Source: Woeseiaceae bacterium (lineage in GTDB: Bacteria > Pseudomonadota > Gammaproteobacteria > Steroidobacterales > Woeseiaceae). Taken from it: 64,000 bases of DNA. Under the pieces are notes generated by a model. That model saw only the letters and a program-made list of their open reading frames with translations, was not told where the DNA came from and did no database searches. Shown piece by piece: positions 1 to 64,000 of the stretch (position 1 is the stretch's first letter; each line of letters starts with the position of its first letter). A program made the position numbers and the translations under genes. Location of the stretch: contig JANQLK010000016.1 of NCBI GenBank assembly GCA_028280615.1, forward strand, positions 124,001 to 188,000, in the 5' to 3' direction.

Positions 1-1
1 A

Positions 2-277
2 ACCACCAACGTTCGCCGTGGCTATGCCGCCGACTCCGGGGAGCGCGCAAAGGAGATGGAGGACAGCGAAGTCGTCGATGCGCTGGGCAACGAGGCGCGA
101 GACGAGGTCCGGAAGATCTCCGCGGCCCTGGAGCGCATGGAGCAGGGCAGTTTCGGCGTCTGCCTCGCGTGTGGCGGCGCGATCCACGATGCGCGTCTCG
201 AGGCATACCCGTACGCCAGGCATTGTATCGACTGTGCCAACGAGGATGAGCGGGCGGCGGCCAGGCCGGCCGGCTGA
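2..277 (+). CDS. DksA/TraR-type C4 zinc-finger protein, 5' end outside window
   Basis: The frame is open from base 2 to a TGA at 275-277, so the true start lies before the window; the internal ATG at 56 is unlikely to be the start because the frame continues upstream without a stop. The visible part is a short helical stretch followed by a zinc finger of the pattern C-x2-C-x17-C-x2-C (CLACGG ... CIDCA), the signature of the DksA/TraR C-terminal domain. Family members bind RNA polymerase through its secondary channel and adjust initiation, often with ppGpp. Only about 91 residues are visible and the catalytic-tip coiled coil of DksA cannot be judged. A short TraR-like or YbiI-like protein is as likely as true DksA. 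It converges on the response regulator with a 9-bp gap. Confidence 0.75.
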   Translation, partial: TTNVRRGYAADSGERAKEMEDSEVVDALGNEARDEVRKISAALERMEQGSFGVCLACGGAIHDARLEAYPYARHCIDCANEDERAAARPAG

Positions 278-286
278 CTCACGACA

Positions 287-907
287 CTAGTTCTGGCTCG
301 CCAGGTGCATCTTGACGAGATCGGCGAGCGAGCGAGCCTGCATTTTTTCCATGACCCGCGCACGGTGAATCTCCACCGTCCGCTGGCTCACACCGAGTTC
401 GTAGGCAATGACCTTGTTCGGCTTGCCCGTGACGACCAGGTCGAAGACCTCGCGTTCGCGGTTGGTCAGCTTGGCAACGCGCTCGGCTACGATGGCATTG
501 GCGTTTTTGGCCTCACGCTGCTCGCGGTCGGTCTTGAGCGCTTCGCCGATCCGGTCGAGCAGGTCCTGGTCGCGAAACGGCTTCTGGATGAAGTCGACGG
601 CGCCTTTTTGCATCGCCTCGACGGCCATCGGGACGTCGCCGTGACCCGTAATGAAGATGACCGGCAGCGTGTTGCCGCGAGTGAGCAGCTCCTGCTGCAG
701 TTCGAGCCCGCCGAGTCCGGGCATACGAATGTCGAGCACGAGGCAGCCCGCGCGGTCATCGTCGACGGCCGACAGGAATTCGTCGCCGGAGCCGAAAATC
801 TCGTGGCTCAAGCCGACCGAGTCCATCAGCGCCTGCATGGCGAAGCGTATCGCGGGGTCGTCGTCGACCACGAAGACGGTTGGAGCCGATTCCTGTGATT
901 TGGTCAT
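287..907 (-). CDS. FixJ-family two-component response regulator
   Basis: A 206-residue protein with an N-terminal receiver domain (about residues 8-125) and a C-terminal LuxR/GerE helix-turn-helix (about 143-200). Visible receiver residues are the acidic pair D15-D16, phosphoacceptor D59 (in LDIRMPG), T87 and K109 (FIQKPF). This is the classical FixJ/TodR layout, so phosphorylation by a sensor kinase should drive DNA binding. No histidine kinase lies beside it in the window, so the partner is elsewhere or just upstream. I chose the ATG at 905-907 (MTKSQ) because the longer ORF adds 19 residues without family character. A 167-bp palindromic repeat lies 63 bp upstream of this start, in or near its promoter region. 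The regulated genes cannot be told from sequence. Confidence 0.88.
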   Translation of the reverse strand: MTKSQESAPTVFVVDDDPAIRFAMQALMDSVGLSHEIFGSGDEFLSAVDDDRAGCLVLDIRMPGLGGLELQQELLTRGNTLPVIFITGHGDVPMAVEAMQKGAVDFIQKPFRDQDLLDRIGEALKTDREQREAKNANAIVAERVAKLTNREREVFDLVVTGKPNKVIAYELGVSQRTVEIHRARVMEKMQARSLADLVKMHLASQN

Positions 908-970
908 CGGCGAAGATTTGACCAGAATGGCCGCCCATTTGCGAGCGCAACGCTCCGCCCGCACGCTTCC

Positions 971-1137
971 CTAGCCCGCATCCGTCACCGATTACACGGG
1001 CCCTCGCTTGTCTTTTGTTTGCTCAAAACTTTTTCCTCAGTTGGCAATACATTGAGTATTACGCGCCTTCGGAAAAACCCTTGAGCAAACAAAATCCTGC
1101 CCGATCATCCCGCGAATCGGTGACGGATGCGGGCTAG
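971..1137. repeat. 167-bp palindromic repeat, full copy 1
   Basis: The element begins and ends with CTAG. Its 22-bp outer arms are perfect inverted repeats (971-992 against 1116-1137) containing GCCCGCATCCGTCACCGAT. Inside, GTTTGCTCAA (1017-1026) pairs perfectly with TTGAGCAAAC (1081-1090), a further T5/A5 block follows, and a small AATAC/GTATT hairpin lies at the apex near 1046-1060. A second copy of exactly the same length is at 24330-24496. The long intramolecular pairing suggests a cruciform or RNA hairpin, a REP-like or MITE-like element. It lies between the lysR 3' end and the response-regulator 5' end, which are in the same orientation. The flanks 908-970 and 1138-1267 show nothing else I can name. 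No transposase is nearby. Confidence 0.9.
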
Positions 1138-1267
1138 AGCCAGTCGAAAAACGATTCAGCCGGCACATCGCCGCGGCAGAAACGCTGCTGAAGACTTCGC
1201 TTGCCGCTCCGAAACAGCCGCTGTTCGCGCATTCGGCCCGGATCCGAGACCGATTCGCGAACTCGGA

Positions 1268-2185
1268 TTAGAGAAGCTTCTCTTCGACGACGGACGGCCA
1301 CTCGTCACGGAGACTGGTCGCGTACGGTCCTGTGCCTGGCTTGCGCCGGAACGCGTCTCGGACGATTTCCGCGAGCTTTTGCGAAAGTGACGGGTTTCTG
1401 TTGCTTTCCACATAGAGGTTCACCATGGTCGGCCGAAGTTGTGGCAGTACGCCTTCGCCGACGCGTTCGCAGTTGGGAAGATGTTGGGATTCGATCGTCG
1501 TCGTGACCGCCAAATCCGCGGAAACCAATGCTTGAATGGTCGCTTCCGTGTCCGTATCGCCGACGAACTGCCAGGCCACTCCGCTCTTTGTCAACGAACG
1601 CATCAGCTCCGGCTTCAAAGCACAATTGTTGCAGATCGCAATTGGCAACGGCGTCAGATTCCAGGCATTGCCGTTCCGGGCGCCCCACCAACACAGATTG
1701 GCGCGCAACAACAATTCTCCACCTCGTCGCGCGCGCTCCTCGGTTGCCAGGAACAGGTCGAGCTTGCCGTCCTCGAACTGTGCCCTGAGGCTTTTTGTGA
1801 GTGCCGTAACCAGGTTGACCTTGATTCGTGGATATCGTCGACGAGCTTCTCGAAGTACGAAGGGTACTTGCGGATTCAAGAGATCCGGTGGGACGCCGAT
1901 CGACAACTCACCTTCGAACTCGTCGTTGGTCAGACGCCCCCAGGCCTCATCGTTTATCGCGAGCAGCCTCCGCGCATAACTGACGAGCTGCTCACCGGCG
2001 TCCGTGATCACGATGCCGCGCCCTTTGCGCCGTAGCAGCTTCACGCCTGTCAGGTGCTCCAGTCGTTTGATCTGCATGCTGACCGCGGACTGCGTCAGGT
2101 TAATCTGAGCCGCCGCACTCGTGACGCCCTGCGTGTCTGAGATGGCGACCAGGCTTCGGAGCGCGGCAAGATCAAGGTGTTTCAT
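1268..2185 (-). CDS. LysR-family transcriptional regulator
   Basis: A 305-residue LysR-type regulator of typical family length. The N-terminal winged helix-turn-helix spans about residues 4-63, with recognition-helix character in SAAAQINLTQSAVSMQIKRL and the usual wing RRKGRG. A periplasmic-binding-protein-like effector domain (about 90-290) follows, starting with the typical GELSIGVPPD strand. These proteins bind DNA as tetramers and respond to a small ligand. The target here is unknown; the divergent neighbour is a small lipoprotein gene 114 bp away, and LysR proteins often control a divergently transcribed gene, so that is the first candidate. The C-terminus (about residues 280-305) is poorly conserved in character. 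The ATG at 2183-2185 starts directly at the canonical LysR N-terminus. Confidence 0.92.
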   Translation of the reverse strand: MKHLDLAALRSLVAISDTQGVTSAAAQINLTQSAVSMQIKRLEHLTGVKLLRRKGRGIVITDAGEQLVSYARRLLAINDEAWGRLTNDEFEGELSIGVPPDLLNPQVPFVLREARRRYPRIKVNLVTALTKSLRAQFEDGKLDLFLATEERARRGGELLLRANLCWWGARNGNAWNLTPLPIAICNNCALKPELMRSLTKSGVAWQFVGDTDTEATIQALVSADLAVTTTIESQHLPNCERVGEGVLPQLRPTMVNLYVESNRNPSLSQKLAEIVRDAFRRKPGTGPYATSLRDEWPSVVEEKLL

Positions 2186-2299
2186 CCATCAGGCCCTCGG
2201 ATCGGTGTGATCACACATCGTCGATAGTCTTCGCCGTTTCCGGCTGCCATGATACATCGAGATTCCTGAACGGAAGCAAAGATTTTATCAATTAATTTG

Positions 2300-2518
2300 A
2301 TGAGTAGTATCATGGTAGCTAATCGAAATGTATTCCTGCTGTCGGTGATCCTTGCAATGTGCGCGGGCTGTGTCGGCTCGAGCGGCATCCAATCGCGCGA
2401 CCTGCGGCCTGCCTGCCCGGCCCAGGCCGCGTACTATTGCGAGCAGGAGTTTCGCACGCGCCCGGCGAAATGCGCCTGCGTCAGCGCCGACGACCTCAGG
2501 CGCACCTTGTTGAGATAG
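2300..2518 (+). CDS. small Cys-rich putative lipoprotein
   Basis: A short ORF of about 72 residues with a hydrophobic N-terminal segment (VFLLSVILAMCAGC) that looks like a signal peptide ending at a cysteine, compatible with a lipobox though the residue at -3 is Cys rather than Leu. The mature part is hydrophilic and contains four further cysteines (PAC, YYC, KCAC), possibly two disulfides. The start is uncertain: ATG at 2300 and ATG at 2312 are both possible, and a TTG at 2297 is also in frame. I do not recognise the family. It is divergent from lysR and its stop is followed within 7 bp by a palindromic mini-repeat that separates it from the convergent ABC permease. Signal-peptide character and AT-richer upstream DNA support a real gene. 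Confidence 0.5.
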   Translation: MSSIMVANRNVFLLSVILAMCAGCVGSSGIQSRDLRPACPAQAAYYCEQEFRTRPAKCACVSADDLRRTLLR

Positions 2519-2524
2519 GTCCTG

Positions 2525-2554
2525 GCCCGCATCCGTCACCGATTTGCGGGCTAG
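2525..2554. repeat. palindromic repeat, 30-bp mini form
   Basis: This is the outer arm of the 167-bp repeat closed on itself: GCCCGCA, 13 bases, TGCGGGC, ending in CTAG. It lies between two convergent genes, the lipoprotein (ending 2518) and the ABC permease. Its terminal CTAG supplies the TAG stop codon of the permease (bases 2551-2553 on the minus strand). The 13-base loop TCCGTCACCGATT is identical to the outer-arm sequence of both full copies. A bidirectional terminator-like role is possible but there is no T-tract. Confidence 0.8.
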
Positions 2555-3651
2555 TCCAGGTGCTTGGAGAAACGTGCCGAGGCGGCCGTCATCGCCACGG
2601 CCGTGAAAGCCGCCAGGTAGGCCACGTCTGCCAGCATGTCGCCGAGTCGCGCATCGCGCAGCATGATGCCCCGCGTCAGGCGGATGAAGTGGGTATTCGG
2701 CAGCACCTCGCCCAGGTACCGGGCGACCGTCGGCATCCCATCGAACGGAAACATGAACCCGGACAGCAGAATCGATGGCAGCAGGATGAACACGGTCATC
2801 TGCATCGCCTGGAACTGCGTGTGCACGGCCGTCGAAATGAACAGGCCCAGCGACAGGTTGGCGGCGATGAACAGGGCGGCGGCTCCGTATAGATGCGCGA
2901 CGCTGCCGCGGATCGGCACGTCGAACAGCAGCATGCCGACCACGAGGATCAGCGCGAGCTGTACGAGTCCGATCAGGATGTAGGGAATGACCTTGCCGAT
3001 CATGAGCTCTGCCGAGCTGACCGGCGTGTTGATCAGAAGCTCGAGGTTACCGCGTTCTCGCTCGCGCACGATTGCGACGGCCGTGAACAGCATCATCGTC
3101 ATCGTGAGAATGACGCCCATCAGCCCCGGCACGATGTTTACCGGCGTCCTGCGCTCCGGGTTGTAGTATGCGCGGACCTCTATGTTGCCGCTCTGCCGGT
3201 CGGAGGTCGCGGCGGGTCCATAGTCCACGGGCATGGACCTGAGCTGGTTCGCGACGCCGAGGATGGTCGGATCGCTGCCATCGACGAGGAGCTGCACCGC
3301 GGCTCGATTGGCATCGATGCTGCGACGGTCGAAGTCATGCGGTATCGCGACGCCGATCGAGATGCGTCCGGCGCGCAGCAATTCCTCGAGGTCCCCGGGG
3401 TCTTCGACCCGATCGACGATACGCACGACCTGGCTCTCGGCCAGGGATGCAACGAACTGTCGCGACAGGTGCGTATCGGCCCGGTCGGCAACCGCGGCCT
3501 TGAGATTGCGCACGTCGGTATTGATCGCATAGCCGAACAAGAGCATCTGCACGATCGGCAGGCCGATCACCATGCCGAAGGTCAGGCGGTCTCGTCTGAG
3601 CTGCCGCACTTCCTTCTTGATGATGGCCGTCAGGCGCGACAGCGAAATCAT
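2551..3651 (-). CDS. ABC-2 type exporter permease (YbhR/YhhJ-like)
   Basis: A 366-residue integral membrane protein with one N-terminal transmembrane helix (about residues 24-45, FGMVIGLPIVQMLLFGYAI), a large extracytoplasmic domain (about 46-170) and five further C-terminal helices. This is the ABC2_membrane_3 layout of the YbhS/YbhR and DrrB-like permeases. The motif REREGNLELLINTPVSSAELMIGK, split around residues 197-220, is typical of the coupling region. It starts with ATG at 3649-3651, overlapping the ATPase stop as ATGA, so translation should be coupled. E. coli YbhGFSR has two permeases; here I see only one, so it probably works as a homodimer. Substrate is unknown; drugs or other hydrophobic molecules are the family norm. 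The TAG stop lies inside a palindromic mini-repeat. Confidence 0.9.
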   Translation of the reverse strand: MISLSRLTAIIKKEVRQLRRDRLTFGMVIGLPIVQMLLFGYAINTDVRNLKAAVADRADTHLSRQFVASLAESQVVRIVDRVEDPGDLEELLRAGRISIGVAIPHDFDRRSIDANRAAVQLLVDGSDPTILGVANQLRSMPVDYGPAATSDRQSGNIEVRAYYNPERRTPVNIVPGLMGVILTMTMMLFTAVAIVRERERGNLELLINTPVSSAELMIGKVIPYILIGLVQLALILVVGMLLFDVPIRGSVAHLYGAAALFIAANLSLGLFISTAVHTQFQAMQMTVFILLPSILLSGFMFPFDGMPTVARYLGEVLPNTHFIRLTRGIMLRDARLGDMLADVAYLAAFTAVAMTAASARFSKHLD

Positions 3652-4604
3652 GCCGCCTCCCTCCGGTCCTTCATCGTGGCCGCGACGAATACGTCTTCGA
3701 GCGTCGGCCGGGAGTCCACGACGGCCGCCCGAATGCCGGCATCCTCGAGCGGTTTCGACACGACGCCAATCGGGTCGCCGACCGTGTCGGGCACGAGGAC
3801 TCTGAGCTGCACGCCGAGCTGCGTGACGCTTGCGATCGTATCGATCGCCAGGAGTCGCGCCTGCGCTCCGTACGGATCATCGGCCGATACTTCGACCACG
3901 CGCATGCCGGTATCGGCCTTGAGGTCCTCGGGTGTACCGTCGGCCACCTTGACGCCCCGGTCGAGGATCGCGAGCCTGTGGCAGCGTTCGGCTTCGTCCA
4001 TGTAGTGCGTGGATACCATGATCGACGTGCCGCTTTCCGCCAGCCGGAACAGGTTGGCCCAGAAGTCTCGGCGGCTCTGCGGGTCGACGGCACTCGTCGG
4101 CTCATCCAGGAGCAGCAGCTCCGGGTGGTGCAGGACCGCGCACGCGAGCGCGAGCCGCTGCTTCTGGCCGCCGCTCATCGTGCCGGCGAGCTGGTTCCGC
4201 TGTTCGACGAGCTTGTAGCGGTCGAGCAGTTCGTCGAGGCGTTGCCGCCGCCGGCCGGTCGGGTAGGAATAGATCTCGGCGATGAACATCAGGTTCTCGA
4301 GCACGGTCATATCGGCGAACAGCGAAAATTTCTGCGTCATGTACCCGATCTTCGATTTCAGGTGCCGCGCATCGCCCGGGATCCGCGTGCCGAGCACGGA
4401 CGCGGATCCTGCGCTCGGCGGCAGCAATCCGCACAGCATGCGAATGGTCGTCGACTTGCCGGAGCCGTTGGGGCCCAGGAAGCCGTATATCTCTCCGCGA
4501 GGCACGTCGAGATCCAGCGACGACACGGCCACGAGCTTGCCGAACTGCTTGGTCAGTCCGCGGGCCTCGATCGCGAATTCCGACGGCGATTCCACGTCGA
4601 TCAA
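3648..4604 (-). CDS. ABC exporter ATP-binding protein (YbhF/DrrA-like)
   Basis: The ATPase of the export operon, about 318 residues. It has Walker A (GPNGSGKST), the ABC signature in the form MSGGQ, Walker B (LLLLDEPTS) followed by AVDP, and the H-loop in STHYMDEAE. A C-terminal extension of about 80 residues with the DrrA-type DUF4162 character follows. I chose TTG at 4602-4604, which overlaps the adaptor stop as TTGA; a GTG at 4593-4595 is the alternative. The longer upstream reading frame only repeats the adaptor gene in another frame. It supplies energy to the permease encoded immediately downstream. Only one nucleotide-binding domain is present, unlike YbhF which has two, so a homodimer is expected. 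Confidence 0.9.
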   Translation of the reverse strand: MIDVESPSEFAIEARGLTKQFGKLVAVSSLDLDVPRGEIYGFLGPNGSGKSTTIRMLCGLLPPSAGSASVLGTRIPGDARHLKSKIGYMTQKFSLFADMTVLENLMFIAEIYSYPTGRRRQRLDELLDRYKLVEQRNQLAGTMSGGQKQRLALACAVLHHPELLLLDEPTSAVDPQSRRDFWANLFRLAESGTSIMVSTHYMDEAERCHRLAILDRGVKVADGTPEDLKADTGMRVVEVSADDPYGAQARLLAIDTIASVTQLGVQLRVLVPDTVGDPIGVVSKPLEDAGIRAAVVDSRPTLEDVFVAATMKDRREAA

Positions 4605-5572
4605 CGCGCCGGCTGGTCGAGGCCGAGTTCGACTTCGACCGGAACGCCGTCCGGCAGGCGGTCCTCGAGTCCCTCGAGATCGATCTTGGCCAGGAAACTC
4701 AGGCGCCCGCGGTCGCGCTCGGTCAGCGCGAAGTAGGGCGTGAACGCCGCTTCGCTCGATACCCATCGCACGCGCCCTGCGATCACCGGCTCGAGACCGT
4801 CGACAAACACGCGCGCCGCCTGTCCCGTCGTGACACGGGCGCGCAGCGCCTCGGGAATGAACACCTGCGCGTAGGGTTGTTCGCCGCCGAGCATGATCAT
4901 GACGGGCTGCCCCGGCATCGGGCGCTCGCCGAGTTCGAACAGGCGCACATCGGTGATGCCGTCGGCCGGCGCGCGAATCGTGTGCCGCTCGAGATCGACT
5001 TTCGCGGCGTCGCGGCGAGCCTCGGCCTGGCGCACGGCGCTTTCGGCCTGCGCGAGTTGCTCGAGTGTCGTTCCGGCCAACAGCTCCTCGAGGCGGGCGC
5101 TGCGCTGGCCGACCAGTGCCTGTGCCGCTTCCAGGTCGGCCGTGGCGCGATCGAGATTCTCGGGCGAGGCCAGTTTCCTTTCTTCGAGCTCGGTCGCGCG
5201 CCGGTGCTGTGCCACGCGAAACTCGAGGTCCCGCTCGGCGCCTTCGAGATCGGCGCGGGCGGCGTCGATTTGCTCGCTGCGGGGCCCGCGCACGAGCTCG
5301 TCGAGCCGCGCCCCGGCCTGGTCGAGTGCGCCTTCGGCCTCGGCCAGCCTGGCCCGGGCCCGCGAGTCGTCCTGCCGCATCAGGGCATCGCCGGCGCTGA
5401 CCGCGACGCCTTCTTCGGCAAGCACGGCGACGATCGGCTCGCTGAATTCGGCGGCCAGTTCCATGCGGTCCGACGTAAGCTCGCCGACAATTCGGTGGCT
5501 CTCGTTTTCGCCGCTGCAGCCCTGGCAGAGCAGAACGACGGCGATCGGGAAGACGAGTGGCTTAAGCTTCAT
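4601..5572 (-). CDS. HlyD/YbhG-type periplasmic adaptor lipoprotein
   Basis: A 323-residue membrane-fusion protein. The N-terminus (KLKPLVFPIAVVLLCQGC) looks like a lipoprotein signal with the cysteine at residue 19. A biotinyl-lipoyl-like half (EFSEPIVAVLAEEGVAVSAGDAL) is followed by a long alanine/glutamate-rich coiled-coil hairpin (about residues 70-200) and the second lipoyl half with RAPADGITDVRLFELGE. These adaptors link an inner-membrane ABC exporter to an outer-membrane channel; no TolC-like gene is in the window. It overlaps the ATPase start by 4 bp and follows the tetR stop after 12 bp, so the order is tetR, adaptor, ATPase, permease on the minus strand, the same logic as cecR-ybhGFSR in E. 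coli. Confidence 0.9.
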   Translation of the reverse strand: MKLKPLVFPIAVVLLCQGCSGENESHRIVGELTSDRMELAAEFSEPIVAVLAEEGVAVSAGDALMRQDDSRARARLAEAEGALDQAGARLDELVRGPRSEQIDAARADLEGAERDLEFRVAQHRRATELEERKLASPENLDRATADLEAAQALVGQRSARLEELLAGTTLEQLAQAESAVRQAEARRDAAKVDLERHTIRAPADGITDVRLFELGERPMPGQPVMIMLGGEQPYAQVFIPEALRARVTTGQAARVFVDGLEPVIAGRVRWVSSEAAFTPYFALTERDRGRLSFLAKIDLEGLEDRLPDGVPVEVELGLDQPAR

Positions 5573-5584
5573 GGCTCGACTCCT

Positions 5585-6205
5585 TCAGGCCTTTATGTGC
5601 TCGAGGATCATGTCCATGTGTGCTTCGATCAGCCGGTCGGTGTCGAGCGAGCGCTTGACGAACACCATCTTCCAGATGGCCGAAAGGAGCATTGGCGCGA
5701 CGATGAGCTGCGGCATGTCATTGACCGCCGTGCGGCGGAATTCGCCCGTTTCGATGCCGCGCTCCAGAAAACGGCGCAGCATCGCAAGGCCGCGCCCCAC
5801 GACGTTCTCGTAGTAGTACTCGAGCAGATCCGGGTGCCGGTGGCCCTCGGCAATCAGCAGGCGCAGCACGATCGAGATGCGCGAACCCGGAATGCGCTGC
5901 ATGAACGCAACCATCGGGCCGCGCAGAAACGCTTCGGCCGTGAGCTCCGTACTGTCGACTTCGTCGATCAGCGAGTCGATTCGTCGAACCACGACGCCGC
6001 GAATCACGGCCTTGAACAGTTCTTCCTTGGTTTTGAAATACAGGTAGGTGAGACCCTTGCTGACCCCGGCGCGCTTCGCGACTTCGTCGACGCGCGCGGC
6101 CGCGTAGCCCTTCTCGGCAAAAACCTCGAAGGCGGCCTCGGCGATTTCCTTGGGACGGTCTTCCTTGCGTCGCTGGTAACGCGGTTCGGTGGGCACGGCC
6201 GACAC
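5585..6205 (-). CDS. TetR-family regulator of the ABC export operon
   Basis: A 206-residue TetR-type repressor, first gene of the four-gene export operon. The helix-turn-helix is near residues 27-47 (EVAKRAGVSKGLTYLYFKTKEELF), followed by a longer helical ligand domain with the TetR_C/CecR-like stretch ERGIETGEFR. It starts with GTG at 6203-6205; no ATG is nearby and the protein starts at the usual distance from the DNA-binding domain. Two inverted repeats just upstream (6211-6224 and 6240-6253) are likely its own operators, so autoregulation of the operon by ligand-relieved repression is expected. They also lie in the divergent region before the ribA-like gene, which could be co-controlled. 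Confidence 0.9.
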   Translation of the reverse strand: MSAVPTEPRYQRRKEDRPKEIAEAAFEVFAEKGYAAARVDEVAKRAGVSKGLTYLYFKTKEELFKAVIRGVVVRRIDSLIDEVDSTELTAEAFLRGPMVAFMQRIPGSRISIVLRLLIAEGHRHPDLLEYYYENVVGRGLAMLRRFLERGIETGEFRRTAVNDMPQLIVAPMLLSAIWKMVFVKRSLDTDRLIEAHMDMILEHIKA

Positions 6206-6210
6206 CTTAA

Positions 6211-6253
6211 TGACTCAATGGTCAGTAAAGTGTAATTGATGACCTTCAGGTCA
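6211..6253. promoter_or_regulatory. paired TetR operator candidates
   Basis: Two inverted repeats stand 29 bp apart centre to centre: TGACTCAATGGTCA (6211-6224, arms TGAC/GTCA, 6-bp spacer) and TGACCTTCAGGTCA (6240-6253, arms TGACC/GGTCA, 4-bp spacer). The same TGAC/GTCA half-sites in both, within 50 bp of the GTG of a tetR gene, are what an autoregulated TetR operator looks like. The first begins only 6 bp before the start codon, so binding would block translation-proximal transcription. Confidence 0.6.
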
Positions 6254-6332
6254 GCAAGAGATTTCGGCGTCTGCCGGCCGCATCCGGGGACCGGCGCGGC
6301 TATCGGCCGCCGCTTGTTGCATAATCCGCGCC

Positions 6333-7151
6333 ATGTTCAGCTACTTAGACCCCACGGTGCGCGAGCGCCTGATCGCCGCCGGCACGCTGTTCCGGATCGA
6401 TCGCAACGGCCAGCGGATCGACATGGCCGCGCCCTCCGGCAACGGGGATACGATCAGTATCTTGGGCCCGATCCCGCTGCCGCTCGACATCGGCGGACGC
6501 ACGCTCAACGTCACCTGGTTTGCCTCGGTCCGCAATACCGAGCTCAAGAAGGTTCAGGAACTCGCCGACGAACTGCGCGCGGCCGATGCGCAGCAAAGCT
6601 TCGCGTCGCTCGCCTCGGCGATGGCCGTGAACAGCGTGCTGCTGCTCGGCGATCCTAAGTCCTGGACCGAACCGCTGGTTCGTGTGCACTCGAGTTGCCT
6701 GACCGGAGACGTGTTCGGTTCGGAGCGCTGCGAATGCGGCCCGCAGCTTATGGAGGCGCTCGAGCGTCTCGACGCGGACGAACAGGGTGGCGCGCTCGTC
6801 TACATGTCCGGTCACGAAGGGCGCGGCATCGGCCTCTGGGCGAAGGCGGCTACCTACCTCCTGCAGGACGCGGGTGAGAACACGTACCAGGCGAATCGCT
6901 CGCTAGGGCTGCCCGACGACAGCCGCGACTTCAGCGATGCGGCGGCGCTGCTCAAGTACTTCGTCGGTGACCGGCCGATTCGCCTCCTGACCAACAATCC
7001 CAAGAAGATCGACGATCTGGGCGCGCACGGCATCGCCGCGATCACGCCCGTCAAGCACGTCCACGGCGTGCGCCAAAGCAATCGGCGCTATCTCGAAGCC
7101 AAGCGCGGCTGGGGCCATCGCATCGACCCGCAGGACATCGGGGACGATTGA
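6333..7151 (+). CDS. GTP cyclohydrolase II-like protein (RibA family)
   Basis: A 272-residue protein homologous to GTP cyclohydrolase II, which opens GTP to the first riboflavin intermediate. The zinc cysteines are present (C-x10-C-x-C in [16 protein letters not shown]), as are the EGRGIGL segment and the [10 protein letters not shown] segment. It differs from ordinary RibA in three ways: it is about 75 residues longer, mostly N-terminal; the usual HSECLTGD is HSSCLTGD; and the usual RQEGRG is GHEGRG. Both changed positions belong to GTP-binding segments of the E. coli enzyme as I recall them. It may be a working RibA of a divergent type or a paralogue with another purine substrate. It stands alone, not in a rib operon. 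A -10-like CATAAT sits at 6320-6325, so the leader would be very short. Confidence 0.75.
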
Positions 7152-7159
7152 CGCTGTGA

Positions 7160-7975
7160 CTACTGGCGCCAGAGCCTCGGGTTGCCCGGGTCGCGCTCGC
7201 TGGATGCGCGAAACGGATTGATGTCGATGCCGCCGCGGCGCTGGTAACGGGCGTATACCTCGAGGTCGACAGGCGCGCAGTGTGACCGGATGTCCGAATA
7301 GATTCGCTCGACGCAGGCCTCGTGAAAGTCCTGGTGGCGACGGTAGGACACGACGTAGCGCAGCAGGCTTGCGGCGTCTATCGCGGGGCCCGAGTAGCGA
7401 ACCAGCAGGCTGCCAGTATCGGGCTGGCCCGTGACCGGGCACAGGCTCCTGAGCGCATGCGTGTAGAGTGCCTGATCGGCGACGGAGTCGCCGCCGGCGG
7501 CCAGCAGCCCGGGATCGACGTCGAAGGCTTCGCAGTCGACGTCGAGCGCATCGAGGCAGGTGCCGGGCAGCGTCGCGATCTCGTCCGGGGCCGGGTCGGC
7601 CGCCTCGACAATGCGAATCTCGACGTCACTTCCGGCGGCCGCCGACAGGTCGCCGCGAATGATCCCGGCGACGACATCGGCCCCGGCGTGGCGGCTCATC
7701 GCGAAAGAGTTCAGGTATAGCTTGAGCGATTTCGACTCGACAATGTTCGGACTGTCGGCCGGGACGCGAATCTCGGCGCTCGCCGCCACGGGCTGGCCGT
7801 TCGGCTTGAGCCAGGTCAGCTCCCAGGCGTTCCAGATGTCGACGCCGACGAACGGCAACGGCTCCGCGATGCCGAGCTTGTCCCGCGCGTCCGAGCGCGC
7901 GATCGGGAACAGGACCGCCGGCGCGTATTCGTCCGGGTAGTCCGTATCCCTGCCCAGAGGCAGTTCGTCATTCAT
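7160..7975 (-). CDS. queF: NADPH-dependent 7-cyano-7-deazaguanine reductase
   Basis: QueF reduces the nitrile of preQ0 to preQ1, the committed step to queuosine in tRNA. At 271 residues this is the long, bimodular E. coli-type (type II) enzyme. The N-terminal half carries the QueF signature with ESKSLKLYLNSF (NADPH-binding motif); the C-terminal half has the catalytic cysteine in SLCPVTGQPD and the conserved FHE near FHEACVERI. The C-terminus INPFR is typical. It is convergent with the ribA-like gene (8-bp gap). A YhhQ-type queuosine-precursor transporter is encoded at 32.6-33.3 kb in the same window, so both synthesis and salvage of preQ bases appear possible. Start ATG at 7973-7975 fits the family N-terminus. 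Confidence 0.96.
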   Translation of the reverse strand: MNDELPLGRDTDYPDEYAPAVLFPIARSDARDKLGIAEPLPFVGVDIWNAWELTWLKPNGQPVAASAEIRVPADSPNIVESKSLKLYLNSFAMSRHAGADVVAGIIRGDLSAAAGSDVEIRIVEAADPAPDEIATLPGTCLDALDVDCEAFDVDPGLLAAGGDSVADQALYTHALRSLCPVTGQPDTGSLLVRYSGPAIDAASLLRYVVSYRRHQDFHEACVERIYSDIRSHCAPVDLEVYARYQRRGGIDINPFRASSERDPGNPRLWRQ

Positions 7976-8040
7976 CCGACGTGTGTCCTATTGGCGATGG
8001 GCAAAGTGTACAATAGCCGCCTTTTGTCCCGGCGCGATCC

Positions 8041-9210
8041 ATGCTCCATCTTCTAGCCAACGCCCACGTCTTCGATCCCAAGGACCTGGGCGTTCGCCAC
8101 CTGCTGATCGGCGGCGGCAGACTGCTGGCGATTGTCAACGACCCCGATGACGTTTCGGTTCCGGGCCTCAAGCTTACCGACCTCGACGGCCGGCGGCTGA
8201 CACCCGGGCTCATCGACGGGCATGCGCACCTGACCGGCGGTGGCGGTGAGTCGGGCTTCGCGAGCCGCGTGCCGCCCGTTCCGTTGTCGCACTTCACGCG
8301 CGCCGGCATTACGTCGGTCGTCGGCGTACTTGGCACCGACGATACGACCCGCTCGACGCGCTCGCTGGTCGCGGCCGCGTACGGGCTTCGCGAACAGGGC
8401 CTGAATGCGTATTGCCATACCGGCGGCTACCACGTGCCGCCCGTCACGTTGACGGGCAGCGTTCGCGACGACATCGTGTTCGTCGAGCCGATCATCGGCG
8501 TCGGCGAGCTCGCCCTGAGCGATCACCGCTCGAGCCAGCCCACCTTCGATGAACTCGTTCGTATCGCCGGCGACGCGCACGTCGCGGGTCTGATGACCGG
8601 CAAGGCCGGCGTCGTGCACCTGCACCTGGGCGACGGCGCCCGCGGTCTCGAGCTCGTGCGCCGCGCCCTCGACGAGACCGAGCTGCCGCCCCGTGTGTTC
8701 AATCCGACACACGTGAATCGCAGGCGCGCGCTGTTCGACGAAGCCCTCGAACTCGCGGCGCGCGGATGCGTCGTCGACCTGACGGCATTCCCGGTGGAAG
8801 AGGGCGAGGACGCCTGGTCGGCCGACGACGGTCTCATTCGTTACCTGGACTCGGGCGCCCCGCGCGACAACGTGACCGTGAGTTCCGACGGCGGCGGCTG
8901 CCTGCCCGTATTCAACGAGCAGGGTGAGATGCTGTCGATGGACATTGGCGCGCCGGCGAACCTGGCTTCGGCCCTGACGGCGCTGCTCGACTCGGGTGCG
9001 TCCCTCGAAGACGTGCTGCCCGCGTTCACCGAGAATGTCGCGAGGCTTCTGAAGCTTCACGATCGCGGCCGCGTCATCATCGGCGGCGCGGCCGATTTCA
9101 TCGTCCTCGACGAAAACAATCGCATCCACGACGTCATGCTCGGCGGCCGCTGGCACGTCACGGCCGGCAGCGCGGTTGTCGCGGGGCCGTTCGAGCAGCA
9201 ATCCGACTAA
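8041..9210 (+). CDS. iadA: isoaspartyl dipeptidase (beta-aspartyl dipeptidase)
   Basis: A 389-residue amidohydrolase of the IadA family, which hydrolyses beta-aspartyl dipeptides with a binuclear zinc centre. Metal ligands are visible as H61 and H63 in DGHAHLTGGGGE, the bridging lysine region near TGKAGVVHLHLGDG with two further His, and the Asp of VTVSSDGGG. The substrate-binding GGGGE loop is intact. Its position immediately before cyanophycinase and cyanophycin synthetase makes beta-Asp-Arg, the cyanophycinase product, the natural substrate, releasing free Asp and Arg. It is the first gene of a four-gene plus-strand operon (18-bp gap to the next). A -10-like TACAAT at 8009-8014 lies 26 bp before the ATG. 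Confidence 0.94.
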   Translation: MLHLLANAHVFDPKDLGVRHLLIGGGRLLAIVNDPDDVSVPGLKLTDLDGRRLTPGLIDGHAHLTGGGGESGFASRVPPVPLSHFTRAGITSVVGVLGTDDTTRSTRSLVAAAYGLREQGLNAYCHTGGYHVPPVTLTGSVRDDIVFVEPIIGVGELALSDHRSSQPTFDELVRIAGDAHVAGLMTGKAGVVHLHLGDGARGLELVRRALDETELPPRVFNPTHVNRRRALFDEALELAARGCVVDLTAFPVEEGEDAWSADDGLIRYLDSGAPRDNVTVSSDGGGCLPVFNEQGEMLSMDIGAPANLASALTALLDSGASLEDVLPAFTENVARLLKLHDRGRVIIGGAADFIVLDENNRIHDVMLGGRWHVTAGSAVVAGPFEQQSD

Positions 9211-9228
9211 AGACCGCAACGCCTCACT

Positions 9229-10050
9229 ATGCCTTCAGATACCACAGACGGCCGCGAGCGCGGCTACATCATTCCCATCGGCGGCGCCGAGGAAAAGCTG
9301 CATGACCCCGAGATTCTCGATCGCTTCGTCGAGCTGTGCGGCGGCAAGTCGGCCAGGATCAGCATCATCCCGACCGCGTCCGAACTAGAAGACACGGGGC
9401 GCAACTACGAGAAACTGTTTCGCAAACTCGGCGTGCCGCACGCGCAGGTGCTGCCGTTCGAGACGCGTGAGGACTGCGAGCACAGCGAGTACCTCGATTA
9501 CATCGATCGCTCGGACGGCGTGTTCATGACCGGCGGCAACCAGCTCAGGCTGTCGACGACGCTCGGCGGCACCGAGGTCGCGCAGCGCATACGTCGCCGC
9601 AACGCGGACGGTATGCACGTCGCCGGGACGTCGGCGGGTGCGGCGTTCATGCCCGAACACATGATCGCGGGCGGCTCCGAAGGCAGCACCCCGAGCCCCG
9701 ACATGGTGACCCTGGCGCCGGGGCTCGGGCTCACCAACAAGTTCATCATCGACCAGCACTTCCGCCAGCGCGACCGGCTCGGCAGGCTGCTGACTGCGCT
9801 GGCCTACAATCCGTTCGCGGTCGGCATCGGCCTGGACGAGGATACGGCGGCGTTCATCCGCCCGGACGACGAGCTCGAGGTGGTGGGCAGCGGCGGCATT
9901 ACCGTGATCGACCCCACCGATCTGAGTTACAGTTCGATGGACAGGGCACGACGTGGCGAGCCGGTCAGCCTGATCAACGTCAAGCTGCACATCCTGGTGT
10001 CTGGCGGACGTTTCGAGATCGCGACCCGCCGCGCCCAGGCAGAAGAATAA
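9229..10050 (+). CDS. cphB: cyanophycinase
   Basis: A 273-residue peptidase S51 protein that cuts multi-L-arginyl-poly-L-aspartate (cyanophycin) to beta-Asp-Arg dipeptides. The nucleophile is S135 in GTSAGA; the TGGNQ loop at 101-105 and the C-terminal GLDEDTA stretch are typical of CphB. No signal peptide is visible, so it is the intracellular form rather than the secreted CphE/CphI type of cyanophycin scavengers. Together with the upstream iadA and downstream cphA it gives a complete synthesis and recovery cycle. The gap to cphA is 45 bp with no visible terminator. Confidence 0.95.
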   Translation: MPSDTTDGRERGYIIPIGGAEEKLHDPEILDRFVELCGGKSARISIIPTASELEDTGRNYEKLFRKLGVPHAQVLPFETREDCEHSEYLDYIDRSDGVFMTGGNQLRLSTTLGGTEVAQRIRRRNADGMHVAGTSAGAAFMPEHMIAGGSEGSTPSPDMVTLAPGLGLTNKFIIDQHFRQRDRLGRLLTALAYNPFAVGIGLDEDTAAFIRPDDELEVVGSGGITVIDPTDLSYSSMDRARRGEPVSLINVKLHILVSGGRFEIATRRAQAEE

Positions 10051-10095
10051 CCGCCGCGGGAAACCGCCGACGGCGGCGAAGTCGGGACCAAAACA

Positions 10096-12885
10096 ATGAA
10101 GATAGTCACCACCAATGTGTACGTCGGGCCGAACCTGTATGCCCACTTTCCGGTCATCAGGCACGTACTCGACCTGGGCGAGCTCGAGGACTGGCCGACC
10201 GGCAGACTCGGCGAGGACTTCGTCGGTCCGCTGCTCGACATGCTGCCGGGTCTCAACGAGCACGGCTGTTCGTATCGCGAGCCCGGCGGTTTCGTGCGCC
10301 GGCTGCGCGAAGACGAGGGCACCTGGCTCGGTCATGTCATGGAGCACGTCGCTATCGAACTGCAGAACGTGGCGGGCTCGGCCGTCACGTTCGGCCGCAC
10401 GCGTTCGATCGAGGGTCAGCCCGGTCACTACAACATGGTATTCCAGTACAAGGACAAGGCCGTCGGCCGGGAAGCCAGCGATCTCGCGCTGAAGCTCATC
10501 CACAGCCTGTTGCCGGACGAGATCAGGCCGAAGGGATCGCCGGACGCGAGCTGGGACTTTGCCGGGGAGCGCGACAGTTTCATCCGCTACGCGCAGCGGC
10601 GCGCACTGGGGCCGAGCACGGCGTCGCTCGTGGCGGCCGCCGAGGAGCGCAACATCCCGTGGCTGCGCCTGAACCAGTACAGCCTGGTTCAGTTCGGCTA
10701 CGGCCGCTACCAGGAACGGATCCAGGCGACGACGACGAGCAACACGAGCAATATCGCGGTCGAACTCGCCGGCGACAAGGAAGAGACCAACGGCACCCTG
10801 CGGGACCTCGGTCTGCCCGTGCCGAAGCAGATGATCGTGCGCAGCGCCTCACAGGCCGTGCGGGCGGCGGAGCGCATCGGCTACCCGGTCGTCGTCAAGC
10901 CGCTGGCCGGCAACCACGGCCGCGGGGTGTCCACCAACCTCAAGACTCCCGACGAGGTCGAGACCGGCTTCAACAAGGCCTCCGAGCACGGCCGCTCGAT
11001 CATTGTCGAAAGCTATATCGAGGGCTTCGACCACCGGCTGCTCGTGATCGACGGCGAATTGGTCGCGGCGGCGAAGCGCGAACCCGGCCACGTCGTCGGC
11101 GACGGCACGCACACGATCGAGCAGCTGGTTGCCATCGTCAACGAGGACCCGCGCCGCGGCGTGGGCCACGAGAAGGTGCTTACTCGCCTCGAGTTCGATC
11201 ACCAGGCCGAGCGGCTCCTCAAAAAGCTCGGCTACGATAAGGACACGGTGCCCGCGGACGGGGAAATCGTTTACCTGCGGTCGACCGCCAACCTGTCCAC
11301 GGGCGGCACCGCGATCGACGTGACGGACACCATTCACCCCGACAACCGCGAGATGGCGATACGCGCGATCAAGGCGATCGGCCTCGACATCGGCGGCGTC
11401 GATTTCCTGTGCAACGACATCACCGAGTCGTATCGCGACGCGGGCGGTGCGATCTGCGAGGTCAACGCCGGCCCCGGGTTCCGCATGCACGTGGCGCCGA
11501 GCGAGGGCACACCGCGCGATGTCGGCGGTGCCGTCGTCGACATGCTGTTCCCGCCCGATGCGCCGAGCCGCATACCGATCGCGGCCGTCACGGGCACCAA
11601 CGGCAAGACGACGACGTCGCGCATGCTCGCGCACATCCTGAAGCTCAGCGGCCGCACGGTCGGGCTGACCTCCACCGACGGCGTCTATATCGATGGCAAG
11701 CTCAGCGTGTCCGGCGATATGACCGGGCCGGTGTCGGCGCAGATGATCCTGCGCGACCCGTCGGTCGACGCGGCCGTCATGGAGGTCGCGCGCGGCGGCA
11801 TGCTGCGCAGCGGCCTGGGCTTTCCCGAAGCCGACGTTGCCTGCTGCCTGAACGTGTCGGCCGACCACCTGGGACTGGGCGGCATCGACACGATCGAGCA
11901 GCTCGCGCGGGTAAAGCGCGTGCCCGTCGAGATCGCGAAGCGCGCCGCGGTGCTCAACGCCGACGATGCGAACTGCCTGCAGATGGCGGACTACACCGAG
12001 GCCGAGAAACTATGCTACGTGACGATGAATTCGTCGCACCCGCTCGTAAAGCAGCACATCCAGGCCGGCGGTCAGGCCTTCGTGCTCGAGCAGGGCATGA
12101 ACGGTCACATGATCACGATCTACGACAACGAGAGCCATACGCCGCTCCTGTGGACGCACCTGATTCCCGCGACGATCGAGGGCCGCGCCCTGCACAACGT
12201 GCAGAACGCCATGTTCGCGGCCGCGCTCGCGCTGAACCTCGACCTCAGTCTCGAGGACATCCGTCACGGCCTGCGTACCTTCGACTCCACGTTCTTCCAG
12301 GCGCCGGGCCGCATGAACATCTACAACGAACACCCGTTCCGCGTCATTCTCGACTACGCGCACAACCCGGCCGCCGTGCGCGCGATGTGCACGCTCGTGG
12401 ACCGTTTCGAAGTCGACGGCAAGAGAACCGTCGTGCTGGCGGCGCCGGGCGACCGGCGCGACGAGGACATTCGCGAGATCGCCGAAATTGCCGCGGGGCA
12501 CTTCGATCGCTTCATCCTGCGCTGCGACGACAATCGCCGCGGCCGCGGGCCTGACGACGTCGCGATCATGCAGAAGAACCGGCTGCTGGAGCTCGGCATT
12601 TCCGCCGACCGCATCGAGGTCATCCCGGACGAGCAGGAGGCGACGACCCGGGCGCTCGAGTCCGCCGACGTCGGCGATCTCGTGCTGATCCTGGGCGACA
12701 ATATCAAGCGCACCTGGAAGCAGATCATCTACTTCAACTCGGGCGCCAAGGTGGACTCGAAGGACGCGAAGGCGACGGCGACGATCGAGCTGCCCGACGT
12801 CGAGGGCTTCGAGATCGACGACGATATCGAGATCATCAGCGACGAGCGCGGCGTGCGCATCGCCCGCGGCGAAGAAGCCGACTGA
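10096..12885 (+). CDS. cphA: cyanophycin synthetase
   Basis: A 929-residue CphA1-type enzyme. It has the three family domains: an N-terminal domain (about 1-160), an ATP-grasp domain that adds Asp to the backbone (about 215-490, with KPLAGNHGRG and the EVNAGPGFRMH magnesium-binding segment) and a Mur-ligase-like domain that adds Arg (from about 494, P-loop GTNGKTT near residue 500, ADHLGLGG, and DYAHNPAA). The N-terminal domain keeps HVMEH at 80-84, an HxxEH site; in characterised CphA1 proteins this region is a cryptic metallopeptidase that makes primers, so the enzyme may be primer-independent. Length and domain order match functional CphA1. It is followed after 10 bp by a second CphA-like ligase, and preceded by the degradative genes, so synthesis and breakdown share one transcript. 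Confidence 0.97.
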   Translation: MKIVTTNVYVGPNLYAHFPVIRHVLDLGELEDWPTGRLGEDFVGPLLDMLPGLNEHGCSYREPGGFVRRLREDEGTWLGHVMEHVAIELQNVAGSAVTFGRTRSIEGQPGHYNMVFQYKDKAVGREASDLALKLIHSLLPDEIRPKGSPDASWDFAGERDSFIRYAQRRALGPSTASLVAAAEERNIPWLRLNQYSLVQFGYGRYQERIQATTTSNTSNIAVELAGDKEETNGTLRDLGLPVPKQMIVRSASQAVRAAERIGYPVVVKPLAGNHGRGVSTNLKTPDEVETGFNKASEHGRSIIVESYIEGFDHRLLVIDGELVAAAKREPGHVVGDGTHTIEQLVAIVNEDPRRGVGHEKVLTRLEFDHQAERLLKKLGYDKDTVPADGEIVYLRSTANLSTGGTAIDVTDTIHPDNREMAIRAIKAIGLDIGGVDFLCNDITESYRDAGGAICEVNAGPGFRMHVAPSEGTPRDVGGAVVDMLFPPDAPSRIPIAAVTGTNGKTTTSRMLAHILKLSGRTVGLTSTDGVYIDGKLSVSGDMTGPVSAQMILRDPSVDAAVMEVARGGMLRSGLGFPEADVACCLNVSADHLGLGGIDTIEQLARVKRVPVEIAKRAAVLNADDANCLQMADYTEAEKLCYVTMNSSHPLVKQHIQAGGQAFVLEQGMNGHMITIYDNESHTPLLWTHLIPATIEGRALHNVQNAMFAAALALNLDLSLEDIRHGLRTFDSTFFQAPGRMNIYNEHPFRVILDYAHNPAAVRAMCTLVDRFEVDGKRTVVLAAPGDRRDEDIREIAEIAAGHFDRFILRCDDNRRGRGPDDVAIMQKNRLLELGISADRIEVIPDEQEATTRALESADVGDLVLILGDNIKRTWKQIIYFNSGAKVDSKDAKATATIELPDVEGFEIDDDIEIISDERGVRIARGEEAD

Positions 12886-12895
12886 GGCCACGCCG

Positions 12896-14578
12896 GTGCA
12901 GTTTCTCGATGCGCGACGACTGACCGGCCCGAGCCTGCTGTTCGACGGTCCCGCCGCGATTCTCGACGTCGAGTGCGAGCCCGGTGAGATCGACGCGGTC
13001 GACGCCCTGTGGCGGGCCAGCGTCAACGAGATGAGCGACGCGCTCGGCTGGCCGATGCCCGAGTTCGCGCGCCGGGATCTCGAAGGCGGGGTCAGCTTCG
13101 CGTTCACGGCGCCGATCGATGCGCTGTACGCGGCCTCGGAACTCAACGAGTGGGCGTGGCAGGTCATCGACGCGGAGTTCAACGGCACGGATGCGCCCGA
13201 CTTCGACGCCACGCGCGAGGCTCTGTCGGCGTCGCGGGCCGAGGAAGCCAATCCCGCGCTGCTCGCGCTCGAGACCGCCGCGGCGGAGCACGGCGCACGC
13301 TTCCTGTGGGACGACGATGAGGTCTCGCTGGGGCTCGGTCGCACGGCACAGACCTGGCCATCGAGAGCACTACCGGACGTCGATGCACTCGACTGGGCGA
13401 GGTTCGAAGCCGTGCCGATCGGGCTCGTGACCGGCACCAACGGCAAGACCACGGCCGTTCGCCTCGCGACGCATATCCTGAGAACGGCCGGCCTGCACGT
13501 GGGGTCGAGCTCGACCGACTGGATCGCCGTCGACGACCGAGTCATCGACCGCGGCGACTGGTCGGGCCCGGGCGGCGCCCGAGCGGTCCTCAGGCAGCCC
13601 GAGGTCGACGTGGCGATCCTCGAATCGGCGCGCGGCGGGCTCTTGAGGCGCGGACTCGGCGTCAACAGGGCGGACGCGGCCCTGATCACGAATATCGCCG
13701 AGGACCACCTGGGCGATTTCGGCTCGCACACGATCGAGGAACTACTGGAGATCAAGTGGATCGTGAGCCGCGCCGTCCGCGACGACGGCGTTCTCGTGCT
13801 CAATGCCGACGATGAGCGCCTCGTGGCGCGGGCGCGGGACTACCCGGGCCGGATCACCTGGTTCGGGCTCGATCCGCGCGGCGAAGCGATGGCCGATGTG
13901 CTCGCGAAAGGCGGGCCGGCCTACGTGCTGGACGACACCGAGCTTACGCGCGTCGCGGGCGGCGAGCGGGAGCTCGTCTGCCACGACCGCGACATCGCGA
14001 TCACGCTCGGCGGCGCCGCGCGGCACAACACGGCCAATGCGCTGGCGGCGGCGGCCCTGACCGAGGCGCTCGGCGCATCCCTGACGAGCATAAGAGCCGG
14101 GCTCCTGTCGATGTCGCAGGACGAGAATCCCGGACGCTGCAATGTCTACGACGCCGGCGGCACGCGCGTGCTCGTCGATTTCGCCCACAATCCCGCGGCG
14201 ATGAGCGCACTGTTCGACATGGCGAGCGCGCTGCCCGCGAAGCGGCGGGTGCTGTGTTTCGGCCAGGCCGGCGACCGACCCGACGCGCTGATTCGCGAAC
14301 TCGCGCGCGATGCGTACGCGATCGGACTCGACCGCGTCGTCGTCTCGGAACTCGCGAATTACCATCGCGGTCGCGAACACGGCGAGGTTTACGGCCTCAT
14401 CCGCGACGAACTCATGAGACTCGGACTCGGCGGCGGCCAGATCGAGCACCACGAGACCGAAATCGAGTCGTTCGTCGCGGCGCTCGAGTGGGCCCGGCCC
14501 GGCGATCTCGTCATCATGCTGGCGCTCGGCGGCGCCGCGCCCGTGCACGACGAACTCAGGGCTCGCGGGGCGCTGTAA
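12896..14578 (+). CDS. CphA-like Mur ligase lacking the ATP-grasp domain
   Basis: A 560-residue protein starting with GTG, last gene of the cyanophycin operon. Its Mur-ligase half (from about residue 170) follows the neighbouring CphA motif by motif: GTNGKTT at 180-186, ESARGGLLRRGLG, AEDHLGDFG, DFAHNPAAMSAL and AGDRPDALIRE. The N-terminal 165 residues also resemble CphA: EHGARFLWDDDEVSLGLGR aligns with the stretch just before the CphA ATP-grasp domain (IPWLRLNQYSLVQFGYGR). The ATP-grasp domain itself (about 280 residues) is missing between them, and the CphA HxxEH is replaced (SVNEM). It should therefore be able to activate a carboxyl and attach an amino acid (Arg in CphA) but not extend the Asp backbone. 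Whether it assists CphA, modifies cyanophycin or makes another product is open. Its end overlaps the convergent hydrolase by 23 bp. Confidence 0.85.
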   Translation: MQFLDARRLTGPSLLFDGPAAILDVECEPGEIDAVDALWRASVNEMSDALGWPMPEFARRDLEGGVSFAFTAPIDALYAASELNEWAWQVIDAEFNGTDAPDFDATREALSASRAEEANPALLALETAAAEHGARFLWDDDEVSLGLGRTAQTWPSRALPDVDALDWARFEAVPIGLVTGTNGKTTAVRLATHILRTAGLHVGSSSTDWIAVDDRVIDRGDWSGPGGARAVLRQPEVDVAILESARGGLLRRGLGVNRADAALITNIAEDHLGDFGSHTIEELLEIKWIVSRAVRDDGVLVLNADDERLVARARDYPGRITWFGLDPRGEAMADVLAKGGPAYVLDDTELTRVAGGERELVCHDRDIAITLGGAARHNTANALAAAALTEALGASLTSIRAGLLSMSQDENPGRCNVYDAGGTRVLVDFAHNPAAMSALFDMASALPAKRRVLCFGQAGDRPDALIRELARDAYAIGLDRVVVSELANYHRGREHGEVYGLIRDELMRLGLGGGQIEHHETEIESFVAALEWARPGDLVIMLALGGAAPVHDELRARGAL

Positions 14579-15542
14579 TCTCGACACCCTCGACGAACGC
14601 GACGATCGTCGCGGCAACGTCGGCCGTCGATGCGGGCGAGAGGATGTCGCCGGCCAGAACGTGCGCACTCGGGTCGCCCGCATCGTCGATCTCGACGAGC
14701 CGCTTGGCCGGCGCCTCGATGGCCGCGAAGGCATCGAGGGCCGCCCGCGGGGATACGACCCGATCGTCGCGCGAGACGAACATGATGACGCGCTGATCGA
14801 TCCTCGCCGGCAGCTTGCCGGCCGCGTGGTCGACGAGCCGCATGACTTCGACAACCGAATCGGTCGGGTAGGTCGTCGTCCAGTAACGCTCCTGCAGGTC
14901 GTTGTGCGCGGTCCAGCTGCGCGTGTCGCCGACCAGCAGTTTCGCGAGCAGGGGACCGCCCGGCCGGGTAAGGAATCTGGCGTTCGAATCGGCCGGCATG
15001 AGGTTCGGCGAGATCATCGCGAGCGTGTCCACGCTGCTCATCGACGGGTGTCCGAGCAGCGCGAGCGATAGCGTGCCGCCCGTGGACGTGCTCAGTACGA
15101 TCAGACGCTCGCCGAGCGTCTCGCCGATGGCGAGTGCGGCCACGGCGTCGTCCAACCAGGTTTCGGCGCTGACGCCGGCCATCGGTTCCGTCGCATGGCC
15201 GTGGCCCGTGAGTCGTGTCTCAAAGAGGTTGGCATTCAGCGCATCGGCCAGCACGTCGGCAAGCGGTGCCGTCTCCTGCCGGGACGCCGAGAAACCGTGC
15301 AGGTGGACGACCGCGTAGTCGCTGCGCCGGCCCGGCGTCTGCCAGCGAATACGTTGTTCGGTGCCGCTGACGAGACCGTAGTTCGCATGTGCCCTGCGTT
15401 CGCGGCTTGCGATAAAGGCCTCGACGCCCGCATCGAGGTCGGGCAGGCCCGGCTCGTAGTCGCCGATGGGCGGAGGAGTCGTCATCCACAGGGCCGCGCC
15501 GATCGCTCCCGCCAGACCCAGAATGCTCAGCGCGCGCCGCAG
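14556..15542 (-). CDS. alpha/beta-hydrolase with N-terminal membrane or export segment
   Basis: A serine-hydrolase fold protein: the oxyanion region HLHGFSASR, nucleophile elbow LSTSTGGT, an Asp in FVSRDDRVVSP and a late His (AHVLAGD). It resembles the monoglyceride-lipase/carboxylesterase branch (Hydrolase_4). The first ATG is at 15483-15485, but the same frame continues upstream as LRRALSILGLAGAIGAALW, a clear hydrophobic signal or anchor segment. The only plausible start there is CTG at 15540-15542, placed 7 bases after a GGAG that sits in the last codons of the upstream EVE gene. I therefore extend the gene to 15542, giving about 328 residues; the ATG version is the conservative alternative. 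It converges on the cyanophycin operon, overlapping the last gene by 23 bp. Substrate unknown. Confidence 0.7.
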   Translation of the reverse strand: MRRALSILGLAGAIGAALWMTTPPPIGDYEPGLPDLDAGVEAFIASRERRAHANYGLVSGTEQRIRWQTPGRRSDYAVVHLHGFSASRQETAPLADVLADALNANLFETRLTGHGHATEPMAGVSAETWLDDAVAALAIGETLGERLIVLSTSTGGTLSLALLGHPSMSSVDTLAMISPNLMPADSNARFLTRPGGPLLAKLLVGDTRSWTAHNDLQERYWTTTYPTDSVVEVMRLVDHAAGKLPARIDQRVIMFVSRDDRVVSPRAALDAFAAIEAPAKRLVEIDDAGDPSAHVLAGDILSPASTADVAATIVAFVEGVEITAPREP

Positions 15543-15546
15543 GGTC

Positions 15547-15999
15547 CTACTCCATGTCCAGGATGATGTCCCAGTGCTCCTTGCTGACCGGCATGATCGA
15601 CAGCCGGTTTCCCTTGCGCGTCAGGATCATGCCATCGAGCGCCGGGTTGGCCTTGAGTTCCTTGAGCGAGATCGCGCGCTTGAGCTTCCTCACGAACCTG
15701 ACGTCGACGAGTATCCAGCGCGGATCGTCGGGATCGCTCTTCGGATCGTAGTACTTGCTCTCGGGATCGAACTGGAACGGGTCGGGATAGGCTTCGCTGG
15801 CGACCTTCATGAGGCCGACGATGCCGGGCTCCTTGCAGTTCGAGTGATAAAAGAACACGTCGTCGCCGATCTGCATGTCGTCGCGCATCATGTTGCGCGC
15901 CTGGTAGTTGCGGATGCCGTCCCAGGGTTCGCGCTTGTCGCGCTTCAAGTCGTCGATGCTGTAGGCATCGGGCTCGGATTTCATTAACCAGTAGGCCAT
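15547..15999 (-). CDS. EVE-domain (PUA-like) protein
   Basis: A 150-residue single-domain protein of the EVE family (thymocyte nuclear protein 1-like). Features are the N-terminal YWLMKSEPDAYSIDDL, WDGIRNYQARN, the FFYHSNC segment and the C-terminal RLSIMPVSKEHWD. EVE domains are PUA-related and thought to read modified bases in RNA or DNA; the bacterial single-domain members have no firmly established role. Its stop codon lies 4 bp before the proposed start of the alpha/beta-hydrolase, and its GGAG codon may serve as that gene's ribosome-binding site, so the two are probably co-transcribed. The 431-bp region upstream has no gene and contains a strong imperfect hairpin. Confidence 0.92.
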   Translation of the reverse strand: MAYWLMKSEPDAYSIDDLKRDKREPWDGIRNYQARNMMRDDMQIGDDVFFYHSNCKEPGIVGLMKVASEAYPDPFQFDPESKYYDPKSDPDDPRWILVDVRFVRKLKRAISLKELKANPALDGMILTRKGNRLSIMPVSKEHWDIILDME

Positions 16000-16073
16000 C
16001 GTTGCGTTACGTCCAGGTTACGAAAAGGGGGCGCGGGATCCGAAAGACTCTGCTTCTTTGCCGGCACATACGA

Positions 16074-16148
16074 TGCGGTCATGTCGTCTGCCGAGCGTGC
16101 GTCGATACGCGCATGGAACGCAAGCAGTCGACAGGCGATATGACCGCA
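16074..16148. other. 75-bp imperfect hairpin, possible small RNA or bidirectional terminator
   Basis: The ends TGCGGTCAT (16074-16082) and ATGACCGCA (16140-16148) are perfectly complementary. Inside, TGTCGTCTGC pairs with GCAGTCGACA with one mismatch, and GCGTGCG pairs with CGCAAGC with one mismatch, leaving a loop around 16103-16118. On the plus strand it is followed by a T-rich stretch (TTCTTTTTA, 16154-16162), which would suit termination of a plus-strand transcript. No annotated gene enters it from the left on that strand, so a short RNA gene is possible. Confidence 0.45.
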
Positions 16149-16315
16149 ACCCGTTCTTTTTACCACATTTTCGCTGGGCGAACGGCGTCGGGGCGAGGCC
16201 GGGCCGGGGCGCGCTCATAGGCGCGGGAGCCGTCCCACCGCGTGACCAGCCCCGCCGCCATTGCCCCGCGAGTGTACGCCGCCGATCGAGCCGGTTTTCC
16301 CGGCCGAGCGCGGCA

Positions 16316-16343
16316 TTGCGGCGATCGCAGGAGCCGGTATGAT
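16316..16343 (+). promoter_or_regulatory. sigma-70-like promoter candidate for the phosphate operon
   Basis: TTGCGG (16316-16321) and TATGAT (16338-16343) are separated by 16 bp, close to the consensus hexamers and spacing. Transcription would start near 16350, about 80 bp before the ATG of the TIGR00153 gene. This is a match by eye only. Confidence 0.4.
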
Positions 16344-16430
16344 CTACGCTCCTGACGGCTGGCGCCGGGGCTGTGCCCGGTCCGCCGTCGCCTCAGGAAG
16401 GGTAGTCCGATCGTTCGTGCGGAGTTGTCG

Positions 16431-17105
16431 ATGACCAACGTCGTGTCAAATATCTTCGGGTCTTCGCCGGTCAGGCCGCTTGAAGACCACGTCGGAATCG
16501 TCAGCGATTGCGCGCAGAACCTCAAACCGCTGTTCGTCGCCGCCATCGGTGGCGACTGGGCCGCCGCCGAGCGCGTGCACGCCGAGGTCGAACATCTCGA
16601 GCAGCGTGCAGACGCGTTGAAAAAGCAGATTCGCCTGCATCTGCCGAAGAGCCTGTTCATGCCCGTGCCGCGACAGGATCTCCTGGAGCTGCTGCTCGCC
16701 CAGGACAAGATCGCCAACCTGACCCGCGACGTGGCCGGCACCATCCTGATCCGCAGGCTCGAGATCCCGGCGCCGATCGTCGACGACGTGCTGGCGTTCG
16801 TCGACCTGGTCGTCGAATCGGCGGAGCTCGCACGGCAGAGCGTCCACGAGCTCGACGAGCTGTTCGCGAGCGGCTTCCGCGGCGCCGAGGCCGAGCTCGT
16901 CGAGGGGCTGATCGAACGGCTCGACGCCATCGAGACCGAGACCGACCGGCGTCAGATCGAGATCGGCAAGAAACTCTTCGCGATCGAGGGCTCGCTCGAT
17001 CCCGTGCACGTCGTCTTCCTGTACCGGGTCATCGAGCAGACCGGCGACGTCGCGGACATGGCCGAGAGCGTAGGGCGGCGCCTGGAAGTGCTGCTGGCTC
17101 ACTGA
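16431..17105 (+). CDS. TIGR00153/DUF47 PhoU-like protein, Pit partner
   Basis: A 224-residue, almost entirely helical protein of the DUF47/TIGR00153 family, related in fold to PhoU. The N-terminus SNIFGSSPVRPLEDHV and the repeated E-x3-D pattern (HLEQRADALKKQIRLHLPKSLFMPVPR, split around residues 55-80) are typical. Members are nearly always encoded just before a Pit transporter and are thought to control its activity. Pit follows after 85 bp on the same strand, as expected. I chose ATG at 16431; a TTG at 16425 is in frame but adds only two residues. Regulation by phosphate is expected but I see no clear Pho box. Confidence 0.93.
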   Translation: MTNVVSNIFGSSPVRPLEDHVGIVSDCAQNLKPLFVAAIGGDWAAAERVHAEVEHLEQRADALKKQIRLHLPKSLFMPVPRQDLLELLLAQDKIANLTRDVAGTILIRRLEIPAPIVDDVLAFVDLVVESAELARQSVHELDELFASGFRGAEAELVEGLIERLDAIETETDRRQIEIGKKLFAIEGSLDPVHVVFLYRVIEQTGDVADMAESVGRRLEVLLAH

Positions 17106-17190
17106 TTTATCCGGACAGGGCAGGGCCGCATCGACAGCGTCCGCCCAAGAACAACAAAAACGATGGGGTTGACGGCCGCCGGGCGACGGG

Positions 17191-18441
17191 ATGGAAGCTG
17201 AACTCATATATATAGGACTGGCTGCCGTGTTCGGCATCTTCATGGCCTGGGGCATCGGCGCCAACGACGTCGCCAATGCCATGGCGACGTCGGTCGGATC
17301 CAGAGCGCTGACGATCAAGCAGGCGATACTGGTCGCGGCCGTCTTCGAGTTCCTGGGAGCCGTGCTGGCAGGCGGCGCCGTCACGTCGACGATCCGCAAG
17401 GGAATCGTCGACTCGAGCCTGTTGGAAGGATCTCCCGAACTCCTGATTTACGGCATGCTCTCGGCCCTGCTTGCGGCAGGCACCTGGCTGCTCGTGGCGT
17501 CGCGCAAGGGCTGGCCCGTGTCGACGACGCATTCGATCGTCGGTGCGATCGTCGGCTTTGCCGCCGTCGGCATCGGCGTCGACGCGGTCAAGTGGGGCCA
17601 GGTGGGCACGATCGTGATGAGCTGGGTCGTCTCGCCGCTCACGGCCGGCTTCATCGCCTTCCTGATCTACCAGTCGGTGCTGCGCCTGGTTCTGCAGCAC
17701 GACAATCCGCTCGCCAGGGCCAAGCGCTGGGTGCCCGTGTACATCTTTCTCGCGGCGTTCACGATCACGCTCGTCACGATCCTCAAGGGCCTGAGCCACG
17801 TAGGACTCGATATCGATACGCGCGACAGCTATTTGCTGGCCGCAGGGATCGCCGTGATCATTGCCTCGATCGGCGCCTTCTTCATTCAGCGCATCGAGGC
17901 CGATTCCGAGGCCGAGCAGGACCAGCATTTTCACACCGTCGAGCGAGTGTTCGGCATCCTCATGGTCATCACGGCCTGTTCCATGGCTTTCGCACACGGT
18001 TCCAATGACGTAGCCAACGCGATCGGGCCGCTGGCGGCCGTGGTCAGCGTCGCCCAGTCCGGCGTCATCGCGGCGCAGTCGGCGTTGCCTATCTGGATTC
18101 TGTTCGTCGGCGGCGTCGGCATCGTGATCGGCCTCGCGACCTTCGGCCGGCACGTTATCGCGACCGTCGGCAAGAAGATCACCCACCTCACGCCGAGCCG
18201 CGGATTCGCGGCCGAGCTTGCGGCGGCGACCACGATCGTCATCGCATCGGGGACCGGCATACCCATTTCGACCACGCATACGCTCGTAGGCGCGGTCCTG
18301 GGTGTTGGGCTTGCCCGCGGCATCGAGGCCATCGACCTGCGCGTCGTCGCCAACATCTTCGTGTCCTGGGTAGTCACGATCCCGGCCGGCGCCGTGCTGG
18401 CCATCACCTTCTTCTTCCTCTTCCAAGCCGTTCTGCCTTGA
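17191..18441 (+). CDS. low-affinity inorganic phosphate transporter, Pit family
   Basis: A 416-residue inner-membrane PiT-family transporter. The two PHO4 signature repeats are visible: GANDVANAMATSVGS near the N-terminus and GSNDVANAIGP near residue 270, each followed later by a STTHSIVGA or STTHTLVGA loop. Around ten transmembrane helices are expected, with a hydrophilic loop around residues 220-250. It probably imports a neutral metal-phosphate complex driven by protons. It follows the TIGR00153 partner, and its TGA stop overlaps the TTG start of the next gene (TTGA). Length is a little below that of E. coli PitA (about 499), which has a longer central loop. Confidence 0.94.
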   Translation: MEAELIYIGLAAVFGIFMAWGIGANDVANAMATSVGSRALTIKQAILVAAVFEFLGAVLAGGAVTSTIRKGIVDSSLLEGSPELLIYGMLSALLAAGTWLLVASRKGWPVSTTHSIVGAIVGFAAVGIGVDAVKWGQVGTIVMSWVVSPLTAGFIAFLIYQSVLRLVLQHDNPLARAKRWVPVYIFLAAFTITLVTILKGLSHVGLDIDTRDSYLLAAGIAVIIASIGAFFIQRIEADSEAEQDQHFHTVERVFGILMVITACSMAFAHGSNDVANAIGPLAAVVSVAQSGVIAAQSALPIWILFVGGVGIVIGLATFGRHVIATVGKKITHLTPSRGFAAELAAATTIVIASGTGIPISTTHTLVGAVLGVGLARGIEAIDLRVVANIFVSWVVTIPAGAVLAITFFFLFQAVLP

Positions 18442-19709
18442 CGTTCACGACGGGCGCACGCCGCTACACGATGGCGATTCTCGCCATCGTGTACATGTTC
18501 AACTTCGTCGACCGGCAGATTCTCGCGATCCTGCTGCCGGCCATAAAGGCCGAGTTCAACACCAGCGACGCGATGCTCGGATTCCTGAGCGGCACGGCGT
18601 TCGCGCTGTTTTACATCACGCTGAGCGTGCCCGTGGCGCAGCTTGCCGACCGCTACAGTCGCCGCAACCTCATCGCCGCGGCGGTCGCGATCTGGAGCGG
18701 GATGACGGCGCTTTCCGGCTTCGCGCAGAACATCGGGCAGTTGGCGCTGGCGCGCATCGGCGTCGGTATCGGCGAGGCCGGCTGCAGCCCGCCCGCGCAT
18801 TCGATGATCGCGGACCTCTACCCGCCGGCCGAGCGATCCACTGCCATGGGGCTTTATACGCTCGGCATTTCGGCGGGCATCATGCTTGCCTACCTGGCCG
18901 GCGGTTGGGTCGTCGAAAACCTGGGTTGGCGTGAGGCCTTCGTCATCGTCGGCGTCCCGGGCCTCGCGCTCGCGGCGCTCGTGAGGTTCACGCTCGCCGA
19001 GCCCGTGCGCGGCGCCTCGGAGGGCAGGACGGACCGCCGCACGCAGCCCGGACTCGGCGACGTGATTCGGATCCTCGTAACGCGCCGCTCCTTCTTGCAC
19101 ATGGGCGTGGCGGCGGGGCTCTGTTCATTCGTCGGCTACTCGGTCATCAATTTCATGCCGACGTTCATGGCGCGCAGTCACGGCATGGGCTTCGCCGAAT
19201 TAGGTCTCTGGCTCGGCATCATCATCGGCGTTGCCGGCGGGGCGGGATTCCTTGGCGGCGGCTACCTGGCGGACCGGATCGGCCGGCGCGGGCAGCAACG
19301 GGCGTTTCGTTTTCTCTGCCTCGCGATGCTGGTTACTGCCGTGTTTTATGCGGGCGTGTTTCTTGCCCCGTCCGCGTCAGTGGCGCTCTGTCTGTTCGTG
19401 CTGCCCGCAATGATCTCGAACGTCTACCTGGCGCCGGTGCTCGCACAGGCGCAGGGTCTCGTAGGGCTGCGTATGCGCGCGGTCGCGTCGGCGCTGATGC
19501 TGCTCCTGATCAACACGATCGGCCTCGCGCTCGGCCCGCCCGCGACGGGTGCGCTGAGCGACGCGCTCGCCGGCACGTTCGGCAGCGAGTCCATGCGCTT
19601 GAGCCTGTTGGCCGTGGGCACGATCGTGTTGCCGTGGGCGGCGCTGCACTACCGGCTTGCCGGCAAAACGATCGAGGCCGACCTCGCGCGCGCCGCGGAG
19701 CAGGACTAG
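18438..19709 (+). CDS. MFS transporter, spinster-like
   Basis: A 423-residue twelve-helix major-facilitator protein. The N-terminal YMFNFVDRQILAILLPAIK and the loop-2/3 motif QLADRYSRRNLIA, followed by ARIGVGIGEAGCSPPAHSMIADLYPPAER, are characteristic of the spinster-like branch, common in proteobacterial degradation clusters and not assigned to one substrate. It begins with TTG overlapping the Pit stop codon by 4 bp, so it should be translated from the same message. Nothing in the neighbourhood fixes the substrate; lipids, organic anions or aromatic compounds are all possible. Confidence 0.9.
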   Translation: MTFTTGARRYTMAILAIVYMFNFVDRQILAILLPAIKAEFNTSDAMLGFLSGTAFALFYITLSVPVAQLADRYSRRNLIAAAVAIWSGMTALSGFAQNIGQLALARIGVGIGEAGCSPPAHSMIADLYPPAERSTAMGLYTLGISAGIMLAYLAGGWVVENLGWREAFVIVGVPGLALAALVRFTLAEPVRGASEGRTDRRTQPGLGDVIRILVTRRSFLHMGVAAGLCSFVGYSVINFMPTFMARSHGMGFAELGLWLGIIIGVAGGAGFLGGGYLADRIGRRGQQRAFRFLCLAMLVTAVFYAGVFLAPSASVALCLFVLPAMISNVYLAPVLAQAQGLVGLRMRAVASALMLLLINTIGLALGPPATGALSDALAGTFGSESMRLSLLAVGTIVLPWAALHYRLAGKTIEADLARAAEQD

Positions 19710-19726
19710 CTCGCAGGCGTGGTACC

Positions 19727-21727
19727 ATGGCCGCGGCCGTGGCGGTAAGGAAAAACAAGATCAAAGCTGCAACCCTGGTGGCGCACTGCCGAGGCATTCT
19801 CCGCGCCGCAACGCTACTCGCGGCACTCGCAGCCGCGCCGTTTGCAAGCGCCGTCGAGATCGATGCGCCGAAGGTGTTTTTGAGCGGCATCCCCGCGACC
19901 GTGACGGTCACCGACGTGGCACCGGGCGCCGATGTCCGCCTCGACGTCGGCGGTGAGCGCTATCTCGCCGGCGCCGACGTTGACGGGCAGGCAGTTTTCG
20001 ACGAACTGGTCGTCGCGGCGACGGGCAGCGTGAACGTGAACGCCTCGAGCGGCGGGGCCAGCGCCGGCACGAGCGTGCGCGTGATTCCGGGCTGGATCTC
20101 CGTGATGCCGCCGCTGTTGGCGATCTTCATCGCGCTCGTGTTCAGAAACGTGATCCCCGCGTTGCTCATGGGCATGTGGCTCGGCGCGACCGCCATGCAG
20201 TCATTCACGCTCGAAGGCGCGCTCTGGGGTCTGCTGGACAGTTTTCAGGTGTACACCGGGGGTGCGATCGCCGATGCCGATCACGCATCGATTATCCTGT
20301 TCACGATGATGATCGGCGGCATGGTTGGCATCATCACGCGCAACGGCGGCATGGCAAGCGTCGTGCGCCTGATCGTCAGCCGGGCGAAGACCGCGATCGG
20401 CGGTCAGGTGGCCGTGTGGCTCATGGGCCTCATGATTTTCTTCGACGACTATTCCAACACGCTGGTCGTCGGCAACACCGCGCGCTCGCTGACCGATTCG
20501 CTCAGGGTCTCGAGGGAGAAACTCGCCTACATCGTCGACTCCACGGCCGCGCCCGTCGCGTGTGTTGCGCTGATCACGACCTGGATCGGCTACCAGATCG
20601 GCCTGATCGACCAGGCATTGTCCTCGGTCGACGGGCTCGCCCACCTGAGTGCCTACGGCGTGTTTCTCGATTCGTTGCCGTACGCGTTCTACCCGATCCT
20701 GGCGATTGCCTTCGTTCTGCTCGTATCGGCGACCGGGCTCGACTACGGCCCGATGCTCAAGGCGGAGGTCCGGGCCAGGAACGGCCAGGTGAAACCCGTG
20801 GCGAAGGATGCGCTGCCATCCATCGAGGGCGAGGATCTCAAGCCGAAGGAGAATATTCCGCTGCGCGCACTGAATGCGTTCGTTCCGATCCTCGTGCTGA
20901 TCTTCGCGCTGGGGGTCAGCCTGACCGCGCTGGGCATCGCGGACCTCAAGGCAGAGGGTCGGACGGACGGCTTCACGCTGACCAGGATCCTCGAGGCGAC
21001 CGATCCGTACAAGTCGATGATGTATGCATCCTTCGTCGCCGTGCTGGCCGCGGCGGGCATGTCGATCGGACAGCGCATCCTGTCGATGCACGAGACCGTC
21101 GATGCCTGGTACGGCGGCGTTCGCGCGACGCTGTTCGGCATGATCATCCTGGTGCTCGCATGGTCACTGTCCGACGTGACCACCGACCTCAGCACGGCCC
21201 GCTTTCTCGTCACGATCCTGGCTGACTCGCTGCCCGTGGCGCTCGTTCCGGTTATCGTCTTCGTGCTCGCTGCCGTCACGGCCTTCACGACCGGCACGAG
21301 CTGGGGCGCCATGGCGATCCTCGTGCCGTTGGTCGTCCCGCTGACGTGGGCCGTCATGATGACCAACGGCATGGCCGACGACACGGGCATGCACATCCTG
21401 TTCTCGGCTATTTCCTGCAGCCTCGCGGGTGCCGTCTGGGGCGACCACTGTTCGCCGATTTCGGACACGACGGTGCTGTCGTCGGTCGCAAGCGGCTGCA
21501 ACCACATCGAGCACGTCCGAACGCAGCTGCCGTACGCGTTGACGGTCGGCGCGGTCGCGATCTTTGTCGGCACGATTCCCGGCGGTTACGGTCTGCCGCC
21601 GTGGATATCGCTACTCGCCGGCATGGCCATACTCGTGGCGTTCCTGAAGTACGTCGGCAGGAGCGCGGACCGCGTCGCCGAAGCCGCTTTTGCTCCGGAC
21701 GACGCGCGTGGGCAGGTAGGGGTGTAG
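19727..21727 (+). CDS. NhaC-family antiporter with extracytoplasmic N-terminal domain
   Basis: A 666-residue membrane protein. The C-terminal 550 residues are an NhaC-type Na+/H+ antiporter domain, with the ion-coupling-region signatures FFDDYSNTLVVGNTARSLTD and WGDHCSPISDTTVLSS. Before it stand a signal peptide (about 1-42, ending ASA) and about 80 residues of beta-rich sequence (IDAPKVFLSGIPATVTV ...) resembling an Ig-like domain, which would lie outside the cytoplasmic membrane. I chose ATG at 19727; the ORF continues upstream only as an antisense-like extension overlapping the MFS gene. It is directly followed (2 bp) by an agmatinase-family gene. NhaC-family members include organic-ion exchangers, so transport of arginine, agmatine or their products in exchange for Na+ or H+ is a reasonable guess. 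Confidence 0.87.
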   Translation: MAAAVAVRKNKIKAATLVAHCRGILRAATLLAALAAAPFASAVEIDAPKVFLSGIPATVTVTDVAPGADVRLDVGGERYLAGADVDGQAVFDELVVAATGSVNVNASSGGASAGTSVRVIPGWISVMPPLLAIFIALVFRNVIPALLMGMWLGATAMQSFTLEGALWGLLDSFQVYTGGAIADADHASIILFTMMIGGMVGIITRNGGMASVVRLIVSRAKTAIGGQVAVWLMGLMIFFDDYSNTLVVGNTARSLTDSLRVSREKLAYIVDSTAAPVACVALITTWIGYQIGLIDQALSSVDGLAHLSAYGVFLDSLPYAFYPILAIAFVLLVSATGLDYGPMLKAEVRARNGQVKPVAKDALPSIEGEDLKPKENIPLRALNAFVPILVLIFALGVSLTALGIADLKAEGRTDGFTLTRILEATDPYKSMMYASFVAVLAAAGMSIGQRILSMHETVDAWYGGVRATLFGMIILVLAWSLSDVTTDLSTARFLVTILADSLPVALVPVIVFVLAAVTAFTTGTSWGAMAILVPLVVPLTWAVMMTNGMADDTGMHILFSAISCSLAGAVWGDHCSPISDTTVLSSVASGCNHIEHVRTQLPYALTVGAVAIFVGTIPGGYGLPPWISLLAGMAILVAFLKYVGRSADRVAEAAFAPDDARGQVGV

Positions 21728-21729
21728 AC

Positions 21730-22698
21730 CTGGACAAATTCGGCAACGACTACGCAATCACCCGCGAGGATCTGCTCGGTACGACGCCGGAGCCGACCTT
21801 CGCGGGCGTGACCTCGTTCATGCGCCGCAAGTACACGCGCGATCTCACGGGCGTTGACGTTGCCGTGACGGGCATACCGCTGGACACGGCGACGACCAAC
21901 CGCCCCGGCGCGAGGTTCGGTCCGCGGTCGATCCGCGCGGCGTCGACGATCATGGCCTGGGAGCGCCCCTACGGCATGGCGTTCGACCCGTTCGATCGGC
22001 TTGCCGTGGCGGACTACGGTGACTGTTTCTTCGATCACGGCGACCCGCAGTCCGTGCCCGACAAGATCGAGGCGCATGCCCGCGAGATCATCGATAAGGG
22101 TCCCGCGCTCCTGTCGCTCGGCGGCGACCACTTCGTGTCCTATCCGCTGCTTAAGGCGCACGCCGCGCGGTACGGTAAGCCATTGTCGCTACTACATTTC
22201 GACGCGCACAGTGACACCTGGGCCGACACCAACGATCGTATCGACCATGGCACGATGTTCTTCTGGGCAGCCAAATACGGTCTCGTCGATCCGGCAAGCT
22301 CGGTCCAGGTGGGCCTGCGGACGGCAAATCCGGACACGCTGGGCTTCAACGTCATCGACGCGCCCGAGGTTCACGATTTGGGCGTAGCAGCCGTGGTCGC
22401 GCGCATACGCGGGGTTGTAGGTGACCGGCCCGTGTACCTGACCTTCGACATCGACTGCCTGGACCCGAGCGTCGCGCCCGGCACGGGCACGCCGGTGTGC
22501 GGCGGGCTGAGCAGTCACCAGGCGCTGTCTATCCTGCGCGGACTTGCCGGCATCAATGTCGTGGGCATGGATGTCGTCGAGGTGGCGCCACAATACGACG
22601 TCGCCGAGATTACCTCACTGGCGGCGGCTCACGTCGCCATGGAAATGCTCGGTTTATACGCGTCGCGTAGCGAACGACGACCCACCGCTACTCGGTAG
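21730..22698 (+). CDS. agmatinase/ureohydrolase family protein
   Basis: A manganese ureohydrolase of about 322 residues that splits a guanidino compound to urea and an amine. Metal-binding motifs are GGDHFVSYP, FDAHSDTW and FDIDCLDPSVAPGTGTP; the N-terminal stretch GARFGPRSIRAAS and the C-terminal GMDVVEVAPQYD are typical of SpeB-type agmatinases. The start is not obvious: no ATG, GTG or TTG lies near the expected N-terminus (LDKFGNDYAITRED), so I place it at CTG 21730, just past the nhaC stop. The long ATG ORF beginning at 21346 is the antiporter gene read in the wrong frame. Agmatine is the usual substrate, but guanidinobutyrate or other guanidines cannot be excluded. It may consume arginine derivatives released from cyanophycin. 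Confidence 0.9.
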   Translation: MDKFGNDYAITREDLLGTTPEPTFAGVTSFMRRKYTRDLTGVDVAVTGIPLDTATTNRPGARFGPRSIRAASTIMAWERPYGMAFDPFDRLAVADYGDCFFDHGDPQSVPDKIEAHAREIIDKGPALLSLGGDHFVSYPLLKAHAARYGKPLSLLHFDAHSDTWADTNDRIDHGTMFFWAAKYGLVDPASSVQVGLRTANPDTLGFNVIDAPEVHDLGVAAVVARIRGVVGDRPVYLTFDIDCLDPSVAPGTGTPVCGGLSSHQALSILRGLAGINVVGMDVVEVAPQYDVAEITSLAAAHVAMEMLGLYASRSERRPTATR

Positions 22699-22737
22699 GC
22701 CTCTACCCCGGCGCGACGGCCGGGGCAGACGCGCGGT

Positions 22738-23073
22738 TCAGACGAGTCTATCGAGTCCCGCGGCGTAGTCGTCCTTCGGGCGGACGCCGACAAAGGTGTC
22801 GACCACCTGGCCGTTGTCGAACAGCATGACCGTCGGAATCGAGCGAATACCGAACTGCTCGGCAACCTGCTGGTTCGCGTCGATGTCCACCTTGGCGACA
22901 ACGGCGCGGCCTTCGTAGTCGGCCGCGAGCGCTTCGATGGCCGGACCGAGAGCGCGACAGGGGGCGCACCATTCGGCCCAGAAATCGACCAGCACGGGCT
23001 GCTCGGCCTTGATGACCCGCTCGGCGAAGTCGCCGTCGGTCACGGCTATCGGTCGGCTTGCGGTTTCGTTCAT
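22738..23073 (-). CDS. thioredoxin
   Basis: A 111-residue classical thioredoxin domain with active site WCAPC (residues about 33-37), in place of the more usual WCGPC, and the cis-proline loop SIPTVMLF. The DxWAxWCAPCR context and the KVDIDANQQVAEQFGIRSIPT segment are standard. It reduces cytoplasmic disulfides with thioredoxin reductase. I chose ATG at 23073, preceded by GGAGCAGGATT, over a longer frame whose extra 31 residues look random. It converges on the ureohydrolase gene across a 39-bp gap containing a GC-rich hairpin (near 22705-22725) without T-tract. Confidence 0.93.
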   Translation of the reverse strand: MNETASRPIAVTDGDFAERVIKAEQPVLVDFWAEWCAPCRALGPAIEALAADYEGRAVVAKVDIDANQQVAEQFGIRSIPTVMLFDNGQVVDTFVGVRPKDDYAAGLDRLV

Positions 23074-23246
23074 AATCCTGCTCCTTGCATGCCCGCTCGA
23101 TGTCGACGGGCATTTTTCGACGTTTTGGCTGTCGGAGAGACGTAGTAGCGGTTCGCCGGGTTTCAAGGACCTGCCGCGTCGACGTCCGGGCCGGCCGAAG
23201 CGCCGGGGCCGGCCGGCACGGCGCCTGACCGCGGCGAGACCGCAGG

Positions 23247-24326
23247 ATGACAGCAGTGAATCACCAGAAACTCTTGGAATTCTTCGACAGGCGCCGCGAA
23301 GCCGGGCAGTCGCTCGTGCTTGCCACCGTCTACGAGACCGCGGGTTCGACCTACAGCAAGGCCGGCGCCCGCATGCTCATTGAAGCCGATGGAATCTTCC
23401 AGGGCATGCTGTCAGGCGGATGCCTCGAAGGCGACCTTGCCATTCGCTCGCGCGCGGTTTTGGAGACCGGCCGGCCGCAGCGGGTCGACTACGACCTGCG
23501 GCTCGAGAACGAAGATCTCTGGGGCCTGGGCGTCGGCTGCGACGGGATGATGCGGGTGTTCCTGCAGCCGCTTTTGCCCGCCGAAGACTACGCGCCGTTT
23601 GCTGCAATCGCCGAGCTCGCGCGCGGCCACAAGCGGGGCGTCGTGGCGACCGTCACGACGCCGGACAGCCCACTGTCCGGCGCGACGGCCGTGACCAACG
23701 GTGAATCCGAATCGGTCTCCGGCATCGATGGAGAGGCGGCCGCTGAACTGCTCGCGCTCGCCCGGGGCGCCCTCGGGGGACGCGACAGCGCGCGGCGCAA
23801 CGTCTCGCTTGCCGGCACGCACGCGTCCGTACTCATTGCGATCGCCGAGACCGTGCCGCGCCTCCTGATCCTCGGTGCAGGCCTTGACGCCGGACCCGTG
23901 TTGCGCATCGCCACGGAACTCGGCTGGCGGACCACGGTGGCCGATCATCGCCCGGGCTACCTCGAGCGCGGCGACCTCGCCGGCGCTGAGCGTGTCGTCT
24001 GCTCGCCGGCGGAAGCCATCGCCGACGGCGTCGACCTCGACACTTTCGATGCGGCAATCGTCATGAGCCATCACCTCGTCAGCGACGAACGCTACCTTGC
24101 CGCGCTCGCGACCGCGGACGTCCCGTACCTGGGACTACTCGGTCCGCCGGCGCGGCGCGATCGTATCCTGGACTCGCTCGGTGATTCGGCGGAGCGGCTC
24201 GGCGACCGTCTGCACGGACCCGCCGGCTTGGACCTGGGAGGCCGCGGCCCCGCGGCGATTGCGCTGTCAATCGTCGCCGAGATGCAGGCGCACCTCGCGG
24301 GTCGGTCACGATCCACTCTAAGATAA
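23247..24326 (+). CDS. XdhC/CoxF-family Moco maturation protein
   Basis: A 359-residue XdhC-type protein. The N-terminal XdhC_CoxI domain shows GSTYSKAGARMLI and GMLSGGCLEGDLA; the C-terminal Rossmann-like domain begins with PRLLILGAGLDAGPVLRIA. XdhC binds molybdenum cofactor, helps its sulfuration, and delivers it to xanthine-dehydrogenase-type hydroxylases. A MocA-like cytidylyltransferase and five moa/mob genes are encoded 12-15 kb further on, supporting use of a Mo hydroxylase, but no such hydroxylase is in the window. The gene ends 4 bp before the second 167-bp palindromic repeat. Confidence 0.9.
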   Translation: MTAVNHQKLLEFFDRRREAGQSLVLATVYETAGSTYSKAGARMLIEADGIFQGMLSGGCLEGDLAIRSRAVLETGRPQRVDYDLRLENEDLWGLGVGCDGMMRVFLQPLLPAEDYAPFAAIAELARGHKRGVVATVTTPDSPLSGATAVTNGESESVSGIDGEAAAELLALARGALGGRDSARRNVSLAGTHASVLIAIAETVPRLLILGAGLDAGPVLRIATELGWRTTVADHRPGYLERGDLAGAERVVCSPAEAIADGVDLDTFDAAIVMSHHLVSDERYLAALATADVPYLGLLGPPARRDRILDSLGDSAERLGDRLHGPAGLDLGGRGPAAIALSIVAEMQAHLAGRSRSTLR

Positions 24327-24329
24327 GTT

Positions 24330-24496
24330 CTAGCCCGCATCCGTCACCGATTGCGCGGGCCCTCGCTTGTCTTTTGTTCGCACAGGGGTTTTTCCTCAGT
24401 TGGCAATACGGTGAGTATTGCGCGCCTTCAAAAAAACCCCTGTGCGAACAAAATCCTGCCCGATCATCCCGCGAATCGGTGACGGATGCAGGCTAG
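24330..24496. repeat. 167-bp palindromic repeat, full copy 2
   Basis: Same length and layout as the copy at 971-1137: terminal CTAG, near-perfect outer arms, conserved blocks CCTCGCTTGTCTTTTGTT and AACAAAATCCTGCCCGATCA, and the apex TCAGTTGGCAATAC. The inner stem here is GTTCGCACAG (24376-24385) with CTGTGCGAAC (24440-24449). Compared with copy 1 the stem differs at three base pairs, and each change is matched on the other arm (T-A to C-G, T-A to A-T, A-T to G-C). It fills the space between convergent xdhC and tetR, and its right CTAG provides the tetR TAG stop (24493-24495). Confidence 0.92.
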
Positions 24497-25170
24497 CCTT
24501 CCGCGTCAGGCGTCGTCGCGGCACCGTTGCCGGAGAAAAACACGTTCACGATCATGTCGGCGAGCTTGTCGAGCTCCCCTTCGTTATCGAAGTCGATGTC
24601 GCTCGTGCCCTTGATCTCCAGCGCGAGCGCCAGCAGCCCGCCGGCAGATACGCGGACCATGTTGAACAGCAGCGCCGGGTCGCCGGCCGGCGCGATGCCG
24701 ATTTCCTGTAGCTCCTTGAGCGACTTGACGACCTCCGAGTAGAGCGGCCGCAGGTGGTTGTCGATAAGCCAGTCCAGCCGGTCGCTGGGCTTGCTGGACT
24801 CCTGCAAGATGATTTTGTGCAGCGCCGGTTGACGATAGGCGTAGTCCACGTAGGTCTTAACGAACGCGACCGCACGGCCGCGCGGGTCGTGCTCCGGCAC
24901 TTCGGCCATCGCCTTGACCAGCGCAATATTGAACTCGCGGAATATTCGGTCGGCGGCGCTGCGCCAGAGCTGATCCTTGTTCTTGAAGTGATAGGTGATC
25001 AGGGGGTGGTGAACGCCGGCCCGCTCGGCGATATCGCGCGTCGAGGTGCCCTTGAAGCCGTTTTCCGAGAAAGCCTGGGTAGCCGCGTCGAGCAGTTTTT
25101 GCTGGGTGACGACGCTGCGCTGCTGCTGCTTGCGTGCGGGTTTCGGCCGCTCGGCCTCGTAATCGGACAC
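24493..25170 (-). CDS. TetR-family transcriptional regulator
   Basis: A 225-residue TetR-type protein. The HTH is around residues 36-65 (GTSTRDIAERAGVHHPLITYHFKNKDQLW), with a helical ligand-binding domain after it. The N-terminus is basic and Gln-rich (RKQQQRSVV) before the first helix, as in many AcrR/FadR-like members. It stands alone on the minus strand with the TonB fusion gene further down the same strand beginning at 27827; its targets are unknown. Its stop codon is formed by the terminal CTAG of the palindromic repeat, so the element borders or has replaced the gene's natural end. The gap 25171-25259 before its ATG is the only likely promoter region. Confidence 0.88.
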   Translation of the reverse strand: MSDYEAERPKPARKQQQRSVVTQQKLLDAATQAFSENGFKGTSTRDIAERAGVHHPLITYHFKNKDQLWRSAADRIFREFNIALVKAMAEVPEHDPRGRAVAFVKTYVDYAYRQPALHKIILQESSKPSDRLDWLIDNHLRPLYSEVVKSLKELQEIGIAPAGDPALLFNMVRVSAGGLLALALEIKGTSDIDFDNEGELDKLADMIVNVFFSGNGAATTPDAEG

Positions 25171-25259
25171 GGTTGAGTACCCCTGCGTGAATTAGGCGCC
25201 ACAAGGGTACCGGCCGCTGTCGGCCTAGTCCACAACGGAAGGTTTCCGCCCCGAACAAG

Positions 25260-27827
25260 TTATTCGAGAGCGAACATCAGGCGCACGCCGGCACGTTTTT
25301 CGACCGCGACCCCGTCTTCGAGCACGGGCTCGAATTCCCAGCGCTCGACGGCGCGAATGGCCGAGGTGTCAAATGTGTTTTCGGGTTCGGAGTCGGTCAC
25401 CACGACCTGCTGAACCTTGCCGTCGATACCGACCGTGAATATGACGTCGACCCAGCCGGAGGTATTGCGCCGTTCGGCCGCACGCGGGTAGCGCGGGGCG
25501 ACGTAGCGCGTACGATTGAGCGAACTCATGCTGACGACCTCGGGTTCGCCGGAATCGGCGGCACCGGCTTGTTCGCCTGCTTCGCCGGACGCGGTCTCTT
25601 CGGCCACGGTTTCGGCCGGTTCGGGCGCCGCCGCCGCCGCCTGGGCGTCGCGGGCCTGGTCGAGCGCGCTCATCGATGCGGCGAGCTCGGCGTTGGCCGG
25701 ATCGATCGCGCGGGCTTCGTCGAGCAGCGACGAGGCGCGATCCAGGTCCCCGGCGTCGACGGCGTTGCGGGCTCTCAGCACCAGCGCCGCCGCAACGGCC
25801 TTGAGCCCCTGCAATGCGGTCCGGTTGCCCGGCTCGCTATCGAGAACCAGCGAATAGTAGTAGCGCGCGTTGTCGCTGTCCGGGCTGACCAGGTTGCCGG
25901 CGTCGAAGCTTGCGGCCGCGCGCGACAGTACGTCATCGACCCGCTGCTCGCTCCTCGCCGTGCGCAGCTCTGCTGCGGCTGCATCGATCTCGGCCACATC
26001 GGGCAGGCCCAGGGCGCGCGCGTCGGCGAGCGCTCGGGACGCGGATTCGAAGCGACCACCGCGAATCGCCGCGCGCGCCGAATCCAGGTGTTCACGCAGC
26101 TGAAGCTGTGCTAGCTGCGCCGACAGGAACGGCAGGCGCGGGTGGCCGGGTACTGCGAAGCCGACCCGCTCGATCGCGGTCGCGGCATCGTCGATTCGAC
26201 GCTCGAGGAGTGCCGCTTCCGTCAGGGCGAGTGTCTCGTCGATCGCTGCCTCAAGCTCCGTGGCGATCTCGTCGTCGCCGGGGCTCAGGCGGCGTGCCTC
26301 GGCGAACAGTTCGATGGCATTGTTGCCGTCCGGCGCATAGAGCCGGCCGGCGCCGCGTGCGAGTCGTGCGGAATCGACCAGTTCGATCGTTCGCCCGTCG
26401 TCTGCCGGGCTCGGCTGTTCGACGACCGCGGCCGGCGCGGGCGTAGGCTCTGCCGGCTCGGGGTCCGGCCTGTCAGGCTCGGGCGCGGGCTCTTCGACGG
26501 CCGTGGCGGCCGCTTCGGCCGGCTCGGGTTCGGCGACCTCGGTCGACGGGGCAAACATGAAGTAGCCGCCGGCCGCGATGACGGCGACGACAACGGCGCC
26601 AATGCCGGCGAACAATGGCAGCTTGCTCCCCGTCCGATCGTCGTCGGACTCGACGACCAGCGTCGCCGGCATACCCGTCTGGTCGCCCGAAAGCCTGTCG
26701 CTGACCGAGGCGACGAGCCCGGACATCGAGTCCTTCAGGCGATTGCCGTCGTTACCGAAGGCGCTGTCCAGCGCTCGGTCCGGCAACGTATCGGTCGGCG
26801 CGGCCGGAGCCGGTTTCGGGGGCCTGGCCGGCGCCTGCCGCGGGCCGGGTTTGGGAGTCCGGGGTTTTGCCTCCGGCGCCGTGGCAGCGACCTTGAATGC
26901 CGTGTCAGGCGCTTCGAGATGGTGCTTGACCGAGGCTTCGATTGCGAGCCGGGCGCGGCCGGGCGACACGGGCTTCAACAGGAAGCGATAAACCTTGCCG
27001 CGGTTGATCAGATCCATGAGCATATCGCCGTCGTCGCGACGACCGGCGACGATGCTGACGAGCCTGTTCGCCTTCTTCTGCAGATGGTGCGTCAGCTTCT
27101 CAGCGTTTCGGCCGGCTACGGCGGCGTCGATCAGGACCACGCCGATCTTGTGGCTGGCGATGAGTTTCTCGGCTTCACCCAACGTATTGGCCGTTAGAAT
27201 CGTGTGCGCACCCGCCGTCGAGTCATTGATCGTCGCCAGGAATTCTTCGTCGCGCGACAGCGCCAGCACGTCGACGGCGGCAGCGCCCTTGGCTGGGCTC
27301 GCCGCCATCCTGCTCGGATTGAGCGCCCGCGTCTGGCCCGTGGCGTCGCTGATGATCGTCGAGCCGTTCTCGGACGTCTCCATGACGATATGTTCGCCGG
27401 ACTCGTCCGGGTCGGCGGCGCCGTCGTTGGCCGACTCGGCGAGCGCCATCAGGCGCATCCGCTGGGTCGCGTTATCGATGATCGAACCCAGGTCTTCCGG
27501 CTTAAGGTCACGGACGACCTGGAAGACTTCCTTCTCGCCCACCAGCGCCTCGACGCCCGTGTCGTCGTTGCTCGCCAGCAGGATGCCTACCGTGTCGGGA
27601 GAACGCTTCTTCGCTTCGCGTAACGCATCGACGCCGCTCATGCCCGGCAGGTTCTTGGCGGAGATGATGACATGGATCGGCGTCACGCCCAGCGTCGTAA
27701 GCGCTTCCATGCCGCTCGTTGCCGTGTGTACCGTATAGCGCTCGTCGATGCCGGCGCTTAGTCGATCGAGCGTGCTCTGCTCGCTGTGCAGCAGCAGCAC
27801 CTGTGTATTGACCTGGTCCAGCCCCAC
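25260..27827 (-). CDS. TonB-type protein with two cytoplasmic receiver domains
   Basis: An 855-residue fusion. Residues about 9-128 and 185-305 are two CheY-like receiver domains. In the first the phosphoacceptor Asp is replaced (A57 in IISAKNLPGMSG) while K109 remains; the second keeps D234 (VLIDAAVAG) and K285 but lacks the acidic pair and the conserved Thr. A Pro/Lys-rich linker follows (about 310-345), then one transmembrane helix (about 403-426). The extracytoplasmic part has a Pro/Glu-rich stretch (430-475), about 280 residues of helical TPR-like repeats, and a C-terminal TonB domain (about 765-855) with PRYPRAAERRNTSGWVDVIFTV and RAVERWEFEPV. TonB transmits proton-motive force to outer-membrane receptors; the receivers suggest control from the cytoplasm, possibly without phosphorylation. 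No exbB/exbD is adjacent. A hairpin lies in its leader at 27851-27881. Confidence 0.85.
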   Translation of the reverse strand: MGLDQVNTQVLLLHSEQSTLDRLSAGIDERYTVHTATSGMEALTTLGVTPIHVIISAKNLPGMSGVDALREAKKRSPDTVGILLASNDDTGVEALVGEKEVFQVVRDLKPEDLGSIIDNATQRMRLMALAESANDGAADPDESGEHIVMETSENGSTIISDATGQTRALNPSRMAASPAKGAAAVDVLALSRDEEFLATINDSTAGAHTILTANTLGEAEKLIASHKIGVVLIDAAVAGRNAEKLTHHLQKKANRLVSIVAGRRDDGDMLMDLINRGKVYRFLLKPVSPGRARLAIEASVKHHLEAPDTAFKVAATAPEAKPRTPKPGPRQAPARPPKPAPAAPTDTLPDRALDSAFGNDGNRLKDSMSGLVASVSDRLSGDQTGMPATLVVESDDDRTGSKLPLFAGIGAVVVAVIAAGGYFMFAPSTEVAEPEPAEAAATAVEEPAPEPDRPDPEPAEPTPAPAAVVEQPSPADDGRTIELVDSARLARGAGRLYAPDGNNAIELFAEARRLSPGDDEIATELEAAIDETLALTEAALLERRIDDAATAIERVGFAVPGHPRLPFLSAQLAQLQLREHLDSARAAIRGGRFESASRALADARALGLPDVAEIDAAAAELRTARSEQRVDDVLSRAAASFDAGNLVSPDSDNARYYYSLVLDSEPGNRTALQGLKAVAAALVLRARNAVDAGDLDRASSLLDEARAIDPANAELAASMSALDQARDAQAAAAAPEPAETVAEETASGEAGEQAGAADSGEPEVVSMSSLNRTRYVAPRYPRAAERRNTSGWVDVIFTVGIDGKVQQVVVTDSEPENTFDTSAIRAVERWEFEPVLEDGVAVEKRAGVRLMFALE

Positions 27828-27850
27828 GTAGGCTTCTCCGTTTGCCTTAT

Positions 27851-27881
27851 GTCCAATCGAGAATGCAGTTCTCGCCTGGAC
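27851..27881. promoter_or_regulatory. interrupted palindrome in the TonB-fusion leader
   Basis: GTCCA-AT-CGAGAA-TGCAG-TTCTCG-CC-TGGAC: two nested perfect arm pairs (5 bp and 6 bp) around a 5-base centre, 24 bp upstream of the start codon of the minus-strand TonB-fusion gene. It could be an operator with GAGAA/TTCTC half-sites or a leader hairpin. The rest of the 178-bp gap between this gene and thrS shows no other clear signal. Confidence 0.5.
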
Positions 27882-28005
27882 GCAGTATATCGACGGAGTT
27901 ATGGCGAATGACGCCGCGGGCGCCGAAAGCTTCGGAATTTGTGACGCGCCGCACAGTTACAGTGCCGGTCTCGTCACGTTTGCCTGACGGCGGCTCAGGA
28001 ACGGC

Positions 28006-29922
28006 TCAGGCCGACTTGGTTTCGACCTCTTCGACGAGGCTTTCGATAGCCTCGTCGAGCAGAACGACCTGTTGCCGGCGCGACCCCAGCCGCCGGATTG
28101 CGACGCTCCGTGTCTCGACTTCGCGCCCGCCGACCGCGAACAGTACCGGCACCTTGGCGACGCTGTGCTCGCGCACCTTGTAGGAGATTTTCTCGTTGCG
28201 GACGTCGACGTCGGCCCTGAGCCCCCTCGCCCTGAGGGCGCTGGCTACTTCCATCGCGTAGTCGTCGGCTTCGGACGTGATCGTGAGCACCTTTACCTGT
28301 ACCGGCGCCAGCCAGAGCGGCAGCTTGCCCGAATGGTGTTCGATCAGGATCCCGATGAAGCGCTCGAGCGAGCCGAAGATCGCGCGGTGCAGCATGACGG
28401 GGGTGTGCTTTTCGCCATCTTCACCGATGTAGGTCGCGCCTAGCCGGCCCGGCATGTTGAGGTCGACCTGCAGCGTGCCGCACTGCCAGTCGCGGCCGAT
28501 CGCGTCGCGCAGCACGAACTCGAGTTTGGGCCCGTAGAACGCCCCTTCACCAGGGTTGTGCTGGTATTCGAGCCCGGCCGACTCGAGCGCGGTCAGGAGC
28601 GCCGCCTCGGCCTGGTCCCAGACCGCGTCGTCGCCGACCCGGACCTCGGGTCGATCGGCGAACTTGATTCGCACGTCGTCGAAGCCGAAGCCCTGGTAGA
28701 TGCCGAGAATCAGGTTGCAGACTGCAATCGACTCCTCGGTGATCTGTGCCGCCGTACAGAACACGTGCGCGTCGTCCTGCGTGAACGCCCGCACGCGCAT
28801 CATGCCGTGCAATGCGCCGGACGGCTCGTAGCGATGGCACTTGCCAAACTCGGCAAGCCTCACGGGCAGGTCGCGATAGCTCGTGATGCCCTGCTTGAAC
28901 ACCTGTACGTGGCCCGGACAGTTCATCGGTTTGATCGCGTAGTGGCGGCCGTCCACGGTCTCGGTCGTGTACATGTGGTCGCCGAAGGATTGCCAGTGGC
29001 CGGATGCTTCCCACAGCGAGCGGTCCATGAGTTCGGGCGTGCAAATCTCCCGGTAGCCGGCTTCGGCCTGTTGCTCGCGCATGTAGCCGATGAGGCTTTG
29101 GAACAGACTCCAGCCCTTCGGGTGCCAGAACACGGCGCCCGGCGCTTCCTCCTGGAAGTGAAACAGGTTCATGATTCGGCCGAGCTTGCGGTGGTCACGC
29201 TTCTCGGCTTCCTCGAGCCGGTGCAGGTATTGCCGGAGCTGCTTGTCATTGGCCCAGGCTGTGCCGTAGACGCGCTGCAGCATCTCGTTGTTCGAATCGC
29301 CGCGCCAGTACGCACCCGACACGTGGGTCAGCTTGAAGGCCTTGCCGAGCTTACCCGTCGCCGGCAGGTGCGGGCCTCGACAAAGATCGATGAACTCGCC
29401 CTGCCGATACAGCGTAATCGGCTCGTCGCTCGGAATCGCGGCGATGATTTCCGCCTTGTACACCTCGCCGATCGAATGGAAATAGGCGACCGCCTCGTCG
29501 CGATTCCAGACTTCCCGCTCGATCGTCTCGTTGCGGTCGACGATTTCCTTCATGCGCTTCTCGATCGTCTCGAGGTCGTCGTCGGTAAACGGTTCGTCGC
29601 GCGCAAAGTCGTAGTAGAAGCCGTTCTCGATGGCCGGGCCGATCGTCACCTGCGTGTCCGGCCAGAGTTCCTTGACGGCCTCGGCAAGGACGTGCGCGGC
29701 GTCGTGACGCAAGAGCTCGAGCCCGTCGTCTGAATCACGGGTAACGATTTCCACGTCGGCATCCGCATCGATTTCCCGGGTCAGGTCGCGCAACTCGCCG
29801 TCCACGCGCACGGCGACGGCACTCTTCAAGAGTCCCTTGCCAATGCTTGCGGCTACGGCTTCGCCGCTGGTCGATTCTGGGTATTCACGGACCGAGCCGT
29901 CCGGCAGCGTGATGTTCGGCAT
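28006..29922 (-). CDS. thrS: threonyl-tRNA synthetase
   Basis: A 638-residue class II aminoacyl-tRNA synthetase of normal bacterial length. Domains in order: N-terminal TGS ([10 protein letters not shown]), the editing SAD domain with [10 protein letters not shown], the catalytic core with motif 2 ([28 protein letters not shown]) split across residues near 365-395, zinc ligands including the Cys of MNCPGH, and a C-terminal anticodon-binding domain. I chose ATG at 29922 because [10 protein letters not shown] is the family start. In many gammaproteobacteria infC, rpmI and rplT follow thrS; here the downstream neighbour is the TonB-fusion gene, so this linkage is broken. It is divergent from glnS. 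Confidence 0.97.
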
Positions 29923-30053
29923 GGGTAGTCGTCGCTGGGTATCGAGTGTCGGGCCAAAATTCGAGCGCGGTATTGTACAGGAGGCGCGCGGCATGGCCTA
30001 TTTGTTTGCTGGCCCCTACAATACGGCTCCACTTCGCCAGGACCGTGCAGCAA

Positions 30054-31736
<1,683 letters not shown>

Positions 31737-31751
31737 CCCCCGCCGCTCCGC

Positions 31752-32552
31752 TCAGGCCGGACTATCGAGCACCGTAATCGGGGCGCCGCGGCCCAGCCCC
31801 AGTCCTTCGGCTGCGTCGCCTTCGGCACGCGCCACTTCGATGACGCCGAACGAGTTGATCAGGGCCAGGTAGTCGCCGGGTTCGGCACGGCCATAGGTCT
31901 GCTGCATCGGAAGCTGCCGCTGCCCGATCCGGACGACGGGTTGCCCGAATTCGCCAATCATCGTCGCGTCGATATTGCTGATCAGGTTGCCGAACGTGTC
32001 GACCGTGACGATGCTGCCCGTGACGTGGTCGCCCGCGCGCACGGGCTCGTCGACCCAGCCGGGAATCCAGTCGCCGGTCGGGTTGCCCAGGTCGCTCAGC
32101 CTGATTCGTTCCGAGGCCAGCTCCGCGGCGATCGGCGCGAATATGTCGCGGCCGTGGAACGTCGCGCTGGGATCGGCAACGCCGATCGATTCCAGTCTTT
32201 TTGCATCGACGTGAAACACGGTCTTGTCGGAGACGCGGTCGAGCAACGGCCCGAGCAGGCCGTTATCCGGCGCGAGAAACGTATGGCCGTCCGCTTCGAC
32301 CATGAGGATGTCGCGCTCGGTGCCGACGCCGGGATCGACAATCGCCAGGTGCACCGTGCCTTTCGGAAAGTAGCGGTAGGCGCGGCTGACCCAGAAGCCC
32401 GCCTCGGGTGGCCATTGCGCCGGAATGTCGTGGCCCATGTCGATGACGCGGGCGGCCGGGAAACGCCCCAGGATGACGCCCTTCATGACCGCCGTGAACG
32501 GCCCCTTGTGGCCGAAATCCGTGGTCAGTGTAATGATTCCCGATGCTTGCAC
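31752..32552 (-). CDS. SAM hydroxide adenosyltransferase (DUF62 family)
   Basis: A 266-residue member of the fluorinase/chlorinase/DUF62 superfamily. Typical segments are ITLTTDFGHKGPFTAVMKG, the HDIPAQWPPEAGFW region, HLAIVDPGVGTERD, FLAPDNGLLGPLL and the FGNLISNID motif. The halogenase-specific loop is not apparent, so it is most likely the hydrolase that converts SAM plus water to adenosine and methionine. I chose GTG at 32550-32552: it is preceded by AGGAG at a 5-base spacing and gives the family N-terminus; the 38 extra residues of the ATG form are Arg-rich noise. Why bacteria hydrolyse SAM this way is not well understood. Confidence 0.88.
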   Translation of the reverse strand: MQASGIITLTTDFGHKGPFTAVMKGVILGRFPAARVIDMGHDIPAQWPPEAGFWVSRAYRYFPKGTVHLAIVDPGVGTERDILMVEADGHTFLAPDNGLLGPLLDRVSDKTVFHVDAKRLESIGVADPSATFHGRDIFAPIAAELASERIRLSDLGNPTGDWIPGWVDEPVRAGDHVTGSIVTVDTFGNLISNIDATMIGEFGQPVVRIGQRQLPMQQTYGRAEPGDYLALINSFGVIEVARAEGDAAEGLGLGRGAPITVLDSPA

Positions 32553-32583
32553 GCGATCTCCTGCGACTGCCCGGACGAGTCTA

Positions 32584-33336
32584 TCAGGCGGTCCCTGGCC
32601 CGGCCTCGCGCCGCGCGGCGAACGCGGACTTTGCCCAGTAAATGAACGCCGTATCGATCGCCGCAATGGCGAGCTTGAACATATACTTGGCGCCGCCGAG
32701 CGCGAGGGCGGTCTTCAGGTCAACCGTGCCCCACCAGACGATCAGCGAATACAGCACCGTGTCCACGGCCTGCGACGCCATGGTCGAGCCGTTGTTCCTG
32801 AGCCAGAGGTGGCGCTCGCCGGTCATCGCCTTGATACGGTGAAACGCCCAGACGTCAAAACGCTGGCTGATCAGGTAGGCGAGTAGCGAACCGAGTACGA
32901 AACGCGGTGAGAAATTCAGGATCGTGCCGAACGCCGAGTGCACGTTGGCGGAAAACTCCGCGGTCTTCGGATTCGTGCTGGGCTGGAACATGAGGGCGAG
33001 GCTCATCATGACCAGGACAATGACGCTGACCGTGAATCCCATCCAGACCGCCTTCGCGGCCTCGTCCTTGCCATAGTTCTCCGACAGCACGTCGGTCGCG
33101 AAGAAGATGCTCGAGTAGAAGATGACGCCGAGGCTGGTCTCGAGGCCGAAGATGATCGTGAGCTTCGGCCCCTGCAGATTGGCGAGGATGATCGCGGTGG
33201 CGATCGCCACCTGCAGGCCGACCTTGCCGAAAACACGGTACAAAAGCACCGTGCCGGACAGGTCGAGCAGCAGCGTGAGTAGCCACAGGACCTCCTGGTT
33301 GGCGCTCAGGAATTCGACCAGCGGCGCGGGAATCAT
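32584..33336 (-). CDS. queuosine precursor transporter (YhhQ/VUT family)
   Basis: A 250-residue inner-membrane protein with about six helices. The VUT family signature is clear: QGPKLTIIFGLETSLGVIFYSSIFFATDVLSENYGKDEA and the later LLAYLISQRFDVWAFHRIK and WLRNNGSTMASQAVDTVL (each of these is split over the residues near 50-90 and 145-200). E. coli YhhQ imports preQ0 and preQ1. With QueF at 7.2-8.0 kb the cell could use imported preQ0. The ATG at 33336 overlaps the stop of the acyl-CoA dehydrogenase upstream (ATGA), so it is translated as the third gene of that operon, an odd functional pairing. The last residues are basic. Confidence 0.92.
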   Translation of the reverse strand: MIPAPLVEFLSANQEVLWLLTLLLDLSGTVLLYRVFGKVGLQVAIATAIILANLQGPKLTIIFGLETSLGVIFYSSIFFATDVLSENYGKDEAAKAVWMGFTVSVIVLVMMSLALMFQPSTNPKTAEFSANVHSAFGTILNFSPRFVLGSLLAYLISQRFDVWAFHRIKAMTGERHLWLRNNGSTMASQAVDTVLYSLIVWWGTVDLKTALALGGAKYMFKLAIAAIDTAFIYWAKSAFAARREAGPGTA

Positions 33337-34466
33337 CCGGTGCCAGTGGAGAAGCGGTCCAGGTGCCAGTCCGAGTTGCCGAAGATCCGGCCGATGGCCG
33401 TCAGCCGCTTGAAGTAGTGTGCGATGTCGAGCTCCCAGCTGACGCCCATGCCGCCGTGCAGCTGCACGGCTTCCTCGCCGACCGTGCGGCCGGTCGTGCC
33501 GATCTTGTACTTGAGCGCGCTGATCGCCCGCGGCGCGTCCTCGCGACGCGCATCGGCCACCATGGTTGCCCAAAGCAGGAGCGAGCGGCTTTGTTCGCAG
33601 TCGGTCAGCATGTCCACCATGCGATGCTGCAAAGCCTGAAAGCTGCCGATCGGCACGCCGAACTGCACGCGGTTCTTGGAATAGTCGACGGTCTTGTCCG
33701 TCATCGCGCGCATGATGCCCACGGCCTCGGCGGACACGGCGAGCGTGGCATCGTCGATCGTGGCCGCGAGGATGCCGGCGCCGGCGTCCCGCTCCCCGAG
33801 CACGTCATCGGCTGACACCTGCACCCCGTCGAGGACGACCTCGGCGGCCTGGTGGCCGTCGACGGTCGGATAATCGCGAACGTCGAGTCCGTCGCTGTCG
33901 GCCGCGACGGCGAACAGCGTGACGCCGTCGCGGTCCCGCTGGCTGCCGCCCGTGCGGGCCGGAACGACGATGACGTCCGCGTTGCGGCCGTTCAGAACGT
34001 AGCCCTTGCGTCCGTTGAGCGTCCAGCCGCCGTCCTTGTTTGCAGCCGTCGTGACGACGTCGTCGAGATCGTAGCGCGCCTGCGGCTCCACGAACGCAAG
34101 CGCGGCCTGCACCTCGCCGCCGATGATCCCGGCGAGCCAGCGCTCTTTCTGACCGGCGCTGGCGGCGCGCTTCAAGACGCCGCCCGCCAGCACGATGTTC
34201 GCGAGGTAGGGTTCGACGACGAGGCCGCGGCCGAAGCGCTCCATGACGACCATGAGATCGACCGGACCGCCGTCGAAACCGCCGTCTTCCTCGGTGAACG
34301 GCACGGCCGTCCAGCCGAGCTCGGCAAAGGTCTGCCAGACCTCGTCGCTGTAACCGCGCTCGCTTTGGGCGTACTGCATGCGGCGCTCGAAGTCATAGTC
34401 GTTCGCGAGGAACTTGTCGATGCTGTCGGCCAGCATGTGCTGGGTTTCGTTGAGCGAAAAGTCCAT
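33333..34466 (-). CDS. acyl-CoA dehydrogenase, smaller subunit-type
   Basis: A 377-residue FAD-dependent acyl-CoA dehydrogenase-fold protein. The fold is recognisable from MDFSLNETQHMLADSIDKFL, TFAELGWTAVPFTEEDGGF and the C-terminal AVQLHGGMGVSWELDIAHYFKRL. It matches the small-subunit type of pimeloyl-CoA and steroid side-chain dehydrogenases (heteromeric alpha2-beta2 enzymes such as FadE/ChsE pairs), and it follows a large-subunit-type gene after 2 bp. It probably forms a heteromer with that neighbour and passes electrons to ETF and then to the ETF-QO encoded at 55.9-57.5 kb. The stop overlaps the transporter start (ATGA). Substrate chain cannot be told from sequence. Confidence 0.88.
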   Translation of the reverse strand: MDFSLNETQHMLADSIDKFLANDYDFERRMQYAQSERGYSDEVWQTFAELGWTAVPFTEEDGGFDGGPVDLMVVMERFGRGLVVEPYLANIVLAGGVLKRAASAGQKERWLAGIIGGEVQAALAFVEPQARYDLDDVVTTAANKDGGWTLNGRKGYVLNGRNADVIVVPARTGGSQRDRDGVTLFAVAADSDGLDVRDYPTVDGHQAAEVVLDGVQVSADDVLGERDAGAGILAATIDDATLAVSAEAVGIMRAMTDKTVDYSKNRVQFGVPIGSFQALQHRMVDMLTDCEQSRSLLLWATMVADARREDAPRAISALKYKIGTTGRTVGEEAVQLHGGMGVSWELDIAHYFKRLTAIGRIFGNSDWHLDRFSTGTG

Positions 34467-34468
34467 AC

Positions 34469-35668
34469 CTACAGTCCGAGCACGTGCTTGGCGATGATGT
34501 TCTTCTGGATTTCGTTCGACCCGCCGTAAATCGACGCCTTGCGGAAGTTGAAATAGCGCAGCGACGTGTTGGTCTCGGCGTGCTCGCCGACCGGCTCGCC
34601 CTCGAAGTCGAGTGAGTATTGCGCCGGGACGTAGGGCAGCGCGTAGTAGCCCGCGGCATCGAGATAGAGGAGGTCGATGGCCTGCTGAATCTCCGTGCCC
34701 TTGATCTTCAGGATCGATGATTCGGGCCCGGGCGCCTTGCCGGATGCCACGGCCGCGAGCGTCCTGAGCTCGGTGTACTCGAGCGCGCGCAGCTCGATCT
34801 CGACCTCCGCCAGTCGGCGCGTGAAATTACGGTCCTCGGCGAGCGGCGCCTGGCCGCGAACGGACTCCGCGGCCTGCGCCTTGAGCTTCTTGAGCCGATA
34901 CCACGACGGCGCGACGCCGGCGATGTTGGCCCGTTCGTGCTGCAGAAGCACCTTGCCGTACGTCCAGCCCTTGCCCTCGTCGCCGACCAAATCGTCGACG
35001 GGCACTTTGACGTTTTCGAAGTGCACTTCGTTGACTTCGTGGTCGCCTTCGATCGTGATGATCGGCTTCACGGAAACACCCGGCGTCGACATGTCGACGA
35101 GCAGGAAGCTGATGCCCTCCTGGCGTCGCGCGACGTCGGTGTTGGTGCGTGCGAGGACGAAGATCCAGTCCGCGTACTGGCCGAGTGTCGTCCAGGTCTT
35201 GGTGCCGTTCAGGACGTAGTGATCGCCCGCGAGATCGGCGCGCGTCTTGAGCGACGCGAGGTCGGAGCCGGATCCGGGTTCCGAATAGCCCTGGCACCAC
35301 CAGACGTCGCTTGCAAGGATGTCGGGCAGGAAGCGTTGTTTCTGTGCCTCGCTGCCGAACGTGTAGATGACCGGGCCGACCATGCTGAGACCAAACGGCA
35401 CGAGCGGCGGCACGTTGGCGTCGGCCATTTCGGTCGCGAAGATATACTTCTGGACCGGCGTCCACCCCGTGCCGCCGTATTCGACCGGCCAGTTGACGCC
35501 GGCCCAGCCGCGTGCGTGCAGAGCCTTCTGGGAACGGACCATGTCGTCGCGGGTCAGAGGAATATCCCGGTCGTTCTTTTCGATGATGCGGGCCGGATAC
35601 TCGTCGCGGAAAAAGCGACGCACTTCGTCGCGAAAACCGAGCTCTTCGTCGGAAAACGTTACCTTCAT
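34469..35668 (-). CDS. acyl-CoA dehydrogenase, larger subunit-type
   Basis: A 399-residue acyl-CoA dehydrogenase. FAD and substrate regions are visible: QGYSEPGSGSDLASLKT, GTKTWTTLGQYADWIFVLART, and the C-terminal IYGGSNEIQKNIIAKHVLGL. The N-terminal GWAGVNWPVEYGGTGWTPVQ is typical of the FadE/pimeloyl-CoA dehydrogenase large subunits. First gene of a three-gene minus-strand operon with the small-subunit-type gene and the YhhQ-like transporter. The alpha,beta-dehydrogenation substrate could be a fatty acyl, dicarboxylyl or steroid side-chain CoA. The promoter must lie in the 83-bp divergent gap shared with moaA. Confidence 0.9.
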   Translation of the reverse strand: MKVTFSDEELGFRDEVRRFFRDEYPARIIEKNDRDIPLTRDDMVRSQKALHARGWAGVNWPVEYGGTGWTPVQKYIFATEMADANVPPLVPFGLSMVGPVIYTFGSEAQKQRFLPDILASDVWWCQGYSEPGSGSDLASLKTRADLAGDHYVLNGTKTWTTLGQYADWIFVLARTNTDVARRQEGISFLLVDMSTPGVSVKPIITIEGDHEVNEVHFENVKVPVDDLVGDEGKGWTYGKVLLQHERANIAGVAPSWYRLKKLKAQAAESVRGQAPLAEDRNFTRRLAEVEIELRALEYTELRTLAAVASGKAPGPESSILKIKGTEIQQAIDLLYLDAAGYYALPYVPAQYSLDFEGEPVGEHAETNTSLRYFNFRKASIYGGSNEIQKNIIAKHVLGL

Positions 35669-35751
35669 TGCGGACGCCCAGGGTATGACGGCGGATCAGG
35701 ATGCCGTCAATCGGACGGAAAATAAAGTTTGATTTCGGGCAGAATTAGAGA

Positions 35752-36813
35752 ATGGAAGCAGACCGCAACACGGGCCCACCCGCAGTAGCCTCCGGCAGGA
35801 CGACGGCCGACCGGCTGGGTCGGCCGCTGCAGGACCTCCGGATATCGCTGCTCGACCGCTGCAACTTCCGGTGCCCGTACTGCATGCCCGAGTCGACGTT
35901 CCACGCGGACTACGAGTTCCTCAAGCGCAGCCAGCGCCTGACACACGAAGAAATACTGACGGTTGCCCGCGTCGCCGTCGGGCTCGGTGTGACCAAGCTC
36001 AGGCTGACGGGCGGCGAGCCGCTGCTCGACAAGCAGGCGCCCGATCTGGTCGCCGGGCTGGCCGACCTTGCGGGCGTCGACGACCTGGCGCTGACCACCA
36101 ATGGCACGTTGCTCGAGCCCGTTGCGGCTGCCCTGAAGAGCGCGGGCCTGAAGCGCGTCACGATCTCGCTGGACAGCCTCGACGACGACGTGTTCGCGCG
36201 CATGAGCGGGGGACGCGGCAGCGTTCGGCAGGTGCTGAACGGCATCGCAGCCGCCGAGCGCGCCGGTATATCGCCGATCAAGATCAACGTCGTCGTACAG
36301 CGCGGCATCAACGACCATACGGTGCTCGATCTTCTCGAGTACTTCCGCGGCAGCGGCCACATTGTGCGCCTGATCGAGTACATGGACGTCGGCAATCGCA
36401 ACGGCTGGCGCATGGAGGAGGTCGTGCCGTCGCGCGAACTGCTCGAGATGATCGAGGCGCGCTGGCCGGTCACCGCAGTCGGGCGCAACTATCCCGGCGA
36501 AGTCGCGCGCCGCTACGAATACACCGACGGCGGCGGCGAGATCGGTTTCATCTCCTCGGTGACCGAGCCGTTCTGCGGCAACTGCAGCCGGGCGCGGCTG
36601 TCGGCGGACGGCGTGCTCTATACTTGCCTGTTCGCCACGCGCGGTACCGATCTTCGCACGCCGCTCCGGCACGGTGTCGGCGAGGCCGGGCTCGCGGAGA
36701 TCCTCGAGCGAGTCTGGCTCAGGCGTTCGGACCGCTACAGTGAACAGCGCCAACCGGAAGTAGCCGCCGCGCAGCCGCTGTCCAAGGTGGAGATGTACCG
36801 GATCGGTGGCTGA
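35752..36813 (+). CDS. moaA: GTP 3',8-cyclase
   Basis: MoaA is the radical-SAM enzyme that, with MoaC, converts GTP to cyclic pyranopterin, the first step of molybdenum cofactor synthesis. The 353-residue protein has the N-terminal SAM cluster CNFRCPYC, the TGGEPLL segment, the GTP-binding C-terminal cluster CGNC-x13-C (FCGNCSRARL ... TCLF) and the C-terminal GG required for activity. It heads a five-gene run moaA-moaC-mobA-moaD-moaE with 48-bp, overlapping, overlapping and 1-bp junctions. No Moco riboswitch is apparent in the 83 bp upstream. Confidence 0.97.
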   Translation: MEADRNTGPPAVASGRTTADRLGRPLQDLRISLLDRCNFRCPYCMPESTFHADYEFLKRSQRLTHEEILTVARVAVGLGVTKLRLTGGEPLLDKQAPDLVAGLADLAGVDDLALTTNGTLLEPVAAALKSAGLKRVTISLDSLDDDVFARMSGGRGSVRQVLNGIAAAERAGISPIKINVVVQRGINDHTVLDLLEYFRGSGHIVRLIEYMDVGNRNGWRMEEVVPSRELLEMIEARWPVTAVGRNYPGEVARRYEYTDGGGEIGFISSVTEPFCGNCSRARLSADGVLYTCLFATRGTDLRTPLRHGVGEAGLAEILERVWLRRSDRYSEQRQPEVAAAQPLSKVEMYRIGG

Positions 36814-36861
36814 GCATCGCATTCGACAGGCCGGCGCGCGGCGCCGGGTGGAGACCCTTCA

Positions 36862-37338
36862 TTGAGCAAATTGAGTCACATCGACGAGGGCAATCGGCCG
36901 GCGATGGTCGATGTCAGCCACAAGCAGGCGAGCGCCCGCGAGGCGCTGGCGCGATCCGTGGTGCATCTCCCGGATGCCGTTCGCGAAGCTATCGACGGCG
37001 ATGAAATTCAAAGCAAGAAGGGCCCGGTGTTCGCAACGGCGATCATCGCCGGCGTCATGGCCGCGAAGCGCACGCATGAGCTGATCCCGTTTTGCCATCC
37101 GCTGGGGCTCGAGAAATGCGACGTGACGATCGAGATCGAGGCGTCGGACGTCATCGTCGAGTGCCGCTGCCGCGTGCATCACAAGACCGGTGTCGAGATG
37201 GAGGCGCTGACGGGCGCCAGCGTGGCGGCGCTGACGATTTACGACATGTGCAAGGCGCTGTCGCACGACATCGTCATCGGCGAGACGCGGCTGCTCGCGA
37301 AGCGGGGCGGCAAGGAGGATTTTCGCCATGCCGACTGA
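36862..37338 (+). CDS. moaC: cyclic pyranopterin monophosphate synthase
   Basis: A 158-residue MoaC with the invariant segments SHIDEGNRPAMVDVSHK, ARSVVHLP, KGPVFATAIIAGVMAAKRTHELIPFCHPL and EMEALTGASVAALTIYDMCKAL (given in parts). It turns the MoaA product into cPMP. The start is TTG at 36862, with a GTGGAG ribosome-binding site 8 bases upstream; no ATG is near. The gene end overlaps mobA by 11 bp, so the two are translated together. Length matches E. coli MoaC (161). Confidence 0.96.
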   Translation: MSKLSHIDEGNRPAMVDVSHKQASAREALARSVVHLPDAVREAIDGDEIQSKKGPVFATAIIAGVMAAKRTHELIPFCHPLGLEKCDVTIEIEASDVIVECRCRVHHKTGVEMEALTGASVAALTIYDMCKALSHDIVIGETRLLAKRGGKEDFRHAD

Positions 37339-37924
37339 CTCGCGGCCGCTGTTCGGTCTCGTGCTGGCCGGCGGGCGGAGCCGGCGCATGGGCCGCGACA
37401 AGGCATTGCTGAAACTCGACGGCAGGACGCAGCTCGAGCGCGCGATGGCGGCGCTTGCGCGGGTGACCGAGCGCCAGTTCGTATCGACGCGCAAGGACCA
37501 GGCTGACGACGAAGAACGGCAGCGCTACGCCACGATCGTGGACCGCTACGATGACCTCGGACCCGTGGCCGGCATACTGTCGGCGCTCGAGACCCACCCC
37601 GAGGCCGACTGGCTCATCGTGGCCTGCGACCTGCCCAATCTCGATGCGGACACCTTGCGTTATCTGGTCGCCAATCGCGACGCGACCGCGCCGTTCACGG
37701 CCTTCGAGTCTTCGCACGACGGTCTGCCCGAGCCGCTGTGCGCGATTTATCCGGCGGCAAGCGTCGCGCGCATACGACGCTTCGTTGACGAAGGCATCGT
37801 TTGTCCGCGCAAGATCCTGATTCGCTCGGATGCGGCCCTGCTCGTGCAGCCGAATCCCCGCTCGCTCGACAACGTCAACACGCCTGACGATCTCGCGTCC
37901 AGTGCGCTCGGGGGGCGGCTTTGA
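37328..37924 (+). CDS. mobA: molybdenum cofactor guanylyltransferase
   Basis: A 198-residue nucleotidyltransferase with the MobA signature LVLAGGRSRRMGRDKALL, then DLGPVAGILSAL, VACDLPNLDADTL and the C-terminal NVNTPDDL. MobA attaches GMP to Moco to form MGD, used by DMSO-reductase-family enzymes. Combined with the MocA-like gene and xdhC this suggests that both MGD- and MCD-type molybdoenzymes may be present. It overlaps moaC at its start and moaD at its stop (TTGA). Confidence 0.92.
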   Translation: MPTDSRPLFGLVLAGGRSRRMGRDKALLKLDGRTQLERAMAALARVTERQFVSTRKDQADDEERQRYATIVDRYDDLGPVAGILSALETHPEADWLIVACDLPNLDADTLRYLVANRDATAPFTAFESSHDGLPEPLCAIYPAASVARIRRFVDEGIVCPRKILIRSDAALLVQPNPRSLDNVNTPDDLASSALGGRL

Positions 37925-38163
37925 AGACGATCACGGTACGTTACTTCGCCGCCTTCAGGGAGCGTGCAGGCCTGGCGGAGGAATCGATCAGTACCGACGC
38001 CGAGACGGCGGCGGACGTGTTCGCGGCGACCGCGAATCGGCATGGTTCGACCGAGCCGCTCAGCCACTTGAAGGTGGCTATCAACGACGATATGGCTGGC
38101 TGGGACTCGCCCGTGGCCGACGGCGACGTCGTACTGCTGTTCCCGCCCGTCGCCGGAGGTTGA
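37921..38163 (+). CDS. moaD: molybdopterin synthase sulfur carrier subunit
   Basis: An 80-residue ubiquitin-like protein ending in the required GG (PVAGG), the residue pair that is adenylated and thiocarboxylated by MoeB-type enzymes. The N-terminal strand TITVRYFAAFRERAGL is typical. It starts with TTG overlapping the mobA TGA stop as TTGA and ends 1 bp before moaE. It forms the heterotetrameric MPT synthase with MoaE. Confidence 0.94.
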   Translation: MKTITVRYFAAFRERAGLAEESISTDAETAADVFAATANRHGSTEPLSHLKVAINDDMAGWDSPVADGDVVLLFPPVAGG

Positions 38164-38164
38164 A

Positions 38165-38632
38165 ATGATTGAGATCAGCACCGATCCGATCCGGACCGAG
38201 GCGCTGCGCGAGCGCCTGTTCGACCCGGCCGCCGGCGGCTACGCGGCCTTCGAGGGCTGGGTACGCAACCTGAACGACGGCCACGAGGTCGAGCGGCTCG
38301 AGTACGAGGCGTACGAGCCGCTCGCGATCAAGGAAGGTGAGCGCGTCGTCGCCGAAGCCATCGAGCGTTTCGGCGTCCTGCACGCGTACTGCGTGCACCG
38401 TACCGGCCTGCTCGAAATCGGCGACTGCGCTGTCTGGGTCGGCGTCTCGGCCGCGCATCGTGACGAGGCGTTCAAGGCCTGTCGCTACATCATCGACGCG
38501 CTCAAAGTGCGTCTGCCTATCTGGAAGAAAGAGCACTACGTCAACGGCGATTCGGGCTGGGTGAACTGCGAACGCTGCGCGAGCCACGGCGACCCGGGCG
38601 TGGAACCGGCCGCGCCAAGGTCCGCTGTTTGA
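38165..38632 (+). CDS. moaE: molybdopterin synthase catalytic subunit
   Basis: A 155-residue MoaE. Conserved segments are AAFEGWVRNLNDG, LEYEAYEPLA, HRTGLLEIGD, VSAAHRDEAFKACRYIIDALK and the catalytic Lys region PIWKKEHY. With MoaD it inserts the two dithiolene sulfurs into cPMP. It is the last gene of the plus-strand moa run and converges on the mocA-like gene with a 19-bp gap lacking a visible terminator. Confidence 0.96.
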   Translation: MIEISTDPIRTEALRERLFDPAAGGYAAFEGWVRNLNDGHEVERLEYEAYEPLAIKEGERVVAEAIERFGVLHAYCVHRTGLLEIGDCAVWVGVSAAHRDEAFKACRYIIDALKVRLPIWKKEHYVNGDSGWVNCERCASHGDPGVEPAAPRSAV

Positions 38633-38651
38633 AACTGCTTCTGGAGTCTCC

Positions 38652-39269
38652 CTAGCTCGTCGGCGGCCGCTCCCTCTCGAGCGCGGCCAGGTCGTCCGGC
38701 GTGTCCACGTCGATGGACGCGGCCTCGAACGGTACGCTGTCGAGTTCCAGGTCGGCGTCGCCGAACAGCGCGCGAGCGCCGTGGTCGCCACTCAACGCCG
38801 CAAGCTTCGAAAACAGTGCTGCCGGCAACAGCGCGGGCGCCCCGATCGTTCCCGAGTAGGCCGTAGCGACGACCGATTCCGGTTTGACGCGCCAGCGCCC
38901 GGCGAGCGCCTTCAGGTGCTCGAGCGTAACGCGCGGCTGGTCGGCAAGCAGCAGCACGAAAGCATCCGCCGAACCGTCGAGGACTCGCGCCGCAAGCGAA
39001 AGCGATGTACCCAGGCCGTCGGCGAAACGGTCGTTGACCGCGAGGAACTGGCACTGGCCACGCGCCGCACGGACGACCTCGGCCGCGTCGTGACCGACAA
39101 CGAGCAGTGAGCGCTCGGCGCAGAGTTCGCGAGCAATACGCGCTGCACGATGTACGAGCGTTTCGTCACCGAACGTCGCAAGCTGTTTCGTGCTGCCGTA
39201 ACGGCGTGCCGCACCGGCGGCCAGCACGACGGCAAACAGACGGGTTTCTGGCAACGGCTTGTCTCTCAA
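38652..39269 (-). CDS. MocA-like nucleotidyltransferase (Moco cytidylyltransferase type)
   Basis: A 205-residue NTP transferase with the N-terminal VVLAAGAARRYGSTKQL, NDRFADGLGTSL, the metal-binding LLADQPRVT and the C-terminal DVDTPDDLAAL. These match MocA-type proteins, which add CMP to Moco for xanthine-dehydrogenase-family enzymes. It is separate from but adjacent to the moa run, on the opposite strand. The XdhC gene at 23.2-24.3 kb supports the same branch. A MobA-like function is less likely because mobA itself is next door. Confidence 0.85.
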   Translation of the reverse strand: MRDKPLPETRLFAVVLAAGAARRYGSTKQLATFGDETLVHRAARIARELCAERSLLVVGHDAAEVVRAARGQCQFLAVNDRFADGLGTSLSLAARVLDGSADAFVLLLADQPRVTLEHLKALAGRWRVKPESVVATAYSGTIGAPALLPAALFSKLAALSGDHGARALFGDADLELDSVPFEAASIDVDTPDDLAALERERPPTS

Positions 39270-39344
39270 AGGCTTGCGGCCGGGACGCTAACTGTGTATC
39301 TCTAGCGTGGCACGATCAAGCGCGGAGTCGCGCGGGGACCGAAT

Positions 39345-39821
39345 TTGCACGTTATTGAATCCATTGAGGACGCCAAGGCGCTTGAAGGTAGTGAAGTCGG
39401 ACTGTCCGACTGGAGAGTCATCGATCAGACCCGCATCGACCAGTTCGCCGAAGCCACATCCGACTACCAGTGGATTCATGTCGACACCGAGCGCGCAGAA
39501 CGCGAGATGCCCGACGGCCGGACGATCGCGCACGGTTACCTGACGCTGGCGCTGATTCCGGCGTTGACCAAGGACTTCATCGAGGTCAAGCAGCTGACGC
39601 GGGCAATCAATTTCGGCGTCAACAAGGTGCGGTTCTATACGCCGGTCCCCTCCGGCGCGCGAGTTCGGGCCCGCGCGACCGTGCTGTCGGCCAGGCGCCG
39701 AGGCGGGGCACTGCTCCTGACCTCCGAGATTCGCATCGAGGTGGAGGGCGAGCGCAAGCCGGCCTGCGTGGCGGAAACCCTGGGCATGTACTTTTTCGGC
39801 GAGCAGGCGACCGCCGACTAG
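39345..39821 (+). CDS. MaoC-family dehydratase (NodN-like)
   Basis: A 158-residue hot-dog-fold protein with the R-specific hydratase motif around DQFAEATSDYQWIHVDTERA and the following IAHGYLTLALIP, which holds the catalytic Asp/His dyad. It should hydrate an enoyl-CoA or related thioester. It starts with TTG at 39345 after a GGGGA; no ATG fits. Its stop codon and that of the convergent nitrilase gene share one CTAG at the centre of a 16-bp palindrome. It belongs with the fatty-acid-type genes scattered through this half of the window, although its exact substrate is unknown. Confidence 0.88.
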   Translation: MHVIESIEDAKALEGSEVGLSDWRVIDQTRIDQFAEATSDYQWIHVDTERAEREMPDGRTIAHGYLTLALIPALTKDFIEVKQLTRAINFGVNKVRFYTPVPSGARVRARATVLSARRRGGALLLTSEIRIEVEGERKPACVAETLGMYFFGEQATAD

Positions 39822-40777
39822 TCGGCGTCGACAAAGGTCGCGGTTGCCTGCCGGCGGCGATTCACCCTGAGCTCGGTTACGTCCGGGCGCGAGTAGTGGC
39901 CCACGACGTCCAGGTTCTGGCGTTCCTCGAGCACCGTCCGATGGTCGATCTCCGCGATGCGCAGCGATTCCGTTCCGGTCTCGGGTTCGAGCACCCAGTC
40001 GCCCGTCGGCGAGGCAAGGCAGGAGCCGCCGTCGGCCATGACGTCGTCGGCCGCGGACCTGAGTTGTTTCGCATGCGGCAGGTCATCGCCGATGTCGCCG
40101 GCCCTCATCAGGCCCGATACCGACACGACAAAGGCGCGGGCCTCGCGCGCGATGAAGCGCGTAATCTCCGAGGTGTTGCGCTCGCTGCCAGGCCAGATGG
40201 CGACATGCAGGTCTTCTCCCTGCGCATACAGCGCGGCGCGTGCCAGCGGCAGCCAGTTTTCCCAGCAGTTCAGGCCGCCGACCGTAAACGCGCCGAGCGG
40301 ATGGGTTTTCAGGCCGTGGCCGTCTCCGGCCGCCCACACCAGCCGTTCCTCGTAGGTCGGCACGAGCTTGCGATGCACCGATCCGATCGTCCCGGTGCTG
40401 TCGATGTAGACCATCGAGCAGTAGAGACTGTGACCGCCGCGGTTCGCGGCGCGTTCCATCGTACCCACGTAGACGGCGATCCCGGCCTCGGCTGCCGCGG
40501 CGCGGAGCGGGTCGAGATCGCCGCGCTCGATGACGACCGACTGCTCGACGTAGTGTGCGTAGAGCTGCTTTTGGAATGCCGATTCAAAGCGCGCGCCGTC
40601 CGTGCGCTCCACCCAGAACGGGTATCCGGGTAGCAGTGCTTCGCCGAAGCAGACGAGTTCGGCGCCTTCCCGCCCGGCCCGCCGAATCCATTCGGCGATC
40701 TTCTCGGTCGTCGCCGCGCGGTTGAGCCAGACGGGAGCGATTTGGGCGAGGGCCACGTTGAGAGTCGTTTGAGCCAT
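39818..40777 (-). CDS. nitrilase-family carbon-nitrogen hydrolase
   Basis: A 319-residue nitrilase superfamily protein. The catalytic triad is visible as E46 (FGEALLPGYP), K137 (HRKLVPTYEERLVW) and C171 (GGLNCWENWLPL). The KLVPTYEERLVW and NCWENW contexts are those of true nitrilases and cyanide dihydratases rather than amidases, so a nitrile-hydrolysing role is likely; the natural nitrile is unknown. I chose ATG at 40777 because MAQTTLNVALAQIAPVW is the family N-terminus. It lies downstream of the TonB-dependent receptor on the same strand but is separated from it by a strong terminator. Confidence 0.9.
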   Translation of the reverse strand: MAQTTLNVALAQIAPVWLNRAATTEKIAEWIRRAGREGAELVCFGEALLPGYPFWVERTDGARFESAFQKQLYAHYVEQSVVIERGDLDPLRAAAAEAGIAVYVGTMERAANRGGHSLYCSMVYIDSTGTIGSVHRKLVPTYEERLVWAAGDGHGLKTHPLGAFTVGGLNCWENWLPLARAALYAQGEDLHVAIWPGSERNTSEITRFIAREARAFVVSVSGLMRAGDIGDDLPHAKQLRSAADDVMADGGSCLASPTGDWVLEPETGTESLRIAEIDHRTVLEERQNLDVVGHYSRPDVTELRVNRRRQATATFVDAD

Positions 40778-40802
40778 TCCTGCCGTTCCGCCAAGTAAAG
40801 TG

Positions 40803-40836
40803 AAAAAAAGGGCGGCAGGTATCGTCCTGCCGCCCC
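40803..40836 (-). terminator. rho-independent terminator of the TonB-dependent receptor gene
   Basis: Read on the minus strand: a 10-bp perfect stem GGGCGGCAGG/CCTGCCGCCC with a 6-base loop, followed directly by seven T. It starts about 30 bp after the receptor stop codon and is the clearest intrinsic terminator in the window. Confidence 0.93.
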
Positions 40837-40866
40837 GCTTCGAGCCAGTCGCAAGCCGGAACGCGC

Positions 40867-43449
40867 TCAGTCGAAAATGTACCCGAGCGTGACGCCCCAG
40901 GTGCGCGGCGTGTTCGGGTAGCCCGAGAAACTGCCGGCCTGCGCAACCGCAGGGAACGAGCTTTGCAGCCATTCGTCGTCGTTCAGGTTGCGGCCCCAGA
41001 TTCTCGCATTGAAGCCGTTGTCCCATTCGATGCCGGCGCTCGCGTTGAACATGCTGACTTCGCGCGATGCGACCGCCTTCGGCACGTTGTCGTTGACCTG
41101 CGTGTCGCTCTCGAAAATGTACTCGCCGCGCAAGAAAGCTCGGCCCCCGAAAACGTCGAAGCCCCAGCGGGCCGAGGTCGTAATGCTCGTCTCGCTGATA
41201 CCGGCAGGCTGCTGGCCGCTCAGGTCCGCCGGACCGCCGACGCCGTTGCCGTTCTGGAAGTCATCGTACTCCGGGTCCAGGAACATGCTCGAGAAGTTGA
41301 TCTGCAGGTCGTCGATCGGCAGCCACGTGAAATCGAACTCGAGGCCCGTCGTCGACTGCTCGCCGGCGTTGGCCAGCGCAAAGCCCGTGCCCAGGAACAG
41401 GTTGGACTGGAAGCCCTCGATCGACTGGTCGAAGACGGCCATGTTGAACAGGAAGTTCGAGAACTGACCCTTGAGGCCTATTTCGTAGAGCGTGGACTCC
41501 TCGGGGCCGGCGTTGCGGGTACCCGACACGAGGTTGTTGACCGTCAGGCCCGCCTGCTCGAGTGCGGCTATATCGCTCCCGAACGGCCGCGAATCGCGTG
41601 ACAGGTTCCAGGAGGTCGCCTTGAAGCCGGTACCGGCGCTCACGTAGACGTTCAGGTCGGCGGTCAGGTCGTAGGCGATGCGTGCCGACCAGGTCGTTTC
41701 GTCGTCCTCCGACGAGCCCGTCTCGACGGCGTTCGGGTAGTTCACGAACTGCGGCAGGAACTGGAGCACCTGGAGGCCGAGCAGCGGATTGCAGGTGCCC
41801 GCCGGAGACGTCGGCGTGCAGTCGGTCATGCTGAGCGCCTGCAGCTGGGCGAAGCCGTCCGGATTGGCCTGCGCGAACAGCGCGATGTTCTCCGGCGTCG
41901 GCGGCAGCATCGTGGCCGTCGTGAATGCCTGGGCGAAGCCGACCTCGACAAAATCGAGGTCCGAGAACACGTCCGTGCCCGTGATGTTCACGCTCGTGTC
42001 CTTCTCGTCCTTCGTGTAGTTGATGCCGAGCGTTACCGTGGTTCGCTCGCCGAGATCGAAATCGACCTGGCCGAACAACGAGAACGCATCGTTGGTCAGA
42101 GTTGCGCGCTCGGTATTGCCCTGGCCTTCGGCAAAGAACGTCCCGGCCGGCAGCATGAGCGCGGTCTCGAGGTCGCCGAGCGGCGACGGATCGACGATCG
42201 GGGTTCCGCCAGCGGCCTGCGTCGCGAGGATATCCGCGTAGGTGCGGAAGGCGTCGCCGTATATGATGCCGCTGCGCTGCTCGACATCCTCGTCGAACAG
42301 GAAGCCGCCGACCACCCAGTCCAGGGAGTCGGTGCCGCCCGACAGCCTGATCTCCTGGGTGAACGTCTCGATGTCGGTATCGGTCAGGTTGCCCGTGACG
42401 TCGCTGATGAGTCGCGCGCTCGTGAAATCGACGTCCGCGTTGTCGAAGCGCTGCTGGTTGCGCAGCGCCGTGATCGACGTCAGCGTCAGTGAGTCGTTGA
42501 TATCCCAGTCGAGTTGCAGCGAGACGCCGTCGTTCTCGATTTCATTGGTCGGATCGAAGTCGTAGAAGCCTTCGTAGGCGAACGGTGCGTCCGGCACGAG
42601 CTGGCCGCCCGATAAAAGGATCGCCCCGCCGGTCGGGCCGTTCTGCAGGTTGGCGACACCGCAGCAGGCCTCGTCGAGTTTGTCCCAGTCGGCGATGAAA
42701 CGCAGCTCGACCGTGTCGCTCGGCGCCCACAGAGCCTGGCCGCGAACCGTCTGGCGATTCAGCTCGTTGAGCGCGTTGCCGGTCTGCAGGTTGTCGTAGT
42801 AGCCGTCGCGCTCGTTGTGGCTGCCCGACAGGGATACGGCGAACGTGTCCGTGAGCGGGCCATTGACGTCGCCCCTCAGGATGAACTGGCTGTACTCGCC
42901 CGCGGTGGCCGATACCGAACCCGACACGCTGTCGAGGCTCGGCTTCGCCGTGATGACGTTTATCACGCCGGCCGATGCGTTCTTGCCGAACAGCGTGCTT
43001 TGCGGGCCCTTGATGACTTCGATGCGTTCGAGGTTCGGGAAGTCCGCAAGTGCCGAGGCCGAACGCGAGCGGTAGACGCCATCGATAAACACGCCGACCG
43101 ACGGTTCGATACCGGCGTTGTTGGCGCCGTTGCCGAAGCCGCGGATCAGGAAGTTGGTGTTGCCGCTCGTCTGCAGCTGGCTGACGCGCAGGCTCGGTAC
43201 GAGCGTCTGCAGATCCTTGACGTCGAGCACCATGGCCTCGCTCATCGTGTCGGCCGTAACCACGGAGACCGCGACCGGGAGCGACTGCAGGGTCTGCTCG
43301 CGCTTCTGCGATACGACGATGATCTCCTCCAGGACGACGTCGTCCTGGGCGTTTACGGCGGGTGCGATTGCGAGTGCGGCAGCGACGACGCCGGCGGCGC
43401 CGACCAGGCGGCGAATCTCGCAACCATTGAACAAAGAACTAGCGGACAT
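40867..43449 (-). CDS. TonB-dependent outer-membrane receptor
   Basis: An 860-residue receptor. The N-terminal signal peptide (about 1-34) ends ANA-QDD. The TonB box-like stretch VVLEEIIVVSQKREQTLQSLPVAVSVV precedes the plug domain, with the plug signatures FLIRGFGNGANNAGIEPSVGVFIDGVY and RIEVIKGPQSTLFGKNASAGVINV (each quoted over residues near 90-160). The remaining 600 residues form a 22-strand beta-barrel ending in aromatic GVTLGYIFD. It belongs to the large group found in marine and sediment bacteria that import unknown organic substrates. It is monocistronic: a terminator follows at 40803-40836. A small palindrome GTAGTACTAC at 43480-43489 lies in the leader, and the ribosome-binding site is GGGGGG. 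Confidence 0.93.
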   Translation of the reverse strand: MSASSLFNGCEIRRLVGAAGVVAAALAIAPAVNAQDDVVLEEIIVVSQKREQTLQSLPVAVSVVTADTMSEAMVLDVKDLQTLVPSLRVSQLQTSGNTNFLIRGFGNGANNAGIEPSVGVFIDGVYRSRSASALADFPNLERIEVIKGPQSTLFGKNASAGVINVITAKPSLDSVSGSVSATAGEYSQFILRGDVNGPLTDTFAVSLSGSHNERDGYYDNLQTGNALNELNRQTVRGQALWAPSDTVELRFIADWDKLDEACCGVANLQNGPTGGAILLSGGQLVPDAPFAYEGFYDFDPTNEIENDGVSLQLDWDINDSLTLTSITALRNQQRFDNADVDFTSARLISDVTGNLTDTDIETFTQEIRLSGGTDSLDWVVGGFLFDEDVEQRSGIIYGDAFRTYADILATQAAGGTPIVDPSPLGDLETALMLPAGTFFAEGQGNTERATLTNDAFSLFGQVDFDLGERTTVTLGINYTKDEKDTSVNITGTDVFSDLDFVEVGFAQAFTTATMLPPTPENIALFAQANPDGFAQLQALSMTDCTPTSPAGTCNPLLGLQVLQFLPQFVNYPNAVETGSSEDDETTWSARIAYDLTADLNVYVSAGTGFKATSWNLSRDSRPFGSDIAALEQAGLTVNNLVSGTRNAGPEESTLYEIGLKGQFSNFLFNMAVFDQSIEGFQSNLFLGTGFALANAGEQSTTGLEFDFTWLPIDDLQINFSSMFLDPEYDDFQNGNGVGGPADLSGQQPAGISETSITTSARWGFDVFGGRAFLRGEYIFESDTQVNDNVPKAVASREVSMFNASAGIEWDNGFNARIWGRNLNDDEWLQSSFPAVAQAGSFSGYPNTPRTWGVTLGYIFD

Positions 43450-43681
43450 GTTTCCCCCCTTCGGAATGTGTTCGCAGTGGTAGTACTACATTCGTCTCGT
43501 TCGGCTAAGCAGCCAGGTCACGTTTTGCGTGAATAAACAGATGCTTTTGTTGCTTACTTGAGACGCTTTGGCTGCGAGCAAGAATATCACGGTTTTGACG
43601 AGTGATAACGCCGAATGCGGTGCAATTGTCGCGCTTCTGCTAAATTCGACTGACGCGAAAAAACAACAACGAGGATAAGCC

Positions 43682-45316
43682 ATGCGCGGACTCATGATGG
43701 ACACGCCGCTCACGATCGGCTCGATCGCGCGGCACGTCGAGCTGTACCACGGCGAGCGGGAGATTGTCTCGGTGACGGCGGACGCTCCGCCGGTCAGAAC
43801 CTGCTGGCGCGATTGCATGCGCCGCGCGCGCCGCGTCGCCAACGCGATGCAAACGCTGGGCGCGAAGCCGGGCGATACCGTCGCCACGCTGGCGTGGAAC
43901 GACCATCGGCACCTCGAGATCTACTACGGGCTGTCCGGTGCGGGCTATGTCTGTCACACGATCAACCCGCGGCTGTTCGCCGAGCAGATCGTCTTCATTG
44001 TCAATCACGCGGCGGACCGCTGGATCTTCATCGACAGCATGTTCGTGCCGCTGATCGAAAAACTGAAGGGCCAGCTCGACGGCGTTGAGGGTTTCATCGT
44101 CATGACCGACGAGGCGCATATGCCCGATTCGTCGCTCGACGGGCTGCTCTGCTACGAGACGCTGCTTGCCGACGCGTCGGCCGAGCTCGACTGGCCCGAG
44201 TTCGACGAGAACACCGCTGCCGCGCTGTGTTACACGTCGGGAACAACCGGCGATCCGAAGGGCGTGCTCTACAGCCACCGTTCGACCGTGCTGCACGCCT
44301 ACGCGAGCGTCGCACCCGACGCACTCGACCTGAGGAGCCGCGATAACGTGCTGCCGGTCGTGCCGCTGTTCCACGTCAATGCCTGGGGCATACCGTATTC
44401 GGCCGCCATGGTCGGCGCCAAGCTCGTTCTGCCGGGACCGAAAATGGGTGACGGCAAAACGCTTTGTCATCTGATCCGTTCCGAGGAGGTATCGATCGCC
44501 CTCGGTGTACCGACCGTCTGGTCGGCGCTGCTTCAGTACTGCGACGACGCGGCGCAGACGCTCGACAGGCTCGAGCGGACCGTGATCGGCGGCGCGGCAG
44601 TCCCCCGCTCGATGGTGCAGGCCTTCCGCGATCGGCATGACGTCGTCGTCATCCAGGGCTGGGGCATGACCGAGATGAGCCCGTTGGGCACGGTCAACAC
44701 CTTGAAGGCCGGGCTCGAAGGCCTGAGCCCCGACGACAAGCTGGATCTCGCGACCAAGGCCGGCCGGGCAATGTTCGGTTGCGAGCTCAGGATCGTCGAC
44801 GACGAGGGTAGGGAGCTGCCGCGCGACGGCGTGGCCTTCGGCGCGCTGCAGGTGCGTGGCCCGTGGGTTTGCAATGACTACTACAAGCTTGAAGGCAGCG
44901 CGGGGACGCACACCCATGACGGCTGGTTCGAGACCGGCGACGTCGCGACCATCGATCCGGAGGGCTACGTCGCGATTACCGACCGGACCAAGGACGTCAT
45001 CAAGTCGGGCGGCGAATGGATCAGTTCTATCGAGCTCGAGAACACGGCCGTCGGTCACGAGTCCGTGGCCGAGGCGGCCGTGATCGGCGTGCCGCACCCG
45101 AAGTGGTCGGAGCGACCGCTCTTGATCGTCGTGCCCGCGCCGGGCGCCGAACCCGACAAGAGCGAGCTGCTGGCCTGGTTCGACGGCAAAGTCGCCAGTT
45201 GGTGGATACCGAACGACGTTGCTTTCGTCGACGAGCTGCCGCACACGGCCACCGGCAAGATAAAGAAGATTGAATTGCGGCGGCAATTCGCTGACTATGC
45301 GTTTCCTCATGAATAG
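43682..45316 (+). CDS. AMP-forming fatty-acid-CoA ligase
   Basis: A 544-residue acyl-CoA synthetase of the ANL superfamily. The AMP-binding P-loop is YTSGTTGDPKGV, the A5-like segment is GWGMTEMSP, and the A8 hinge is TDRTKDVIKSGGEWIS with the catalytic Lys in TATGKIKK. The branch resembles the medium/long-chain and dicarboxylyl CoA ligases (FadD-like, also known from 3-methylmercaptopropionate ligases). A GAGGA ribosome-binding site precedes the ATG by 7 bases. It is the first gene of a run with an SDR and TesB. The 232-bp intergenic region to the divergent receptor gene contains no ORF of note. Substrate: a carboxylic acid of unknown chain. Confidence 0.92.
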   Translation: MRGLMMDTPLTIGSIARHVELYHGEREIVSVTADAPPVRTCWRDCMRRARRVANAMQTLGAKPGDTVATLAWNDHRHLEIYYGLSGAGYVCHTINPRLFAEQIVFIVNHAADRWIFIDSMFVPLIEKLKGQLDGVEGFIVMTDEAHMPDSSLDGLLCYETLLADASAELDWPEFDENTAAALCYTSGTTGDPKGVLYSHRSTVLHAYASVAPDALDLRSRDNVLPVVPLFHVNAWGIPYSAAMVGAKLVLPGPKMGDGKTLCHLIRSEEVSIALGVPTVWSALLQYCDDAAQTLDRLERTVIGGAAVPRSMVQAFRDRHDVVVIQGWGMTEMSPLGTVNTLKAGLEGLSPDDKLDLATKAGRAMFGCELRIVDDEGRELPRDGVAFGALQVRGPWVCNDYYKLEGSAGTHTHDGWFETGDVATIDPEGYVAITDRTKDVIKSGGEWISSIELENTAVGHESVAEAAVIGVPHPKWSERPLLIVVPAPGAEPDKSELLAWFDGKVASWWIPNDVAFVDELPHTATGKIKKIELRRQFADYAFPHE

Positions 45317-45361
45317 TCTGGCCCGTTGAGCGACGAGGTCGCTGCCGGGAGAGGAGCACGA

Positions 45362-46111
45362 ATGGCGGAACCCTTGAGACTGTATGGTCTGAAGGCTGTC
45401 GTAACGAAGGCGGGGAACGGTATCGGTGAGGCCGTGGCCCGCACACTGGTGAAACATGGCGCGTCCGCGATCGCGATCGACAATCGGGACAGCGGCGTCG
45501 AGCAGGTGTTTCGCTCGGTAAAAGGCGTCGACGCGATCGTTGCGGACCTCAACGATCCGGAGGAACGGGCGGCGACGATCAGCGCCGCGGGAGACCGGCT
45601 CGAGGGCATCGACATGCTGGTAGTAAACCTTCCCTACGAGCGGCGGACACCGATCGATGGCCCGGGTGAGGACTTCGATCGGCTGCTTGCGCAGCGCGCG
45701 GAGCAAACCGGCGCCATCTGCCGCGCGGCGCTGCCCGAGCTCAAGAAGAGTCCCTGCGGGCGCATCGTCTCCGTCGGCTATCTGCGCAGCGCGTTCGCGG
45801 TCGCCGCGGGCGACCAATGGCGCAAGTCGGAGGCCATGCTCGCACGCCAGATTCGGGACATGGCTCTCGACACGGGCGAGTTCGGGATTACGGCCAATTA
45901 TGTGCAGCCGGGCGGCATCATGACGCCCGCGAGTCGCGACGCGTTCAGGCGCGACACGGCGCTGCGCGACTACTGCATCTCGAATTCGGCTGCCCGGCGT
46001 CTGGGCGAGCCCGTCGAGGTGGCGAAAGTCGTCCTGTTCCTCGTCAGCGATGACGCCGTGTTCGTCAGCGGCACGGGCATCGCCGTCGACGGCGGACTCG
46101 TCGACGCCTGA
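45362..46111 (+). CDS. short-chain dehydrogenase/reductase family protein
   Basis: A 249-residue SDR. The fold shows AVVTKAGNGIGEAVART, a TGxxxGIG-like nucleotide loop with Lys-Ala in place of the usual Thr-Gly, and the C-terminal VSGTGIAVDGGLVDA. The catalytic Tyr-x3-Lys motif is not clear: the expected YxxxK position reads WRKSEAML with no Tyr, so the protein may be a non-catalytic or divergent SDR. I chose ATG at 45362, preceded by GAGGAGCACGA; a TTG at 45326 is the alternative. It lies between the acyl-CoA ligase (45-bp gap) and tesB (8-bp gap) and is probably co-transcribed. Confidence 0.8.
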   Translation: MAEPLRLYGLKAVVTKAGNGIGEAVARTLVKHGASAIAIDNRDSGVEQVFRSVKGVDAIVADLNDPEERAATISAAGDRLEGIDMLVVNLPYERRTPIDGPGEDFDRLLAQRAEQTGAICRAALPELKKSPCGRIVSVGYLRSAFAVAAGDQWRKSEAMLARQIRDMALDTGEFGITANYVQPGGIMTPASRDAFRRDTALRDYCISNSAARRLGEPVEVAKVVLFLVSDDAVFVSGTGIAVDGGLVDA

Positions 46112-46119
46112 GCGCGGAG

Positions 46120-47019
46120 GTGCACGCCTTTCTCGACGACCTGATTACGCTGCTCAAGCTCGAGCGCATCGAAGACAATATTTTCCGCGGCGAGAGCCGC
46201 GACATCGGCAGCCCGCAGGTGTTTGGCGGCCAGGTGCTGGGACAGGCGCTATCCGCGGCGCAGCACACCGTCGAGGGTCGGGTCGCGCATTCCCTGCACG
46301 CCTACTTCCTGCGCCGCGGCGATATCAATGCGCGCATCGTGTACGAAGTCGATCGATCGCGGGACGGCGGCAGCTTCTCGAACCGCCGTGTGGTCGCGAT
46401 TCAGCACGGTCGGCCGATTCTGAACCTCGCGGCATCTTTCCAGACGCCCGAGGAGGGGCTGGAGCATCAGGCGCCGATGCCGGACGTGCCGGGTCCCGAC
46501 GGGCTCAGGTCTCTGCACGAATTCGCGAGCGACCTGCCCGACAGCGTACCCATGAAAATGCGCCGTTTCCTGACCGAGAAGCGGCCGTTCGAGTTCCGGC
46601 CGGTCAGGCCGCTCGAGTTCGAGGCGCGCCAGAGGCTCGAGCCCAGCGCGCACGTCTGGATTCGCGCGATGGGGGAGCTGCCCGACGATCAATCCCTGCA
46701 CCAGAATCTGCTTGCCTACGTGTCCGACTATGAACTGCTGGGAGTCAGTACTCTGCCGCACGGCCTATCGTTCATCCGCGACAACGTCATCATGGCGAGC
46801 CTCGACCATGCCCTGTGGTTTCATCGTCGGGTCAGAATGGATGAATGGCATCTCTACTCGATCGACAGCCCGAACGCCTCGGGTGCGCGCGGCCTGTCGC
46901 GCGGCCAGTTTTTTTCGGCCGACGGCAAGCTCGTCGCGTCGACGAGTCAGGAGGGCCTGGTTCGCGTCGTCGATCCGAACGCCGCGCGGCAACGCTCGCA
47001 TCCGCGCGAACAGGGGTAG
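46120..47019 (+). CDS. tesB: acyl-CoA thioesterase II
   Basis: A 299-residue double hot-dog thioesterase. The N-terminal half reads FRGESRDIGSPQVFGGQVLGQAL and HSLHAYFLRRGDINARIVYEVDR, then the second domain has the catalytic Asp region LLAYVSDYELLGVSTLPHG and a conserved SLDHALWFHR. It hydrolyses medium- and long-chain acyl-CoA, releasing CoA. It starts with GTG at 46120; the GGAG immediately before is too close to serve as a good ribosome site, so initiation may be coupled to the upstream SDR. It is convergent with the gamma-carbonic anhydrase gene. Confidence 0.94.
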   Translation: MHAFLDDLITLLKLERIEDNIFRGESRDIGSPQVFGGQVLGQALSAAQHTVEGRVAHSLHAYFLRRGDINARIVYEVDRSRDGGSFSNRRVVAIQHGRPILNLAASFQTPEEGLEHQAPMPDVPGPDGLRSLHEFASDLPDSVPMKMRRFLTEKRPFEFRPVRPLEFEARQRLEPSAHVWIRAMGELPDDQSLHQNLLAYVSDYELLGVSTLPHGLSFIRDNVIMASLDHALWFHRRVRMDEWHLYSIDSPNASGARGLSRGQFFSADGKLVASTSQEGLVRVVDPNAARQRSHPREQG

Positions 47020-47022
47020 CTT

Positions 47023-47559
47023 TCAACGCCTTGGCTGCGGCAGCGCCTCGAGTTGCGTCGCGTAGCGGCGCGCGTTTCTTACGTAGACCTCGGCGGACAG
47101 ACCGATCTTTTCGATCTCCTCGGGCGACAGGTCGCGCGCGACGCGGGCCGGTGCGCCCATCAACAGGACGCCGTCCGGGAATGACCTGCCCTCGGTGACG
47201 AGGGAATGGGCGCCCACCACGGTGTTCTTGCCGATGACCGCGCCGTTCAAAACCGTCGTGCCGATGCCGACCAGCGCGTTGTCGCCGATCGTGCAGCCGT
47301 GCAGCATGACCTGGTGGCCGATCGTCACGCCCTTGCCGATTGACAGCTCGAGTCCCGGGTCCGTGTGCAGTACGGCGGCATCCTGGACGTTGCTGCGCTC
47401 ACCGACCGAGATCGTGTCGTTGTCGCCGCGCAGTACCGCGTTGAACCACACCGAGGCCTGATCCTCGATTCGCACGTCGCCGATCAGCGTCGCGTTATCG
47501 GCAATGTAGGTGTCGACGCGCGAGACCCGCGGTTTGCGATCGCCGAGCGCCGCGATCAA
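47023..47559 (-). CDS. gamma-class carbonic anhydrase-like protein
   Basis: A 178-residue left-handed beta-helix with hexapeptide repeats (for example [25 protein letters not shown]). The zinc-ligand pattern of the family is visible as His in [16 protein letters not shown] and the DNALVGIG stretch. It is the YrdA/CaiE/PaaY type, several of which hydrate CO2 and others of which have unknown roles. The ATG at 47559 overlaps the gpmA stop as ATGA, giving tight coupling to glycolysis, a pairing I do not know how to interpret. Confidence 0.88.
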
Positions 47560-48299
47560 GCCGACTTGCCCTGCGCGGCGACCGCGGCGGCAGCTTTCTC
47601 GACGGCCTCCGGATCGCCGAGGAACTCACGGTTCAAGGGCTTGAGATCGTCGTCGAGCTCGTAGCTCAAGGGGATGCCGGTCGGAATGTTGAAGCCCGTG
47701 ATGTCTTCGTCGGAAACACCATCGAGCATCTTGACCAGCGCGCGCAGGCTGTTGCCGTGAGCAGCAATGAGCACGTTTCTGCCCGCCGAGAGCTCCGGCG
47801 CGATACGCTGATCCCAGCACGGCACGACCCGCTCGAGCGTGGTCTTCAGCGACTCGGTGCCCGGCAGGCCGTCGATGCCGGCATAGCGCGGATCGTGTGA
47901 CGGGTGTCGCTCATCGTCGGCTTCGAGCGGCGGCGGCGGCGTGTCATAGCTTCGCCGCCAGATGTGTACCTGCTCGTCTCCGTACTTCGCTGCGGTCTCG
48001 GCCTTGTTGAGGCCCTGCAGCGCGCCGTAGTGGCGCTCGTTGAGCCGCCAGTCGCGGTGCACCGGGATCCACATGCGGTCCATCTCGTCGAGTACGATCC
48101 ACAGCGTTCGAATCGCCCGCGTAAGGACCGACGTATAGGCGACGTCGAACGAGAAGCCCAGATCGCCCAATAGCCGCCCCGCGGCTTTCGCCTCGGAAAT
48201 ACCCTGTTCCGTCAGATCGACGTCCGTCCAACCCGTGAACAGATTCTTAAGGTTCCAGTCACTCTGCCCGTGCCTGCAAAGAACAAGCTTGCCTGCCAT
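47556..48299 (-). CDS. gpmA: 2,3-bisphosphoglycerate-dependent phosphoglycerate mutase
   Basis: A 247-residue dPGM. Catalytic and phosphoglycerate-binding segments are [34 protein letters not shown] and [14 protein letters not shown]. The usual RHGES is RHGQS here, a conservative change next to the phosphorylated histidine. It interconverts 3- and 2-phosphoglycerate. I chose ATG at 48299 ([11 protein letters not shown]). It is followed, overlapping by 4 bp, by the carbonic anhydrase gene, and its start is 34 bp from the end of the glutamate dehydrogenase gene on the same strand. Confidence 0.95.
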
Positions 48300-48333
48300 G
48301 TCGTCTCCCAAGTCGATTGTGGCCGGTACGGCC

Positions 48334-51300
48334 TCAGGTCGCCATGAGCTCCCTGAGCTCGCGGGCCGCCACCGTGAGAGTAGCAAAATCGATTTCGCCG
48401 CGGAGCTTCATTTCGGCGATCGTCGCCCTGAAGCGCTCAACGTTCTCGCCGCGCTGCTCGAGCCACTCCTCGACGCGTTTGCGGATGTCGCGCTTGCTGC
48501 GCGACTTGAGCAGGACGGCCGCGAGATCGCGGCGTATGCGGTAGAACTCCTCGCGCAGGTGGCTGCGGGCCATCGACTGCCAGCGGCCCTGCACCACGAG
48601 ATCCTCGACGCTGTCATGGAACCAATAGAGGCCCAGGTTTTCGTTGAACGTCGAGTACAGAGCGGCCACATCGAGCAGCTCACGGTTGTATTCGGCCGAC
48701 AGGTCCGCGATATCGAGCGCCGCCCGTGTCAGGAGCAGGGCCGACATCCGGCCTGCGAGTTTCTCGGGTACGCCAATGGCGACGTAATTGTCGCGCGCCG
48801 ACTCCTGCCGCTGGCGGGCCGCGGTCGATATGATCGACGCGGTGCGCGTGTACATGGTCTGCATGCGTTCCTTGAGACGCTCTGCAGCCGAGTCGATGGC
48901 GAGTTCGTCACCGAATCGTTCTATGAGCCAGTAGCAAATGTGCCTTAGCGTGCGGCTGATCTCGAACATCATCGACATCTGCGCGCTGGCCGGTATCTCG
49001 TGATCGTAGCCCTCGATCGTTCGTAACAGGTCGCCGGCGCGAATGAGCTGCCTGGCCACCATATAAGCCCGCGCGATCGTTACGTCATTCGCCCCGGTAT
49101 CCATCTGGATACGCTTGACGAACGTCGGTCCCATGCGGTTGACGATGCCGTTGGCGATCAGTGTCGCAAGGATTTGTCGGCTCAAACGGTGACCGGGCAA
49201 CAGCTCGGCGTAGCGCTTGCGCAGGCGCTCGGGGAAGTAGCGCAGCGGGTCGGCGCGCAGGAAGTCCTCGAGCGTGGCGTCAGACCCGATCAGGCCGTTG
49301 TAGAGGTCGATCTTCGCGTAGCTCAACACCACGGCCAGCTCGGGTCGCGTGAAGCCCTGTTTGCGCTTGCGTCGCTCCTCGATCTCGACGTCGTCCGGCA
49401 GGTATTCCAGTTCGCGGTCGAGCACGCCTGCGCGCTCCAGATTGGTGATCAGCCGCGCCGTCTCGTCGATGCGCTCGAGCGAGCGAACCTCGCTCATGCT
49501 GATCGCCTGGGTCTGCAGGTAGTTGTTGCGCAACACCTGCTCGGCCACGTCGTCGGTCATCGAGGCGAGCAACTCGTTACGCTCCTCACGGCCGAGACCC
49601 TTGGTCTTCTCGGCATCGCTCAAAAGGATCTTGATGTTGACCTCCCGGTCCGAGCTGTCGACGCCCGCCGAGTTGTCGATGAAATCGGTGTTGATGCGGC
49701 CGCCCTGCTGGCTGTACTCGATGCGCGCGAGCTGCGTGAGTCCGAGGTTGCCGCCCTCGCCGACGGCCTGGCAGTTGAGTTCGCTCGCATCAATTCGCAC
49801 GGCATCGTTGCCGCGATCGCCGACGTCGTCGTTGCCCTCGCTGCTGGCCTTGACGTAGGTGCCGATGCCACCGTTCCAGAGCAGGTCGACGGGCATTTTC
49901 AGGATTGCGCGTATCAGGTCGTCCGGCTTCATCGCCTTCTCGTCGACGGCCAGCAGCTTGCGGACTTCGGCGCTCAAGCGAATCGTCTTGGCCTGGCGGG
50001 AGAATATCCCGCCGCCCTTCGAGATCAGCGTCTCGTCATAGTCGCTCCAGCTGGAGCGGCCCTTGCGGAACAGTCGCTGGCGTTCACGGTAGCTCGCGGC
50101 GATATCGGGCTCGGGGTCCAGGAATATGTGCTGGTGATTGAAGGCCGCTACGAGCTGGATTTTTCGCGACAGTAGCATGCCATTGCCGAACACGTCGCCG
50201 CTCATGTCGCCGATGCCCGCGACCGTGAACGGCTGCTTCTGTGTATTCAGACCTCGCTCGCGGAAGTGCCGCTTGACGGCCTCCCAGGCGCCGCGCGCCG
50301 TGATACCCATCTTCTTGTGGTCATAGCCCGCCGACCCGCCGGATGCGAACGCGTCATCCAGCCAAAAGCCGTACTCGGCCGAGATGCCGTTCGCGATATC
50401 CGAAAACGTCGCCGTGCCCTTGTCGGCCGCGACGACAAGATAGGGATCGTCGCCGTCGCGCCTGACGACGCCAGGCGGCGTGATGACCTCACCGTCAACG
50501 ACGTTGTCCGTGATGTCCAGCAGGCCGCGGATAAATGTCTTGTAGCACTCGACACCGGCCGCGAAGATCGCGTCGCGGTCTCCGCTTGGCAGGTGTTTGC
50601 AAAAGAAACCGCCCTTGGCGCCCGTTGGTACGATTACGGTGTTTTTGACGACCTGGGCTTTCATGAGCCCGAGGACCTCAGTGCGGAAGTCCTCGCGGCG
50701 ATCCGACCAGCGCAGCCCGCCACGGGCGATGTCGCCGCCCCGCAGGTGTACGCCTTCCACTTCGGAGGAGTACACGAAAATTTCGAACTTCGGTTTCGGC
50801 AGCGGCACTTCCGGCATCGCCTTCGGGTTCAGCTTGATCGAGATGCAGGGCTTCGCCGCGCCCTCGGCGCCGGTCATGAAGTAGTTGGTCCTGAGCGTCG
50901 CGCTGACGGCGCTCGCGAAGGCGCTCAGTATCCGGTCCTCGTCGACGCTACGCGCCCGGCGTACGGCGCGGCGGATCGACGTACTGATCGGCTCGAGCTG
51001 CCGTTTGCGCGTCGTGGACTTCAGCGCCGGGTCGAACTGGGTCTCGAACTGCTCGACGAGCTTGCGGACCAGTCCTGCGTGCGCAATCAGAACGTCCTCC
51101 ATGTAGTCCTGGCTGAACGGCATCCCGAGCTGCAGCAGGTACTTCGTATAGCAGCGCAAGAGGGATGTCTGCCGCCAGTCGATGTTGGCCGGAATGACGA
51201 GCCGGTTGAGGCCGTCGTCCTCGGCCTCGCCTTCGAGGACCCGCATGAAGCAGGTTTCGAAGCGCTCGGCCGCGGCCTCGACATCGAACTCATCGCCGCT

Positions 51301-53130
51301 TTCATGGCGCAGATGGAAGTCCTGTATCCAGTAGGTGTCTTCGGGACCGAGCACCAGCTCGTATGGCCGTTCCGTGTAGACGTCGACGCCCATGTTCTCG
51401 AGCACCGGCATGACGGCCGACAGCGACAGCGGCTTGCTGATGCTGTAGACGATGAAATGCATATGGCCAGGTTCCGAGCCGGCCGGCGCGTAGAGATTCA
51501 CCGAGCGGTTCTTGCCGGCCTCGCGCATGCTGTGGATGCGGCTGACGTCGGTGCAAGCATCGCGCGGCGAGGTGTCTTCCTGGTAGCCGGCGGGGAATAT
51601 CTGTCCGTAGCGGCGGAACATGCGCGGCCCGTCGTCCTCGCCGAAGGCATCGAGCAGCTCCTCGCGAATCCGGTCGGTCCACGTCACGACCACGTCGGCG
51701 ATGCGTTTCTCGATCTCGGCGATGCTGATTCGCGGCCGCTCGCCGGACGCGGTACGGACAATGATGTGTACGCGTGCGAGCGGCGACTCGAAAATCTGTA
51801 CGCTCGAATCGACGGAGCTGCCGTCGAAGGCCGTGAGCAGCACGTGCTCGATCTGGCGGCGCACCGCCGTCGTGTACTTCTCGCGCGGCACGTACACGAG
51901 ACAGGAAAAAAAACGGCGGAAGGTGTCGCGGCGCAGAAAAAAGCGTACTCGCTGGCGGTCCTGCAGGTTCAGGACACCCAGCGTCGTGCGGGCAAGGTCC
52001 GACACCGAACTCTGGAACAATTCGTCGCGCGGGAAGGTCTCGATGATGTGCATCAGCGCCTTGCCGCGATGACCGGATGGCTCCACGCCACTTCGCTCGA
52101 TGACGCGCTGGACTTTGTGTTTCAGCAGCGGAATGTTGCGCGGACTCTCGGAGTAGGCCACCGACGTGAACAGGCCGATGAAGCGATGTTCGCCGAACGT
52201 TTTGCCGTTCTTGTCGTACAGCTTGATGCCGACGTAGTCGAGGTAGGCATTGCGATGGATCGTCGAGCGGGAATTGGCCTTGGTGATGATGAGCCAGTCT
52301 TTCGCCCGCGTGATGCGCCGCATCTCCGCCGTCAGCTCGATGTCCTTGCCCGTGCTGTGTTCCTCGCCGGAAAGCAGCCCCAGGCCGGTGCCCTTCACGG
52401 GCTTCAGAATGATGCGCTCCCCGCGCTCGGCCAGCCGGTACTCACGATAGCCGAGGAACGTGAAACGGTCATCGATCATCCAGTCGAGGAGCGCCTTGGA
52501 TTCCTCGCGCAGGTCTTCGTCGACGCCGGTCGGACCCTGCTCCAGCGTCTCGCGCGCGACGGCCATCATCTCGCGCATCGCAGCCCAGTCATCGACCGCC
52601 AGCCGGACGTCCCGAAGCACGTTCTTGAGGTCGGCTTCGAGGGCCTCGAGCCGGTCGGTCTCGGTTTCGCGGTCGATCGCGAAGCGCATGAAGGACTCTT
52701 TCGTGCCCTCGCCGGAGTCGGCCGCGTGGATCGCGCTCACGAGGCCACCGCGGCCGCGCGTGACGCGAATCACCGGGTGTACGGTGATGTGCACGGCGAG
52801 GTCGTGGCGGCTGATTGCGGCCGACACGGAATCGACCAGGAACGGCATGTCGTCGTTTACGATCTCGACGACCGTGAAACGGGACGTGTAGCCATCGTCC
52901 TGTTCCGTCGGGTTGAAGATGCGTATCCTTGCCTCGCCGCGTTTGCGGCGGGCGGCGAAGGCCAGGTGGTCCAGCGCAATCCGCGCCATGATGCGTTCGG
53001 ACCGGCCGCGCATGTCTTCGACCGGAACATGCGCGAAATACCTGGCGAGGAACAGCTTGATCTGGGCTCGGCTTTCGAGGACGTCAGACGAAACCCGGGA
53101 TGCAACGATGGCGTCGAGAATGCGTTCCAT
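48334..53130 (-). CDS. NAD-specific glutamate dehydrogenase, 180-kDa type
   Basis: A 1598-residue oxidative glutamate dehydrogenase of the large class known from Streptomyces and Pseudomonas (GdhB/Gdh2-180 class). The N-terminal half carries ACT-like regulatory regions (about 1-600). The catalytic region includes [42 protein letters not shown] (in parts) and [14 protein letters not shown]. It should convert glutamate to 2-oxoglutarate with NAD+. In Pseudomonas the homologue is induced by arginine, so with the cyanophycin and ureohydrolase genes it fits arginine-nitrogen recovery. I chose ATG at 53130 ([13 protein letters not shown]). The large antisense ORF across it is a shadow. It is divergent from the tryptophan dioxygenase gene. 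Confidence 0.95.
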
Positions 53131-53248
53131 GCGGTCGCTTCCCCGGCGGTGTTCTTGTCGTGTCACTATGCTCCGCTCCGGCCGCGCTTGCGGCGCCGGC
53201 ATTATACATTAAGTACAATTGAAACTATCCCTAAGAAAGGCCGTTGGC

Positions 53249-54091
53249 ATGAAAAACCGGAAGATGGAAAAGTCGATCCACACCAAGCTGTCGCGCGACG
53301 ACGACTACACCGGCTACCTCCACCTGGACAGGCTCCTGTCGGCCCAGGTGCCGCTGTCCGATCCCGCGCATCACGACGAGATATTGTTCATCATCCAGCA
53401 CCAGGTGGCCGAGCTCTGGATGAAGCTTCTGATCCACGAGATCGGCCAGGCCATCAGCTACATGCGCGCCGACGAAATGGCGCCCGCGGTCAAGAACCTC
53501 GCGCGGGTGCGGCACGTCCAGAACCAGCTCTACAATCAGTGGGGTGTACTCGACACGCTGACCCCGAGCGAATACGCCGAATTCCGGCACGTGTTCGGCA
53601 AGGCGTCCGGCTTTCAGTCCGCGCAGTACCGGATTCTCGAGTTCATGCTCGGCAACAAGAGCCGGACGATGTTAAAGGTCTACGAACACCAGCCGGAATG
53701 GCATGCGAAGCTCACCCACGCTCTCGCCTCGCCGAGTCTGTATGAGGAGTTTCTCATGCACCTCGAGCGGCAGGGCCTGCCCGTGCCCCGGCGAGCGATC
53801 GACCGGGATTTTTCGAAGATGCGTGACGAAGACGACGAGGTTGTCGCCGTCCTCAAGACGATCTACGAGAACCCGAAGCGGTACTGGACCGAGTACGAAA
53901 GCTGCGAGGCGCTCATGGACATCGCCAACAACTTCCAGTTCTGGCGCTTCCATCATCTCAAGACGGTCGAGCGCATCATCGGCCACAAGCGCGGCAGCGG
54001 CGGTTCGTCCGGCGTGTCCTTCCTGAGGAAGGCGATCGACAACGAGTTCTTCCCGGAGCTTATACGGGTACGCACCGAGATCGGCGAGTAG
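53249..54091 (+). CDS. tryptophan 2,3-dioxygenase
   Basis: A 280-residue haem enzyme that opens tryptophan to N-formylkynurenine. The family marks are TGYLHLDRLLSAQ, DEILFIIQHQVAELWMKLLIHE, the C-terminal WRFHHLKTVERIIGHKRGSGGSSGVSFL and the haem-ligand His within that stretch. I chose ATG at 53249, with AAAGG 8 bases before it; a TTG at 53219 is also in frame. No kynurenine formamidase or kynureninase is nearby. The stop codon TAG is formed by the start of a palindromic mini-repeat. It converges on a MarR gene that is a plausible regulator. Confidence 0.96.
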   Translation: MKNRKMEKSIHTKLSRDDDYTGYLHLDRLLSAQVPLSDPAHHDEILFIIQHQVAELWMKLLIHEIGQAISYMRADEMAPAVKNLARVRHVQNQLYNQWGVLDTLTPSEYAEFRHVFGKASGFQSAQYRILEFMLGNKSRTMLKVYEHQPEWHAKLTHALASPSLYEEFLMHLERQGLPVPRRAIDRDFSKMRDEDDEVVAVLKTIYENPKRYWTEYESCEALMDIANNFQFWRFHHLKTVERIIGHKRGSGGSSGVSFLRKAIDNEFFPELIRVRTEIGE

Positions 54092-54120
54092 CCGGCATCC
54101 GTCACCGATTCGCGGGCTGG
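54089..54120. repeat. palindromic repeat, mini form 2
   Basis: Contains the same core as the mini form at 2525-2554: GCATCCGTCACCGATT followed by CGCGGGCT. Its left TAG is the stop codon of the tryptophan dioxygenase gene. It lies between that gene and the convergent marR gene, which ends 6 bp further on. One stem mismatch distinguishes it from the first mini form. Confidence 0.75.
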
Positions 54121-54125
54121 AACTG

Positions 54126-54566
54126 CTACAGGCTGGAGGCCTTATCGAGCAGCTGGTCCATGATGCGATTCAGCTCCGCAACGTCTGCTTCTTCGAGCCC
54201 AGATACGAGGTCGCGCTCGAACGCCAGCGCGAGGCGCGCGACGCCGTCGTGAACTTCCCGGCCCGCCTCCGACAGGTTCAGGATCGAGCGGCGCCGATCC
54301 GCGTCGGCGAACTGACGGTCGATGCGGCCTGCCTTGATGAGCTTCGTTACCGCCCGGCTCACGGCGACCTTGTCCAGAAACGTGTGTTCCGCCACTTCGA
54401 CCGCCGAGAGTCCGGGGAAGCGGCCGAGAATCGCGATGACCCGCCACTCCGGAATCGAAAGTCCGAACTCGCGATCGTAAGCGCGCGCAATCGTCGTGCT
54501 CACCTTGCTCGAGAGTCGAGCGAGCCGATACGGTAGAAACTCGTCGAGAATGAGTTCGTCGCCCAT
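54126..54566 (-). CDS. MarR-family transcriptional regulator
   Basis: A 146-residue winged-helix regulator with ILGRFPGLSAVEVAEHTFLDKVAVSRAVTKLIKAGRIDRQ as its DNA-binding half and a dimerising helical end. It resembles HpaR/regulators of aromatic compound genes in general character. It is convergent with the tryptophan dioxygenase gene, 34 bp away, so control of that gene by an aromatic ligand is possible but not shown. An interrupted 19-bp inverted repeat at 54615-54676, upstream of its start, may be an operator or an attenuator. Confidence 0.86.
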   Translation of the reverse strand: MGDELILDEFLPYRLARLSSKVSTTIARAYDREFGLSIPEWRVIAILGRFPGLSAVEVAEHTFLDKVAVSRAVTKLIKAGRIDRQFADADRRRSILNLSEAGREVHDGVARLALAFERDLVSGLEEADVAELNRIMDQLLDKASSL

Positions 54567-54614
54567 GAGTGCGTGCCGGTCCGGAGGCGTGTAACTGGCT
54601 ATCCACAGTAACCA

Positions 54615-54676
54615 GAAGCGGTCTCAAAAACAAACATGGCCGCCGGCGCGATCACGATTGTTCTTGAGACCGCTTC
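54615..54676. repeat. interrupted 19-bp inverted repeat upstream of marR
   Basis: GAAGCGGTCTCAAAAACAA (54615-54633) is the reverse complement of TTGTTCTTGAGACCGCTTC (54658-54676) with one mismatch; the 24-bp spacer between them includes GGCCGCCGGCGCG. It sits between the 3' end of the ATPase gene and the 5' end of marR, both on the minus strand. It could be a terminator-like hairpin with a long loop, a small mobile palindrome, or a regulator-binding region. No second copy is visible in the window. Confidence 0.6.
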
Positions 54677-54700
54677 CGCTGAGGATGGCGCGTTCAGTCG

Positions 54701-55777
54701 TCAGGCCAGGTGCGGGGAGGACAGGTACTCGTTGGACTGCATCTCGACGAGTCGGCTACTCGTTCGTTCGAACTCGAACGAGAGCCGCTTGCCTGCGTAC
54801 AGTGCCGTGGCTTCCCGGTCCGCGGACACGATCAGCTTGACGCGGCGGTCGTAGAATTCGTCGACCAGGGAGATGAATCGCCGCGCCTCGTCGTCGCTGC
54901 GGGCGTCGAGTTCCGGTACACCGGACACGATGACGGTCGGGAACCAGCGCGCAAGCTCGATGTAGTCCGCCTGGCTTCGCGGTCCTTCGCACACTTCGCT
55001 GAAGTCGAACCAGGCGATGCCTTTCGCGCAGCGCCGCGCGACGATCTCGCGGCCGTTGACCTCGAGCGCGTGGTCAGTCTCGACCTGACTCGACGCGGAT
55101 TCCCGGAACAGTCGTTCCAGGGCCGCGTCGCTGGCGGCTCCGGAGGGTGTCAGGTAAGTGCCCGAACGCGCCAGCAGACGCAGGCGGTAGTCGACGTCGC
55201 CGTCCATATTGACGACCTCGGTGTACTGCTTGAGCAGTTCGATCGCCGGGAGGAAGCGGCTGCGCTGCAGGCCGTCCCGGTACAGCTCGTCGGGGTGCGA
55301 GTTCGAGGTTGTAACCAGCGTCGTACCGCGACGGAACAGCCCCTCGAGCAGGCGGCCGAGAATCATTGCGTCGCCGATGTCGCTGACGAAGAACTCGTCG
55401 AAGCACAGCACCCGGGTTTCGGCGGCCAGGTCGGCGGCGACGTGATCGAGCGGGTCTTCGAGATCTTTCAGCCCTTTTAATCGGAGCTGCACGTCCCGCA
55501 TCATTCGATGAAAGTGTATCCGGCGCTTCCTGGGTTCTTCCAGCGTTTCGTAGAAGAGGTCCATGAGGAAGGTCTTGCCGCGGCCCACGCCGCCGTATAC
55601 ATATAGGCCGCGTACGGCTTTCGGCCGGCGAAATCGATCGAGGAGGCCCGTTCGGCCGGTGCCTTCCGCCAGGCGTGCCTGAAGCGACCCGAAAATCCCG
55701 ACGAGCTTCTCCTGGGACGGGTCCCGGACGTAGCCGTTCTCCGCCAATCGTCGCTCCCATTCCTGTCTAAGCGTCAC
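54701..55777 (-). CDS. zapE: AFG1/ZapE-like ATPase
   Basis: A 358-residue AAA-type ATPase of the cell-division ZapE/AFG1 family. Walker A is GGVGRGKTFLMD, Walker B is RVLCFDEFFV, and the sensor region reads TLVTTSNSHPDELY. The family C-terminus VDEFYDRRVKLIVSADREA is present. In E. coli ZapE acts on the FtsZ ring under low oxygen and heat. I chose GTG at 55775-55777 (VTLRQEWERRL), preceded by AAAGGT; the ATG form adds 41 residues without homology character. It is divergent from the ETF-QO gene. Confidence 0.93.
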   Translation of the reverse strand: MTLRQEWERRLAENGYVRDPSQEKLVGIFGSLQARLAEGTGRTGLLDRFRRPKAVRGLYVYGGVGRGKTFLMDLFYETLEEPRKRRIHFHRMMRDVQLRLKGLKDLEDPLDHVAADLAAETRVLCFDEFFVSDIGDAMILGRLLEGLFRRGTTLVTTSNSHPDELYRDGLQRSRFLPAIELLKQYTEVVNMDGDVDYRLRLLARSGTYLTPSGAASDAALERLFRESASSQVETDHALEVNGREIVARRCAKGIAWFDFSEVCEGPRSQADYIELARWFPTVIVSGVPELDARSDDEARRFISLVDEFYDRRVKLIVSADREATALYAGKRLSFEFERTSSRLVEMQSNEYLSSPHLA

Positions 55778-55899
55778 GCATACCTTTAATGTGCTAATTG
55801 AAGCTCCGTCCAAGCGTGGCAAGATTACACGACGACAGGGCCGGCCGCAGAGCCGCGGCGGTGGCTGAACGCAACGAGCACAGGCAGCGAGAGCAGGCA

Positions 55900-57549
55900 A
55901 TGAGCAACAGCGAAGAACGTGAGTCCATGGAATTCGACGTGGTCATAGTCGGCGGTGGGCCGGCCGGACTGTCGGCCGCATGCAGGCTTCTGCAGCTCGA
56001 CGACAGCCTGTCGGTCGTCGTCGTCGAGAAGGGCTCCGAGATCGGGGCGCACATCCTGTCCGGAAACTGCTTCGAGCCGCGTGCGCTCGACGAGTTGTTC
56101 CCCGACTGGAAACAACGAGGCGCGCCGCTCGAAACGCCGGTCACGGGCGACAGCGTGTATTTCTTGAGGGGCAGTGACACGTCCACGCGCGTGCCCAACG
56201 CCTTCGTGCCGAGGCCGATGCACAACGAGGGCAACTACATCATCAGCCTGGGCCGTCTCTGCCAGTGGCTGGGCGAGCAGGCAGAGGCTCTGGGCGCGAA
56301 CGTGTTTCCCGGCTTCGCCGCGTCCGAGGTGCTGTACGACGCCGACGGCCGCGTGACCGGCGTCGCGACGAGCGACATGGGCATCGGCAAGGACGGCCGG
56401 AAGAAAGACGCCTACACGCCCGGCTACGAGCTGCTCGGCAAGTACACGATCTTCGCCGAGGGTTGCCGAGGCAATCTCGGCGAGTCGCTCATCGAGCGTT
56501 TCGATTTGCGCGCCGACGCCGATCCGCAGCATTACGGCATCGGGCTCAAGGAGGTCTGGGAAATCGATCCGGATCGACACGAGCCGGGCAGCGTGGTGCA
56601 CACGGCCGGCTGGCCGCTGGACAATCACACCGAGGGCGGCGGGTTTCTCTACCACGCTGCCAACAACCAGGTCTTCCTCGGCCTGATCGTTGCGCTCAAC
56701 TACCGGAATCCGCACCTGTCGCCGTTCGACGAGTTCCAGCGCTGGAAGCATCATCCCGTCATCGCAAGCGTGCTCGAAGGCGGCAAGCGCATCGCCTATG
56801 GCGCGCGAGCCGTAAACAAGGGCGGGCTGCAGTCGTTGCCGAAGCTCGTGTTTCCGGGAGGAATGCTGGTCGGCTGCGATGCGGGCCTGTTGAACGGCGT
56901 CAAAATCAAGGGCGCGCACACGGCCATCAAGTCGGGTGCGCTGGCAGCGGAGTCCGTTCACGAAGCGCTCGCCGCCGGCGACGAGGGGCAGGGCGTACTC
57001 GAAGGCTATTCCACGAAGCTCGAGGCGTCCTGGGTTCACGACGAACTTCACCGGGCGCGAAATTTCGGGCCGGCGCTGAACAGGCTCGGCACGTTCTGGG
57101 GTGCGGCGTTCACGTTTGTCGACCAAAACATCTTTGGCGGCCGGCTACCGTTCACCTGGCACAACACGGTGCCCGACCACGAGTCGCTCGACGCGGCGGA
57201 CGACGCCACGCCGATCGACTATCCCAAGCCCGACGGGGTTTTGAGCTTCGACAAGCTGTCCTCGGTGTTTCTCTCGAGCACCAACCATGAGGAAGACCAG
57301 CCTTCACACTTGAGGCTCAAGGACGCTTCCGTGCCGATTGCGCACAACCTGCCGCGTTACGACGAGCCGGCACAGCGTTACTGCCCGGCCGGGGTCTACG
57401 AAATCGTGGAAGAGGGCGGCGAGCAGGTGTTCCGGATCAACGCGCAGAACTGCGTGCACTGCAAGACCTGCGACATCAAGGATCCGACGCAGAACATCGT
57501 CTGGACGGTCCCCGAGGGCGGCGGCGGCCCGAACTACTCCGGCATGTAG
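55900..57549 (+). CDS. electron-transfer flavoprotein:ubiquinone oxidoreductase
   Basis: A 549-residue ETF-QO. The N-terminal FAD-binding motif is VVIVGGGPAGLSAACRL, the ubiquinone-binding region lies around GWPLDNHTEGGGFLYH, and the C-terminal 4Fe-4S cluster uses CPAGVYE followed by CVHCKTCDIKDP. It passes electrons from acyl-CoA dehydrogenases through ETF to the quinone pool. The dehydrogenases at 33.3-35.7 kb are potential upstream partners; no etfAB genes are in the window. I chose ATG at 55900 (MSNSEERESM). Its TAG stop directly abuts the convergent SDR stop (TAGCTA). Confidence 0.96.
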   Translation: MSNSEERESMEFDVVIVGGGPAGLSAACRLLQLDDSLSVVVVEKGSEIGAHILSGNCFEPRALDELFPDWKQRGAPLETPVTGDSVYFLRGSDTSTRVPNAFVPRPMHNEGNYIISLGRLCQWLGEQAEALGANVFPGFAASEVLYDADGRVTGVATSDMGIGKDGRKKDAYTPGYELLGKYTIFAEGCRGNLGESLIERFDLRADADPQHYGIGLKEVWEIDPDRHEPGSVVHTAGWPLDNHTEGGGFLYHAANNQVFLGLIVALNYRNPHLSPFDEFQRWKHHPVIASVLEGGKRIAYGARAVNKGGLQSLPKLVFPGGMLVGCDAGLLNGVKIKGAHTAIKSGALAAESVHEALAAGDEGQGVLEGYSTKLEASWVHDELHRARNFGPALNRLGTFWGAAFTFVDQNIFGGRLPFTWHNTVPDHESLDAADDATPIDYPKPDGVLSFDKLSSVFLSSTNHEEDQPSHLRLKDASVPIAHNLPRYDEPAQRYCPAGVYEIVEEGGEQVFRINAQNCVHCKTCDIKDPTQNIVWTVPEGGGGPNYSGM

Positions 57550-58317
57550 CTACCTCGGCTGCATGCGGATGGCGCCGTCAACCCGGATCGTTTCGCCGTT
57601 GACGTAGGCGTTCTCGTAGATGAACGCGGCCGTGCTCGCGTACTCCTCGGGCCGGCCGAGGCGCTGCGGATACGGTACCTGCTGGCCCAGCGACTCCTGC
57701 ACCTCCTCTGGCATACCCGCCATCATCGGCGTCAGGAATATGCCAGGCGCGATCGTGTTCACGCGGATACCGAATTGGGCAAACTCGCGTGCGAGCGGCA
57801 GCATCATGCCAACCACGCCGCCTTTGGATGCCGAATAGGCGGCCTGGCCGATCTGACCTTCGAAGGCCGCGATCGACGCGGTCGAGATGACGACGCCTCG
57901 ATCGCCGTTGCCGTCGGGTTCGTTGTGCTGCATCACAGCCGCGGCTTCCTTGGTGACGTTGTAGCTACCGACGAGATTCACCTGGATGACGCGATTGAAA
58001 TTCTCGGCCGGCCACGGGCCCTCGCGGCCGAGTGTCCGCCCCGCCGTCGCGATACCGGCGCAGTTGACGGCCAGCGTGATGCCCTGCATGAACGCACGAG
58101 CCGACTCGACCGCGTCGCGGACGTTGTTCTCGTCGGCCACGTCGGTTTTGACGAAGCTTGCCCGTTCGCCGAGCCGGGCGGCGCTCTCCTCGCCCTGCGC
58201 TTCGTTGAGGTCCAACAGGGTCACGTGGCCGCCCGCCGCGATTACCCGCTCGGCGGTTGCGAGCCCGAGGCCCGATGCGCCGCCCGAAATGACGGCCTTG
58301 GCGGATGCGAGTTCCAT
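57550..58317 (-). CDS. 3-hydroxyacyl-CoA dehydrogenase-type SDR (HSD17B10-like)
   Basis: A 255-residue classical SDR. The nucleotide loop is ISGGASGLGLATA, the NAG motif is VNCAGIATAGR, and the catalytic triad is S in STASIAAFE with YSASK. The length and the GIRVNTIAPGIFLTPMM and NGETIRVDGAIRMQPR segments match the HSD17B10/3-hydroxyacyl-CoA dehydrogenase type 2 group, which uses NAD. It follows the thiolase gene on the same strand (54-bp gap), so a beta-oxidation pairing is likely. Confidence 0.9.
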   Translation of the reverse strand: MELASAKAVISGGASGLGLATAERVIAAGGHVTLLDLNEAQGEESAARLGERASFVKTDVADENNVRDAVESARAFMQGITLAVNCAGIATAGRTLGREGPWPAENFNRVIQVNLVGSYNVTKEAAAVMQHNEPDGNGDRGVVISTASIAAFEGQIGQAAYSASKGGVVGMMLPLAREFAQFGIRVNTIAPGIFLTPMMAGMPEEVQESLGQQVPYPQRLGRPEEYASTAAFIYENAYVNGETIRVDGAIRMQPR

Positions 58318-58371
58318 GAGTCTCTCCTGGTCGTGTCTTCTCGTTTGGATTGATTGCCCGCGTTAGCGCGG

Positions 58372-59553
58372 CTAGTCGACCTCGATGCCGATCGCGACGG
58401 CTTCGCCGCCGCCGATGCAGAGCGAAGCGATGCCTCGCTTTTGCCCGCGGCTTCTGAGCGCGTGAATCAGCGTCGTCGTGATCCGCGCGCCCGTGGCGCC
58501 GATCGGGTGTCCCATCGCGCAGGCGCCGCCGTGGACGTTCACCTTGTCGTGCGGGATGTCGCAGTCTGTCATGGCCGCCATCGTGACCACGGCGAACGCC
58601 TCGTTGATCTCGTAGAGATCGACGTCGTCCGGGCTCCAGCCGAGACGTTCGTGCAGCGTCTTGATCGCATGGACGGGCGCGGTCGTGAACCAGGCCGGCT
58701 CCTGTGCAAAACTCGAGTGGCCGACGACGCGCGCGAGGGGCTCGAGGCCGAGCTCGCGGGCCCGCGACTCGGTCGTCATGATGACGGCAGCCGCACCGTC
58801 CGAGATTGACGACGAACTTGCCGCCGTCACGCTGCCGTCCCTGGCGAACGCGGGCTTCAAGTCCGGGATGCGGTCGAGATCGACCTTGCCGGGCGTTTCG
58901 TCCTCGGTGACCGTCGAATCGCCGCGCCGCGACCGGATCGTGACCGGCGCAATCTCCGCCTCGAACGTGCCGTCTTCGACCGAGCGCTTCGCGCGGGTGC
59001 CCGACTCGATGGCGAAGGCGTCCTGCTGGTCGCGTGTGAAACCGTATTTGCGGGCGGTCTGCTCGGCGTAGTGGCCCATCATGTGGCCTTCGTCGAAATC
59101 CTGCAGGCCGTCGAGGAACATGTGATCGACGATCTCCCGGTGGCCCATGCGGTAGCCGCCGCGCGCGCCGGGCAGCAGGTACGGGGCGTTGCTCATCGAT
59201 TCGAGTCCGCCGGCCACGACGACACCGGCGCTGCCGGCGCGGAGGGCATCATAGCCGAGCATGATCGCTTTCATCCCGGACCCGCACATCTTGTTCACTG
59301 TCGTGCACGCGGCGCCGAGCGGGACGCCGCCGCCCAGCGCAGCCTGGCGGGCCGGCGCCTGGCCGAGGCCCGCGGGCAGGACGCAGCCCATGAGTACCTC
59401 GCCGACCAGCGCCGGGTCGAAATCGACGGCGCCCAGCGCGCCGCCGATCGCGGCTGCGCCGAGTTCGGTTGCCGTCGCGCCCGTGAGCGCGCCCTGAAAT
59501 GCGCCAATCGGCGTTCGCTTGGCGGCAACGATGACGATCGAATCGGAACTCAT
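58372..59553 (-). CDS. acetyl-CoA C-acyltransferase (thiolase)
   Basis: A 393-residue degradative or biosynthetic thiolase. Active-site segments are TTVNKMCGSGMKAI (nucleophilic Cys), NVHGGACAMGHPIGATGAR (His) and SLCIGGGEAVAIGIE (second Cys). It cleaves 3-ketoacyl-CoA or condenses acetyl-CoA. It is followed by the HSD17B10-like SDR, giving the last two steps of beta-oxidation in one transcript, with the first steps elsewhere in the window. The preceding GGAGA is a good ribosome site. Confidence 0.95.
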   Translation of the reverse strand: MSSDSIVIVAAKRTPIGAFQGALTGATATELGAAAIGGALGAVDFDPALVGEVLMGCVLPAGLGQAPARQAALGGGVPLGAACTTVNKMCGSGMKAIMLGYDALRAGSAGVVVAGGLESMSNAPYLLPGARGGYRMGHREIVDHMFLDGLQDFDEGHMMGHYAEQTARKYGFTRDQQDAFAIESGTRAKRSVEDGTFEAEIAPVTIRSRRGDSTVTEDETPGKVDLDRIPDLKPAFARDGSVTAASSSSISDGAAAVIMTTESRARELGLEPLARVVGHSSFAQEPAWFTTAPVHAIKTLHERLGWSPDDVDLYEINEAFAVVTMAAMTDCDIPHDKVNVHGGACAMGHPIGATGARITTTLIHALRSRGQKRGIASLCIGGGEAVAIGIEVD

Positions 59554-59659
59554 GAACCTGTCTCCACTTGAGCTATGGCCATAAAAAGTCGGCTACTTTC
59601 CAGAAAATTCAAGAGCACCGCAATACGGCGATCGTGGTAAGGCGCCCCATCTATAGGGC

Positions 59660-60412
59660 TCAATAGTCGTGATTGCCGTCTCCATCGGCGGCCAGGTCCG
59701 GCTCGGCAAGCGACTCGAGCACGCGCTGGCGCGCCGCTTCCGCAAGCTCGCGGTGGTCTGCGAAGGCCGGATCGTCGGGCAGGATCGGCGGCAGGATCTC
59801 GATGCTTATGCGGCCGAAGCGCGGCATCGCGGTGCCGGCGCGCAGAATGTCGCGCGAACCCGATATGGCGACAGGCACGACCGGCATGCCGCCGCGCGTC
59901 GCGGCGACGAAAGCGCCCGCGCGAAAGCGGCCGACGCCTTCGTAGGCTCTGAACGTGCCTTCAGGGAAGAAAACGAGCGACTGCCCGTCGCGCGCCGCTT
60001 TGACGATGTGCCTCGCGTCGCGCGCGCTGGCCGAGGTCGTGAAGCGCTCGACGAATCGCGAGCCCGAGCGCCGCAGCAGGAAATGAACCACGGGAATACT
60101 CCGCATCTCGCCCTTTATGACGAACGAATACCGCGCCGGCAAAAAGCCCTTGAGCAGGGGACCGTCGATGTAGCTCGCGTGGTTGGCGACCACGACCGAG
60201 TTGCCTGACGGCAGCCTGTCGAAGCCCGTTATGTCGACGGCGATGCCAGCGAGTCTGAATGCCGCGCGGGACGCGGCGGTCGTGAAACGAACGCGGCGAT
60301 CGAGACCCGGCACGAATGTGACGGCGATCAGCGACGCGAGCACGCAAACAATGAACACTAGCCAGAAGTAGAGACCCCAGAGGCCCTCGAGCGCGCGTGT
60401 GACGTACTTCAC
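59660..60412 (-). CDS. 1-acylglycerol-3-phosphate acyltransferase-like (PlsC family)
   Basis: A 250-residue acyltransferase with an N-terminal membrane segment (LYFWLVFIVCVLASLIAVTFV). The HX4D motif is NHASYID (residues near 77-82), the glycerophosphate-binding region is SGSRFV, and FFPEGTFRAYEGVGRFRAGAF matches the FPEGTR motif. It probably acylates lysophosphatidic acid or a related lysophospholipid. It lies 106 bp downstream of the thiolase start, on the same strand, and is divergent from xerD. Confidence 0.9.
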   Translation of the reverse strand: MKYVTRALEGLWGLYFWLVFIVCVLASLIAVTFVPGLDRRVRFTTAASRAAFRLAGIAVDITGFDRLPSGNSVVVANHASYIDGPLLKGFLPARYSFVIKGEMRSIPVVHFLLRRSGSRFVERFTTSASARDARHIVKAARDGQSLVFFPEGTFRAYEGVGRFRAGAFVAATRGGMPVVPVAISGSRDILRAGTAMPRFGRISIEILPPILPDDPAFADHRELAEAARQRVLESLAEPDLAADGDGNHDY

Positions 60413-60551
60413 TTTATGTTAATGCCTTCATCATTCTGTGAAGCCGGTCACGCCTGCAACCGGGCACGGCTATCATACTCAAAACCATATGTATTGCGGG
60501 TACGTGTCCCGCGAGCATCCGTAACGCCGCGAAGGAACGCATAGTCACCCG

Positions 60552-61493
60552 ATGGACACTATGGCAAGCGACGATAGCAACAAGCAGGATCCAGCCGCCG
60601 TCGAGCGCTCCGAGCAGCTCGTCGACCGGTTTCTCGATGCGATCTGGATGGAGCGCGGTCTGTCGAAAAATACGCTGGGCGCCTATCGTGCCGACCTCAT
60701 GACGCTGGGCCGGGGTCTTTCCGAAGATCGCAAGTCGATCGACATGGCCGACAAGGCCGACCTGTTGAATTTCATTGCCAAGCGCGTCGAATCCGGCGCC
60801 AAGCCGCGGTCAACGGCGCGGCAGCTATCCAGTTTCCGGCGCTTTTTCCGCTACATCATGCGCGAGGGGCTGCGGGACACCGACCCGACCGCCGATATCG
60901 AGATGCCGCGCATCGGCCGCTCGCTGCCCAAGACGCTGACTGAAGACGAGGTCGACGCGCTGTTGAATGCGCCGAACACCGACGAGCCGCTCGGTCACCG
61001 CGATCGCGCGATGCTCGAGCTGTTGTACGCGACGGGCCTGCGGGTTTCCGAGCTGATCAACATGCAGCAGTCACAGATCAACTTTAACCAGGGCGTGTTG
61101 CGAATCGTCGGTAAGGGCGACCGCGAACGCCTGATACCGCTGACCGATGACGCGCAGCGCTGGATTCGAGATTTCATCGACGGTCCGCGCATGGAGATCC
61201 TCTTGGAACGGCAGACGGATTACCTGTTCCCGACGCGTCGCGGCAATCGCATGACCCGCCAGGCCTTCTGGCACATCATCAAGCGTTACGCCGAGAAGGC
61301 CGGTATTCGCAAGAAGATGTCGCCGCACAGCCTGCGGCACGCGTTCGCGACACACCTGCTGAATCGCGGGGCCGACCTGCGTGTCGTCCAGCTCCTTCTC
61401 GGCCACAGCGACCTGTCGACGACCCAGATCTACACGCACGTAGCGCGCGAGCGTCTGAAGGACCTGCACTCGGAGCATCATCCCCGGGGTTAG
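60552..61493 (+). CDS. xerD: tyrosine recombinase XerD
   Basis: A 313-residue tyrosine recombinase resolving chromosome dimers at dif with XerC and FtsK. Catalytic residues are R164 (TGLRVSELI), K188 (GKGDRE), H259, R262 (SPHSLRHAFATHL), H285 (LLGHSDL) and Y294 (TQIYTHV). The N-terminal SAM-like DNA-binding domain spans about residues 20-110. It is a housekeeping copy, not a sign of a mobile element: the order xerD then dsbC is conserved in many gammaproteobacteria. Confidence 0.95.
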   Translation: MDTMASDDSNKQDPAAVERSEQLVDRFLDAIWMERGLSKNTLGAYRADLMTLGRGLSEDRKSIDMADKADLLNFIAKRVESGAKPRSTARQLSSFRRFFRYIMREGLRDTDPTADIEMPRIGRSLPKTLTEDEVDALLNAPNTDEPLGHRDRAMLELLYATGLRVSELINMQQSQINFNQGVLRIVGKGDRERLIPLTDDAQRWIRDFIDGPRMEILLERQTDYLFPTRRGNRMTRQAFWHIIKRYAEKAGIRKKMSPHSLRHAFATHLLNRGADLRVVQLLLGHSDLSTTQIYTHVARERLKDLHSEHHPRG

Positions 61494-61672
61494 TCCGACC
61501 CGGTAATTCGAGGGCCCGTGCGACGGGCAGCTTCGCGGGCTTGAATCTCGCCGCTTCGGCGAAATAAAGCTTGCCTGAAACGGGTCTTATCTGGAGTGCT
61601 TGCGCGCCGCGCCGGCGGCCTTTGTTACACTGATACTTCAGTCAACCCGACCAGCCTCACGAATCCAGCCCC

Positions 61673-62434
61673 ATGAACAAGCTATCAACGATTTTCGGCC
61701 TGCTCGCGCTCGCGGGCATCCTGGCTTCGCCGCCGTCGCTTGCCGCGGACGACGAGGAGCTCGAAGCCGTTCGAGCCAAGATATCCGACATGTTCGAGAC
61801 TATCCGGCCGGAAAGCATCGATCGTGCCCCGATCGAAGGCTGGTACGAAATCCAGCAGGGCCCCATCGTCGCCTACGTGTCGGCCGATATGCGCTACCTG
61901 CTGCAGGGCGAGATCATCGACCTCGAGACGCGCGCCAACCTTACCGACATCGCCCGCAACGATTCGCGCCGCCAGATCATGGCCTCGATCAGGGACGAAG
62001 ACGTCATTTCGTTCCGGCCCGAGAAGATCCGGCACACCGTCACCGTATTCACGGACGTCGATTGCAGCTACTGTCGCCGGCTGCACGCGCAGATCGACGA
62101 GTACATGGACAAGGGCATCGAAGTGCGATACCTGCTGTATCCGCGCAACGGACCGGCCTCCAATTCCTGGTCCAAGGCCGAGAACGTCTGGTGCGCGCAG
62201 GATCGCAACGGTGCGCTGACGGCGGCCAAGGCCGACCAGGCGTTCGAGTCCAATGAGTGCGACGCCTCGATCGTGCAGGACCACTACGTGCTGGGCCGCG
62301 AGGTCGGCCTGTCCGGCACGCCCGCGATCGTGCTCGAGGACGGCACGCTGATCAGCGGCTACATGCCGCCGGAGCAGTTGGCTCGTACGCTGGAGCCCGA
62401 AGATTCGGAAAGCGGCGGCGACGCCGGCAACTAG
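61673..62434 (+). CDS. dsbC: periplasmic disulfide isomerase
   Basis: A 253-residue DsbC-type protein: signal peptide about 1-25 (ending SLAADD), an N-terminal dimerisation domain (about 28-105) and a thioredoxin-fold catalytic domain with CSYC at 131-134 followed by the cis-Pro loop SGTPAIVLED. A further Cys pair lies at residues near 175-200 (VWCAQD, ESNECD). It reshuffles wrong disulfides in the periplasm, kept reduced by DsbD. The C-terminal tail is acidic. The 179 bp between xerD and dsbC show only GC-rich inverted stretches. It converges on the NUDIX gene. Confidence 0.93.
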   Translation: MNKLSTIFGLLALAGILASPPSLAADDEELEAVRAKISDMFETIRPESIDRAPIEGWYEIQQGPIVAYVSADMRYLLQGEIIDLETRANLTDIARNDSRRQIMASIRDEDVISFRPEKIRHTVTVFTDVDCSYCRRLHAQIDEYMDKGIEVRYLLYPRNGPASNSWSKAENVWCAQDRNGALTAAKADQAFESNECDASIVQDHYVLGREVGLSGTPAIVLEDGTLISGYMPPEQLARTLEPEDSESGGDAGN

Positions 62435-62487
62435 CGTCGTCCGACTGATTCGCTGAACGCGCGCATGAGCCGCGACGGTCGCGGCAC

Positions 62488-63033
62488 CTACAGGCGGGCG
62501 CGCCGGAGTTCGTGAATGTGCACGCCGTGGTTCTCGCCGCGATCCCTGAAGTACATCTCCAGCGCGTAGCGGCCGCTCTTGAAGGCCAGTTCGTCCCAGG
62601 GAATTTCGTCCTCGGCGAACAGCTTCGATTCGAGGCTCTCGCTGCCCACGCCGAAGCCGCCCCTGACCTTGCCCGTGAAGAACAGGTGAACCTGCCCGGC
62701 GTGCACGACATCGACGGACGCGAACAGGTGGCCGATCTCGATTTGTGCGCAGGCCTCCTCGAGCGTTTCCCGGGCCGCGCCCTCGGCAAGCGATTCGCCG
62801 AGCTCCATGAAGCCGGCCGGCACGGTCCAGTAGCCGTAGCGAGGCTCGATCGCCCGTTTGCACAGCAGTACCTTGCCGTCCTGTTCGGCGACGCAGCCGA
62901 CGACGACCAGCGGATTCTGGTAGTGGATCGTATCGCAGCGCCGGCATACCCAGCGTTCGCGGTTGTCGTTGTCCGGAATCGAACGAACGACCTCCGCGCC
63001 GCAGCGCGGGCAGTATTTCATCGCTGGAAGCAT
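62488..63033 (-). CDS. NUDIX hydrolase with N-terminal zinc ribbon
   Basis: A 181-residue protein. The N-terminal zinc ribbon has two C-x2-C knuckles (YCPRCG and VCRRCD), and the Nudix box is GFMELGESLAEGAARETLEEA. This resembles the NudC-like/YjaD or ADP-ribose pyrophosphatase zinc-ribbon branch; NADH pyrophosphatase is possible, but the protein is shorter than NudC. The start could be ATG at 63033 or ATG at 63021 (MKYCPRCG, the more conserved N-terminus); AGG seven bases before 63033 favours the former. tRNA-Leu lies 29 bp upstream. Confidence 0.87.
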   Translation of the reverse strand: MLPAMKYCPRCGAEVVRSIPDNDNRERWVCRRCDTIHYQNPLVVVGCVAEQDGKVLLCKRAIEPRYGYWTVPAGFMELGESLAEGAARETLEEACAQIEIGHLFASVDVVHAGQVHLFFTGKVRGGFGVGSESLESKLFAEDEIPWDELAFKSGRYALEMYFRDRGENHGVHIHELRRARL

Positions 63034-63062
63034 ATAGACGCCTAGGCAGAGTTTCCCTGGCC

Positions 63063-63149
<87 letters not shown>

Positions 63150-63189
63150 TCGGTTGAGGTTTCGTGGCGGCCGAGGGCCGCGCGGCGCT

Positions 63190-63195
63190 AGTATA
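63190..63195 (-). promoter_or_regulatory. -10 hexamer candidate for tRNA-Leu
   Basis: TATACT on the minus strand, about 40 bp upstream of the tRNA 5' end. I see no strong -35 at the right spacing (TAGCGG is the closest). Confidence 0.35.
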
Positions 63196-63288
63196 GGCGG
63201 GGAATTGCGCCGCCGCTACAGGCACTCGCGCGATACCGGACAGCATTTTGCGACGCTTTCGCCCGCATCGGCATCTACGGGGCGTGAC

Positions 63289-63888
63289 ATGAGCAAGTTC
63301 GCCGACATCGAGATCGACCAAGCGATCGTCAAGCGGGCGGCGCGCGGTGACGCGCGCGCGCACGAGATCATCTATCGCGCATTCTCGACGCCGGTCTACT
63401 CGCTTTGCCTCCGGTTTACCAAGGTGCCGGCGCATGCCGAAGATCTCACCCAGGAGACCTTCATGGAAATCATGCGCTCGATTGCGAAGTTCCGCGGCGA
63501 GGCGGCGCTGGGAAGCTGGATACGCCGCATAGCAGTCACGAAGTCGCTCATGTTCCTGCGCTCCGCGTGGACCAGCCGCGGCAACTCGCTGGCCGAGGGC
63601 TTCGACGACGTCACGCCGGGCGATGCGCTCAGTCACGGCATTAGCCGACATCCGGACGACGCGATGGATCTGGATTCGGCGCTGGCCAACCTGTCGGACG
63701 TCAGCAGGGCCGTTGTATGGCTCCACGACGTCGAGGGCTTCACGCACAAGGAGATCGCGGAGTTCATGGGCAAGACGGAGAGCTTTTCCAAATCGCAGCT
63801 ATCGCGCGCCTACCAGAGGCTGAAGCCGATGCTGACATGCAATGACCTGCTGCCCGGTACGGATGGCGCAGCGGCAAGGAGTTACTGA
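63289..63888 (+). CDS. ECF-type RNA polymerase sigma factor
   Basis: A 199-residue sigma-70 family protein with regions 2 and 4 only. Region 2 reads IYRAFSTPVYSLCLRFTKVPAHAEDLTQETFMEIM in parts, and region 4 ends with FTHKEIAEFMGKTESFSKSQLSRAYQRL. It directs polymerase to a private set of promoters. I chose ATG at 63289 (MSKFADIEID); the longer form starts inside the tRNA gene region. The next gene begins 2 bp after the stop, probably its anti-sigma factor. Confidence 0.9.
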   Translation: MSKFADIEIDQAIVKRAARGDARAHEIIYRAFSTPVYSLCLRFTKVPAHAEDLTQETFMEIMRSIAKFRGEAALGSWIRRIAVTKSLMFLRSAWTSRGNSLAEGFDDVTPGDALSHGISRHPDDAMDLDSALANLSDVSRAVVWLHDVEGFTHKEIAEFMGKTESFSKSQLSRAYQRLKPMLTCNDLLPGTDGAAARSY

Positions 63889-63890
63889 CG

Positions 63891-64000
63891 ATGAGTCGGG
63901 ACGGGAAGGACGAAGAAATGATTTACGGATTAACCGCAGACGAGCGGGGCGCCCTGACGCGCGGGCTCAACGATCTGCCCGAAACGATGCCGCCCCGCGC
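63891..64000 (+). CDS. probable anti-sigma factor, 3' end outside window
   Basis: An ATG with AAGGAG at a 9-base spacing opens a frame to the window end (MSRDGKDEEMIYGLTADERGALTRGLNDLPETMPPRA). The position directly after an ECF-type sigma gene and the acidic hydrophilic start agree with an anti-sigma factor, but 36 residues are too few to recognise a family. Confidence 0.5.
   Translation, partial: MSRDGKDEEMIYGLTADERGALTRGLNDLPETMPPR

What the first reader, a model, noticed from the sequence alone, without database searches (positions are those of the whole stretch)
24330..24496. 167-bp palindromic element with a covarying inner stem
Two copies (971-1137 and 24330-24496) have identical length and nearly identical outer arms and apex, but the inner stem differs: GTTTGCTCAA/TTGAGCAAAC against GTTCGCACAG/CTGTGCGAAC. 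All three differing stem positions change on both arms so that pairing is kept (T-A to C-G, T-A to A-T, A-T to G-C). Compensatory changes are evidence that the folded form itself matters, as RNA or as extruded single-stranded DNA. The element carries conserved unpaired blocks (CTTGTCTTTTGTT, AATCCTGCCCGATCA, TCAGTTGGCAATAC) and has no transposase nearby. It does not match a family I can name.
Basis: seen in the sequence. Interest (0 to 1): 0.8.

Follow-up and report, generated by a model that had tools for sequence, protein, structure and literature searches.

The report
Mobile DNA element with conserved fold
The 167-base palindrome is one copy of a small jumping DNA element, found in many proteobacteria, whose middle part keeps the same folded shape on one strand while its letters change, which suggests that the folded RNA (or single DNA strand) does a job that is still unknown.

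Summary
The element at 24330-24496 is one of 12 full copies (plus 9 cut by contig ends) in this genome. It behaves like a non-autonomous transposon: inverted repeats beginning CCCG, a 4-bp target duplication (CTAG, TTAA and similar) and ends resembling those of IS1380-family insertion sequences in related genomes; the own genome shows no IS1380 gene.

Its core of about 122 nt recurs with different end repeats in 41 of 369 sampled genomes of the class and 39 of 398 of the phylum. No Rfam match was found. In 47 non-redundant cores 33 of 40 pairs show two-sided changes. In 56 further cores single-sided changes favour G-U over A-C 91 to 29 on one strand; unpaired positions show no such skew (89 v 97). 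So one strand, the minus strand of both window copies, is kept foldable, which argues against quasi-palindrome repair as the sole cause.

Whether the folded molecule is RNA (favoured) or single-stranded DNA, and what it does, stays open. No gene-orientation bias was seen, and the insertion-sequence loci tested lack the fold. Six paper searches found no description.

The parts
24330..24496 (-). complete element; the strand kept foldable is the minus strand
24330..24333 (.). left CTAG, target-site duplication
   Evidence: 4-bp duplication inferred from 106 elements of the family
24334..24352 (+). left terminal inverted repeat CCCGCATCCGTCACCGATT
24353..24473 (-). conserved core of 121 nt, modelled as R1 and R2
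24360..24371 (-). conserved motif, minus-strand GACAAGCGAGGG (lower internal loop, 3' side)
24376..24385 (.). inner stem arm GTTCGCACAG
24396..24403 (-). apical internal loop, one side
24420..24429 (-). apical internal loop, other side
24440..24449 (.). inner stem arm CTGTGCGAAC
24455..24467 (-). conserved motif, minus-strand ATGATCGGGCAGG (lower internal loop, 5' side)
24474..24492 (-). right terminal inverted repeat
24493..24496 (.). right CTAG, target-site duplication; also supplies the TAG stop codon of the minus-strand ORF 24493-25170
971..1137 (-). second full copy, other stem type; minus strand folds at -105.5 against -86.2 kcal/mol for plus
2522..2554 (.). short end-only relative (CTGG-CCCGCATCCGTCACCGATTTGCGGG-CTAG)
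54088..54120 (.). short end-only relative

Best explanation
It is a non-autonomous transposable element (MITE) moved in trans by IS1380-family transposases, and it carries a conserved, strand-specific structured core. Shown by sequence: multi-copy; 4-bp target duplication; ends resembling those of IS1380 insertion sequences; one strand kept foldable as a long hairpin interrupted by conserved purine-rich loops. Inferred: that an IS1380 transposase moves it; that the folded molecule is RNA, made by read-through or by a promoter of its own; and that it acts for the element in trans, for example by binding a protein, rather than as a control element of the gene next door. The stems are free to change sequence as long as they pair; the loops are the parts that would be recognised.
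For: Mobility: 12 full and 9 contig-end copies in the genome; 37 of 106 elements have identical 4-mers at both ends against a shuffled mean of 19 and a maximum of 30 in 2000 shuffles. Of 17 core-bearing genomes with PF13701 over cut-off (7 of 27, 10 of 18), IS ends of the same CCCG/CCTG type were read in 10; their first 16 bases match the miniature-element ends of the same genome at 13.0 positions on average, 11.7 between genomes, 4.0 for random 16-mers (permutation 9 of 10000, ends set by hand). PF13701 over cut-off in 10 of 18 core-bearing against 2 of 18 core-negative genomes (Fisher p 0.012). Fold: 33 of 40 pairs with two-sided changes, 296 cells, 0 of 500 shuffles; on 103 cores 12 of 40 structure pairs and no other column pair exceed the maximum of 60 tree-based null simulations; G-U over A-C 66 v 24 (p 1.1e-5) and in a second set 91 v 29 (p 1.2e-8); no skew in unpaired columns, 55 v 57 and 89 v 97; the same strand has the lower folding energy in 102 of 103 cores. 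RNA favoured: G-U is 9.5% of standard pairs. Not a neighbour-gene element: of 154 insertions outside called ORFs the gene 5' of the element runs with/against it 60/69 and the gene 3' of it 69/69, the rest having no gene within 400 bp. Not part of the IS in cis: 0 core matches at E<=5 in 11 loci with IS1380 genes or fragments.
Against: The own genome has no PF13701 match, so its transposase was lost, is unassembled or is too distant; its end repeat matches the IS ends of other genomes at only 8-12 of 16 positions. 28 of 45 core-bearing genomes tested lack PF13701 over cut-off. In 7 of the 17 that have it (G055, G075, G084, G089, G446, G764, G895) no convincing ends of this type were found, and in G658 and G519 the IS ends are no closer to the miniature element read there than to those of other genomes. 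No transcript was seen. The G-U preference fits single-stranded DNA as well as RNA: DNA energy parameters also favour the same strand, 103 of 103. The G-U excess also appears in the end repeats (44 v 10, 50 elements), so these are no neutral control. The second set was itself found with a model of the folding strand, which may favour G-U; the first set was found with a model of the opposite strand and an exact pattern, a bias against the result. No protein partner was identified.
Confidence: 0.62

Rival explanations
1. The folded form is single-stranded DNA: the conserved strand extrudes as a hairpin during replication or transfer and is recognised by a DNA-acting protein, as integron attC sites or IS200/IS605 ends are (recalled).
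For: The element is DNA-mobile. The strand preference also holds with DNA energy parameters, 103 of 103. The G-U excess continues into the terminal repeats, 44 v 10 in 50 elements.
Against: The IS1380 loci tested carry no such fold (0 matches in 11 loci). No consistent replication-strand bias: the folded strand was C-rich in 57 of 95 loci (p 0.012), against the sense I would expect for the exposed lagging-strand template (recalled), and the own genome gives 10 negative and 9 positive skews. G-U at 9.5% of pairs seems high for a DNA hairpin (recalled expectation, not tested).
Confidence: 0.25
2. A cis-acting mRNA element: terminator, RNase target or 3'-end stabiliser for the neighbouring gene, as shown for Correia and ERIC elements.
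For: Many copies abut gene ends; in the window the end CTAG supplies a stop codon. RNase processing of such MITEs is reported (review PMC10969869, passages seen).
Against: No orientation bias to either neighbour, 60/69 and 69/69 (simple ORF caller); a strand-specific cis function should give one.
Confidence: 0.1
3. A passive hairpin MITE: palindromic by origin, the arms kept alike by quasi-palindrome template switching, with no function for the fold.
For: Long palindromes are known to be corrected and deleted by template switching (recalled). Short end-only copies look like deletions between short direct repeats inside the palindrome.
Against: It predicts equal G-U and A-C on either strand; observed 66 v 24 and 91 v 29. 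It does not explain unpaired positions that stay conserved in sets whose median best identity is 65%.
Confidence: 0.06
4. A REP/REPIN-type repeat moved by a RAYT tyrosine transposase.
For: The short copies look REP-like, and Y1 transposase genes occur in the genus: PF01797 in 26 of 41 genomes.
Against: PF01797 is not found in the own genome; the repeats seen beside PF01797 genes of the genus are different sequences (20 loci); 4-bp duplication and IS1380-like ends.
Confidence: 0.03

Closest known systems
MITEs in general, with IS1380-family insertion sequences as the likely source of the ends
   Same: No transposase gene, inverted repeats, target duplication, ends resembling those of full-length insertion sequences.
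   Different: No core was found in the insertion-sequence loci tested; the core is shared by elements with different end repeats and keeps a fold by compensatory change.
ERIC, Correia/NEMIS and similar palindromic bacterial MITEs
   Same: Short, folding end to end, in intergenic regions or at gene ends (review PMC10969869, passages).
   Different: No match to E. coli genomes, which carry ERIC; 4-bp duplication, where ERIC and Correia are recalled to duplicate TA; a strand-specific covarying core across a phylum.
QMITE2 of Coxiella burnetii
   Same: About 150-190 bp, full-size and small versions; a small RNA arises from it (PMC5896051, abstract and passages).
   Different: QMITE2 has 7-11 nt duplications and contains a GTAG REP (same paper).
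REP/REPIN/BIME with RAYT
   Same: Short palindromes at gene ends; paired inverted forms.
   Different: No PF01797 match in this genome; IS1380-type ends.
Structured RNAs of mobile elements (HEARO/omega RNA of IscB; IS110 bridge RNA), recalled
   Same: A conserved fold travelling on a transposable element.
   Different: Those lie beside the nuclease or recombinase gene that uses them; here no protein gene travels with the core.

Membership tests
MITE of the IS1380 family | short, no transposase gene, multi-copy | tested here: met
   12 full and 9 contig-end copies of an element of about 167 bp
MITE of the IS1380 family | terminal inverted repeats | tested here: met
   134 of 145 elements with both flanks match at 15 or more of 24 positions (a few insertions appear twice, from two records)
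MITE of the IS1380 family | ends shared with an IS1380 insertion sequence of the same genome | tested here: inconclusive
   Ends of the type read in 10 of 17 core-bearing genomes with PF13701 over cut-off; 14-15 of 16 bases match in G031, G306, G678, G750, G879, 10-13 in G158, G519, G658, G926, G945. Not met in the own genome, which has no PF13701 match
MITE of the IS1380 family | target-site duplication of 4-5 bp | tested here: met
   37 of 106 identical 4-mers, shuffled mean 19, max 30; 6 of 12 own full copies identical. IS1247 of this family is listed with 5 bp in PMC3281130 (passage)
MITE of the IS1380 family | moved by an IS1380 transposase | not testable with these tools
   needs a mobility assay
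REP/REPIN with RAYT | Y1 transposase (PF01797) in the genome | tested here: not met
   0 matches in G000; 5 of 14 control genomes positive
ERIC | sequence similarity to enterobacterial ERIC | tested here: not met
   no blastn match in the E. coli genome collection at E 1e-5
Rfam structured RNA | match to any of 4227 families | tested here: not met
   window at gathering score: one tRNA only; 7 loci with cores at E up to 5: 4 matches, none over a core
Integron attC site | use by an integron integrase as folded bottom strand | not tested
   no integrase search was made
Structured non-coding RNA | covariation beyond phylogeny | tested here: met
   weaker with 47 cores alone (2 of 40 pairs at E<0.05)
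Structured non-coding RNA | transcribed | not testable with these tools
   no RNA data on hand

The most novel reading that the evidence does not exclude
A so far undescribed, phylum-wide family of mobile structured RNAs: an RNA fold that spreads as cargo of IS1380-type miniature transposons, exchanging its end repeats from one insertion-sequence lineage to another while its loops stay fixed, and acting in trans through a protein that recognises the loops.
Probability: 0.4. Interest if true: 0.88.

Novelty: new variant of a known kind. Interest (0 to 1): 0.72.

Why it matters
Bacterial MITEs are mostly read as decayed insertion sequences that happen to fold. Here one strand of the fold is maintained across distant proteobacteria while the transposon ends change, so the fold looks like a trait of its own with a selectable role. 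That makes a testable case of a transposon whose payload is a structure rather than a gene. Two covariance models and a named carrier strain (Dokdonella immobilis) allow an immediate look at RNA-seq data.

Tried and rejected
RAYT/REP origin: PF01797 is not found in the genome and repeats beside PF01797 genes of the genus differ. A TA-only duplication (IS630/Tc1 type), my first reading from the own copies, was dropped when positions 1 and 4 of the flanking 4-mers proved to match between ends above chance (80 and 72 of 106 against 56 and 52 expected). Rfam: nothing over a core even at E up to 5 in 7 loci. Plasmids (three queries) and E. coli: no blastn match. Viral contigs: one pattern match, L220, not confirmed by the model, taken as chance. 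Of the 79 pattern stretches, 12 were not confirmed by the model. Gene-orientation bias: none. Replication-strand bias: weak, inconsistent. With 47 cores the tree-based all-pairs covariation test was weak, 2 of 40 pairs at E<0.05; with 103 cores 14 of 40. A second Fisher test (7 of 27 against 0 of 37) is withdrawn: the core status of those 37 genus genomes was not shown one by one; one search shows only that 1 of 41 genus genomes, the core-bearing G031, is over the PF13701 cut-off. One search picked some element ends wrongly (same-genome excess 300 of 5000 permutations); one search repeats it with ends set by hand (9 of 10000). Paper searches found no description of this element; the library holds only part of the literature.

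Rows dropped: A1 used 11 of the 12 full own copies plus 2 of G031. In one search truncated, reverse-strand and two further model matches (L129, L130) were left out. In one search, 7 elements with cores of 130 nt or more (most with apical insertions) and 4 outliers (L112, L127, L128, L170) were dropped, leaving 88, of which 47 are below 93% identity. In the second set L259 was dropped, leaving 58, 56 non-redundant. The end-repeat count used only elements with clear CTAG-like flanks and at least 70% matching arms (50). One search kept only elements whose flanking 4-mers resemble CTAG or TTAA at 2 or more positions (106). The core-positive genomes were picked mainly for copy number (16 of 18 with 9 matches, the scoring cap) and the 18 core-negative ones from the top of a listing, not at random.

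Full report
What is there. The two 167-bp copies are as described: 150 of 167 positions identical and three inner-stem differences that change on both arms. A BLAST search of the own genome (4.57 Mb, 58 contigs, window = C29:124001-188000) finds 12 full copies and 9 copies cut by contig ends, falling into at least three compensated stem types (GCTCAAG, GCACAGGG, GCTTAAGAG). There are also short copies of about 30-46 bp made of the end repeats alone, two of them in the window.

What carries it. The genome has no Y1 transposase match (PF01797), so a REP/RAYT system is unlikely. A related genome of the genus, G031, holds elements with a homologous core but other end repeats (CCCGGATTATTCATGAAT) and an IS1380-family insertion sequence with such ends, flanked by CTAG on both sides (PF13701 E 4.4e-122). 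PF13701 is over its cut-off in 7 of 27 core-bearing genomes of the order and in 10 of 18 further core-bearing genomes against 2 of 18 core-negative ones (p 0.012; sets not random). Of these 17 core-bearing genomes, IS ends of the CCCG/CCTG type were read in 10: at both ends in G031, G158, G306 (two loci), G519, G678, G750, G879, at one end in G658, G926, G945. In G055, G075, G084, G089, G446, G764 and G895 no convincing ends of this type were found, nor in the two core-negative genomes with the gene. The first 16 bases of the IS ends match miniature-element ends of the same genome at 13.0 positions on average and those of other genomes at 11.7 (9 of 10000 permutations reach this; random 16-mers 4.0). 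The fit is close in G031, G306, G678, G750 and G879 (14-15 of 16) and no better than between genomes in several others. The own genome's end repeat matches these IS ends at 8-12 of 16. Across 106 elements the flanking 4-mers are identical at both ends in 37, against a shuffled mean of 19 and a maximum of 30 in 2000 shuffles; the excess lies at positions 1 and 4 (80 v 56 and 72 v 52 expected), so the duplication is 4 bp of the form NTAN, mostly CTAG or TTAA. The own genome has no PF13701 match; its mobilising transposase is thus inferred.

How far it reaches. A covariance model of the core (R1) matches 27 of 396 genomes of the order. An exact degenerate pattern finds 79 stretches in the named GTDB genomes, 67 of which the model confirms, among them Wenzhouxiangella, Woeseia, Hydrogenophilales, Tepidiphilus and betaproteobacterial MAGs and the strain Dokdonella immobilis CGMCC 1.7659. 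A second model built from 47 diverse cores (R2) matches 41 of 369 genomes of the class (32 of 271 genera) and 39 of 398 of the phylum, 30 of the 39 in one unnamed family outside the class; each count includes the own genome. Of 145 elements with both flanks, 134 have inverted end repeats. The end repeats differ between genomes; several loop positions of the core hardly do.

The fold. In 47 non-redundant cores, 40 pairs: 89.6% of cells are standard pairs, 33 pairs have two-sided changes, 296 cells carry them; 0 of 500 shuffles reach any of these values, and sliding the partners gives 32-54% pairing. A second set of 56 cores, median best identity 65% to the first and aligned by sequence only, has 1780 Watson-Crick, 238 G-U, 40 A-C and 154 other cells, and 98 two-sided Watson-Crick replacements by parsimony. 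On all 103, 12 of 40 structure pairs and no other column pair exceed the maximum of 60 tree-based null simulations. The first such test, on 47 cores, was weak (2 of 40 pairs at E<0.05).

One strand. Read as the reverse complement of the window's plus strand, single-sided changes give G-U 66 times and A-C 24 times (p 1.1e-5), and 91 v 29 in the second set (p 1.2e-8). A mutation bias would show in unpaired columns too; it does not (55 v 57; 89 v 97). The first set was collected with a model of the other strand and an exact pattern, which works against this result; the second with a model of the folding strand, which may help it somewhat. The same strand has the lower folding energy in 102 of 103 cores, mean -56.0 v -40.2 kcal/mol with RNA parameters, and in 103 of 103 with DNA parameters. 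Its loops are purine-rich: in the family consensus GA faces GA on both sides of two base pairs at the apical loop, and ATGATCG..CAG faces CAAGCGAGGGC at the lower loop; in the own genome one of the two apical GA motifs is altered on both sides. The skew extends into the end repeats (44 v 10 in 50 elements), so those cannot serve as an unselected control. Quasi-palindrome repair alone predicts neither the strand preference nor the conserved loops.

What it does. The insertion-sequence loci tested lack the core (0 matches at E<=5 in 11 loci), so the fold does not seem to be part of what an IS1380 element needs to move. Of 162 insertions 8 lie in a called ORF; in the other 154 the gene on the 5' side runs with or against the folding strand 60/69 times and the gene on the 3' side 69/69 times, so a role in the neighbour's mRNA is unlikely, though the ORF caller is simple. 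Replication-strand bias is weak and inconsistent (57 of 95 loci; 10 v 9 in the own genome). I therefore favour an RNA that works for the element or host in trans, at about two to one over single-stranded DNA; this step is inference. G-U at 9.5% of standard pairs points to RNA but does not prove it.

Against known kinds. No Rfam family matched (window; 7 loci with cores); no match in E. coli genomes or plasmids. QMITE2 of Coxiella has other duplications and a GTAG REP (PMC5896051, abstract and passages). A 2024 review of prokaryotic MITEs has no occurrence of IS1380 in its main text (PMC10969869, term search and passages). PMC2864571 discusses one motif, STAXI, as possible single-stranded DNA (passages). 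Six paper searches gave no description of this element. As a transposon it is a MITE; the conserved, strand-specific, end-independent fold is what appears new.

Noticed in passing
window 2522-2554, 54088-54120; L024, L025, L039, L050, L052, L054, L056; G031 loci L082, L084, L087, L090, L091, L095: Short end-only palindromes of about 26-46 bp with CTAG-like flanks. In G000 their joints fit deletions between short repeats such as GCGGG inside the long palindrome; among the G031 loci read there are 7 short and 2 full ones. Remnants or mobile units of their own?
   Followed up: partly
window 24493-24496, 54088-54091: The target CTAG/GTAG sits on gene ends: the element's terminal TAG serves as the stop codon of the TetR-family ORF 24493-25170, and the ORF ending at 54091 stops in the short copy's GTAG.
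   Followed up: partly
L198, L164, L136, L202: Cores of 180-191 nt, about 60-70 nt longer than usual with the extra bases near the apical hairpin, as if the apex tolerates cargo.
   Followed up: no
L164 (PWLF01000002.1): A contig filed as Bacteroidales carries an element like those of Wenzhouxiangella; possibly a misbinned contig.
   Followed up: no
L063-L067, L069, L071-L078: Y1 transposase genes in other genomes of the genus, many flanked by their own inverted repeats (for example GTGACAGTGACC or GGGGACATTCT types), unlike this element.
   Followed up: no
L121, L125: Divergent cores with long GC-rich stems whose 5' and 3' end repeats do not match each other (one end TAGCCCGCAAATCTCACCAAGG); possibly half-exchanged ends.
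   Followed up: no
G895: 34 matches to the IS1380 transposase family, 17 of them full-length genes of nearly equal score, the two read having other ends (CCTAAATCCTGCAA), in a genome that also has at least 9 cores.
   Followed up: no
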